DNA of 38,693 nucleotides from Oxalobacteraceae bacterium (GTDB lineage Bacteria > Pseudomonadota > Gammaproteobacteria > Burkholderiales > Burkholderiaceae_D): positions 1 through 38,693 of the forward strand of contig JAIXQK010000038.1 of the NCBI GenBank assembly GCA_027485795.1, read 5' to 3'. The position numbers were made by a program, and so were the translations under genes. Of this stretch, positions 1-38,693 are shown one piece after another. The notes under the pieces were generated by a model, which saw nothing but the letters and a program-made list of their open reading frames with translations, was not told where the DNA came from and made no database searches. Each line of letters opens with the position of its first letter. The first letter of the stretch is position 1.

Positions 1-31
1 AAAAAAGCCCGAGAGCACTGGCTATCGGGCT
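1..31 (-). terminator. Intrinsic terminator of the left-edge SAM-II leader
   Basis: On the minus strand a 7-bp perfect stem (bases 25-31 with 6-12) is followed directly by six or more T residues running into the window edge. It lies about 20 bases downstream of the SAM-II-like aptamer, as expected for an attenuator that stops transcription when SAM is bound. The controlled gene lies outside the window. Confidence 0.8.
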
Positions 32-50
32 GGACTCGTATCGACTCGAG

Positions 51-116
51 CTCGCTTTAGCCGTATTTGTCCGGGAAGTTCCCGCGCGCCCGCAAGCTAA
101 GGTCAAATCGGCGCAT
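51..116 (-). promoter_or_regulatory. SAM-II-like riboswitch aptamer (left-edge copy)
   Basis: Read on the minus strand the element starts with GCGCCGATTTGACC, continues through CTTGCGGGCGC and ends in AAATACGGCTAAAGCG. These are the hallmark blocks of the SAM-II aptamer: the P1 5' arm with GATTTRA, the TTGC that closes the pseudoknot with GCTAA, and the AAATNNNGCTAAA tail. P1 can form between GCGCC and GGCGC. A short hairpin (CGGGAA with TTCCCG) is inserted before the AAATAC block. A promoter lies just upstream and a terminator just downstream, so it should act by transcription attenuation on a minus-strand gene left of the window, probably a methionine or SAM synthesis gene. The family assignment is by consensus recognition only. 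Confidence 0.8.
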
Positions 117-123
117 TGCGCGA

Positions 124-152
124 AGGATAGCGAAACCAGAGGAAAGCGTCAA
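124..152 (-). promoter_or_regulatory. Sigma-70 promoter for the left-edge SAM-II leader
   Basis: On the minus strand TTGACG (bases 152-147) and TATCCT (129-124) are separated by 17 bases. The predicted start of transcription falls only a few bases before the SAM-II-like aptamer. Its position between the ptsI terminator hairpin and the aptamer supports an independent transcript. Confidence 0.65.
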
Positions 153-153
153 A

Positions 154-177
154 CGACCGCCAACTTATTGGCGGTCG
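154..177 (-). terminator. Hairpin terminator downstream of ptsI
   Basis: A perfect 9-bp stem (154-162 with 169-177) with a six-base loop lies 43 bases beyond the ptsI stop codon. On the minus strand it is followed by only three T residues, so it may be a weak intrinsic terminator or an mRNA-stabilising 3' hairpin. Confidence 0.55.
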
Positions 178-219
178 CGCCTGCGAAGGATACCGGCCAG
201 CGATTTTGCCCATCAACAC

Positions 220-1977
220 TCAAACTTGGGCCAGCTTCTCCATCGCATCCGCGATCGCCGACGGCTCATAGACTTTGAGCACTTTTTTCGCAGCGGGTTC
301 TAGCAGGCTGAGATCACAGTTGAGTATCTCGTGCTTGACCGACAGCAGCTGTGCCGGATGCATGGAGAATTCACGCAGGCCAATACCCAGCAGCAGGCGG
401 GTCAATTTAGTATCTCCGGCAATTTCACCGCAAACCGCCACGGGTATGCCGGCTTTCGCGCCTGCGGTAATCGTCATTGACAATAATTGCAACACCGCCG
501 GGTGCAGTGGGTTGTAGAGATGGGCAACTTCGTGATCAACCCGATCAATCGCCAGCGTGTACTGAATCAGATCATTGGTGCCAATTGACAGAAAATCAAG
601 TCGCTTGACGAACAAGGGCAGCGTTAACGCCGCTGCGGGAATTTCGATCATGGCGCCGATTTTTATCTCTTGATCAAATTTTCTTTTGGCGTCACGCAGT
701 TGCTGCTTTGCTTGCTCGATCATGGCCAAGGTCTGATCAATCTCGAAAGCATGCGCCAGCATTGGGATCAACAGATTGATTGGCCCATACGCTGATGCGC
801 GCAGGATCGCGCGCAACTGCGTGAGGAACAGCTGCGGCTCGGATAAGCAGTAGCGAATTGCACGCAAGCCGAGCGCGGGATTGAGCGCTGTTTCCTCATC
901 TTTGTCGAGCGGTTTATCAGCGCCGACATCGAGCGTGCGAATCGTAACCGGACGCCCCTTCATCGCGACGACCGCCTTGCGGTAAGACTCGAATTGCTCA
1001 TCTTCGGATGGCGTACGCGAGGCTTGGCCGCTATGCCCCATGAACAAAAATTCGGAACGAAACAGCCCAACGCCCACGGCGCCCGCTTCCAAGGCGCCAA
1101 CGCAATCCTCGGGTAGCTCAATATTGGCCAACAGATGAATGAAGGTGCCATCACGTGTAATGGCTGGCGTTTTCTTCAGCTTGCCGAGCTTCTTGCGCTC
1201 CCGCAGCAGCTGCGCCTGCAGCTCACGGTATTGCTCCAGCACGATCGGCGCCGGATCAACGATCACGGTACCCGCGTCACCATCGATGATGACCCAGTCA
1301 TCATCCTCGATGAGTTGCGAAGCATTCGACATACCAACCGCTGCGGGAATATCCAGGCTGCGCGCGACGATGGCGGTGTGAGAGTTTTGACCGCCGAGAT
1401 CGGTCACAAAACCGACAAATGCGCGATCGCGAAACTGCAGCATATCGGCCGGCGAGATATCGTGCGCAACAACGATCATCTGCGGTACGTACTGATCCGC
1501 TTCAACCGCAGGTACCGTCGGAAACGATTGCGCAGATCCGGTCAATACCTTGAGTACCCGCTCGCCAACTTGCCGAATATCGTTTTTGCGCTCGCGCAGA
1601 TAAGGGTCTTCGATCTCGTCGAACTGGGCTGACAAGGCATCAATTTGTGACAACAGGGCCCATTCGGCGTTGTAGTGTCGGCTGCGAATCATGCGCAGCG
1701 GCTCTTCCGAAATAATCGGATCAGCCAAGATCAACGCATGCACATCGATGAACGCCGCTAACTCGGTAGGCGCATCCATAGGAAGATCGCGGCGCAGAAT
1801 ACGCAGCTCTTCGTTGACGCGCTCAATCGCGCTACTCAGGCGATCGACTTCGGCTTCGAGGCGCTCCTCGGGCACGAGGTAATGTTTGACATCGCGTGCC
1901 GCTGGCCGCAACAGATGCGCCCGACCAATCGCGATACCTCGCGAGACCGGGATGCCGTGCAGCGTGAATGATGCCAT
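220..1977 (-). CDS. ptsI: PTS Enzyme I (phosphoenolpyruvate-protein phosphotransferase)
   Basis: Cytoplasmic enzyme that takes phosphate from phosphoenolpyruvate and passes it to HPr. The 585-residue length is normal for the family. The phosphohistidine motif GGQNSHTAIVAR places the active-site histidine at residue 200, and the C-terminal PEP-binding barrel carries the signature VAVCGEIAGD. The ATG lies 7 bases after the ptsH stop, so the two are co-transcribed. No sugar permease (EIIB or EIIC) follows it; a hairpin terminator ends the operon. Together with the upstream EIIA this points to an incomplete PTS whose role may be regulatory rather than sugar import. That role is inferred from gene content within the window; permease genes could exist elsewhere. 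Confidence 0.96.
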   Translation of the reverse strand: MASFTLHGIPVSRGIAIGRAHLLRPAARDVKHYLVPEERLEAEVDRLSSAIERVNEELRILRRDLPMDAPTELAAFIDVHALILADPIISEEPLRMIRSRHYNAEWALLSQIDALSAQFDEIEDPYLRERKNDIRQVGERVLKVLTGSAQSFPTVPAVEADQYVPQMIVVAHDISPADMLQFRDRAFVGFVTDLGGQNSHTAIVARSLDIPAAVGMSNASQLIEDDDWVIIDGDAGTVIVDPAPIVLEQYRELQAQLLRERKKLGKLKKTPAITRDGTFIHLLANIELPEDCVGALEAGAVGVGLFRSEFLFMGHSGQASRTPSEDEQFESYRKAVVAMKGRPVTIRTLDVGADKPLDKDEETALNPALGLRAIRYCLSEPQLFLTQLRAILRASAYGPINLLIPMLAHAFEIDQTLAMIEQAKQQLRDAKRKFDQEIKIGAMIEIPAAALTLPLFVKRLDFLSIGTNDLIQYTLAIDRVDHEVAHLYNPLHPAVLQLLSMTITAGAKAGIPVAVCGEIAGDTKLTRLLLGIGLREFSMHPAQLLSVKHEILNCDLSLLEPAAKKVLKVYEPSAIADAMEKLAQV

Positions 1978-1984
1978 CGCGTAC

Positions 1985-2254
1985 CTATTCGCTCTCGCCG
2001 AAACGTGCCTCGATCAGCTGCACCAGCGCGTCCATGCAATCTTGCTCGTCAGGCCCTTCGGTCTCGATCGTGACATGACTGCCCTTGCCAGCCGCCAGCA
2101 TCATCACACCCATGATCGACTTGGCATTCACCCGGCGCTGGTTGCGGGTCATCCATACCTCGCTCTGATGCTTTGCTGCTAGCTGGGTCAGCTTGGCCGA
2201 CGCGCGCGCGTGCAATCCGAGTTTGTTGATAATTTCGATGTCTCTGCTGATCAT
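1985..2254 (-). CDS. ptsH: Phosphocarrier protein HPr
   Basis: An 89-residue phosphocarrier between Enzyme I and EIIA. The phosphorylated histidine is residue 15 in LGLHARAS. Serine 46, in the motif KSIMGVM, is the residue phosphorylated by HPr kinase in bacteria that have it, and both positions are conserved here. It sits 21 bases after the EIIA gene and 7 bases before ptsI, in the same minus-strand operon. The conserved Ser46 context is compatible with HPr kinase control, but no hprK gene is in the window. Confidence 0.96.
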   Translation of the reverse strand: MISRDIEIINKLGLHARASAKLTQLAAKHQSEVWMTRNQRRVNAKSIMGVMMLAAGKGSHVTIETEGPDEQDCMDALVQLIEARFGESE

Positions 2255-2275
2255 GAGTGCCGTGTTTGAAAAATT

Positions 2276-2683
2276 TTAAGTTGGTGACAGTTTCACTCGG
2301 CCATCGACGCGACAAACACCATTCTGGCCACCTGCCAGCGCCATCTCGAGGACAACATCCAGCGTATCGTGGCGGTAGGTGATTGCACGCAGCAACATAG
2401 GCAGGCTAATACCGGCAATCACTTCGACCTCGCCCGGTGCGCATAACTGCAAAGTGCAATTGGCCGGCGTGCCGCCAACGACATCAGTAATCACCAGCAC
2501 GCCACTACCATCATTGATACGCGCAATGGCTGCATGTGCCAAGACGCGAACCTCGTCGGGGTTTTGATCCGCCATGACATCGATGGCCTCAACCTGCGCT
2601 GGAGTTGCGCGAAATACGTGGCTAGCGGCAGCAATAAACGCCTGCCCAAGCGGCGCGTGAGTCAGTAGCAAAATGCCGACCAT
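2276..2683 (-). CDS. PTS EIIA protein, mannose family
   Basis: A 135-residue single-domain protein beginning MVGILLLTHAPLG, the signature of mannose/fructose-family EIIA domains, with histidine 9 as the predicted phosphate acceptor from HPr. It stands alone: no EIIB, EIIC or EIID is encoded nearby. It follows gshB by 35 bases and precedes ptsH by 21 bases. Stand-alone EIIA proteins of this type accompany ptsH and ptsI in many proteobacteria where the PTS acts as a phosphorylation-state sensor. The target of this EIIA cannot be deduced from the sequence. Confidence 0.9.
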   Translation of the reverse strand: MVGILLLTHAPLGQAFIAAASHVFRATPAQVEAIDVMADQNPDEVRVLAHAAIARINDGSGVLVITDVVGGTPANCTLQLCAPGEVEVIAGISLPMLLRAITYRHDTLDVVLEMALAGGQNGVCRVDGRVKLSPT

Positions 2684-2718
2684 CAGTTATCGCCCGTGAT
2701 ATGTCTTTATCGTGATTC

Positions 2719-3660
2719 TTAAGATTCGCCGCGCTCGAGCGCATCGATAAACATCGCAGCAACATCACACCCAGTTTGCTGCATGATTTCCTGAAAGCAG
2801 GTCGGGCTGGTGACGTTGATCTCGGTGAGATGCGCGCCAATGACGTCCAATCCTACCAGCATCAAGCCGCGCGCCTGCAATAGGGGCGCCAAGGTCTCGC
2901 CGATCTCGCGCTCACGCTCGGACAATGGCATCGCAATACCGGTACCACCTGCGGCGAGATTGCCTCTTACCTCACCCGCCTGCGGCACGCGTGCCAAACA
3001 ATAGGGCACGACCTGCCCAGCGATTAACAGCACGCGCTTGTCACCGCTGGCGATCTCCGGGATATAGCGCTGCGCCATGATGGTACGACGACCATTATCG
3101 GTCAGGGTCTCGAGGATGGCGCCGAGGTTCATCGCATCATCACGCACACGGAATATGCCCATTCCGCCCATGCCATCGAGTGGCTTGAGAATAATGTCAC
3201 GATGCTCAGCATGAAAAGCGCGCAAGTGCACGGCGTCGCTACTGACCAGCGTGGGCGCCGTGAACTGCGTGAACCCGGTGATGGCGAGCTTCTCGTTGTG
3301 ATTGCGAATCGCCGCCGGACGATTCACCACACGCGCGCCCTGTGTCTCAGCCAGCTCCAACAAATGGGTGGCGTAGACATACTCCATGTCGAACGGCGGA
3401 TCAGTACGCTCAACCACTACATCAAATTCATTGAGCGATTGCTGCACAGTTTCTTCGACGCGATACCACGCGCCGATCTCGCCCGTGAGGACAATCCGTG
3501 ACGCCTTGGCTAACACGCGGCCATCGCGAATAATCATATCGGCGTGCCCGAACGCATACAACACATGACCGCGCGCACTCGCCTCACACATCATGGCGTA
3601 AGTGGAGTCCTTCTTCAGATTGAAGCCGGACAGCGGGTCGCAGGCGAAAGCAATTTTCAT
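2719..3660 (-). CDS. gshB: Glutathione synthetase
   Basis: Second enzyme of glutathione synthesis: ATP-dependent joining of gamma-glutamylcysteine and glycine in the cytoplasm. The 313-residue length matches bacterial GshB. The N terminus MKIAFACDPLSGFNLKKDS is characteristic, and the ATP-grasp glycine-rich loop is seen at about residues 158-171 (KPLDGMGGMGIFRV). The gene starts 17 bases after gshA stops, so both pathway enzymes are translated from one message that continues into the PTS genes. Confidence 0.95.
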   Translation of the reverse strand: MKIAFACDPLSGFNLKKDSTYAMMCEASARGHVLYAFGHADMIIRDGRVLAKASRIVLTGEIGAWYRVEETVQQSLNEFDVVVERTDPPFDMEYVYATHLLELAETQGARVVNRPAAIRNHNEKLAITGFTQFTAPTLVSSDAVHLRAFHAEHRDIILKPLDGMGGMGIFRVRDDAMNLGAILETLTDNGRRTIMAQRYIPEIASGDKRVLLIAGQVVPYCLARVPQAGEVRGNLAAGGTGIAMPLSEREREIGETLAPLLQARGLMLVGLDVIGAHLTEINVTSPTCFQEIMQQTGCDVAAMFIDALERGES

Positions 3661-3677
3661 GCGGCTTGGCCGAGTGA

Positions 3678-4976
3678 TTAGTAGTCTTCCGGGTTCGGGT
3701 CGGTGCGCTCAATCTCCAGCGATGCCGCCAGCAAGGCCAAGCGCGCTACCACGCCATACATATAAAACCGGTTAGGTGCAGCGGTACCCGGTTTTGCCCC
3801 GAGGTCGGGCAGTGAGTGCTGCTGCGCAAAAGCTAGCGGTACGAAATGCGCTCCGGGCGAATTCAGGTTTTCATCAACCCCGCGCTCGGCATGTACCCGA
3901 TAAAAACCACCGATTACATAGCGATCGATCATGTATACCACTGGCTCGGCCACCGACTCATTAATTTGCTCGAAGCTGTGCACGCCTTCTTGCACGATCA
4001 CATCACTCACCTCGAGACCTTCTTTCACTACGGCCATCTTGTTGCGCTGCTTGCGATTCAGATCTTTCACTTCTGAAGCGTCGCGCACCGTCATGATGCC
4101 CATGCCATAGGTGCCGGCATCCGCCTTGACGATGACGAAAGGTGCTTCCTTGATGCCGTACTCTTTGTACTTCTTGCGAATCTTGGTGAGTACCGCATCA
4201 ACGCTTTGCGCAAGGGACTCTTCACCCGTACGCTCATGAAAATTGATGCTGCCGCATTTTGCGAAATAAGGATTCACCATCCATGCATCAATATCGATCA
4301 GCTTGCCGAATTTCTTGGCAACCTCATCGTAGGCAGCGAAATGATTGGTCTTGCGCCGCACCGCCCAACCAGCATGTAACGGCGGCAGCAAGGTTTGCTC
4401 ATGCAGACCTTCCAAAATTTTTGGAATGCCTGCCGACAAATCATTGTTGAGCAAGATAGTGCAAGGGTCGAAGTTTTTTAGACCCAGCCGACGGCCATTG
4501 GCAGAACGCTCGAGCGGCTCCAGCGTGAGCGTGCCGCCCTCTGGCAGTTCTAATGTGGTCGGGCTCTTGATGTCCTCAGACAATGAACCCAGCCGGACAT
4601 TGAGACCGGTCTGGCGAAAAATCGCGATCAAGCGCGCGACGTTTTGCAGGTAGAAGGTATTGCGTGTATGCCGTTCTGGAATCAGCAACAGGTTGCGCGC
4701 ATCCGGGCAGTATTTATCGATTGCCGCCATCGCTGCTTGCACGGCAAGCGGCAGCATTTCCTGCGCGATGTTATTGAACCCGCCCGGGAATAAATTGGTG
4801 TCCACCGGCGCCAACTTGAAGCCGGAGTTGCGCATGTCCACCGAACAGTAAAACGGGGGCGTGTGCTCCTGCCACTCGAGCCGGAACCAGCGCTCGATGA
4901 CTGGGGTAGCGTCAAGAATCTTTTTCTCGAGTTCGAGCAACGGGCCATTGAGGGCCGTGACCAGATGGGGAACCAT
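3678..4976 (-). CDS. gshA: Glutamate-cysteine ligase (proteobacterial GshA type)
   Basis: First and rate-limiting step of glutathione synthesis: ATP-dependent ligation of glutamate and cysteine. The 432-residue protein starts MVPHLVTALNGPLLELEKK and carries the conserved stretch SVDMRNSGFKLAPVDTNLF seen in the Acidithiobacillus/betaproteobacterial GshA family, which is distinct from the E. coli enzyme. It heads the gshA-gshB-EIIA-ptsH-ptsI operon. The leader holds a 15-base GC palindrome (4998-5012) and a possible -10 box TAGAAT (5028-5023), with no convincing -35. An AAGG ribosome site lies just before the ATG. Confidence 0.92.
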   Translation of the reverse strand: MVPHLVTALNGPLLELEKKILDATPVIERWFRLEWQEHTPPFYCSVDMRNSGFKLAPVDTNLFPGGFNNIAQEMLPLAVQAAMAAIDKYCPDARNLLLIPERHTRNTFYLQNVARLIAIFRQTGLNVRLGSLSEDIKSPTTLELPEGGTLTLEPLERSANGRRLGLKNFDPCTILLNNDLSAGIPKILEGLHEQTLLPPLHAGWAVRRKTNHFAAYDEVAKKFGKLIDIDAWMVNPYFAKCGSINFHERTGEESLAQSVDAVLTKIRKKYKEYGIKEAPFVIVKADAGTYGMGIMTVRDASEVKDLNRKQRNKMAVVKEGLEVSDVIVQEGVHSFEQINESVAEPVVYMIDRYVIGGFYRVHAERGVDENLNSPGAHFVPLAFAQQHSLPDLGAKPGTAAPNRFYMYGVVARLALLAASLEIERTDPNPEDY

Positions 4977-5035
4977 GGAAAACCTTGTGAATTCGGGGCG
5001 CGCGACGCGCGCAGGGGGATAGATTCTAACGGAAT

Positions 5036-5061
5036 AAAAAACGCCCTCGGATGAGGGCGTT
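5036..5061 (-). terminator. Intrinsic terminator of the porin-glnK-amtB operon
   Basis: On the minus strand a 9-bp stem (5053-5061 with 5040-5048, four-base loop) is followed by a run of T residues. It lies about 40 bases after the amtB stop and separates this operon from gshA. A second 6-bp hairpin (5068-5083) lies between it and the stop codon. Confidence 0.85.
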
Positions 5062-5097
5062 CAAAATGGGCTCCGAAGAGCCCGTACTGCGGGGAGA

Positions 5098-6603
5098 TCA
5101 GGAATGGTAGGCAGTCTCGCCGTGGCTGGAAATATCCAGACCCTCGCGCTCTTCCTCTTCGGTGACGCGAAGCCCTACGATCATGTCGACCACTTTGTAA
5201 GCAATGAAGGCAACTACGCCCGACCAGATCACGGTCGTTAAGACCGCCTGCAACTGGATCCAAAGCTGGCCAGCGATCGAGTACTCCGGGGATACGGCAT
5301 TCGCGACATAGTCGTAGATGCCAGCGCCGCCGAGGCTAGGCGAGGCGAACACGCCGGTCAGCAGTGCCCCGAGAATACCGCCGACGCCGTGCACACCGAA
5401 CACATCCAGTGAATCATCCGCACCGAGCAGTCGCTTCAGGCCGTTCACGCCCCACAAGCAGACGACGCCCGCCAGCAGGCCGATCACCAAACCACCCATC
5501 AGCCCGACCAAGCCGGCCGCTGGGGTGATCGCCACTAAGCCAGCCACCGCGCCGGAGGCGGCACCCAGCATCGAGGGCTTGCCTTTAAGGACCCATTCCG
5601 CAAAGCTCCAGGAGACTACCGCTCCCGCCGTGGCCAGCAAGGTGTTCGCGAAAGCAAGTGCAGCCGAACCGTTCGCCTCGAGCGCCGAGCCGGCGTTGAA
5701 ACCGAACCAGCCCACCCACAGCAAGGACGCGCCGACCATGGTCAGTGTCAGCGAGTGCGGTGCCATGGCTTCGCGGCCCAGACCTACGCGCTTGCCGAGC
5801 ATGAAAGCACCGACCAGACCGGCCATCGCGGCATTGATATGAACCACCGTACCGCCAGCAAAGTCCAACGCGCCCTTCTGCCACAGCCAACCAGAGACTG
5901 CTGTGGCTTTCTCGGCAGCAGCTGCATCAGTGAATGCATCCGGACCGGGCCAGAACCACACCATGTGCGCGATCGGCACGTACGAGAAGGTAAACCAGAG
6001 CACCATGAACAGCACCACGGCGGAGAACTTGATTCGCTCGGCAAATGAACCAACGATTAGTGCGCACGTAATGCCCGCGAAGCTAGCCTGGAAACAGGCA
6101 AACAACATCTCGGGGATCACTACACCTTTGCTGAAGGTAGCGCCCGGGGAATCTGGGGTCATGCCCTTCATGAACAAGCGATCCAGCCCGCCGAAAAAGG
6201 CGCCGCCTTCGGTAAATGCCAACGAATAGCCATAGATAAACCACAGCACGGTGATGAGCGAGAAAATCATCATCACTTGCATCAACACCGAGAGCATATT
6301 CTTGGCGCGAACCAAGCCACCATAGAACAGCGCCAAGCCGGGTAAACACATCATGATCACGATGATGGTGGCAACCATCATCCAGGTCGTGTCGCCTTTG
6401 TTAGGCACCGGCGCTGCTGCTGCGGGAGCCGCTGCATCAGCAGCGGGCGAAGCCGATGCGCCGGCGGCTGGTGCAGCTGCGGGTGCCTCGGCCGCTGGTG
6501 CTGCGGCTGCCGGTGCAGCATCTTCAGCCGACACGATCGGCGTTGCACTGATCGCGAACAGCAGCAAGCCGGCGCTCGCTAGGTTAATGAACCACTTTTT
6601 CAT
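5098..6603 (-). CDS. amtB: Ammonium transporter AmtB
   Basis: Inner-membrane ammonium channel controlled by binding of GlnK. The protein has a signal peptide (MKKWFINL onward, cleaved near ISATPIVSAED), then an unusual linker of roughly 45 residues made almost only of Ala and Pro. The transporter domain begins near residue 73 (TTWMMVATIIVIMMCLPGLALFYGGL) and has about eleven membrane helices. The start at 6603 is chosen over the ATG at 6609 because the AAGGGG ribosome site, which abuts the glnK stop, is 8 bases away from the former and only 2 from the latter. It is last in the porin-glnK-amtB operon, which has a sigma-54 promoter, so nitrogen-limited expression is expected. Confidence 0.95.
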   Translation of the reverse strand: MKKWFINLASAGLLLFAISATPIVSAEDAAPAAAAPAAEAPAAAPAAGASASPAADAAAPAAAAPVPNKGDTTWMMVATIIVIMMCLPGLALFYGGLVRAKNMLSVLMQVMMIFSLITVLWFIYGYSLAFTEGGAFFGGLDRLFMKGMTPDSPGATFSKGVVIPEMLFACFQASFAGITCALIVGSFAERIKFSAVVLFMVLWFTFSYVPIAHMVWFWPGPDAFTDAAAAEKATAVSGWLWQKGALDFAGGTVVHINAAMAGLVGAFMLGKRVGLGREAMAPHSLTLTMVGASLLWVGWFGFNAGSALEANGSAALAFANTLLATAGAVVSWSFAEWVLKGKPSMLGAASGAVAGLVAITPAAGLVGLMGGLVIGLLAGVVCLWGVNGLKRLLGADDSLDVFGVHGVGGILGALLTGVFASPSLGGAGIYDYVANAVSPEYSIAGQLWIQLQAVLTTVIWSGVVAFIAYKVVDMIVGLRVTEEEEREGLDISSHGETAYHS

Positions 6604-6615
6604 TTGCATATCCCC

Positions 6616-7829
<1,214 letters not shown>

Positions 7830-7898
7830 CGAATTTCCTTTTTTTAAATCAGAGTTAAAAACCTGCGTCACAATGATCGTGTTTGCCCGACGCAACCT

Positions 7899-7915
7899 AG
7901 CAGGACGTGTGCCAA
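7899..7915 (-). promoter_or_regulatory. Sigma-54 promoter of the porin-glnK-amtB operon
   Basis: On the minus strand TTGGCACACGTCCTGCT matches the sigma-54 consensus, with GG and GC separated by exactly ten bases (the -24 and -12 elements). Transcription would start near 7888, about 60 bases before the porin ATG. This fits nitrogen-regulated expression of glnK-amtB. Confidence 0.85.
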
Positions 7916-7934
7916 CAAGGATCAGGAGAAATGC

Positions 7935-7962
7935 TTGCCAATTCTGCTAATTCCTTTAGCAT
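7935..7962 (+). promoter_or_regulatory. Possible sigma-70 promoter of ubiK-comM
   Basis: TTGCCA and TAGCAT separated by 16 bases on the plus strand, upstream of ubiK and divergent from the sigma-54 promoter. The match is moderate. If used, the transcript leader would contain the candidate NtrC sites at 7997-8032. Confidence 0.35.
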
Positions 7963-7996
7963 TCGCACCCGTATTCCTCACATGCCCACTTCAAAC

Positions 7997-8032
7997 CGCA
8001 CCGCAAAAGGGCAACCGCCTCAAAGTGGTGCA
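7997..8032 (-). promoter_or_regulatory. Two candidate NtrC enhancer sites
   Basis: On the minus strand TGCACCACTTTGAGGCG (8032-8016) and TGCCCTTTTGCGGTGCG (8013-7997) each match half of the NtrC consensus (TGCACC or GGTGCG) well and the other half poorly. Their centres are 19 bases apart, near two helical turns, and lie about 90-110 bases upstream of the sigma-54 promoter, the usual enhancer distance. Each site alone is weak; pairing and position raise confidence. Confidence 0.5.
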
Positions 8033-8049
8033 TACATCCCAAACCTGTC

Positions 8050-8292
8050 ATGAGCCAAGGCCCGAGTTTTCTTGACGAATTGCAACATCGGATCCGCGAG
8101 GTGCTGCAGCAATCACCTGCCAAGGATCTGGAAAACAACCTGCGCGCAATGCTGCACCAGGGCTTCGCCAAGCTGGATCTGCTGACGCGCGAGGAATTCG
8201 AGTTGCAAGCCGAGGTGCTAGCACGCACCCGCGCCAAGCTCGAAGCCTTGGAGCGGCGGGTCGCCGAGCTAGAAACACGTCCCAAAGACTGA
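8050..8292 (+). CDS. ubiK: Ubiquinone biosynthesis accessory factor UbiK (BMFP family)
   Basis: An 80-residue cytoplasmic protein of the YqiC/BMFP family, which supports the aerobic ubiquinone-synthesis complex in proteobacteria. The N-terminal half is amphipathic helical, and the C terminus is a heptad-rich coiled coil (ELQAEVLARTRAKLEALERRVAELE), which trimerises in family members. The position directly before comM/yifB, 7 bases away, is common in proteobacteria. It diverges from the porin-glnK-amtB operon. Confidence 0.9.
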   Translation: MSQGPSFLDELQHRIREVLQQSPAKDLENNLRAMLHQGFAKLDLLTREEFELQAEVLARTRAKLEALERRVAELETRPKD

Positions 8293-8299
8293 GCCGACC

Positions 8300-9820
8300 A
8301 TGGCACTGGCCGTCCTGCGCAGCCGCGCACTGGCGGGCATGCGCGCACCCGAGGTCACCGTCGAGGTGCATGTCGGCAGCGGACTACCTACCTTCACCAT
8401 CGTCGGGCTGGCTGACACGGAGGTGCGCGAGTCACGTGACCGGGTAAGGGCAGCCTTGCGCAACTCGGGCTTTGAATTCCCGGCCGGGCATATCACCGTC
8501 AATCTGGCCCCGGCCGATCTGCCAAAAGAGTCTGCCCGCTACGACCTGCCGATTGCGCTCGGCATCCTCGCCGCCAGCGCGCAACTGCCGTCTGATCAGC
8601 TCGATGACTATGAATTCGCCGGTGAGCTGTCGCTATCGGGCGAGCTACGCCCAATCCGTGCTGCGCTGGCGATGAGCGTTGCGGTTCAGCGCACATCGGG
8701 TGAGCGTCAGCGCGCGTTCATTCTGCCGCGAGCCAATGCCTCGGAAGCGGCGCTGGTGCCCGATGCACGTATCCTGCCGGCTGACTCTTTGCTTCAGGTG
8801 TTCGCCCATTTCACTGCTACCGATGCGGCAGCGCGTTTAGTGTCGATGTCACCGGTGACTGTCGCTTCGACCTCAAAGTTTGCGGACTTCGCCGACGTAC
8901 TCGGGCAACCACAGGCAAGGCGCGCGATGGAGATCGCCGCTGCCGGCGCGCATAGCTTGCTGATGGTGGGCCCGCCGGGCTCGGGCAAATCGATGCTGGC
9001 GTCGCGACTACCCGGCATCCTGCCGCCGATGACCCAGGACGAGGCTTTGGAAAGCGCGGCGCTGCAATCGATTGCGGGGGGCTTCTGCGCCTCGCGCTGG
9101 CAGCAACGGCCGTTTCGGTCGCCGCATCACACCGCCTCTGCGGTGGCACTGGTGGGGGGCGGCGCCGTGCCGCGCCCAGGCGAGATCTCGCTTGCCCACC
9201 ATGGCGTACTGTTTCTGGACGAGTTACCTGAGTTCGAGCGCAAAGTACTTGAGGTACTGCGCGAGCCACTGGAGGCGGGCAAAGTAACTATATCGCGTGC
9301 GGCACGGCAAACAGATTTTCCGTGCCGCTTTCAATTGGTGGCGGCAATGAACCCCTGCCCATGTGGTTACCTGAGCCACCCACACCGGACCTGTCGCTGT
9401 ACCCCGGACGCGATCGCGCGCTACCAAGGCCGCATCTCTGGTCCGCTACTCGATCGGATTGATCTCCAACTCACCGTTCCCGCAATGAGCACCGCAGAAA
9501 TGCTGGATGCACCGACAGGTGAATCGTCGGCCAACATCGCTCGCAGGGTAGCACTCGCGCGTGAGCGACAAATCGTGCGACAGCAATCACCCAATGCCCT
9601 GCTGTCATCGAACCAGATTGATCATCACTGCCAGCCCGACGCTGCTGCTGCCACTCTGCTGCGCGCAGCGATCGAGCGATTGCACTGGTCTGCACGTGCC
9701 TATCACCGTGTGCTGAGAATCGCGCGCACGATTGCCGATTTGGACGGCTCTACGCAGATCAATAGCGCACACGCCGCGGAGGCGATTCAATACCGGCGTG
9801 CCCTGCAAACGCCGTCCTGA
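8300..9820 (+). CDS. comM: YifB/ComM family magnesium-chelatase-like AAA+ ATPase
   Basis: A 506-residue protein with the N-terminal ChlI-like fold (VEVHVGSGLPTFTIVGLAD), a Walker A motif at about residues 218-227 (VGPPGSGKSM), a Walker B region (GVLFLDELPEF) and the cysteine-rich segment NPCPCGYLSHPHRTCRC. ComM homologues are helicases that extend branch migration during natural transformation; others are known only as YifB. A dprA gene elsewhere in this window is consistent with transformation capacity, but both genes are widespread in non-competent bacteria. It follows ubiK by 7 bases. Confidence 0.92.
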   Translation: MALAVLRSRALAGMRAPEVTVEVHVGSGLPTFTIVGLADTEVRESRDRVRAALRNSGFEFPAGHITVNLAPADLPKESARYDLPIALGILAASAQLPSDQLDDYEFAGELSLSGELRPIRAALAMSVAVQRTSGERQRAFILPRANASEAALVPDARILPADSLLQVFAHFTATDAAARLVSMSPVTVASTSKFADFADVLGQPQARRAMEIAAAGAHSLLMVGPPGSGKSMLASRLPGILPPMTQDEALESAALQSIAGGFCASRWQQRPFRSPHHTASAVALVGGGAVPRPGEISLAHHGVLFLDELPEFERKVLEVLREPLEAGKVTISRAARQTDFPCRFQLVAAMNPCPCGYLSHPHRTCRCTPDAIARYQGRISGPLLDRIDLQLTVPAMSTAEMLDAPTGESSANIARRVALARERQIVRQQSPNALLSSNQIDHHCQPDAAAATLLRAAIERLHWSARAYHRVLRIARTIADLDGSTQINSAHAAEAIQYRRALQTPS

Positions 9821-9864
9821 GCAGCGCGACACGCGCAGAGTTTGCCCGCTGTTAACATCGGGCG

Positions 9865-11169
9865 ATGAGCACCACCCCGGTTTACCTGCAGGGCCGAACG
9901 GCAACACGCGTGGTGCTGGTGTTTGGGCTAGCGTATTTCTTGTCGTACGCGATGCGTGCGATCAATGCCGTCATCGCCCCAGCGCTGAGCGCCGACTTGC
10001 ATTTGACCAATGCGGATCTCGGTCTGCTTTCTGCGGCCTACTTCATGGGCTTTGGTCTGATGCAGTTGCCGATCGGTGTCTGGCTTGACCGTCACGGTCC
10101 TCGCCGTACCGAATCGGCGCTGCTACTGTTTGGCGCGCTGGGGGCAGCGATCTTTGCCTCAAGCGACACGCTGCTGGGTGTCTGGCTTGGACGTGCCTTG
10201 ATTGGGGTAGGGGTGTCCGCCTGCCTGATGGCAGCGTTCAAAGCGTTTCGTGTGTGGTACCCGCCAGAACGCCAAAGCCAACTCGGTAGCTATATGCTGG
10301 TCATTGGCACCGCAGGTGCGCTCTCGGCGACGATTCCGGTGGCGCTACTGTTACCCCTGGTGGGATGGCGCTCTATTTTTTTCGGCGTTGCTGGCGCGCT
10401 GCTATTAGCTGCGTGGGTATTGTTTAGTCGCTTGCGCGATGTTGAGCAAGCGATGCCGATGCATGACTCGGCGTGCGCGCCAGGTGCTGATGCTGCTTCA
10501 AGTTCTGTGGTCAAGCGTGCGCCGGGTTATGGCGCTATTTTTGCGGACCCTTACTTTCGTCGTATGGCACTGCTGGGCGCGGTGCATCAAGGCGGATTCA
10601 TGGCGCTGCAGTCGCTCTGGGCCGGGCCTTGGATGATCACCGTACTCGGGATGTCGGTGGAACAAACCTCGCAGGTCTTGTTCTTGTTTAATCTGGCGCT
10701 GCTGATTGCCTACCTCGGGCTTTCCTGGTGGGCGCCCCGCTATGTGGCTTATGGTGAGCGTGCTGGCTTTCCCGCACTACGCGTCGTTGCGGTGGGCTTG
10801 TCGATATCGGTGCTAGTGCAAAGCCTGATGGTGTTGCTGCCTTATGCAGGAAGCTGGTGGCTATGGATTGTTTTTGCCGTCGTGATCACCGTGACGACGC
10901 TCGGGCAAACCCACGTCAGTCTGGCGTTCCCGACCGCATGGGTCGGACGCGCCAACAGCGCATTCAATCTGACGCTGTTTGTCGGCGCGTTTTCCGTGCA
11001 ATGGGGCATTGGCTTGCTGGTCGATCTGTTTGTCTCTTCTGGTTTGGACAGCGCCACTGCGATGCGCATGGCAATCGCTTGCTATCTGGTACTGCAAGTA
11101 TTTGCGCTGTGGCGCTTCATGCGTCAGTGGTCGATTGAAGCGCCTGCCATCGGGTTGAACAAGGGCTGA
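9865..11169 (+). CDS. Major facilitator superfamily transporter
   Basis: A 434-residue inner-membrane carrier with about twelve predicted helices. The cytoplasmic loop after helix 2 carries the MFS signature region (GVWLDRHGPRRTESALL). A charged loop near residues 195-220 separates the two halves. The substrate cannot be read from the sequence. A GCCCG/CGGGC inverted repeat (9844-9848 with 9859-9863) sits directly before the ATG, where no clear ribosome site is seen; the start might therefore be slightly different. Confidence 0.85.
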   Translation: MSTTPVYLQGRTATRVVLVFGLAYFLSYAMRAINAVIAPALSADLHLTNADLGLLSAAYFMGFGLMQLPIGVWLDRHGPRRTESALLLFGALGAAIFASSDTLLGVWLGRALIGVGVSACLMAAFKAFRVWYPPERQSQLGSYMLVIGTAGALSATIPVALLLPLVGWRSIFFGVAGALLLAAWVLFSRLRDVEQAMPMHDSACAPGADAASSSVVKRAPGYGAIFADPYFRRMALLGAVHQGGFMALQSLWAGPWMITVLGMSVEQTSQVLFLFNLALLIAYLGLSWWAPRYVAYGERAGFPALRVVAVGLSISVLVQSLMVLLPYAGSWWLWIVFAVVITVTTLGQTHVSLAFPTAWVGRANSAFNLTLFVGAFSVQWGIGLLVDLFVSSGLDSATAMRMAIACYLVLQVFALWRFMRQWSIEAPAIGLNKG

Positions 11170-11260
11170 ATTTGCCTGCCCAAGGCCTGTTGGCCATGCT
11201 ACGCTTGATAAATTGTTAACCGCTTCGCTAGTGAGGCGCTGATTGTCGGAGAGTTTCACC

Positions 11261-11584
11261 ATGCTGGTCACGTTCAAATCCAAAGCTGCCGCCGAGATAC
11301 TGATGTATGAGGCTCATGCGAAGCCGATTCTCGATCTGCTCGGCAAAGATATCGAGCGTGGAGTGATTACGGCGGATGAGACCGGACAAGCCATCGAGCG
11401 CATCGAATCTGAAATTGCAGCACGCAAATTATCGGCGCCAGCGCCTTCCGACGATGAAGACAGCGACGGTGGTGCCAAGAAGGGTTTGGACGAAGTGGTG
11501 AGCTTCGGTGCACGCGTCTATCCGCTGCTGGAGATGCTGCGTGCGGCCCGTCGTGAACATGCGTTCGTGATGTGGGGCGTTTAG
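11261..11584 (+). CDS. DUF1840 family protein
   Basis: A 107-residue cytoplasmic protein starting MLVTFKSKAAAEILMYEAHAK, the diagnostic N terminus of DUF1840, a family found mainly in betaproteobacteria and of unknown function. The centre is an acidic low-complexity stretch (SDDEDSDGG). The C terminus FGARVYPLLEMLRAARREH is conserved. The start at 11261 has a GGAGA ribosome site 9 bases upstream; a longer start is less family-like. It precedes rsmB closely. Confidence 0.88.
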   Translation: MLVTFKSKAAAEILMYEAHAKPILDLLGKDIERGVITADETGQAIERIESEIAARKLSAPAPSDDEDSDGGAKKGLDEVVSFGARVYPLLEMLRAARREHAFVMWGV

Positions 11585-11629
11585 TCAGGCGTGCAGGGAC
11601 GGCGATCGCCGGTGGTGAAGGAGTCACGC

Positions 11630-12913
11630 TTGCCTGAATCGCTTTCAATGGCACTGCGCCATTCAGCGCATGTGCTGACTAAGGTGGGCGCGGGGCAGGC
11701 CTTGCCGGCGGCACTGGCCGACCTGTTTGACAGGCACACACTGAGCCCGGCGAGCCGTGGTGCCATTCAAGACATCACTTACCGCAGCATGCGGCGTTGG
11801 GGTTGCGCGCACGCGCTGATGGCCGTACTGGCCAGCAAGCCGCCTTCGCCCGCCCGTCTCAGTGCCTTGGTTGCTTGCGCGCTTGCGCTGCTGTCTGATG
11901 ACACACCACCCTATGCCGAACACACGCTGGTCGATCAGGCGGTCGAGGCCTGCGCCCAAGATCCCGAACTCAGTCGTGCCAAAGGCATGGTGAACGCGGT
12001 GTTACGTCGTTTTTTACGTGAGCGCGATCAATTAATGCAATCCGTGCTGCGTGACGATGATGCACGGCTGAACTATCCGCGCTGGTGGATAGACGAGATG
12101 CGACGCGCGTGGCCGCAGCAGGCCGAGGCGATCCTGATAGCAGGGAATGGAGAGCCACCGCTCACGCTGCGGGTAAATCGTCGAAAAATAGAAGTCGAGG
12201 CATACCTTGATCAACTCGCTGGCGAGGGCATCGCTGCGACGCGGATTGGCGATTACGCCGTCAAATTGAAACGCGCTGTGCCGGTAGCCCAGATCCCGGG
12301 TTTCGCAGATGGTGTGGTGTCCGTGCAGGACGCTGCTGCTCAACTGGCAGCGCCCTTGCTGCAGGTTCAGCATGGCATGCGGGTGCTGGATGCATGCGCC
12401 GCACCCGGCGGCAAAACCGGCCACCTGCTCGAGCTTGCCAATTGCGACGTACTCGCGCTTGACCATGATGCGCGGCGTCTAAACCGGGTGTCAGACAACC
12501 TTAAACGACTGTCACTCCACGCCATGCTACAGGTGGGCGATGCTCGCTTGAGCGATTGGTGGGACGGCCAGCCTTATGACCGAATTCTGGCCGACTTGCC
12601 CTGTACCGCCTCGGGCATTGTGCGCCGGCATCCTGATATCCGCTGGCTGCGCCGACCGGTGGACAGTCGGCAGCTGGCCGAACGCTCAGCTGAGATTCTC
12701 GACAACTTATGGGGCATGTTGCGACCGGGCGGCTTGCTGCTAATCGTGACGTGTTCATTGTGGCCAGAGGAGTCGGAACTACAAGCGCAGACCTTCGTTC
12801 AACGGCAGCACGCCGTTCGGCTGGAGGCGCCTGGGCAGCTGCTACCGAGGGCGGATGAGGCGTCGGATCATGACGGCTTGTTCTACGCGCTACTGCAGAA
12901 ACCGGCGCTTTGA
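11630..12913 (+). CDS. rsmB: 16S rRNA (cytosine967-C5)-methyltransferase RsmB
   Basis: Methylates C967 of 16S rRNA using SAM. It has an N-terminal NusB-like RNA-binding domain, then a Rossmann methyltransferase with SAM motif DACAAPGGKTGHLLEL, the general-base/cysteine motif LADLPCTASGIVRRHPD and the catalytic-cysteine motif TCSLWPEE. I place the start at a TTG at 11630 because AAGGAG lies 6 bases upstream; GTG at 11591 and ATG at 11648 are in-frame alternatives. It leads into the DUF4390-ntrY-ntrX string, an arrangement typical of Burkholderiales. Confidence 0.92.
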   Translation: MPESLSMALRHSAHVLTKVGAGQALPAALADLFDRHTLSPASRGAIQDITYRSMRRWGCAHALMAVLASKPPSPARLSALVACALALLSDDTPPYAEHTLVDQAVEACAQDPELSRAKGMVNAVLRRFLRERDQLMQSVLRDDDARLNYPRWWIDEMRRAWPQQAEAILIAGNGEPPLTLRVNRRKIEVEAYLDQLAGEGIAATRIGDYAVKLKRAVPVAQIPGFADGVVSVQDAAAQLAAPLLQVQHGMRVLDACAAPGGKTGHLLELANCDVLALDHDARRLNRVSDNLKRLSLHAMLQVGDARLSDWWDGQPYDRILADLPCTASGIVRRHPDIRWLRRPVDSRQLAERSAEILDNLWGMLRPGGLLLIVTCSLWPEESELQAQTFVQRQHAVRLEAPGQLLPRADEASDHDGLFYALLQKPAL

Positions 12914-12958
12914 TACTATCGCTCAAATTTTCCTCTGGGCATTAGCCCGTTCTTGAGC

Positions 12959-13528
12959 GTGATTCATCGATTTTTACTGCTGTTCTTGCTGCTGTGGCTG
13001 CCAGCTTGGTTACCTCTTTCCGCGCACGCCGCCGAGGGCATCGAGTTTGTCGAGGCCTCGCTGGAGCCAAGCGAAGAAGGGTACCGGTTGACGTCGCGCT
13101 ACTCGGTTGAGCTGCCGCGCTCCGTTGAGGACGCCTTGTCGCGCGGTGTGCCACTGTATTTCACCCTGCAAGCCGAAATCACCCGTTACCGCTGGTACTG
13201 GTTTGATGAGGTCACGGTGAAGGCAACGCGCAAGATTCGTCTGTCTTACAACGTGCTGACCCAGCAGTACCGTGCTTCGATCGACGGTAGTCTGCATCAG
13301 AATTTTTCACGGCTCGATGACATGCTCTCGCTACTGCGGCGACCCGGCCGTTGGATGATCGCCGATCCGGGTGCGCTCGGCCGCGGAGGTAACTACACGG
13401 TGGCGATTCAACTCGCGCTCGACGTGTCCGAGTTGCCGAAGCCAATTCAGGTCAGCGCCATGAGCAGCGATGAATGGCGTTTGTCTTCAGGCTGGAATAA
13501 ATTCATCTTCCGCACCGAGGCGAAATGA
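12959..13528 (+). CDS. DUF4390 family secreted or membrane-anchored protein
   Basis: About 190 residues, with a hydrophobic N-terminal signal (HRFLLLFLLLWLPAWLPLSAHA) and a predicted exported beta-rich body starting AEGIEFVEASLEPSEEGYRL. The family always sits upstream of an NtrY-type kinase in betaproteobacteria, so a role in sensing or envelope signalling is plausible but unproven. Start choice is uncertain: TTG at 12953 or GTG at 12959, both inside a two-tiered inverted repeat (12920-12959), with no clear ribosome site. The stop overlaps the ntrY ATG by four bases (ATGA), so ntrY translation is coupled. Confidence 0.85.
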   Translation: MIHRFLLLFLLLWLPAWLPLSAHAAEGIEFVEASLEPSEEGYRLTSRYSVELPRSVEDALSRGVPLYFTLQAEITRYRWYWFDEVTVKATRKIRLSYNVLTQQYRASIDGSLHQNFSRLDDMLSLLRRPGRWMIADPGALGRGGNYTVAIQLALDVSELPKPIQVSAMSSDEWRLSSGWNKFIFRTEAK

Positions 13529-15789
13529 GACGCGCGTTGCGGTACTTGCTGATGGTGTCGGCGACGACCGTTGGTGTGCTGCTGTTCCTGCTGGCGGTGG
13601 CCAGTGGCGATACGCAGCTATTTGACTCTTACTATTCTTGGGTTCTTGGCGCCAACGTGGTCGTCGGTATCGGCCTACTGGCGGTTGTACTGTTCCTGCT
13701 CGCTCGGTTATACAGTCGATATCGGCGCGGGCGGTTTGGATCACGACTGATGGCGCGCATGGTGCTGATGTTCGCCATGATGGGTATCGTGCCGGGTATT
13801 GTTATTTATCTTGTGTCAGTTCAATTCGTATCTCGCTCGATTGAGTCCTGGTTCAACGTAAAGGTCGAAAGCGCGCTGGAGTCAGGCCTGAATCTAGGCC
13901 GTGCTGCACTTGAGTCATCCCTGCGTGATCTACGACTGAAAGCTGCCGGCGTGTCTGAAGAGCTAGCCGATATGTCGGACAGCCTGATCGCCGCGCGCCT
14001 GCCAAAAATCATCGAAGGCAATCAGCTACAAGAAGCCATCGTCGTCAATGCCAGTGGAAAATTGGTCGCGAGCACCAACACAAAACTGACACGACTATTA
14101 CCCGAACTGCCAACACCGTCGATGCTGGCACGTGCACACTCTTCCGAAGGCTATGGTGTGATTGATGGCATTCCGGATACCGACAGGGATGGTGCAACAC
14201 CGGAGCAGATCCGCCTGCGTGTGATCGTGCCGATTCGTAGCGATGGCTCGCTGTTTAAATTGCGTGGCGATGCTCGCTACTTGCTCCTGATTCAGCCAGC
14301 GCCGGAAAAACTGTTTGCCAATGCCGAGGCCTTGCGCGTTGCTTATAGCGAATATCAAGAGCGTTCATTAGCCCGGGCCGGCCTGCGAAAATTTTTCCTT
14401 GTCACGCTAACGTTGGTGCTTCTGCTAGCTGTGTTTGCAGCGATGGTGAGCGCGTTTCTTCTTGCTAGCGATTTTGCGCAACCGCTGTTGTTGTTGGCAG
14501 AGGGCACTCAGGCGGTGGCAGAGGGTAATTTATCGCCACGACCGATCGTGGCCACGTCCGATGAGTTGGGAACGTTGACCCAATCGTTCAACATGATGAC
14601 CATGCAGTTATCGGACGCGCGAGAGGCGGTGGAACGTAACCGACGCGCCTTGGAAGATGCGAAAGCCTACCTAGAATCTGTGCTGGCGAATATGTCGGCC
14701 GGGGTGATGGTGTTCGATGAACAGTGGCTATTGGTAACTTTCAATGCGTCTGCCAAACGTATTTTGAGATTAGATCTGAAGCCGCTGTTAGGTCAGTCCA
14801 TGTCATCAATTGTGCCACTTGCGGCGTTTCGTGAGCCGGTGATGCGGTCTTTCAGCCGATTAAGCGCGCAGGCCGCTGCTGATGGATCCGGGGCAGAGGC
14901 GCAGCATTGGCAGCAACAAATCGAGATTCCTAAGAAGAGCGATGATGAGCCAGATTCCAGCGATATCACCCTGCTGGCGCGTGGGTCACACCTTCCAGTG
15001 GGGACCGGTAGAGGCTACATCATTGTGTTCGATGACATCACGGATGTGATTTCCGGTCAGCGGTCGATCGCCTGGGCCGAGGTTGCAAGACGCCTAGCAC
15101 ATGAAATCAAAAACCCGCTGACCCCGATACAGTTATCAGCAGAGCGTCTGCAAATGAAGCTGCAACCCAAACTTGCCGGCGACGATGTTGCGCTGCTTGA
15201 GCGCGGCACCAATACCATCGTCAATCAAGTCGTTGCCATGCAGCAAATGGTCGATAACTTCCGTGACTACGCCAAAACACCGCCACCCTTGCTTCAACCG
15301 CTCGATCTGAATGGTTTGATTTCAGAAATATTGGAGCTGTACTCGGGGATGGAAATTTCGGACGCGATAAGCACAACATTGCAGCCAAATCTTCCGATTA
15401 TCCTGGGCGATGCAACTCAAATGCGACAGGTGGTACACAACCTCCTGCAAAACGCACAAGACGCAGTTGCAGATATCCGACGTTTTGGGCGCAGCCCTGA
15501 AATCCGAATTGTCACCGAAGCCTTTGACTACGCAGATGCGGATGGCCAGCATCGAACTGCGGTTCGTCTGACGGTTTCGGACAACGGCCAGGGCTTCGAT
15601 CCCGCGCTCATCAAGCGCGCCTTCGAGCCCTATGTCACCTCCAAACCCAAGGGTACTGGGCTAGGTTTGCCGGTAGTAAAGAAAATTATCGAGGAGCACG
15701 GCGGGCGTATCGAGGCCCAAAACCGCAAAGACGGGCCGGGCGCCAAGGTGCTGATTTTATTAATGAAACTCGCAAAATATTCAGTTTGA
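13525..15789 (+). CDS. ntrY: NtrY-type membrane sensor histidine kinase
   Basis: A 754-residue inner-membrane kinase. Hydrophobic helices lie near residues 7-30, 41-62 and 77-100, then a periplasmic sensor region to about 285 and a fourth helix near 288-315. These are followed by HAMP, a PAS domain (about 380-490), the dimerisation domain with phospho-accepting histidine 526 in RRLAHEIKNPLTPIQLSAERL, and the ATPase domain with DNGQGFD and GTGLGLPVVKKI. The family responds to nitrogen or redox state; the signal here is unknown. It is coupled to the DUF4390 gene by an ATGA overlap and partners the downstream ntrX. The stop codon lies inside a sigma-70 promoter for ntrX. Confidence 0.94.
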   Translation: MRRALRYLLMVSATTVGVLLFLLAVASGDTQLFDSYYSWVLGANVVVGIGLLAVVLFLLARLYSRYRRGRFGSRLMARMVLMFAMMGIVPGIVIYLVSVQFVSRSIESWFNVKVESALESGLNLGRAALESSLRDLRLKAAGVSEELADMSDSLIAARLPKIIEGNQLQEAIVVNASGKLVASTNTKLTRLLPELPTPSMLARAHSSEGYGVIDGIPDTDRDGATPEQIRLRVIVPIRSDGSLFKLRGDARYLLLIQPAPEKLFANAEALRVAYSEYQERSLARAGLRKFFLVTLTLVLLLAVFAAMVSAFLLASDFAQPLLLLAEGTQAVAEGNLSPRPIVATSDELGTLTQSFNMMTMQLSDAREAVERNRRALEDAKAYLESVLANMSAGVMVFDEQWLLVTFNASAKRILRLDLKPLLGQSMSSIVPLAAFREPVMRSFSRLSAQAAADGSGAEAQHWQQQIEIPKKSDDEPDSSDITLLARGSHLPVGTGRGYIIVFDDITDVISGQRSIAWAEVARRLAHEIKNPLTPIQLSAERLQMKLQPKLAGDDVALLERGTNTIVNQVVAMQQMVDNFRDYAKTPPPLLQPLDLNGLISEILELYSGMEISDAISTTLQPNLPIILGDATQMRQVVHNLLQNAQDAVADIRRFGRSPEIRIVTEAFDYADADGQHRTAVRLTVSDNGQGFDPALIKRAFEPYVTSKPKGTGLGLPVVKKIIEEHGGRIEAQNRKDGPGAKVLILLMKLAKYSV

Positions 15790-15814
15790 CAACTTTAGTT
15801 GTAAAAAATACAAT
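15786..15814 (+). promoter_or_regulatory. Strong sigma-70 promoter of ntrX
   Basis: TTGACA and TACAAT are separated by exactly 17 bases. The -35 hexamer overlaps the ntrY stop codon (TGA at 15787-15789). Transcription would start near 15821, about 37 bases before the ntrX ATG. This allows ntrX to be expressed independently of, and above, its kinase. Confidence 0.8.
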
Positions 15815-15857
15815 CCTGCGATATGGCAATGTTGTGACGAGTTAAAGAGGCGCCCCC

Positions 15858-16571
15858 ATGGCAAATATTCTGGTGGTTGACGATGAAATGGGAATCCGTG
15901 AGCTGTTGTCCGAGATTCTGGGCGACGAAGGTCACGTCGTCACAACAGCGGAAGACGCAAATGCTGCGCGTGAATTACGTTTGGCCAGCACACCGGACTT
16001 GGTACTACTGGATATCTGGATGCCGGATACCGACGGCGTAACCTTGCTGAAAGAGTGGCAACGCGATGGCTTGCTGACCATGCCGGTCATCATGATGTCC
16101 GGTCACGCCACCATTGACACGGCGGTTGAGGCCACCCGCATCGGCGCAATGAATTTCCTGGAGAAACCCATCTCGCTGCAAAAACTGCTGCGCACCGTGC
16201 AGCAAGGCCTGACGCGTGGACAAGAGCACGCCCGCGGTACGATGGTAGGCGGGGCGCACCGCACTATGCTGGGCCAAGACAAGCTCTCGCTGGCGCCGCA
16301 GCTGCAACAAATTGGAAACGGTCATTTGAATGGCATGCACTCGTCTGCCTATGCTGGGGCCGAGAACGAGTTCCGCGTCTCCTTCGAATTGCCGCTGCGC
16401 GAGGCGCGCGATGCTTTCGAACGCGCCTACTTTGAACACCATTTAGCACGCGAAGGCGGCAGCATGACGCGCGTCGCTGAACGAACCGGACTGGAACGGA
16501 CCCACCTCTATCGCAAGCTCAAGCAACTCGGTGTAGATACCAGCAAGGGCGCTGCAAAGAAAGTCGGATGA
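15858..16571 (+). CDS. ntrX: NtrX-type response regulator lacking the AAA+ domain
   Basis: A 237-residue regulator. Residues 1-120 are a receiver domain with acidic pocket VVDDE, phospho-accepting aspartate 52 (LLDIWMP) and MSGHAT plus LEKPIS switch residues. Residues 185-235 are a Fis-type helix-turn-helix (GGSMTRVAERTGLERTHLYRKLKQLGVD) very like the C terminus of full-length NtrX. The roughly 240-residue sigma-54-interacting AAA+ module found between these in classical NtrX is absent and replaced by a 60-residue linker. It therefore probably acts as an ordinary DNA-binding activator or repressor. It has a consensus sigma-70 promoter and an AGAGG ribosome site, and overlaps the next gene by four bases. 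Confidence 0.9.
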   Translation: MANILVVDDEMGIRELLSEILGDEGHVVTTAEDANAARELRLASTPDLVLLDIWMPDTDGVTLLKEWQRDGLLTMPVIMMSGHATIDTAVEATRIGAMNFLEKPISLQKLLRTVQQGLTRGQEHARGTMVGGAHRTMLGQDKLSLAPQLQQIGNGHLNGMHSSAYAGAENEFRVSFELPLREARDAFERAYFEHHLAREGGSMTRVAERTGLERTHLYRKLKQLGVDTSKGAAKKVG

Positions 16572-16930
16572 CCGAAGTCTCACTGGTAGTCGGCGGTCGT
16601 GGTGACGATCGCGAACGCGCCATTGCTGCGGCCGTGCCTGCAGGCGTGGCCTGCGCGGCCATCATTGAAGGACTACCAAGCGGTATCGCTCCACTGAATG
16701 AGTTACCACCGGAAGTGTCGTTAGAAGTACTTCGCGTCGCGCCCGGCTGCCCTTGCTGCACAGGCAATCTCACCATGAGAGTCACACTGAATCGTGTGCT
16801 CCGGAAATCACCCGCGAAGCTGTATCTCAGTCTGTCAGACGCCACGCACCGGGAGCAGATTTTGCTATTCCTGCAAGGGTCGCAATATCTCGACCTGTTG
16901 GCGATCGGTCCTGATATACGTTGCCAGTAA
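16568..16930 (+). CDS. Small CobW-like protein with CxCC motif, no P-loop
   Basis: A 120-residue protein that overlaps ntrX by ATGA, so it is translated with it. The segment APGCPCCTGNLTMRVTLNRVL resembles the metal-binding GCxCC motif and following helix of CobW/COG0523 GTPases. However, there is no GxxGxGKT nucleotide-binding loop, and the length is about one third of a CobW protein. It starts TEVSLVVGGRGDDRERAI, where a P-loop might be expected. It may bind a metal or thiol but is unlikely to be a GTPase. Function is unknown; the fixed link to ntrX suggests a role in that pathway. Confidence 0.7.
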   Translation: MTEVSLVVGGRGDDRERAIAAAVPAGVACAAIIEGLPSGIAPLNELPPEVSLEVLRVAPGCPCCTGNLTMRVTLNRVLRKSPAKLYLSLSDATHREQILLFLQGSQYLDLLAIGPDIRCQ

Positions 16931-17055
16931 TGGAAAATGCTGCACAAGACCCGCCGCAAAACTGAAAGCTGGGGGGCGACTATTGAAATTTCCCGAGCAG
17001 CCTCCACCCTATGTTGCGTGAGTACGATGATTCACGAACCTCTGGAGCACTGCGC

Positions 17056-17313
17056 ATGAATCTGATCTATAACAGCGAGCACTACTCGGTGGTTGAATTT
17101 CGCGCTGAGGCGGGCTTGGAGGCCATGCGCTTCGGCGGCTATGAAATCCTCGACAAGCCTGCGCGGCGTGAGATTTTCCTCGCAGGCACACTCGCTGAAA
17201 ATTTCCGACAACATGTGCGCGCATTAAGCGCCCAACAACCGACCGAGGAAGAAATCGATGAATTCCTCGATAGCTACAGCCCATTGATGGCGCAGCCAGT
17301 GATTGTCCAGTAA
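17056..17313 (+). CDS. DUF3567 family protein
   Basis: An 85-residue protein starting MNLIYNSEHYSVVEFRAEAG, the diagnostic N terminus of DUF3567, a betaproteobacterial family of unknown function. The segment RFGGYEILDKPARREIFLAG and the acidic C-terminal helix EEEIDEFLDSY are conserved. The start at 17056 is preceded by TGGAG; an upstream in-frame start adds residues not typical of the family. It is followed by a strong terminator. Confidence 0.88.
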   Translation: MNLIYNSEHYSVVEFRAEAGLEAMRFGGYEILDKPARREIFLAGTLAENFRQHVRALSAQQPTEEEIDEFLDSYSPLMAQPVIVQ

Positions 17314-17344
17314 GCTAACGCTCGCTCCCCTTTTTCTTCCCATG

Positions 17345-17370
17345 CATGCCCGCTTGAGCGGGCATGTTTG
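17345..17370 (+). terminator. Intrinsic terminator after DUF3567
   Basis: A perfect 9-bp stem (17345-17353 with 17358-17366, loop TTGA) is followed by TTTGTTT on the plus strand. It ends the transcript of the DUF3567 gene and lies only 10 bases before the start of the next gene. Confidence 0.8.
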
Positions 17371-17376
17371 TTTCTG

Positions 17377-18057
17377 ATGCAGACTCCTTCACGCGTCGTT
17401 ACCAGCAATCAAACCGGCGTCCATCCTCGCTTGGCCGAGGTGATCGAACGACATGAGCGTTGTGAATTTCTCAGGCCCCTATCGGCTTCCGGCCAGCACC
17501 CTTTTGAACAAGCGATCGCCGCTTGGCAAGCGCATGGCGGCGACCTGATCATCGACGCCGGCTGCGGCGTCGGCGTATCAACACGCAAGCTGGCACATCA
17601 ATTTCCGGATTGCTTCGTCATCGGCGTCGATCAATCAGCACATCGCTTGCAGCGCCACATTCGTTGGCATGAAACGGAACCGACCAACTTCATCACCGTG
17701 CGTGCTGATCTGGTGGACTTCTGGCAGCGCATGGCGCTCGCGCAAATTCATCCCTCTAGGCATTACCTCCTTTATCCCAATCCCTGGCCCAAGAAAGCGC
17801 AGCTTCAGCGACGCTGGCATGGTCACCCGATATTCCCGACGCTACTCAAGCTTGGCGGTTATCTCGAATGCCGCAGCAACTGGAAAATCTATGTCGAGGA
17901 AATGGCGATGGCACTTAGCCAACTTACCGAGGCTGAAGTGCATGCCGAACCATGGCCGGTCGACCCTGCGATGGCATTAACACCATTCGAGCAGAAATAC
18001 GCAGCGTCCGGACACACCCTATGGCGTTGCGCCACTCAGCTCCGCCAGCCGGATTAA
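17377..18057 (+). CDS. TrmB-like SAM-dependent methyltransferase
   Basis: About 226 residues. SAM-binding motif I DAGCGVGVSTRKLA lies near residues 58-71, and the family motif YPNPWPKKAQLQRRW near 131-145 resembles the PDPW motif of tRNA (guanine46-N7)-methyltransferase TrmB. The C terminus has the TPFEQKYAASGHTLW segment corresponding to the TrmB TKFE...RG region. The catalytic-site aspartate of the PDPW motif is replaced by asparagine. It is probably a TrmB family member or paralogue; whether it modifies tRNA cannot be told here. The start at ATG 17377 is preferred over TTG 17368 because the latter touches the upstream terminator. Confidence 0.75.
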   Translation: MQTPSRVVTSNQTGVHPRLAEVIERHERCEFLRPLSASGQHPFEQAIAAWQAHGGDLIIDAGCGVGVSTRKLAHQFPDCFVIGVDQSAHRLQRHIRWHETEPTNFITVRADLVDFWQRMALAQIHPSRHYLLYPNPWPKKAQLQRRWHGHPIFPTLLKLGGYLECRSNWKIYVEEMAMALSQLTEAEVHAEPWPVDPAMALTPFEQKYAASGHTLWRCATQLRQPD

Positions 18058-18112
18058 GTCGAGCTGGGTTGTGATACCGTGTTCAGTCTCACAACCCAAC
18101 ACGGAATTGACC

Positions 18113-18895
18113 ATGTGCCAGCTACTCGGCATGAATTGCAACGTGCCGACTGATATCGTGTTCAGCTTTACTGGCTTCGCGACTCGTGGCGGCCGCACCG
18201 ACGAACACAAAGATGGCTGGGGCATTGCCTTCTTTGAAGGTGCCGGCGTTCGGCTGTTTGTCGATCATGAGTCAGCCGTTGCCTCGCCTGTCGCGGAACT
18301 GATCAAAAGCTATCCGATCAAGTCGAAAAACGTGATCGCGCATATCCGCAAGGCGACCCAAGGTCAGGTTGCCCTCGAAAATTGTCATCCCTTCATCCGA
18401 GAGCTATGGGGTCGTTACTGGGTGTTTGCGCACAATGGCGACCTGAAGGGTTTTTCACCCGCACTCGATGGCGCATTCCGGCCAGTAGGTACCACTGATA
18501 GCGAGCACGCATTTTGTTATTTGCTGCAGCAGTTGCGCCGCCGCTTCGGTGACACACCGCCAACGCTGGACGCACTGCGGCAAGAAATCGATCAACTCAC
18601 GCGCGAGATTGCCAGCTTTGGTGTGTTCAATATGATGCTATCGGATGGTACCGCGCTTTTCGCACATTGCTCGACACGACTGCACTACATCGTGCGGCAG
18701 CATCCCTTTACGCAGGCGAAGTTATCCGATGAAGATTTGTCGGTCGACTTTTCCGAAGTGACTACGCCGAACGATCGTGTAGCAGTGATCGTCACCGAAC
18801 CGCTTACCACTAACGAGACCTGGCATTCGTTTGAGAGCGGCGAGCTGAAGCTTTTTGTTGAAGGCGCACCCGTCGCATCAACATCGACGACCTAG
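18113..18895 (+). CDS. Class II glutamine amidotransferase (YafJ-like)
   Basis: A 260-residue cytoplasmic protein beginning MCQLLGMNCN. Cysteine 2 becomes the N-terminal nucleophile after removal of methionine, which fixes the start at 18113 rather than 42 bases upstream. Other Ntn-hydrolase features are FTGFATRGGRTDEHKDGWGIAFF, the HIRKATQG loop and FAHNGDL. Such proteins hydrolyse glutamine and hand ammonia to a partner, but this single-domain group has no attached synthase and its substrate is unknown. No terminator is clear between it and the convergent metH. Confidence 0.9.
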   Translation: MCQLLGMNCNVPTDIVFSFTGFATRGGRTDEHKDGWGIAFFEGAGVRLFVDHESAVASPVAELIKSYPIKSKNVIAHIRKATQGQVALENCHPFIRELWGRYWVFAHNGDLKGFSPALDGAFRPVGTTDSEHAFCYLLQQLRRRFGDTPPTLDALRQEIDQLTREIASFGVFNMMLSDGTALFAHCSTRLHYIVRQHPFTQAKLSDEDLSVDFSEVTTPNDRVAVIVTEPLTTNETWHSFESGELKLFVEGAPVASTSTT

Positions 18896-19016
18896 AGACT
18901 GACAAGCTCCACAGCGCCCCTAAAAAACATCGCTAGCTAGGCGGAGGCGCCGCTGACTGCACACGACGTACAGGAAGCCCCCCCAACAATGCCAACGAAT
19001 TCTTAGTAGCTTTGAA

Positions 19017-22000
19017 TCAGAGGTTGGGGGCGAGCCAGCGTTGAAGCAAGTCCATCGGCACATTGCGCCGCGCGGCCATATCGGCAACCTGATCTTCGCC
19101 GATTTTGCCTACCGTGAAATACTTCGATGATGGATGCGCGAAGTAAAAACCTGAGACGGCTGCACCGGGGAACATTGCATACGATTCAGTCAGACTCATG
19201 CCGATATCCTCTGCTTCGAGGATGCGGAACATATCCGCCTTCACGGTATGTTCGGGACAAGCGGGATAACCGGGGGCCGGACGAATGCCGCGATACTGCT
19301 CCGCAATCAATTGCTCGTTGCTGAGCTTCTCATCCGCCGCATAGCCCCACAGATCTTTACGAACACGCTCGTGCAGGTACTCGGCGCAGGATTCTGCCAA
19401 GCGATCGGCCAATGCCTTCAGCATGATCGATGAATAATCATCACCTGCATCTTCAAAGCGTTTTTCATGCTTCTCAATGCCAATACCCGCAGTGACTGCG
19501 AACATACCGATGTAATCAGTGACGCCGGAATCTTTGGGCGCGATGAAATCAGCGAGGCATTGATTCGGACGCGCGACGCCTTCAATCACGGGCTTCTCAT
19601 TTTGCTGACGCAGGCCGTAGTAAGTAAATGCGACTTCGCTCTTGGTCTCATCGGTGTAGACCTCAATATCATCATTACCGACGCTATTGGCGGGTAACAA
19701 CGCGATCACGCCATTGGCGGTCAGCCAGCGGCCCTCGACGATTTTTCTGAGCATTGCCTGACCTTCGCGATACACATGGCTGGCGGATTCGCCAACGATC
19801 GGGTCAGTCAAGATCTCCGGGAAAGCACCAGCCAAATCCCACGTCTGGAAAAAAGGCGCCCAGTCAATGTATTGCGCCAGCAGGCCAAGATCCATATTGC
19901 GGAAATGCCGACGCCCAATAAACTTCGGCTTCACCGGCGCGAACTCACCATCAAATTTCAACTGCATCTTGTTACGGCGCGCCTTCTCGAGCGACAACAT
20001 CGGCAAGGCTTTCTTGCCAGCGTGCTGCACGCGAATCCGTTCATAGTCAGTGGCAATCTCGTCGAGATACCGGTCACGCGATTCATCGGTCAGCAGTGAC
20101 TGCGCGACAGATACCGAACGTGATGCATCCGGCACATAAATTACTGGCCCCTCGTAGTTAGGCGCAATTTTTACCGCGGTATGCGCGCGGCTCGTGGTCG
20201 CGCCACCAATCAATAGGGGCATCTTGCGCTCGCGGAACCATGGGTCGCGCTGCATCTCTTTGGCGACGTGCGCCATTTCCTCGAGCGAAGGCGTGATCAG
20301 CCCGGACAGTCCGATGATGTCAGCGTTTTCCTCTTTTGCTTTGGCGAGGATCTCGGTGCAGGGGACCATCACCCCCATGTTCACCACCTCGAAGTTATTA
20401 CACTGCAAGACGACAGTGACGATGTTTTTGCCGATATCGTGCACATCGCCCTTGACCGTGGCGATCACGATTTTGCCTTTCGGCTTAGCGGCCACGCCTG
20501 TACGGCGTTCTTCCTCGGCCTTTTCTTCTTCGATGAAGGGTACCAGGTGCGCAACTGCCTGCTTCATCACACGCGCCGACTTCACCACTTGCGGCAAAAA
20601 CATTTTGCCCTGACCGAACAGGTCGCCAACGATGTTCATCCCATCCATCAGCGGGCCTTCGATCACGTGAATCGGACGCCCCCCTTTGTCGGCAACTTGC
20701 TGACGCGCCTCTTCCGTGTCCTCGACGATCCACTGCGTGATGCCATGAATCAGCGAATGCGCCAAACGCTTTTCAACTGGTGCCTCGCGCCAGACTAAAT
20801 TCTGTTCTTCTTTTTTTCCGCCCGCTTTCAGCGTGGCGGCGAACTCGATCATGCGCTCAGTCGCATCGTCACGACGATTCAACACCACATCTTCGACCCG
20901 CTCGCGCAGCTCGGGGTCCAGATCGTCATACACACCCATCATGCCGGCATTCACAATGCCCATACTCATGCCCGCGCGAATAGCGTGGTACAAGAAAGCA
21001 GTATGAATCGCTTCACGTGCCGGATCATTACCGCGGAATGAGAACGAGACATTCGAGACACCGCCCGACACTTTCGCATGCGGCAGGTTTTGCCTTATCC
21101 AACGCGTGGCTTCGATGAAGTCGACGGCATAATTGTTATGCTCGTCGATACCGGTAGCGATCGCGAAAATATTCGGGTCGAAGATAATGTCTTCCGGTGG
21201 AAAGCCAACCTTCTCGATCAGCAGCTGATAGGCGCGTTGGCAAATTTCGGTCTTGCGCTGGAAGGTGTCGGCCTGACCTGTCTCGTCGAAAGCCATCACG
21301 ATCACCGCTGCGCCATAGCGCCGGCACAGCGTCGCCTGACGCAGAAACTCTTCCTCGCCTTCCTTTAGAGAGATCGAGTTGACAATCGCCTTGCCCTGAA
21401 CACACTTCAAGCCTGCCTCGAGTACGCTCCACTTGGAGGAATCGATCATGATCGGCACGCGCGCGATATCTGGCTCGGAAGCGATCAGATTCAGGAAGCG
21501 TGACATCGCCGCGACCGAGTCGAGCATGGCTTCGTCCATGTTGACGTCGATCACCTGCGCACCGTTCTCAACTTGCTGGCGCGCGACGGCCAGCGCTTCT
21601 TCATACTGCTCATTGAGAATCATGCGCGCAAAAGCTTTTGAGCCCGTGACATTAGTGCGCTCACCAACATTCACAAACAAAGAGTCATCGTCGATCGTGA
21701 ACGACTCCAAGCCAGACAATCTCATCTGGTGGATATGGGTTGGCACCTTGCGCGGCGCGATACTGGCAACCGTGTTGGCAATTTCTCGAATGTGATCGGG
21801 CGTGGTGCCACAGCAACCGCCGGCGATATTCACAAAACCGCTATCCGCGAACTCTTTCAGCAAAGAGGCGGTGATGTCCGGTGTTTCATCAAACCCAGTG
21901 TCTGACATCGGGTTTGGCAGGCCCGCATTCGGGTAAATACAAACGAAAGTCTCGGCGATCTTGGACAACTCTTCTGCATAGGGACGCATCAGTGTTGCAC

Positions 22001-22772
22001 CCAGCGCGCAGTTCAAACCAATCGTGAGCGGCTTGGCATGACGTACCGAATTCCAGAAAGCCGTCACGGTCTGCCCGGACAAGATACGCCCTGAGGCGTC
22101 GGTCACGGTGCCGGAGATCATGATCGGCAAACGCGTGCCGGTTTGCTCGAAAAAAGCATCGATCGCAAACAGCGCCGCTTTGCAGTTGAGTGTGTCAAAG
22201 ACCGTCTCAACCAACAGCACATCAGCGCCACCCTCGACCAACGCGGTCACTTGCTCATGATAGGCGGCGACGAGTTGATCAAAGTTGACATTGCGCGCAC
22301 CCGGGTCATTCACGTCCGGTGAAATAGAGGCAGTTTTCGGGGTGGGACCGAGCGCGCCTGCGACGAAGCGCGGCTTCTCGGGTGTGGAGTATTTATCGCA
22401 CGCAGCGCGCGCCAGTCGCGCTGATTCGAGATTCATCTCGCGCACCAGGTGCGCCATGTGGTAATCGTCTTGCGCGATCGAGGTGGCACCAAAGGTATTG
22501 GTCTCGATGAGATCTGCACCCGCGGCGAGATACTGCTCGTGAATCTCTTGAATGATGTGCGGCTGCGTTAGCGTCAGCAGTTCATTGTTGCCCTTGACGA
22601 AGACTTCTTTGCCGGGCACAGAGAAATCTGCAAAGCGCTGGCCGCGATAGTCCTCTTCGCTGAGCTTGTAGCGTTGGATCATGGTGCCCATCGCACCATC
22701 AAGCACCAATATGCGGCGTGACATCAGCTCTCGCAGCTGTGTCTCAACCGGGGAAATAGCGTCGCGTTTCAT
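19017..22772 (-). CDS. metH: Cobalamin-dependent methionine synthase
   Basis: Transfers a methyl group from methyl-tetrahydrofolate to homocysteine through cobalamin. The full-length protein has 1251 residues with all modules in order: homocysteine domain ([10 protein letters not shown] at the start, zinc-binding [11 protein letters not shown]), pterin domain ([14 protein letters not shown]), cobalamin cap, cobalamin domain with [10 protein letters not shown] placing the cobalt-ligand histidine at 778, and the C-terminal reactivation domain. Expression is predicted to be SAM-repressed: a promoter, SAM-II-like aptamer and intrinsic terminator precede the ATG. The reaction makes methionine, the precursor of SAM, so the loop is a direct end-product feedback. 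Confidence 0.98.
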
Positions 22773-22804
22773 CGTGTATTGTCGCTGCGCTGTTCGCGCA
22801 AAAT

Positions 22805-22836
22805 AAAAAACCCGGCCTGCATAAGCGAAGCCGGGT
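22805..22836 (-). terminator. Attenuator terminator in the metH leader
   Basis: On the minus strand a 6-7 bp GC-rich stem (22830-22836 with 22810-22816) is followed by six T residues. It lies between the SAM-II-like aptamer and the metH start codon, as needed for SAM-dependent premature termination. Confidence 0.85.
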
Positions 22837-22842
22837 GTGCGT

Positions 22843-22918
22843 TCCGCTTTAGCAGTATTTCTTGGGGAAGCTTCCCCCGCGCCCGCAAGCTGGTATTGAC
22901 AGAGTCAAATCGGCGCGC
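22843..22918 (-). promoter_or_regulatory. SAM-II-like riboswitch of metH
   Basis: On the minus strand the leader reads GCGCCGATTTGAC, then CAGCTTGCGGGCGC and finally AAATACTGCTAAAGCGG, matching the conserved blocks of SAM-II in order and spacing. Two extra hairpins are inserted: TTGAC/GTCAA in the first loop and GGGGAA/TTCCCC before the AAATAC block. A near-identical element without the first insertion lies at 51-116. With metH downstream, a SAM ligand makes biological sense. Long-loop SAM-II variants are known; whether this fits that group needs a covariance model. Confidence 0.85.
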
Positions 22919-22923
22919 CTCGA

Positions 22924-22929
22924 ATTATA
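22924..22929 (-). promoter_or_regulatory. -10 box of the metH riboswitch promoter
   Basis: A perfect TATAAT on the minus strand lies 6-8 bases before the first base of the aptamer and just after the fmt stop codon. No good -35 hexamer is seen at 16-18 bases. Its position suggests that the metH transcript starts at the aptamer itself, separate from def-fmt. Confidence 0.5.
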
Positions 22930-22936
22930 CGGGAAA

Positions 22937-23893
22937 TCAGCTCGCCCGCTGCAGCCGTTGTCCGACTTCTATCGAGAAGCCTTGCAGAAAACTCGCGGCT
23001 GGTAGGCGTTTACCACCGGGCTTCTGTAATTCTGTGAGTAACAAGGCGTCTTCGCCGCAAGCAACCGTCACACCTTGCGCATCGACCGCCAGCACAAGGC
23101 CAGGCTCGCCGCTACCCGTGATCCGTTCTGCGCGCCAAATCTTCAACACACTATCGCCCAATTGCGCCGATGCACCTGGTGCGGGGTTGAATGCATGAAT
23201 TTGCCGCAGCAGCGTGCTCGCCGGAAGTCGCAGATCAAGCACAGCCTCATCCTTGGAAATCTTGGCTGCGTAGTTCACGCCTTCGTCTGGCTGCGGTGTT
23301 CGGGTCAAGCGACCCTCGGCCAAGCGCAATAATGCGTCGACGATCAATCGCCCGCCCAAAGCAGCCAGTCGGTCATGTAATACGCCCGTGGTGTCCTGAG
23401 GCGAAATCGGCTCGCGCGCCACCAGCATCATGTCACCGGTATCGAGCCCGGCATCCATCTGCATAATGGTGATGCCAGTTTCCGCGTCACCGGCCTCTAT
23501 CGCGCGATGAATCGGCGCAGCGCCGCGCCAGCGCGGCAGCAGCGAAGCATGAATATTGATGCAGCCCAGCGACGGAATCGTGAGTACCGATGGCGGGAGT
23601 ATCAAACCATAGGCAGCCACCACCATCACGTCGTGAGCTGTTGCCTTCAGAAGATCATGGACTTGCTTGGCCTGCTCAGGGAATTTGCCATCAAGGCGCA
23701 ATGAAGTGGGCTGCGCCACCGGGATCTGATGCGCCAGCGCGAACTGCTTAACGGGAGACGCTTGTAGCTGCATCCCGCGACCGGCTGGGCGATCAGGCTG
23801 CGTCAATACCAAGGGAATTTCGATACCCGCTGCGTGTAAGGCTGCAAGGGCTACGGCGGCGAATTCTGGCGTGCCCGCAAAAATAGCGCGCAT
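22937..23893 (-). CDS. fmt: Methionyl-tRNA formyltransferase
   Basis: Formylates initiator methionyl-tRNA using 10-formyl-tetrahydrofolate. The 318-residue length is normal. The catalytic triad is visible as asparagine 113 and histidine 115 in [17 protein letters not shown] and aspartate 151 in [10 protein letters not shown]. The C-terminal tRNA-binding domain is intact. It starts two bases after the def stop codon, the usual def-fmt operon whose products add and later remove the formyl group. Confidence 0.97.
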
Positions 23894-23895
23894 GC

Positions 23896-24429
23896 TTAAC
23901 GCACCGCTTCTGCTTGACGCTCTTTCTTCAGCTCGCGTTCTTCTTTGAGTAGTTTGGTTTTAATGCGATTGCGCTTGAGCGGCGACAAGTACTCCACGAA
24001 GACCTTGCCCTTCAGGTGGTCCATCTCATGTTGAACACATACCGCCAGCAAGCCTTCGGCATCGAATTCTTGTAGCTTACCGCTAGCATCTTGCGCCTTG
24101 ATACGCACACGCAACGGACGCTCAACGCCATCAAAAATACCCGGCACCGACAAACAACCTTCGTCATACACCTGACGCTCATCGCTGGCCGAGACAATTT
24201 CCGGATTCACCAATACCAGCAATTGATCGCGCGTATCTGAGACATCTATCACGATCACTTGCTCATGCACATCGACTTGGGTTGCTGCCAGCCCGATACC
24301 AGGGGCGGTGTACATGGTATCTGCCATATCAGCAACCAGTTTTGCTAGTCGCTCGTCGAACGCAGTCACCGGCTTGGCGATGGTGTGCAAGCGCGGATCG
24401 GGGTATCGAAGAATAGAAAGGAGTGCCAT
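23896..24429 (-). CDS. def: Peptide deformylase
   Basis: Removes the N-terminal formyl group from nascent proteins. The 177-residue enzyme has all three motifs: GIGLAATQV at 44-52, EGCLSVP at 90-96 with metal-ligand cysteine 92, and HEMDH at 134-138 with two metal histidines and the catalytic glutamate. The start at 24429 gives the standard [15 protein letters not shown] terminus; a longer upstream reading is not family-like. It is divergent from the LysM gene and is followed at once by fmt. Confidence 0.97.
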
Positions 24430-24571
24430 ACAACTTTTGCGCAACAGTCGCGAGAAATTCAGCGATGAAAAGTTCAAGAGTGGGGTGCGCTCATGCACAA
24501 TCCGCAGCGCATTGGCAATTCACATCCCTGCAAAAACACACTTTCACCTACATACACAACCGTTAAAAGTG

Positions 24572-25615
24572 ATGACGAAGTCTAGCATAGCCGCCCTGTG
24601 TCTCGCCGCGGGTGCAGTGTCCTTATGCCCTGCTGCAAAGGCCGCCAACCCGTGCGTGATCCTGAGCTCGGCGCCGGACTCGCACACCGTGCAGCAGGGC
24701 GATACGCTATGGCATATCGCTGCGCGTTTTCTGCAGAATCCTTGGTGCTGGCAAGCGGTTTGGTCATATAACCATGATCAGATCCGCGACCCGCATTGGA
24801 TCTACCCCGGCCAGCGTATTGTGCTGGATCGCACGCAGGGCAAGCTGCATGTCGCGCCTGACGAGAGCCCTGCGGTCGCTGCCATCCGACGCTCGCCCGC
24901 AGCACGGGGTGTGGCTGCGCCAAAACAGTCGCCGATTCCGATGATAGCGCCTCGGCTGGCAGATCTTGCCAGCCGCTACCGACTGCTGGCCATCGCATCG
25001 GTGTCCAATGCGCCGCGCATCGCCGACGCCTCGGAAGGCCGCCGCTTAGCTGTTCCCGGTGACATCGTGGCAGTAACGGGCCTACTACCCGGAAGCGAGA
25101 TCCTCGATGTCATGCGCGAACTAGCGCCGCTGCAAGGTCCGGATGGCGGCGCGCCGCTGTGGGTGCCAGTGCTGCGCGTCGGACAGGTAAGGCAGCTTGC
25201 TACCAGGGGCCCGCAACGTTTACAGGTGCTGAATGCGGAGGCCGAACTGATGCGCGGCGACCTGCTGGTTCCCTCAGCCACTGCGCGGTCGACGGTGTTG
25301 GTGCCGCATGCCGCTCCGCCGCTCCAAGGCAAGATTGCCGCCGTTCTGCGTGAAAGTCGCTGGGCGTCGCAGCATGATGTCGTGGCCTTGAATAAAGGCC
25401 TGAGCGATGGGCTAACGCCCGGTAGTGTCGTTGAGGTGCTCGCGCCCGATACAATCAGTACTGACACATCTCCCGCGCCATCATCGCGCTCGATTGCTGC
25501 ACTTCTGGTTTTTGAGGCGGTTGAACAGAGTGCGCTGGCGCTGGTGATGCAAAGCCGCGACGCCCTCCGAGTAGACTACCCAATCAGAAGCCCAAGTCCG
25601 AATGAACGACCCTGA
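24572..25615 (+). CDS. LysM-domain periplasmic peptidoglycan-binding protein
   Basis: A 347-residue exported protein. The signal peptide (MTKSSIAALCLAAGAVSLCPAAKA) is followed by a single LysM domain at about residues 37-86 (HTVQQGDTLWHIAARFLQNPWCW to HWIYPGQRIVL). The remaining 250 residues have no recognised domain. LysM modules bind the glycan strands of peptidoglycan, so a cell-wall role is expected. The start at 24572 is the one that gives a signal peptide; the frame is open further upstream but that part is antisense to def. Its last 14 bases overlap dprA, which implies coupling. The same pairing with dprA is common in Burkholderiales. Confidence 0.88.
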   Translation: MTKSSIAALCLAAGAVSLCPAAKAANPCVILSSAPDSHTVQQGDTLWHIAARFLQNPWCWQAVWSYNHDQIRDPHWIYPGQRIVLDRTQGKLHVAPDESPAVAAIRRSPAARGVAAPKQSPIPMIAPRLADLASRYRLLAIASVSNAPRIADASEGRRLAVPGDIVAVTGLLPGSEILDVMRELAPLQGPDGGAPLWVPVLRVGQVRQLATRGPQRLQVLNAEAELMRGDLLVPSATARSTVLVPHAAPPLQGKIAAVLRESRWASQHDVVALNKGLSDGLTPGSVVEVLAPDTISTDTSPAPSSRSIAALLVFEAVEQSALALVMQSRDALRVDYPIRSPSPNERP

Positions 25616-26774
25616 TGAACTCGCAGCCTGGCTGCATCTAGTACTAACGCATGGCGTCGGATCGAACACCGCGCGCGACTTGCTTGCTCGCTTCGGACTT
25701 CCCAGCCAGATATTGTCGGCGGGTTTCCCTGCACTCCAAAAATGCGTCCCCGAAAAAATCGCGCTCGCGCTATCCACCAAGCCTGATGAGGCGTTGCAAG
25801 CCCAGATCGACAAGACACTCGCCTGGGCGTCGGAACCCGGCAATCACGTGCTCACGCTCGCTGATACGAACTATCCGCCTGCACTGCTCAGCATCGCTGA
25901 TCCGCCGCCGCTGCTATACGCGAAAGGTCGCACGGAATTATTGTCACGTCACGCCGTCGCTATTGTGGGTAGTCGTAACGCGACGGCACAAGGCATGCAA
26001 AATGCCGAACGCTTCGCGCAGACGTTGAGCAACGCGGGATTGTGCGTCGTCTCCGGATTGGCGCTAGGGATTGACGCGGCAGCACACGCGGGTGCGTGTA
26101 GCGCAGTGTCTGGTCATGGATCAACGATCGCCATCACAGGCACTGGGCTGGATCTGGTGTATCCCGCCAAGCATCGTGCGCTAGCGCATCGCATCGCGGA
26201 ACAGGGTTGTCTGCTGAGTGAGTATCCGATTGGTACTGCGGCGATTGCCGCAAATTTTCCGCGTCGTAATCGACTGATTAGCGGCATGTCGCTCGGCGTG
26301 CTGGTGGTGGAGGCCGCGCTTCAATCAGGCTCACTAATTACTGCACGCAGCGCCTTGGAACAAGGGCGCGAAGTATTCGCCATTCCGGGATCAATACACT
26401 CACCCCTAGCAAAAGGTTGTCATCAATTGATCCGCCAAGGCGCCAAACTGGTCGAGTCCGCGCAAGACATTCTTGAAGAGTTACAACTACACGCCTTGGC
26501 CCCATCGAAGCATCATGCAATTGACACGGTGACAAATTCCGCTCTCATGTCTGCCACGATGACACCATCACCGACGACTGAATCACCGACCGAGGCGACT
26601 GAGCACGCACGACAAGTGATGCGAGCCGCTGGCCATGATCCCGCCTCGGTAGATTTGTTAGCCGAACGCACCGGCTTGCCCGCCTCTGACATCCAAGCAA
26701 GCTTGCTCCTGCTGGAACTCGACGGAAAGTTTGAACGCCTGACCGACGGGCGCTATCAAAAGCTAAGCTCGTAA
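25602..26774 (+). CDS. dprA: DNA-processing protein DprA
   Basis: Loads RecA onto incoming single-stranded DNA during natural transformation. The 390-residue protein has an N-terminal SAM-like helical domain, the Rossmann core with AIVGSRNATAQG, SGLALGIDAAAH, GTGLDLVYPAKH and the FPRRNRLISGMS loop, and a C-terminal winged-helix DML1-like domain (residues 330-390). A low-complexity Thr/Pro/Ser linker (MTPSPTTESPTEATEHA) precedes the winged helix. It overlaps the LysM gene by 14 bases. A structured intergenic region follows. Confidence 0.95.
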   Translation: MNDPDELAAWLHLVLTHGVGSNTARDLLARFGLPSQILSAGFPALQKCVPEKIALALSTKPDEALQAQIDKTLAWASEPGNHVLTLADTNYPPALLSIADPPPLLYAKGRTELLSRHAVAIVGSRNATAQGMQNAERFAQTLSNAGLCVVSGLALGIDAAAHAGACSAVSGHGSTIAITGTGLDLVYPAKHRALAHRIAEQGCLLSEYPIGTAAIAANFPRRNRLISGMSLGVLVVEAALQSGSLITARSALEQGREVFAIPGSIHSPLAKGCHQLIRQGAKLVESAQDILEELQLHALAPSKHHAIDTVTNSALMSATMTPSPTTESPTEATEHARQVMRAAGHDPASVDLLAERTGLPASDIQASLLLLELDGKFERLTDGRYQKLSS

Positions 26775-27080
26775 AAATTTTCCGACCAAAAAAACTTTCG
26801 TAACGCAATGCGAAGCGCCTCGGTCAAGCGAGTCGCCGATGTTTTCAAGCGCTCATTAAATTGCTGATGACAAAGCTTTGAAGACCTTGAAAGGCGTTTT
26901 AGCCTTCAAAATAGCCGTCAAAGCTGGTTTTAATTGTATTTAGTGTTTCGCTGGACAGAAAAGCTAAGGCGCTGAAATAAAACAGAAATCTTTGATGGCT
27001 GCACCATTCTGCAGGTCAGCGAAGGGCGCTTTATAAGATTCTGACTTGTGCGTAGGAAAAGATGCCGTTACAGTATAAGA
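26775..27080. other. Intergenic region dprA-smg with nested inverted repeat
   Basis: No open frame resembling a known protein is seen in these 306 bases. The main feature is a nested inverted repeat at 26874-26925: an outer perfect 8-bp pair (AGCTTTGA with TCAAAGCT) enclosing an inner TTGAAAGGC/GCCTTCAA stem, followed by GGTTTTAATTG. It may be the dprA terminator or a small structured RNA. A TATAAG at about 27032 could be a -10 box for smg, but no -35 supports it. Confidence 0.5.
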
Positions 27081-27557
27081 ATGTTTGAGGTACTTGTTTA
27101 CCTTTACGAAACTTATTACCGGCCCGACGCCTGCCCTGATTCGGCGGCTTTGGTGAAAAAACTGTCGGCGGTTGGTTTCGAGCAGGAAGAGATCTCACGT
27201 GCGCTGGGCTGGTTGACCGACCTCGCCGAAACCACGAATGAGATGTTCAGCCAGCAGGCCCATCAGACGGCCTTTTCATTCGGCTCGCGCGTTTACGCTG
27301 ACAAAGAGTACGAAATGCTGGGTTCTGAGGCGATCGGCTTCATTGAATTTCTCGAGTCTGCGGACGTCATCAGCACGATTCAACGCGAAATCGTCATTGA
27401 GCGGGCCTGTGCGGTCAATGAATCGCCCATTCCTCTCGATAAACTGAAGGTCATTGTGCTGATGGTGCTCTGGAGCCAGGGCAAAGAACCCGACAGTCTG
27501 ATGTTCGACGAACTCTTTGCCGACGAAGAAAACACCCATCCGCCGCTGTATCACTAA
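27081..27557 (+). CDS. smg: Smg protein (DUF494 family)
   Basis: A 158-residue helical cytoplasmic protein beginning [20 protein letters not shown], the family hallmark. It contains the conserved FDELFADEE segment near the C terminus. The family follows dprA in many beta- and gammaproteobacteria and its function is not established. The start at 27081 is chosen for its match to the family; the frame extends 11 codons upstream without a good ribosome site. Confidence 0.93.
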
Positions 27558-27871
27558 CCGAGCGCGAACCCATGGGCGCTACAAGGCGATGCACTCAATG
27601 GCAAGGTCGCGGCGCTCCCACCCAGGCAATACTTGGTCACATTAGGGCGCGCAGCCGTCGGCGCACCAAGGCCGCCCAGCCCGAGCACGGCGGACTGCGC
27701 GGCGAGCTGCCAAGTTTCGCCAGCTTGCGAACTGTTTGACAACCCGCTTATCATTGGCCGCGTTTGGCTGCCGAACCCGCCGGTTCAGGCGCTACCCCAG
27801 CGCGAGGCGCGGGATTTGCGTCAGATCTTAACGGCGACAACCGCACTGCCGCTGTCGAATACTTATCCACT
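27558..27871. other. Intergenic region smg-topB
   Basis: This 314-base stretch has no recognised gene. The smg reading frame stays open for about 105 codons after the smg stop and closes by a four-base overlap with the topB ATG, but it has no ATG start and no recognisable domain. A DnaA-box-like TTATCCAC lies at 27863-27870. No terminator hairpin is obvious. Confidence 0.5.
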
Positions 27872-30571
27872 ATGACCAAAACACTCATCATTGCCGAGAA
27901 GCCCTCCGTCGCGAATGACATCGCGAAGAGTCTTGGCGGGTTCACCAAACATGATGAGTACTTCGAGTCGGACAACTATGTGTTGTCTTCCGCGGTCGGT
28001 CACTTGGTCGAGATCGCGGCGCCTGAGGAATACGACGTCAAGCGTGGCAAATGGTCGTTCGCCAACTTGCCCATGATTCCGCCACATTTCGCGCTCAACC
28101 CGATCCAGAAAACTGAATCGCGCCTGAAGTTGCTGAACAAGCTGCTCAAGCGTAAAGACGTCGGCAGCATCATTAATGCCTGTGACGCGGGCCGCGAGGG
28201 CGAGCTGATTTTCCGCCTGATTGTGCAGTACGCGAAGGCAAAGCAGCCGGTGCAAAGACTCTGGCTGCAATCAATGACGCCGGGAGCAATTCGAGACGCA
28301 TTCACGCATCTGCGTGACGACGAGGAAATGCTGCCGCTGGCCGACGCCGCGCGCTGCCGCAGCGAAGCCGATTGGCTGATCGGCATCAATGGCACGCGCG
28401 CGATGACCGCGTTCAACTCGAAAGAGGGCGGTTTTTATCTCACCACCGTCGGTCGGGTGCAGACACCGACGCTGTCGATCGTGGTTGAGCGTGAAGAAAA
28501 AATCAAACAATTCCAGCCGCGCGACTACTGGGAAGTTAAAGCCGAGTTCGTGTGCGCTGCCGGCATCTACGAAGGCCGCTGGCTCGATACCAAATTCAAG
28601 AAAGACGATACGGACCCTGAGCAGCGTGCTGAAAGGCTTTGGAGCAAGGCCGCGGCGGATTCGATCGTCGCCGCCTGCCGCGGCAAGCCCGGCAATGTGA
28701 TTGAAGAATCAAAACCGAGCACTTCAATGGCGCCAGCACTGTTCGACCTCACCAGTCTGCAACGTGAAGCGAACGCGCGTTTCGGTTTCTCTGCCAAAAA
28801 CACACTTGGTCTGGCGCAGGCGCTTTACGAGCGGCACAAGGTGCTGACGTATCCACGTACCGACTCCAAGCACCTGCCGGAAGATTATCTCGGCACAGTA
28901 AAGCAGACGCTGGAGTCGCTGGGTGAGATCAATAACTACTACCCGTTCTCGGCGCAGATACTGAACAAGAACTGGGTCAAGCCGAACAAGCGTATTTTCG
29001 ATAATACGAAAATCAGTGATCACTTTGCGATCATTCCGACCGGTCAGCTGCCCAAGAGTTTGTCAGAGCCAGAGCAAAAGCTCTACGACTTGGTGGTTCG
29101 ACGCTTCATGGCGATTTTCTTTCCCGCTGCTGAGTACTTGGTGACTACGCGCTTCACCGAGGTGTCTGGTCACCAGTTCAAGACCGAAGGCAAAATCTTG
29201 ACCACACCCGGCTGGTTATCGGTGTATGGCAAGGAAGCGGTCGACCCGAACGCAAAAGAGGGCGAGACTAGCGGCACCTTAGTCGCTGTCGCCGCGGGCG
29301 AAAAGGTCAAGACCGATAAGATCGAGCCGCATGCCTTGGTGACCAAACCACCGGCGCGCTATTCGGAAGCCACGCTTTTATCGGCGATGGAAGGCGCAGG
29401 CAAATTTGTCGATGACGAAGAGTTGCGCGATGCGATGGCGGGCAAAGGTCTGGGTACGCCAGCCACGCGAGCAGCCATTATTGAGGGGCTGCTCAACGAA
29501 AAATATTTGATCCGCGAAGGTCGCGAGTTAATCCCGACGGCGAAAGCGTTTCAGCTAATGACCCTGCTGCGTGGTTTAGGGGTGGCTGAATTGACGGCGC
29601 CTGAACTGACCGGCGAATGGGAATCGAAGTTGGCGCGCATGGAGCGCGGCGAGATTAGTCGTGAAGCTTTTATGCGCGAGATCGCGCAGATGACACAGAC
29701 CATCGTCAAGCGCGCAAAAGAATACGACAACGACACGATCCCGGGTGATTACGCCACGCTGAAAACGCCGTGCCCGAATTGTGGTGGCGTTGTGAAAGAA
29801 AACTACCGACGCTTTGCCTGTACGAAGTGTGAATTCTCGATCAGCAAAGTACCTGGTGGTCGGCAATTTGAAATTCCGGAAGTGGAAGAACTTCTTGCGC
29901 AGCGAACCATCGGCCCGCTGCAAGGCTTTCGTTCCAAAATGGGCCGGCCTTTCGCTGCGATTCTAAAGATCTCCCACGACGCAGACACCAACAACCACAA
30001 GCTTGAGTTTGATTTCGGGCAGAGCAATCTCGACGATGAGTCTGCAGAGCCTGTCGACTTCTCGGCTCAAACGCCGCTGGGCGCTTGCCCGAAGTGTGGC
30101 AGTGGCGTGTACGAAATGGGCCTCGCCTATGTGTGCGAAAAAACCGGTGCCAGACCTAAGGCGTGTGATTTCCGCAGCGGCCGCATCATCTTGCAACAAG
30201 AGATTTTGCCCGAGCAAATGGTCAAGCTGTTGAACGAGGGCCGTACCGATCTGCTACCGGGATTTGTCTCGCAACGGACGCGTCGCCCTTTCAAGGCTTA
30301 TCTAGCGCGCGGCGCAGATGGCAAAGTCAGTTTCGAGTTTGAAGAGCGCAAACCGAAGGCGGGCAAAGAAGGTGCCGATCAAGCCAAAACCGGCTCACGT
30401 GGTGCGGCAAAAAAACTGACACCAGCAGCCCCGGCGAAGAAAGCGGCTGCGGCCAGAACGCCAGCCAAGAAAACAGCCGCAAAAAAATCCGCCGCCAAAA
30501 AACCCACCGCGACGAAAGTCGCAGCGAAGAAGGCGGTTGCAAAAAAAGCGGTCGCAAAAAAGGCCGCCTAA
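27872..30571 (+). CDS. topB: DNA topoisomerase III
   Basis: Type IA topoisomerase that unlinks single strands, especially recombination and replication intermediates. The 899-residue protein starts MTKTLIIAEKPSVANDIAKSLGG (Toprim domain, with acidic residues in NACDAGREGELI). The active-site tyrosine is residue 327 in VLTYPRTDSKHLP. Two C-terminal zinc-ribbon-like repeats lie near residues 633-660 (CPNCGG...CTKC) and 737-770 (CPKCGSG...). The last 70 residues are a Lys/Ala-rich, histone-H1-like tail. I call topoisomerase III rather than I from the N-terminal signature. The start at 27872 removes 36 upstream codons not found in the family. Confidence 0.93.
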   Translation: MTKTLIIAEKPSVANDIAKSLGGFTKHDEYFESDNYVLSSAVGHLVEIAAPEEYDVKRGKWSFANLPMIPPHFALNPIQKTESRLKLLNKLLKRKDVGSIINACDAGREGELIFRLIVQYAKAKQPVQRLWLQSMTPGAIRDAFTHLRDDEEMLPLADAARCRSEADWLIGINGTRAMTAFNSKEGGFYLTTVGRVQTPTLSIVVEREEKIKQFQPRDYWEVKAEFVCAAGIYEGRWLDTKFKKDDTDPEQRAERLWSKAAADSIVAACRGKPGNVIEESKPSTSMAPALFDLTSLQREANARFGFSAKNTLGLAQALYERHKVLTYPRTDSKHLPEDYLGTVKQTLESLGEINNYYPFSAQILNKNWVKPNKRIFDNTKISDHFAIIPTGQLPKSLSEPEQKLYDLVVRRFMAIFFPAAEYLVTTRFTEVSGHQFKTEGKILTTPGWLSVYGKEAVDPNAKEGETSGTLVAVAAGEKVKTDKIEPHALVTKPPARYSEATLLSAMEGAGKFVDDEELRDAMAGKGLGTPATRAAIIEGLLNEKYLIREGRELIPTAKAFQLMTLLRGLGVAELTAPELTGEWESKLARMERGEISREAFMREIAQMTQTIVKRAKEYDNDTIPGDYATLKTPCPNCGGVVKENYRRFACTKCEFSISKVPGGRQFEIPEVEELLAQRTIGPLQGFRSKMGRPFAAILKISHDADTNNHKLEFDFGQSNLDDESAEPVDFSAQTPLGACPKCGSGVYEMGLAYVCEKTGARPKACDFRSGRIILQQEILPEQMVKLLNEGRTDLLPGFVSQRTRRPFKAYLARGADGKVSFEFEERKPKAGKEGADQAKTGSRGAAKKLTPAAPAKKAAAARTPAKKTAAKKSAAKKPTATKVAAKKAVAKKAVAKKAA

Positions 30572-30619
30572 ATCCCTCGTTGCCCGCGCTTGCGTTCGCG
30601 CATCAACGATTCACGAACA

Positions 30620-30634
30620 GCTGAATCATTCAGC
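30620..30634. repeat. 15-base perfect palindrome upstream of an MFS gene
   Basis: GCTGAAT-C-ATTCAGC is a perfect inverted repeat with 7-base arms, centred 28 bases before the ATG of the MFS gene. It could be an operator or a small hairpin in the leader. No regulator gene is adjacent. Confidence 0.4.
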
Positions 30635-30654
30635 GCGGATATTTCTCTACCCTC

Positions 30655-31872
30655 ATGCGCCGAGCGACCGAATCTACGCGCCTAACGACGGTGCTGCTCG
30701 CCAGCGGCATCATCTTGTCGTTGGCCATGGGCGTTCGTCATGGGTTCGGGTTTTGGCTGCAACCCGTGTCGCAGCATCATGATTGGGCGCGCGATACCTT
30801 TTCTTTGGCGATGGCGCTGCAAAATCTGATGTGGGGCGTGTTCGGGCCGGTGGCTGGCATGGCAGCGGATCGCTTTGGCGCGCCCCGTGTCGTGTTGCTC
30901 GGTGCCTTGCTGTACATGGGTGGGTTACTGGCGATGGCCAGCGCTGTTCAGCCCTCAGTCTTTGTGGTCGGGTCGGGTGTCCTAATTGGGGCAGGGCTGT
31001 CATGCACCGCATTTGGTGCTTTGTCGGGTGTGGTTGGTCGCACCGCGCCGTTGGCCCGGCGCTCTTGGGCGTTTGGTGTACTTGGTGCAGCCGGTTCGTT
31101 CGGACAGTTTGCCATGGTGCCCGTGGAACAGCTGTTGATTTCAGGCACTGGTTGGCAGGGCGCTTTGTATTGCTTGGCAGCGGCGGTCGTGGTGCTGATG
31201 ATTCCGCTGTCGTTCATGCTGCATGAACCGCCCGAGGCGCCAAGTCCAGGCATGGCATCCCAAAGTATTTCCGAAGCAGTGCGTGAAGCGTTCGCACACC
31301 GACCGTTTCGGTTGCTGGTGGCGGGCTATTTTGTGTGCGGCTTCCAGGTGGTATTTATCGGGGTGCATCTGCCATCGTATTTGAAAGATCGCGGTGTATT
31401 CGATCCGCAAGTGGCGGTGGTGGCGCTAGCGTTGATTGGTTTGTTCAATATTTTCGGGTCTTTCATGGCAGGCCAGCTGGGCGGCAGGCTGCCGAAACCA
31501 CGCTTACTGGCCGCCATTTACCTTGTACGCGCGCTCATCATTTGCGTCTTCGTGTTCTGGCCCTTGTCACCGACATCGGTGTATTTGTTCGCGGCTTCGA
31601 TGGGGCTGTTGTGGTTATCGACCGTGCCGCTGACCAATGGCGTGATTGCCAGCATGTTTGGTGTACGCCACTTGTCGATGTTGTCGGGCTTTGTTTTTTT
31701 CTCGCACCAGCTGGGTAGTTTTTCGGGTGTCTGGCTCGGCGGTTACCTTTACACCATGCAAGGCAGCTATGACACGGTGTGGATCATCACGATTGCGCTC
31801 GGCCTTGCCGCTTGTGCGCTCAACCTGCCGATCAACGAGGCGCCCGTGACACGCTCACCCCAGACCGCATGA
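30655..31872 (+). CDS. Major facilitator superfamily transporter (monocarboxylate-like)
   Basis: A 405-residue inner-membrane carrier with about twelve helices. Features such as GVRHGFGFWLQPVSQ in helix 1, GMAADRFGAPRVVLLGA after helix 2 and HLPSYLKDRG at the start of the second half resemble carriers of small organic anions of the monocarboxylate/oxalate type. This is a family-level guess; the substrate is not determined. The stop codon overlaps the ATG of the 42-residue protein by the ATGA arrangement. No ribosome site is clear upstream. Confidence 0.85.
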   Translation: MRRATESTRLTTVLLASGIILSLAMGVRHGFGFWLQPVSQHHDWARDTFSLAMALQNLMWGVFGPVAGMAADRFGAPRVVLLGALLYMGGLLAMASAVQPSVFVVGSGVLIGAGLSCTAFGALSGVVGRTAPLARRSWAFGVLGAAGSFGQFAMVPVEQLLISGTGWQGALYCLAAAVVVLMIPLSFMLHEPPEAPSPGMASQSISEAVREAFAHRPFRLLVAGYFVCGFQVVFIGVHLPSYLKDRGVFDPQVAVVALALIGLFNIFGSFMAGQLGGRLPKPRLLAAIYLVRALIICVFVFWPLSPTSVYLFAASMGLLWLSTVPLTNGVIASMFGVRHLSMLSGFVFFSHQLGSFSGVWLGGYLYTMQGSYDTVWIITIALGLAACALNLPINEAPVTRSPQTA

Positions 31873-31997
31873 AGCCCCGTTTACGCTCGAGCTTGCTTGG
31901 CCTGATCGCGACGGCCTTGGCGGCACTGGCTTTTGTCAGTTACCTGCGTCCGAACTTCGTGGTTTCGGTTGCGAATCAATTGTGGCTCTGCTTCTGA
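31869..31997 (+). CDS. Small single-pass membrane protein, 42 residues
   Basis: A short frame beginning MKPRLRSSLLGLIATALAAL and ending LWLCF. It has a basic N terminus, one hydrophobic helix (about residues 8-25) and a short tail, LRPNFVVSVANQ. Its ATG overlaps the MFS stop codon (ATGA), a strong sign of coupled translation. No function is known. It could be a subunit or regulator of the transporter, but that is only context. Confidence 0.6.
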   Translation: MKPRLRSSLLGLIATALAALAFVSYLRPNFVVSVANQLWLCF

Positions 31998-32021
31998 GCC
32001 AAGCGCCGGTAAAATGGCGTC

Positions 32022-32249
32022 GTGAACCTGACACTCTCCGAGCTCGAACAAGCCATTAACTACTGGCGCCGCATGCGGCCGTCCCAAGGGGAGGAGCGCG
32101 CCCTGTCGACTGAAGTGAATGCACTTGCCGATGTGTATGCGCTGATGATCTTCTATCGTGCCGCGACCTTTCCGCTTGGCGACTTGGCCCCGAGCGCGCG
32201 CGAACTGATTGAGGCTTGGCGGCGAGCACGCGAGGGTAATGTCGCCTAA
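32022..32249 (+). CDS. DUF3717 family protein
   Basis: A 75-residue protein whose N terminus (LSELEQAINYWRRMRPSQGEERALSTEVNALADVYALMI) matches DUF3717, a small Burkholderiales family of unknown function. The start is GTG at 32022; no in-frame ATG is available before the conserved region. The protein is acidic and helical with no signal peptide, so a cytoplasmic location is likely. Confidence 0.82.
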   Translation: MNLTLSELEQAINYWRRMRPSQGEERALSTEVNALADVYALMIFYRAATFPLGDLAPSARELIEAWRRAREGNVA

Positions 32250-32310
32250 AGCGCGAACAATCCCGGCACATCTTCTGCCTATTCGCCGCTACTTACTGCT
32301 TTTCACCTCC

Positions 32311-32350
32311 ATTTGCGTCCATTTGTTCCTATTTGCACCGACTTGCGCTG
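32311..32350. repeat. Degenerate 10-base tandem repeat (four units)
   Basis: Four consecutive 10-base units, ATTTGCGTCC, ATTTGTTCCT, ATTTGCACCG and ACTTGCGCTG, share an A[TC]TTG start. The period equals about one helical turn, so the same face of DNA is presented repeatedly. It lies about 100 bases upstream of the phasin promoter. Confidence 0.55.
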
Positions 32351-32451
32351 GACGTTCCTTAAACCGCGATATCGTCCAAGCCGATTGCTACTAGTCGCCC
32401 GCCTTGCGAGTTGAGCGTCAGCCCCAATCCCGGATGTATTCGCGGATGCAT

Positions 32452-32526
32452 TTTTGATGCGGCGCACAAAAACTGCTTGACTTCCCGCGATTCGGCACTA
32501 AAATTCGTTTTGTTGCGGCGCACAAA
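32452..32526. repeat. Paired 19-base operator-like repeats at the phasin promoter
   Basis: TTTTGATGCGGCGCACAAA (32452-32470) and TTTTGTTGCGGCGCACAAA (32508-32526) differ at one base and lie 56 bases apart start to start. Each contains an imperfect inverted repeat, TTGTTGCG/CGCACAA. One precedes the -35 box; the other lies just past the -10 box, over the start of transcription. PhaR repressors of betaproteobacterial phasin genes bind TTGC/GCAA-type sites in this arrangement, so PhaR is the leading candidate. Confidence 0.6.
32477..32504 (+). promoter_or_regulatory. Sigma-70 promoter of the phasin gene
   Basis: TTGACT and TAAAAT separated by 16 bases on the plus strand. The predicted start near 32511 gives a leader of about 50 bases ending in an AAGGAG ribosome site. 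The promoter sits exactly between the two 19-base repeats. Confidence 0.65.
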
Positions 32527-32560
32527 CGTCGCTTTACTCACCGAATTCAAGGAGAATCGC

Positions 32561-33115
32561 ATGCTCGCAAATCAAGAACATCTCAGCAAAGTTGCCAAGA
32601 GCTCGATCGACGCTCAACTGAAGGCCATGCACGACCTGGCCAATCAAGCCCTGCACAGCGTCACGGAACTGGTTGAGCTGAATATTGCAACCGCCAAAGA
32701 ATCGCTGTCGCAGACCTCGGCCGCTGCGGCGCAGATGCTGGCGGCAAAGGACGCACAAGCACTGATCGACGCTACGTCGGCTCAGGCACAACCCGGTGCT
32801 GAAAAAGCGCTGACCTACGCACGCCACATGGCTTCCATCATGGCCAAGGCGCAGGCCGAGTTCACCAGCGCGACCGAAACCCGCATTGGTCAGAGCGCAC
32901 GCCAAATCAATCAGCTGATCGACGAAATGTCGAAATCTGCTCCGGCTGGTTCGGAAAATGTAATCACTCTGCTGAAAGCCAGCGTTGCCAACACCAACGC
33001 CGCCATCGAGCAAATGGTCAAAGGTAGCAAGCAGGCACTGGCGACTATGGAAAGCGGCTTCGAAGAAATAAGCAGCCAGATGTCGGCAGCCAAGCCAAGC
33101 AGCGCGAAGAAGTAA
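32561..33115 (+). CDS. Phasin family protein
   Basis: A 184-residue amphipathic helical protein that coats polyhydroxyalkanoate granules in related bacteria. Typical features are the N-terminal LSKVAKSSIDAQLKAMHDLANQALHSVTELVELNIATAK segment, the alanine-rich helical core and the C-terminal Lys/Ser/Ala tail. The start at 32561 has an AAGGAG ribosome site 8 bases upstream. No polymerase or depolymerase gene is in the window. Two operator-like repeats at the promoter suggest repression when no granule polymer is available. A strong terminator follows. Confidence 0.9.
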   Translation: MLANQEHLSKVAKSSIDAQLKAMHDLANQALHSVTELVELNIATAKESLSQTSAAAAQMLAAKDAQALIDATSAQAQPGAEKALTYARHMASIMAKAQAEFTSATETRIGQSARQINQLIDEMSKSAPAGSENVITLLKASVANTNAAIEQMVKGSKQALATMESGFEEISSQMSAAKPSSAKK

Positions 33116-33142
33116 TCGCATTGGTAGCTGATACCAATAAAA

Positions 33143-33170
33143 ACGGGCCGCGAAGCGGTCCGTTTTTTTA
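33143..33170 (+). terminator. Intrinsic terminator of the phasin gene
   Basis: A 9-bp stem (33143-33151 with 33155-33163, loop GAA, one G-T pair) is followed by seven T residues on the plus strand. A run of A residues before the stem means that it can also end minus-strand transcription from the convergent FAD dehydrogenase gene. Confidence 0.88.
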
Positions 33171-34778
33171 TGCCGCCTGCGATTGGTTGTCGATCATTGA
33201 CTGCGACACCGCCTCGGCGACACGAATCCCATCGATCGCCGCTGACATGATCCCGCCCGCATAGCCCGCGCCCTCGCCGCCGGGGAACAGTCCGCGGGTG
33301 TTGACGCTCTGCAGATCGTGACCGCGGCGGATTCTGACTGGTGAAGAAGTTCGGGTCTCGACCCCGGTCAGTACAGCATCTTCCAAAGCAAAGCCTTGAA
33401 TCTGCCGATCAAATGCCGGCAGTGCCTCGCGTATTGCTTCAATAGCGAATGTGGGTAGCGATGGCCCCAAATCACCTAATCGAACGCCCGGCTTGTAAGA
33501 AGGCAGCACGCTACCGAAAGACTGTGATGGCCGCCGTCGTATGAAGTCACCCACCAGCTGACCCGGCGCGCTGTAGTCGCCCCCACCCAGTTGAAACGCA
33601 CGCGACTCGAGCTCACGTTGGTAATCAATACCTGCGAGCGGCCCACCGGGGTAATCCTGCGGCGTAATACCCACCACGATGCCGGCATTAGCATTACGCT
33701 CATTGCGCGAGTATTGACTCATACCATTGGTCACCACTCGCCCGACTTCGGACGTCGCCGCGATCACCGTACCGCCGGGGCACATACAAAAACTGTAGAC
33801 CGACCGACCATTGCTCGCGTGATGTACCAGCTTGTAATCAGCAGCACCCAACATGGCATGACCGGCAAACTTGCCGAGGCGTGCACAATCAATCAGTGAC
33901 TGCGGATGCTCGATGCGAAAGCCTATCGAAAACGGTTTTGCCTCCATGAAGACACCTGCATCATGCAGCATCTGGAAAGTGTCGCGCGCACTGTGCCCAA
34001 TCGCGAGGATGGCGTGACGGGTCGGCAGCTTGTCACCATTGGAAAGATGCACGGCACGTAACTGGCCATCGACAATATCGAGTCCATCGACTTTCTGCTC
34101 GAACCTGAACTCGCCACCCAGCGCGACAATTTCTGCGCGCATCAACTCGATCATCTTGACGAGCCGGAAGGTTCCTATGTGCGGCTTGCTAACGTACAGG
34201 ATTTCAGGTGGCGCATCGGCTTTGACAAACTCTTCTAGCACCTTGCGCCCGTAGTGCTTGGGGTCGCCGACCTGCGTCCATAGCTTGCCATCGGAAAAAG
34301 TACCTGCGCCGCCTTCGCCGAACTGCACGTTCGACTCCGGGTTCAACTGATGCTGACGCCAAAGCGCGAAAGTGTCCTTAGTGCGTTCTCGCACCACCTT
34401 GCCGCGTTCGATGATGATGGGACGAAAGCCCGCCTGCGCCAAAATCAGCGCCGCGAACAACCCACATGGACCGAAGCCAATCACCACCGGGCGTTCAGAT
34501 AAGCCGGCAGGAGCGCGCGCCACAAATCGGTAATCCATATCGGGTGTGGTCATCACCTTCGGCAGGCGGCGCGCCAGCGCGGCTGGCTCGTCACGCAGCG
34601 TCACGTCGACCGTATACACCCACTGTATGGCGGATTTCTTGCGCGCGTCGACACCCCGACGATGCACCTGCAAACCAAGCAAGTCATCTTCCGTTGCACC
34701 CAAGCGCTGGAGGACAGCGTCGCGCAGCGCGTGCTCAGGGTGATCCAGCGGCAATACAAGGTCGGTGACGCGCAGCAT
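33168..34778 (-). CDS. FAD-dependent dehydrogenase (COG2509-like)
   Basis: A 536-residue cytoplasmic flavoprotein. The N-terminal 90 residues form a small domain found in this family (MLRVTDLVLPLDHPEHALRDAV). The FAD-binding Rossmann motif VVIGFGPCGLFAALILAQAG lies near residues 97-116, followed by the IIIERG acidic end of the second strand. The segment FGEGGAGTFSDGKL and the C-terminal FPGGEGAGYAGGIMSAAIDG are strongly conserved in COG2509, whose reaction is unknown. It is a single-gene unit sharing a bidirectional terminator with the phasin gene. Confidence 0.88.
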   Translation of the reverse strand: MLRVTDLVLPLDHPEHALRDAVLQRLGATEDDLLGLQVHRRGVDARKKSAIQWVYTVDVTLRDEPAALARRLPKVMTTPDMDYRFVARAPAGLSERPVVIGFGPCGLFAALILAQAGFRPIIIERGKVVRERTKDTFALWRQHQLNPESNVQFGEGGAGTFSDGKLWTQVGDPKHYGRKVLEEFVKADAPPEILYVSKPHIGTFRLVKMIELMRAEIVALGGEFRFEQKVDGLDIVDGQLRAVHLSNGDKLPTRHAILAIGHSARDTFQMLHDAGVFMEAKPFSIGFRIEHPQSLIDCARLGKFAGHAMLGAADYKLVHHASNGRSVYSFCMCPGGTVIAATSEVGRVVTNGMSQYSRNERNANAGIVVGITPQDYPGGPLAGIDYQRELESRAFQLGGGDYSAPGQLVGDFIRRRPSQSFGSVLPSYKPGVRLGDLGPSLPTFAIEAIREALPAFDRQIQGFALEDAVLTGVETRTSSPVRIRRGHDLQSVNTRGLFPGGEGAGYAGGIMSAAIDGIRVAEAVSQSMIDNQSQAA

Positions 34779-34989
34779 GTAAGGGTCCGATTAAAACTAA
34801 GCGACAGCGCATAGTGGCGCGTCATCGTCAATTGTACCGAAGTGGTCTCGCCCGATTTGTAGGATGAAGCGATGGCGCGCTATCATTCGTGCCTTGTCTG
34901 GTCTGCGCTTATTGGAATCATTAGCTGCAGGGTGCCTTCCCATCTTAAAACTTGATCTCAATGTCCCACTTGTTTTTGCAATTTAAAGC

Positions 34990-35487
34990 ATGTCTATGAG
35001 GCGTGCGAATCCTGTCGCACAAAGTTTGCTGACAGAAGATAACTACAAAGTTCGGCTTTCAAAAGTCCATGGCAACGGGGTGTTCGCCACAAGCAAAATT
35101 CCTGCGGGTGCCAGGATCATTGAGTACTGCGGCAAACGTATCAGTGAAAAGCAGGCGGATCAGCGATTTGGTCTTGACCCCGACAATCCTCACCATACCT
35201 TTTTCTTTAGCCTGGAAAGTGGCCGACTAATCGATGGTGGCGATAACGGCAATAACGCGCGCTGGATTAATCACTCGTGTGAACCGAATTGCGAGGCGCA
35301 AGAAGAAAAAGGGCGGGTGTACATCCACGCACTGCGAGATATACGGCGCGGCGAGGAGCTCTGCTACGACTATGGTTTGGTGGTTGAGCAGCGCATGACG
35401 AGGGCGCTGAAAGAAGCCTACGCCTGCCGCTGCGGCAGCGATGATTGCCGCGGCACCATGCTCGCACCGAAAACACGCAACCGGTAG
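34990..35487 (+). CDS. SET-domain protein-lysine methyltransferase
   Basis: A 165-residue protein that is almost entirely a SET domain. It starts with the KVHGNGVFATSKIPAGARIIEYCG N-SET strand region, contains the SAM- and substrate-site motif NHSCEPNC at residues 94-101 and ELCYDYG (catalytic tyrosine region), and ends in a post-SET cysteine cluster (CRCGSDDCRGTML) expected to bind zinc with Cys101. All key residues seem to be present, so it is likely active. The protein target in bacteria is unknown. The upstream 211 bases show no clear promoter. Confidence 0.92.
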   Translation: MSMRRANPVAQSLLTEDNYKVRLSKVHGNGVFATSKIPAGARIIEYCGKRISEKQADQRFGLDPDNPHHTFFFSLESGRLIDGGDNGNNARWINHSCEPNCEAQEEKGRVYIHALRDIRRGEELCYDYGLVVEQRMTRALKEAYACRCGSDDCRGTMLAPKTRNR

Positions 35488-35554
35488 TCCAAAGTGAGTG
35501 ACTGAACAGCTCGGCTAGCTGTTACTTCGTCGGATGCAGCACGATGAAATGTGG

Positions 35555-36133
35555 CTACCAGCGCCCGAGGTCCTCGCGTGCGAGATCAAGGAATTCGGTA
35601 CGCATCGCGAGGTTATCTTGTAGCTCGCCGAGCATGGCTGAGGTGACGGTTTCTTCACCGGCGGTACGAATGCCCCGGCTTTCCATGCAGAGGTGGCGGC
35701 AGCGGATCACGACGCCCGCCGCACGCGGCTCCAACATCTCCATCAAGGCATTCGCAACTTGCATGGTGAGCCGCTCTTGAACTTGTAGCCGCTTCATGAA
35801 GCAGTCGACCAAGCGCGTCAGCTTCGACAAACCAACAATTTTTCCCTTAGGCAGGTAGCCGATGGTTGCCTTGCCGAAGAATGGGGCGAGGTGGTGCTCG
35901 CAGTGACTGTAAACCGGAATGTTGCGCACCACGATCAACTCGTTGTAATGCTCGGCACCATCCTCGAAAGCCTTCATGACGTCGGCTGGGTTTTGTTTAT
36001 AACCCGAGGTCCAATGCGCCCAGGCATTGACCACCCTTGCCGGCGTCTCGACAAGACCATTGCGATCAGGGTCTTCACCGATGCTGATCAGAAACCGCCG
36101 CCAGTCTTGCTCAGTAAATTTTTCAGCCATCAT
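35555..36133 (-). CDS. folE: GTP cyclohydrolase I
   Basis: Converts GTP to dihydroneopterin triphosphate, the first step of tetrahydrofolate synthesis. The 192-residue length is typical of bacterial FolE. Zinc ligands are visible as cysteine 78 and histidine 81 in SHCEHHLAPF and cysteine 149 in RHLCMESRG. The signature VGLSKLTRLVDCF is intact. Two adjacent ATG codons (36133 and 36130) could start translation; a GGGG ribosome site lies 5 or 8 bases away. The gene is divergent from the propeller gene and single. Confidence 0.96.
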   Translation of the reverse strand: MMAEKFTEQDWRRFLISIGEDPDRNGLVETPARVVNAWAHWTSGYKQNPADVMKAFEDGAEHYNELIVVRNIPVYSHCEHHLAPFFGKATIGYLPKGKIVGLSKLTRLVDCFMKRLQVQERLTMQVANALMEMLEPRAAGVVIRCRHLCMESRGIRTAGEETVTSAMLGELQDNLAMRTEFLDLAREDLGRW

Positions 36134-36320
36134 TCATTCCCCGTACGGTCGCTCGACACCGCGGTCGAACCTGTCATTATTGAACTGTCTAATTTGATTG
36201 ACATCGTAACCGAAATCCACACCTAACACATTGAAATGTCCCTCTGACTAGCAAGGCGAGGCTTAAGTTATCCTCTAGCCCTTTCTGCATCCCGCTTTAG
36301 ATCGACTACTGGAGTCCGCA

Positions 36321-37265
36321 ATGCCCTTGAAACATGTACTCGTACCCCTAGTCTTTGTCATGTTGCCTCTGAGCGCCCTATGTGCGCCATTCGCCTATGT
36401 ACAAAACGAGAAGTCGGGAACGGTATCCGTGATTGATACCGCAACCGATGAGGTGGTGGGAGAGATCAAGGCGGGAGATAAACCACGTGGTGCAGCCCTC
36501 TCGGCCGATGGGCAGCGTTTATTTGTCAGCGACCAGCCCAACAATAGCCTAGTTCTGGTTGATACCGGGACTCGCGAGGTGGTTGGAAACATCGAGTTGG
36601 GCGAATCGCCGGAAGGCGTTTCCAGTTCACCCGATGGCAAGTGGATCGCTGCCGCTTCGGAAATCAGCAACGCTGTGAACTTCATCGACGCGGCCAGCGG
36701 TAAAAAAATTTACGCCGTGAAGACGCGCGGCAAGAACCCAGAACATGCGGTCTTCAGCCCGGATGGCAAATGGATGTTTGTGTCGGCCGAAGATGCCGAC
36801 AGTGTTGACATTATTGATGTGAAGCGCCGCAAGCAAGTGGCGTCCGTCAAGGTGGGCGATAGGCCGCGCGGTATCGCCTTCCGACCGGATGGCAAGGTAG
36901 CCTACGTCGCCTGCGAAATTGCCAGCATGGTCTATGCGATTGATGTTGAAAAACGCAAAGTTATCAAACAAATCAAAGCGGGCAATTTCGCTAACGGTGT
37001 AACGATGGCGCCCGATGGCAAACGGGTCTTCATCTCAAACGGCAAGGATGCCACCGTGTCTGCGATCGACACCGACAGCAATGAAGTCCTTGCCATCATC
37101 CCGGTTGGCAAGCGGCCCTGGAATATGGCGATCACGCCTGACGGCCGCAAGCTTTATGTGGCGAATGGCCGTTCGAATTCGGTGACGGTGATTGACGCGA
37201 TTGAGTTGAAGGCCATGTCGGAAGTGCAAGTTGGCGAAATGCCATGGGGCGTGGTCATTAAGTAA
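36321..37265 (+). CDS. YVTN-type beta-propeller protein, exported
   Basis: A 314-residue protein with a signal peptide (MPLKHVLVPLVFVMLPLSALC, cleaved near APFAY). The body is about seven repeats of roughly 42 residues, each with the pattern SPDGKxxFVSxxxxxSVxxID, characteristic of YVTN/surface-layer propellers. Similar exported propellers accompany PQQ-dependent oxidation systems, and here a PQQ-type sugar dehydrogenase gene follows after 277 bases. The role is unknown; binding of a periplasmic partner is the usual assumption. A TGGAG ribosome site lies 8 bases before the ATG. Confidence 0.88.
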   Translation: MPLKHVLVPLVFVMLPLSALCAPFAYVQNEKSGTVSVIDTATDEVVGEIKAGDKPRGAALSADGQRLFVSDQPNNSLVLVDTGTREVVGNIELGESPEGVSSSPDGKWIAAASEISNAVNFIDAASGKKIYAVKTRGKNPEHAVFSPDGKWMFVSAEDADSVDIIDVKRRKQVASVKVGDRPRGIAFRPDGKVAYVACEIASMVYAIDVEKRKVIKQIKAGNFANGVTMAPDGKRVFISNGKDATVSAIDTDSNEVLAIIPVGKRPWNMAITPDGRKLYVANGRSNSVTVIDAIELKAMSEVQVGEMPWGVVIK

Positions 37266-37390
37266 ACATTGCCGTTGCTAGATCTGAAAAAGTCACGGCA
37301 TATTGCTCGCCACGATGCTTTGTTTTTCAGCGTTGGTTGTCGGATTGATAGCGCGCCTTGACGGGCCTCAACAGCTTGAAAAATTTTCAC

Positions 37391-37420
37391 TTGTAGCCCG
37401 TATTGAGCAAACCCTATAGT
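37391..37420 (+). promoter_or_regulatory. Possible promoter of the PQQ sugar dehydrogenase gene
   Basis: TTGTAG and TATAGT separated by 18 bases on the plus strand. A start near 37427 would give a leader of about 115 bases containing the inverted repeat at 37456-37475. The -35 match is only partial. Confidence 0.35.
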
Positions 37421-37455
37421 CCGAAGCCCACTAGCATTACAGAAGCATTTTCGGC

Positions 37456-37475
37456 GATATTGTGTAAACAATATC
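37456..37475. repeat. 20-base perfect inverted repeat, operator candidate
   Basis: GATATTGT-GTAA-ACAATATC has perfect 8-base arms and a four-base spacer, 68 bases before the TTG start of the dehydrogenase gene. The AT-rich, symmetrical form suits a dimeric regulator. As RNA it would form only a weak hairpin. Confidence 0.5.
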
Positions 37476-37542
37476 AATGAAAGTTTTGTCGCGTTAGCGG
37501 TCACAAACCGTGTTGTTTATAAAAAACCAGTCGGAGATTAAA

Positions 37543-38693
37543 TTGGCCAAATCCAACGTTTTCGTAAAGAGCGCCCTGGCATCGGCACTGCTCATCGCCT
37601 TCTCGGCACAGAGCTTTGCAAATGCAAAAGATGAGAACCTCGAAAAAATCTCGGGATTCAGAACCTCGGGCACCGCAATCGACATCCCTACCGTTCCACA
37701 GACCGGTGCTAACGTCGAGCAGTTGAAGTCGAACCTGAAGAAGATCAAGATGCCAGAAGGCTTCAAGATCGAACTGTACGCTGTTGTTCCTGACGCTCGT
37801 TACATGGCAGTTGCTCCATCGACCAACATGCTGTTCGTTGGCACGCGCAAAACCACCGTATGGGCAGTTACCGACCGTAACGGCGACAACGTCGCTGACG
37901 AAGTCAAGCCTTTCGCACCTTCGATCAAATTCAAGAACCCGAACGGTGTTTGCTGGACTAAAGACGGCTTCCTGATCGTGGTTGAGTCGAACCGCGTTCT
38001 GAACTTCCCAGCAGCTGAATACTTCTACGAAGGTCCAGACGTTGCAGTGATCACTGCAGTCAATCATGGCGGCCTGATCCCAGTTGAAGAAGAGTCCTTC
38101 AACCACACCGGCCGTACCTGCAAAGTTGCGGATGATGGCAAGGTCTACATCACCCTCGGCCAGCCGTTCAACGTGCAGCCGAAAGACAAGATCGACCTGT
38201 ACAACAAGACTGGTATCGGTGGTGTTATCCGCCTGAACCCATTTGATGGCTCGGGCAAAGAAGTGTACGCAATGGGTATGCGTAACCCAGCTGGTCTGGA
38301 CATCAACCCGAAAGACAAGACCATCTGGACCACCGACAACCAAGTTGACGGTCTGGGCGATGACGTCCCACCGGGCGAACTGAACCGCATCACCAAAGCT
38401 GGTCAGCACTTCGGTTTCCCGTTCTACAACGGCAAATTCAAAGTTGCTGGATCACCTGCTGCTCCAGACCTGAAAGGTCTGCCTGAGCCAGCTGGCATGA
38501 TCTTCCCGCAAGTTGAGTTCCCTGCTCACCAGGCACAGCTCGGTATGTCGTTCTACACCGGCAAGTCGTTCCCGAAGAAGTATCAGGGCGGCATGTTCAT
38601 CGCTTCGCACGGTTCCTGGAATCGTAAAGAGCCAAGCGGCTACCTGATCAACTACGTTCCGGTCAATGCTGACGGTACCGCAGGCAAAGCTGA
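37543..38693 (+). CDS. PQQ-dependent sugar dehydrogenase family protein (partial, right edge)
   Basis: An open frame running off the window, 383 codons seen. It starts at TTG 37543 with a GGAG ribosome site 6 bases upstream. A signal peptide (AKSNVFVKSALASALLIAFSAQSFA) is followed by a beta-propeller of the soluble glucose/sorbosone dehydrogenase type: MPEGFKIELYAVVPDARYMAV, FNHTGRTCKVADDGKVYITLG, IRLNPFDGSGKEVYAMGMRNPAGLDINPKD and FPAHQAQLGMSFYTG. Family members oxidise sugars in the periplasm with bound PQQ and calcium. Codon choice is strongly biased (GTT, GCT, GGT, CCA, AAC, CTG) compared with its neighbours, suggesting very high expression. The substrate is unknown and the C terminus is missing. 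Confidence 0.88.
   Translation, partial: MAKSNVFVKSALASALLIAFSAQSFANAKDENLEKISGFRTSGTAIDIPTVPQTGANVEQLKSNLKKIKMPEGFKIELYAVVPDARYMAVAPSTNMLFVGTRKTTVWAVTDRNGDNVADEVKPFAPSIKFKNPNGVCWTKDGFLIVVESNRVLNFPAAEYFYEGPDVAVITAVNHGGLIPVEEESFNHTGRTCKVADDGKVYITLGQPFNVQPKDKIDLYNKTGIGGVIRLNPFDGSGKEVYAMGMRNPAGLDINPKDKTIWTTDNQVDGLGDDVPPGELNRITKAGQHFGFPFYNGKFKVAGSPAAPDLKGLPEPAGMIFPQVEFPAHQAQLGMSFYTGKSFPKKYQGGMFIASHGSWNRKEPSGYLINYVPVNADGTAGKA

Follow-up and report, generated by a model that had tools for sequence, protein, structure and literature searches.

The leaders of metX and metH in this Oxalobacteraceae bacterium are, in the explanation that we consider likely overall, SAM-II-type transcriptional OFF switches with an extra helix (P3) and, in metH, a competitor hairpin. 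The case is built from sequence features, namely the core, a possible pseudoknot, covariation in P3, a complement to the third strand in metH and complementarity to the terminators. SAM-II riboswitches are among the smallest riboswitches. Both elements lie on the minus strand of the window, the 38,693-nt stretch of DNA that was analysed, and their parts are listed in Table 1. Copy 1 is the metX leader at the first bases of the window, with the metX gene on the adjoining contig C5, and copy 2 is the metH leader, preceded by a TATAAT box and followed by an intrinsic terminator, with its last core base 74 nt upstream of the metH start. The order in each copy is 5'-GCGCC-GAUUUGA-L1-AGCUUGC-GGGCGC-insert-AAAUAC-N-GCUAAAGC. 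P1 is GCGCC/GGCGC in both, P2 can be formed by GCUU with AAGC and GC with GC, followed by an extension, P2a, beyond a bulged A, and each inserted hairpin follows the P1 3' arm and precedes the AAAUAC strand.

Table 1. Positions in the window of the parts of the two leaders and of metH (minus-strand features are written 5' to 3').
Feature	Position	Strand	Remarks
Copy 1, P1 5' arm GCGCC	110..114	-	aligned as P1 in RF00521
Copy 1, third strand GAUUUGA	103..109	-	
Copy 1, GCUUGCGGGCGC	86..97	-	P2 5' strand (92-97) and P1 3' arm GGCGC (86-90)
Copy 1, inserted P3-like hairpin CGGGA-ACU-UCCCG	72..84	-	84 down to 72
Copy 1, A-rich L3 strand AAAUACG and P2 3' strand GCUAAAGC	54..68	-	
Copy 1, intrinsic terminator AGCCCGA..UCGGGCU and U6	1..31	-	
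Copy 1, possible -10 box TATCCT	124..129	-	
Copy 2, P1 5' arm GCGCC	22912..22916	-	
Copy 2, third strand GAUUUGA	22905..22911	-	ligand strand
Copy 2, L1 hairpin UUGAC-UCU-GUCAA	22896..22908	-	arms 22908-22904 and 22900-22896; covers part of the third strand
Copy 2, GCUUGCGGGCGC	22879..22890	-	P2 5' strand (22885-22890) and P1 3' arm GGCGC (22879-22883)
Copy 2, inserted P3-like hairpin GGGGA-AGCU-UCCCC	22864..22877	-	22877 down to 22864
Copy 2, L3 strand AAAUACU and P2 3' strand GCUAAAGC	22846..22860	-	
Copy 2, intrinsic terminator and U-rich tract	22800..22836	-	
Copy 2, -10 box TATAAT	22924..22929	-	7 nt before P1
metH, B12-dependent methionine synthase, 1251 aa	19017..22772	-	Pfam; NCBIfam TIGR02082, 1707.9 bits (cut-off 1010.85)

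Methionine genes follow both elements, metX and metW after copy 1 and metH after copy 2. On contig C5, MetX (388 aa) was best matched by the NCBIfam model for homoserine O-succinyltransferase MetX (680.4 bits, cut-off 560) and also passed the model for O-acetyltransferase MetX, and MetW comes next (238 bits, cut-off 189.5). A contig break within the metX leader marks the start of the window, whose positions 1-113 (about 113 nt) are shared with the end of C5. An apparent third genomic copy at G000:C5:8816-8871 was rejected as copy 1 again, seen through this contig-end overlap of about 113 nt.

We gathered family elements with an exact-core pattern, which was found in 35 of 56 relatives and in at least 114 of 195 family genomes, and fetched a subset of the matches. 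After identical core strings had been merged, the matches listed and fetched gave 135 distinct Oxalobacteraceae elements, to which tblastn assigned metH (60), metX (71) or no downstream gene (4). Because the search pattern fixes the core, core conservation in this set is by construction; likewise, the 79 and 71.3 bits that the two copies reach against our model R1 are no evidence, since R1 was built from these same elements. A search with R1 in 24 genomes, most of them chosen as missed by the pattern, gave a match at E 0.01 or better in 14, and some matches looked unrelated by eye (L301, L311, L316 and L318). A wider scan with the pattern yielded at least 119 sites.

Both elements are very probably SAM-II-type riboswitches, with SAM as the presumed ligand of the class. 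The SAM-II-like identity that the sequence-only reading proposed was borne out by the fold, the core and the downstream genes. The core GAUUUGA / GCUUGC / GCUAAAG agrees with the GAUUUG, GCUUGC and GCUAAAG blocks of the RF00521 consensus, and both helices of the pseudoknot, P1 and P2, can be written in both copies. In SAM-V, whose ligand binding is called virtually identical to that of SAM-II, the ligand and triplex contacts are U8, U9 and U10 of the third strand, U19, U20, U47, A48, A49 and A50 (PMC6061858). By our mapping, equivalents of all of these are present in both copies (in GAUUUGA, CUUGC and GCUAAAG), and A18, the partner of A50 in SAM-V, is a C in the copies as it is in the RF00521 consensus. 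Among the listed pattern relatives, P1 varies with its pairing kept (GCGCC/GGCGC, GUGCC/GGCAC, CACC/GGUG). Most metH elements differ from many metX elements in both strands of P2a, which is CC(A)/GG in 54 of the 60 metH elements; among the 71 metX elements, 28 have UC(A)/GA and 12 have UU(A)/GA. Against P2a, the combination is UC(A)/GU in 18 of the 71, which leaves one of the two pairs unmatched, and a different one in another 13.

The window held no match to SAM-II at the Rfam gathering level. Copy 1 reached 10.3 bits against RF00521 over model positions 11-41, below the cut-off of 36, and copy 2 gave no match up to E 10. Relatives without the insertion scored 36.9, 36.2, 32.6, 32.2, 29.9, 27.5 and 23.4 bits against the same cut-off, the value of 32.2 bits coming from a relative of the same family. 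Among eight wider relatives, L043 (36.9) and L119 (36.2) passed and four stood at 23.4-32.6 bits, whereas L086 and L102, which carry inserted hairpins, gave no match up to E 0.5; this suggests that the insertions, and not the core, cost the Rfam match. The elements thus share with RF00521 a possible P1/P2 pseudoknot, the same three strands, methionine genes and a terminator after P2, but differ in the added hairpin between P1 and L3, in the third-strand complement in L1 of metH, and in scoring below the cut-off. Judged by these features they would work like SAM-II, to which they are linked by intermediates, yet they are not formal members of RF00521. Elsewhere in the same genome, the best two of nine RF00521 matches up to E 10 were rejected, L001 as a repetitive coding stretch and L002 as lacking a met gene in the stretch inspected; the remaining seven stood at E 1.36 or more. 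A folding program that cannot fold pseudoknots predicted P3 and the terminator in the copy 1 leader, with no P1 and with GCUUGC paired to GCGAGC instead; in the whole copy 2 leader the predicted fold combined P1, the L1 hairpin, P3 and the terminator.

The hairpin between P1 and L3 is almost certainly real. It had been described as an insertion shared by both copies, and it lies where it had been placed, on the minus strand, but its stem has 5 bp, as a sixth pair would leave a loop of 1 or 2 nt. The two copies alone are weak evidence, with p values of 0.025 and 0.055 for their insert sequences in dinucleotide shuffles (rows L015 and L041, the same inserts). An insert of at least 12 nt is present in 108 of the 135 distinct family elements (56 of 60 metH, 52 of 71 metX and none of the four without a gene assignment), and P3 is absent from the other 27 (4 of 60 metH, 19 of 71 metX and all four without assignment). 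All 108 inserts fold to at least 3 bp and 85 to at least 4 bp, with 59 distinct stems. In dinucleotide shuffles p was 0.05 or below for 47 of the 108, and the median z was negative in each of 16 metH and 17 metX genera.

The claim of compensatory change fared well in the alignment test that had been set beforehand: family elements keep the P1/L3 hairpin with covariation. In an alignment of 34 metX elements, four of the five pairs have changes on both sides. Covariation was 0.202 against a shuffle mean of 0.117, and neither this value nor the 17 double-changed cells were reached in any of 500 shuffles; the number of pair types was reached by 190 of 500, and 75.7% of the cells were paired as against 77.9% when the partners were slid by -1. 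In same-length comparisons, 341 double-changed pairs were kept versus 37-58 with slid partners. The kept fraction of changed pairs (0.48) is not above that of slides -1 and -2 (0.54 and 0.53), while the double changes and the +1 and +2 slides do separate the true P3 pairing. The metH alignment of P3 (A2, 30 elements) mixes two registers and was left out of the pair counts. Swapping one arm between genera weakened the P3 fold from -6.80 to -4.36 kcal/mol in metH and from -7.65 to -4.43 kcal/mol in metX. Plain GGG/CCC stems are interchangeable between genera, with median arm-swap fractions of 0.21-0.57 in metH genera g41, g54, g51, g3, g61, g47 and g68; the median was 0.47 in metX genus g6.

In the wider scan, 16 of the at least 119 sites have a long insert, and eight of these are family members or near-identical to them. 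Seven of the inserts among the matches listed fold with p of 0.02 or below in simple shuffles (L051, L055, L062, L068, L101, L120 and L123); judged by name, three of them belong to other families (two Legionellaceae and one Nitrosomonadaceae), and the other four carry names such as Betaproteobacteria bacterium. L155 was set aside as spurious, since this pattern hit lacks P1 and its insert fails to fold. Separately, at G064:C392:34391-34619 (L310 and L315) a metX leader is apparently split into halves 86 nt apart, as if by an insertion in the P3 region.

SAM-V has a P3 stem-loop directly after the P1 3' strand, and P3 is stated to be absent in SAM-II (PMC6061858). On the sequence evidence above, the SAM-II-type elements described here do have a predicted hairpin at the P3 place of SAM-V. 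The likeness extends to the position of P3 before the A-minor strand and to the same kind of ligand contacts (PMC6061858). SAM-V differs in being translational with a P3 of 3 bp (PMC6061858), whereas each copy in the window has a terminator, a stem of 5 bp and the SAM-II consensus, and neither copy matched the SAM-V model up to E 10. P3 probably stacks near P1 and away from the ligand, a position in space that we infer. The earlier suggestion that the inserts alter the kinetics is plausible.

The second hairpin of the metH copy, TTGAC/GTCAA, is in its reported position and is conserved in metH leaders, but it is not a plain inserted stem, since one of its arms is the SAM-binding strand. The addition consists of GTCAA and the loop alone, TTGA being part of the invariant GATTTGA core; with UUUGA unvarying, that arm cannot covary. 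L1 measures at least 12 nt in 54 of the 60 distinct metH elements. UCAA occurs in all 54 of these long-loop leaders (14 genera), as TCAAA in 46, and in none of 30 long-loop metX leaders. A complement of at least 5 nt to the core was found in 53 of the 54 metH loops (shuffles: mean 7.1, maximum 14 in 500) and in one of the 30 metX loops. The base after GATTTGA can pair with the base before TCAA in 54 of 54 (U-G 43, C-G 7, U-A 4). The computed cost of freeing the third strand averaged 3.8 kcal/mol in metH, exceeding 1 in all 54, and 0.02 kcal/mol in metX, exceeding 0.5 in one of 30; for the L1 hairpin of copy 2 the predicted free energy is 2.5 kcal/mol. When the nascent 5' piece was folded as it stands before P1/P2 closure, the core U's paired with L1 in the minimum-energy fold of all 54 metH leaders. 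In metX leaders the loop is short, or it holds a hairpin that in most cases does not involve the core.

Six distinct metH elements (genera g10, g12, g59 and g62) have short loops and no TCAA complement. Of the model-search matches, L295, L296 and L297, which amount to two distinct elements, likewise combine a short loop with a lack of TCAA, and TCAA is present in L292, from a further genus. The TCAA-bearing pattern was found in none of 290 genomes from other families of the order and in 2 of 10 family genomes in the same draw. The 54 metH loops hold 37 different loop strings, yet several loop positions are conserved. The conservation of TCAA could partly reflect shared ancestry, as the shuffles ignore relatedness. 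Own L1 hairpins were also seen in metX leaders L080, L196, L203, L205, L234 and L256 and in L143, to which no gene is assigned; their stems are unrelated across genera (GGUUG/CAACC, CCGGCUGCC/GGCAGC and others), which indicates that insertions are accommodated at the P2 end of the pseudoknot as well.

We lean towards the metH hairpin being functional as a competitor, and other readings of the two insertions were weighed against the same data. P3 might be neutral filler at a P1/L3 junction that tolerates any stable hairpin, with its presence unselected. Its very free sequence and length, the 27 family elements without it and its recurrence at the seven further loci of the wider scan, three of them outside the family by name, speak for this; that its pairing survives double changes and that 56 of 60 distinct metH elements have it speak against, and the pairing kept through double changes implies some selection, at least against unpaired filler. 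We regard neutral filler as rather unlikely. For L1, the complement could be compatible with the bound state, forming only GAC/GUC or an L1-internal UUGA/UCAA that shortens the loop without competition. Such an internal TTGA..TCAA, a weaker hairpin leaving the third strand free, is available in 21 of the 54 long metH loops but missing in 33, the mean L1 energy is -0.18 kcal/mol with the core held unpaired versus -4.01 with the core free, and the outer pair flanking the repeat can form in all 54, which makes this reading improbable. Still less probable, and in our judgement very unlikely, is that UUUGA..UCAAA is the DNA operator palindrome of a methionine regulator overlapping the leader: the inverted repeat does lie just downstream of the -10 box (TATAAT in 57 of the 60 Oxalobacteraceae metH leaders), but the spacing of its arms varies (9 in 31, 8 in 11, 5 in 7 and 10 in 5 of 54), unlike a dimer site, and metX leaders, which have no such repeat, still keep the RNA core that forms one of its arms.

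A further alternative concerns the strand. RF02424 (Bp2_287, 'Burkholderia sRNA') covers the same metX and metH leader loci on the antisense strand and matches both sites in the window on the plus strand with 27.7 and 22.8 bits, short of its cut-off of 70, so that the element could be read as an sRNA of the opposite strand. The terminator, the -10 box and the gene order are all on the minus strand, and on these grounds we rejected a plus-strand sRNA. Moreover, in five of eight relatives searched (L043, L056, L090, L114 and L119) one and the same site is matched by RF00521 on one strand and by RF02424 on the other, with metX following on the RF00521 strand in L119 and L090, the two with an assigned gene; from this coincidence RF02424 is probably the antisense of a SAM-II leader. 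Bp2_Cand287 has been reported upstream of methionine genes in most genomes, with a cis-acting element suggested, and metX and metZ are shown beside it (PMC3521395). The sRNA reading is thus extremely unlikely, and we return to SAM-II-type leaders on the minus strand.

With our own finder, terminators were found 3' of 63 of the 71 metX and 57 of the 60 metH elements. The 5' arm of the terminator is complementary to GCUUGCGGGCGC over at least 5 nt in 63 of 63 metX leaders (mostly GCCCG) and over at least 4 nt in 57 of 57 metH leaders (mostly CCCG). Of 161 control terminators, which came from wider loci and the window, with mixed taxa and a stricter stem (7 versus 6), 14% were complementary over at least 5 nt and 50% over at least 4 nt. 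Among the matches listed, 80 of the at least 119 wider elements have a terminator, 38 of them with a complement of at least 5 nt. A -10-like hexamer by our own pattern precedes 31 of the 71 Oxalobacteraceae metX leaders, as TATCCT in 19. The complementarity of the terminator arm implies that the aptamer strand can act as an anti-terminator without SAM. An anti-terminator-like role has been speculated for the GC-rich regions of metXZ RNA (Leyn 2014, PMC4239095), and SAM-II is described as mostly transcriptional (PMC6061858, PMC2258182).

Taking these features together, we propose the following mechanism, with SAM and the OFF direction both adopted from the class. Without SAM, GCUUGCGGGC, which comprises the P2 5' strand and the P1 3' arm, would pair with the terminator 5' arm (CCCG or GCCCG) and the gene would be read; with SAM, GCUUGCGGGC would be locked in the P1/P2 pseudoknot, letting the terminator form and turning metX or metH off. 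P3 would be a peripheral helix between P1 and the A-rich L3 strand. In metH, UUUGA(Y) would pair with (R)UCAAA of the first loop before P1 is complete. Because this hairpin must open before SAM binds, we propose that the competitor raises the SAM threshold of metH: SAM would have to displace the L1 hairpin for the triplex to form, the two being mutually exclusive, and shut-off of metH would need more SAM than that of metX.

Parts of this system appear to have been described under other names. The metXZ RNA of beta-proteobacterial metX/metZ leaders resembles our elements in its pseudoknot and terminator (Leyn 2014, PMC4239095), and its description, with six conserved regions, 1/4 and 2/6 pairing and a terminator, fits them in a comparison by description only. 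It was reported as single copy per genome and treated as a new element, while SAM_alpha was reported only in Rhizobiales and Rhodobacterales; the portions of that account consulted make no mention of metH leaders or inserted hairpins (PMC4239095). SAM-II in beta-proteobacteria is already on record (PMC2258182, PMC1273637). In a partial literature search, covering few subscription papers, no link from metXZ RNA or RF02424 to SAM-II came up, nor any account of a P3 or of a decoy for the third strand in SAM-II. The sequence-only reading had also spoken of a long-loop subgroup. If RF01726 was meant, this does not hold: the metH copy reached 15.0 bits against a cut-off of 44, with the RF01726 P1 aligned to the inserted hairpin, copy 1 gave no match up to E 10, and membership was rejected. 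RF01726 (SAM-II long loops) is, by its Rfam name, a variant with longer loops, and is known from Bacteroidetes and marine sequences (Weinberg 2010, PMC2864571).

The model search also revealed a second SAM-II-like leader, GAGUUAA..ACUUGC..CGCUAAAGCG, before metK, in which U8 of the third strand is replaced by G. We found its pattern in 94 of 116 genomes of the family, spread over 33 of 44 genera, and a slightly shorter one in 3 of 97 genomes of other families. One such leader is in the genome of the window (G000:C180:19595-19641, L340); others are L300, L302, L313 and L319-L346. All 32 fetched sites, which include repeats and reduce to 24 distinct ones, are followed by MetK, as the NCBIfam metK model confirmed for two. 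P1 in the 24 is CCGCC/GGCGG (9), CCGUC/GACGG (4), UCGCC/GGCGA (2), ACGCC/GGCGU (1) or CCGCU/AGCGG (1), with an inner-pair mismatch in 7. In 8 of the 24 the longest complementary stretch pairs CAGGCUC with GAGCCUG immediately ahead of the start codon, and in 10 it is of the GUCGC/GCGAC or CGCAG/CUGCG kind; the metK form is apparently translational. Leaders L300, L302 and L313 had no Rfam match at the site at E 1 or less. Another locus, L309, holds a GAUUUAA-type SAM-II-like element (1501-1565, minus strand, 35.1 bits to R1), followed by a frame that on visual inspection resembles a MoxR-type AAA ATPase and not a methionine gene, and a SAM-I/IV riboswitch match (2441-2548, minus strand, 53.9 bits, cut-off 41.1) about 0.9 kb away on the same contig.

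According to PMC6061858, recent studies of SAM-II all used one metX sequence. The natural set described here keeps the pocket and adds a peripheral helix and a decoy for the ligand strand, by which the setting of a threshold through a competing hairpin becomes testable. The P3 result removes one feature that separated SAM-II from SAM-V, and, if the identification holds, the orphan annotations metXZ and RF02424 would become SAM-II leaders, one of them changing strand. For the Oxalobacteraceae, we offer as a tentative idea, held at somewhat less than even confidence, that one ancestral SAM-II aptamer was tuned per gene: a short loop or a loop with its own hairpin in metX, a competitor in metH, and a separate, apparently translational form with a GAGUUAA third strand in metK. 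If this is true, the three RNAs would provide ordered control of the methionine cycle, with sensitivity set by a removable decoy and not by the pocket.
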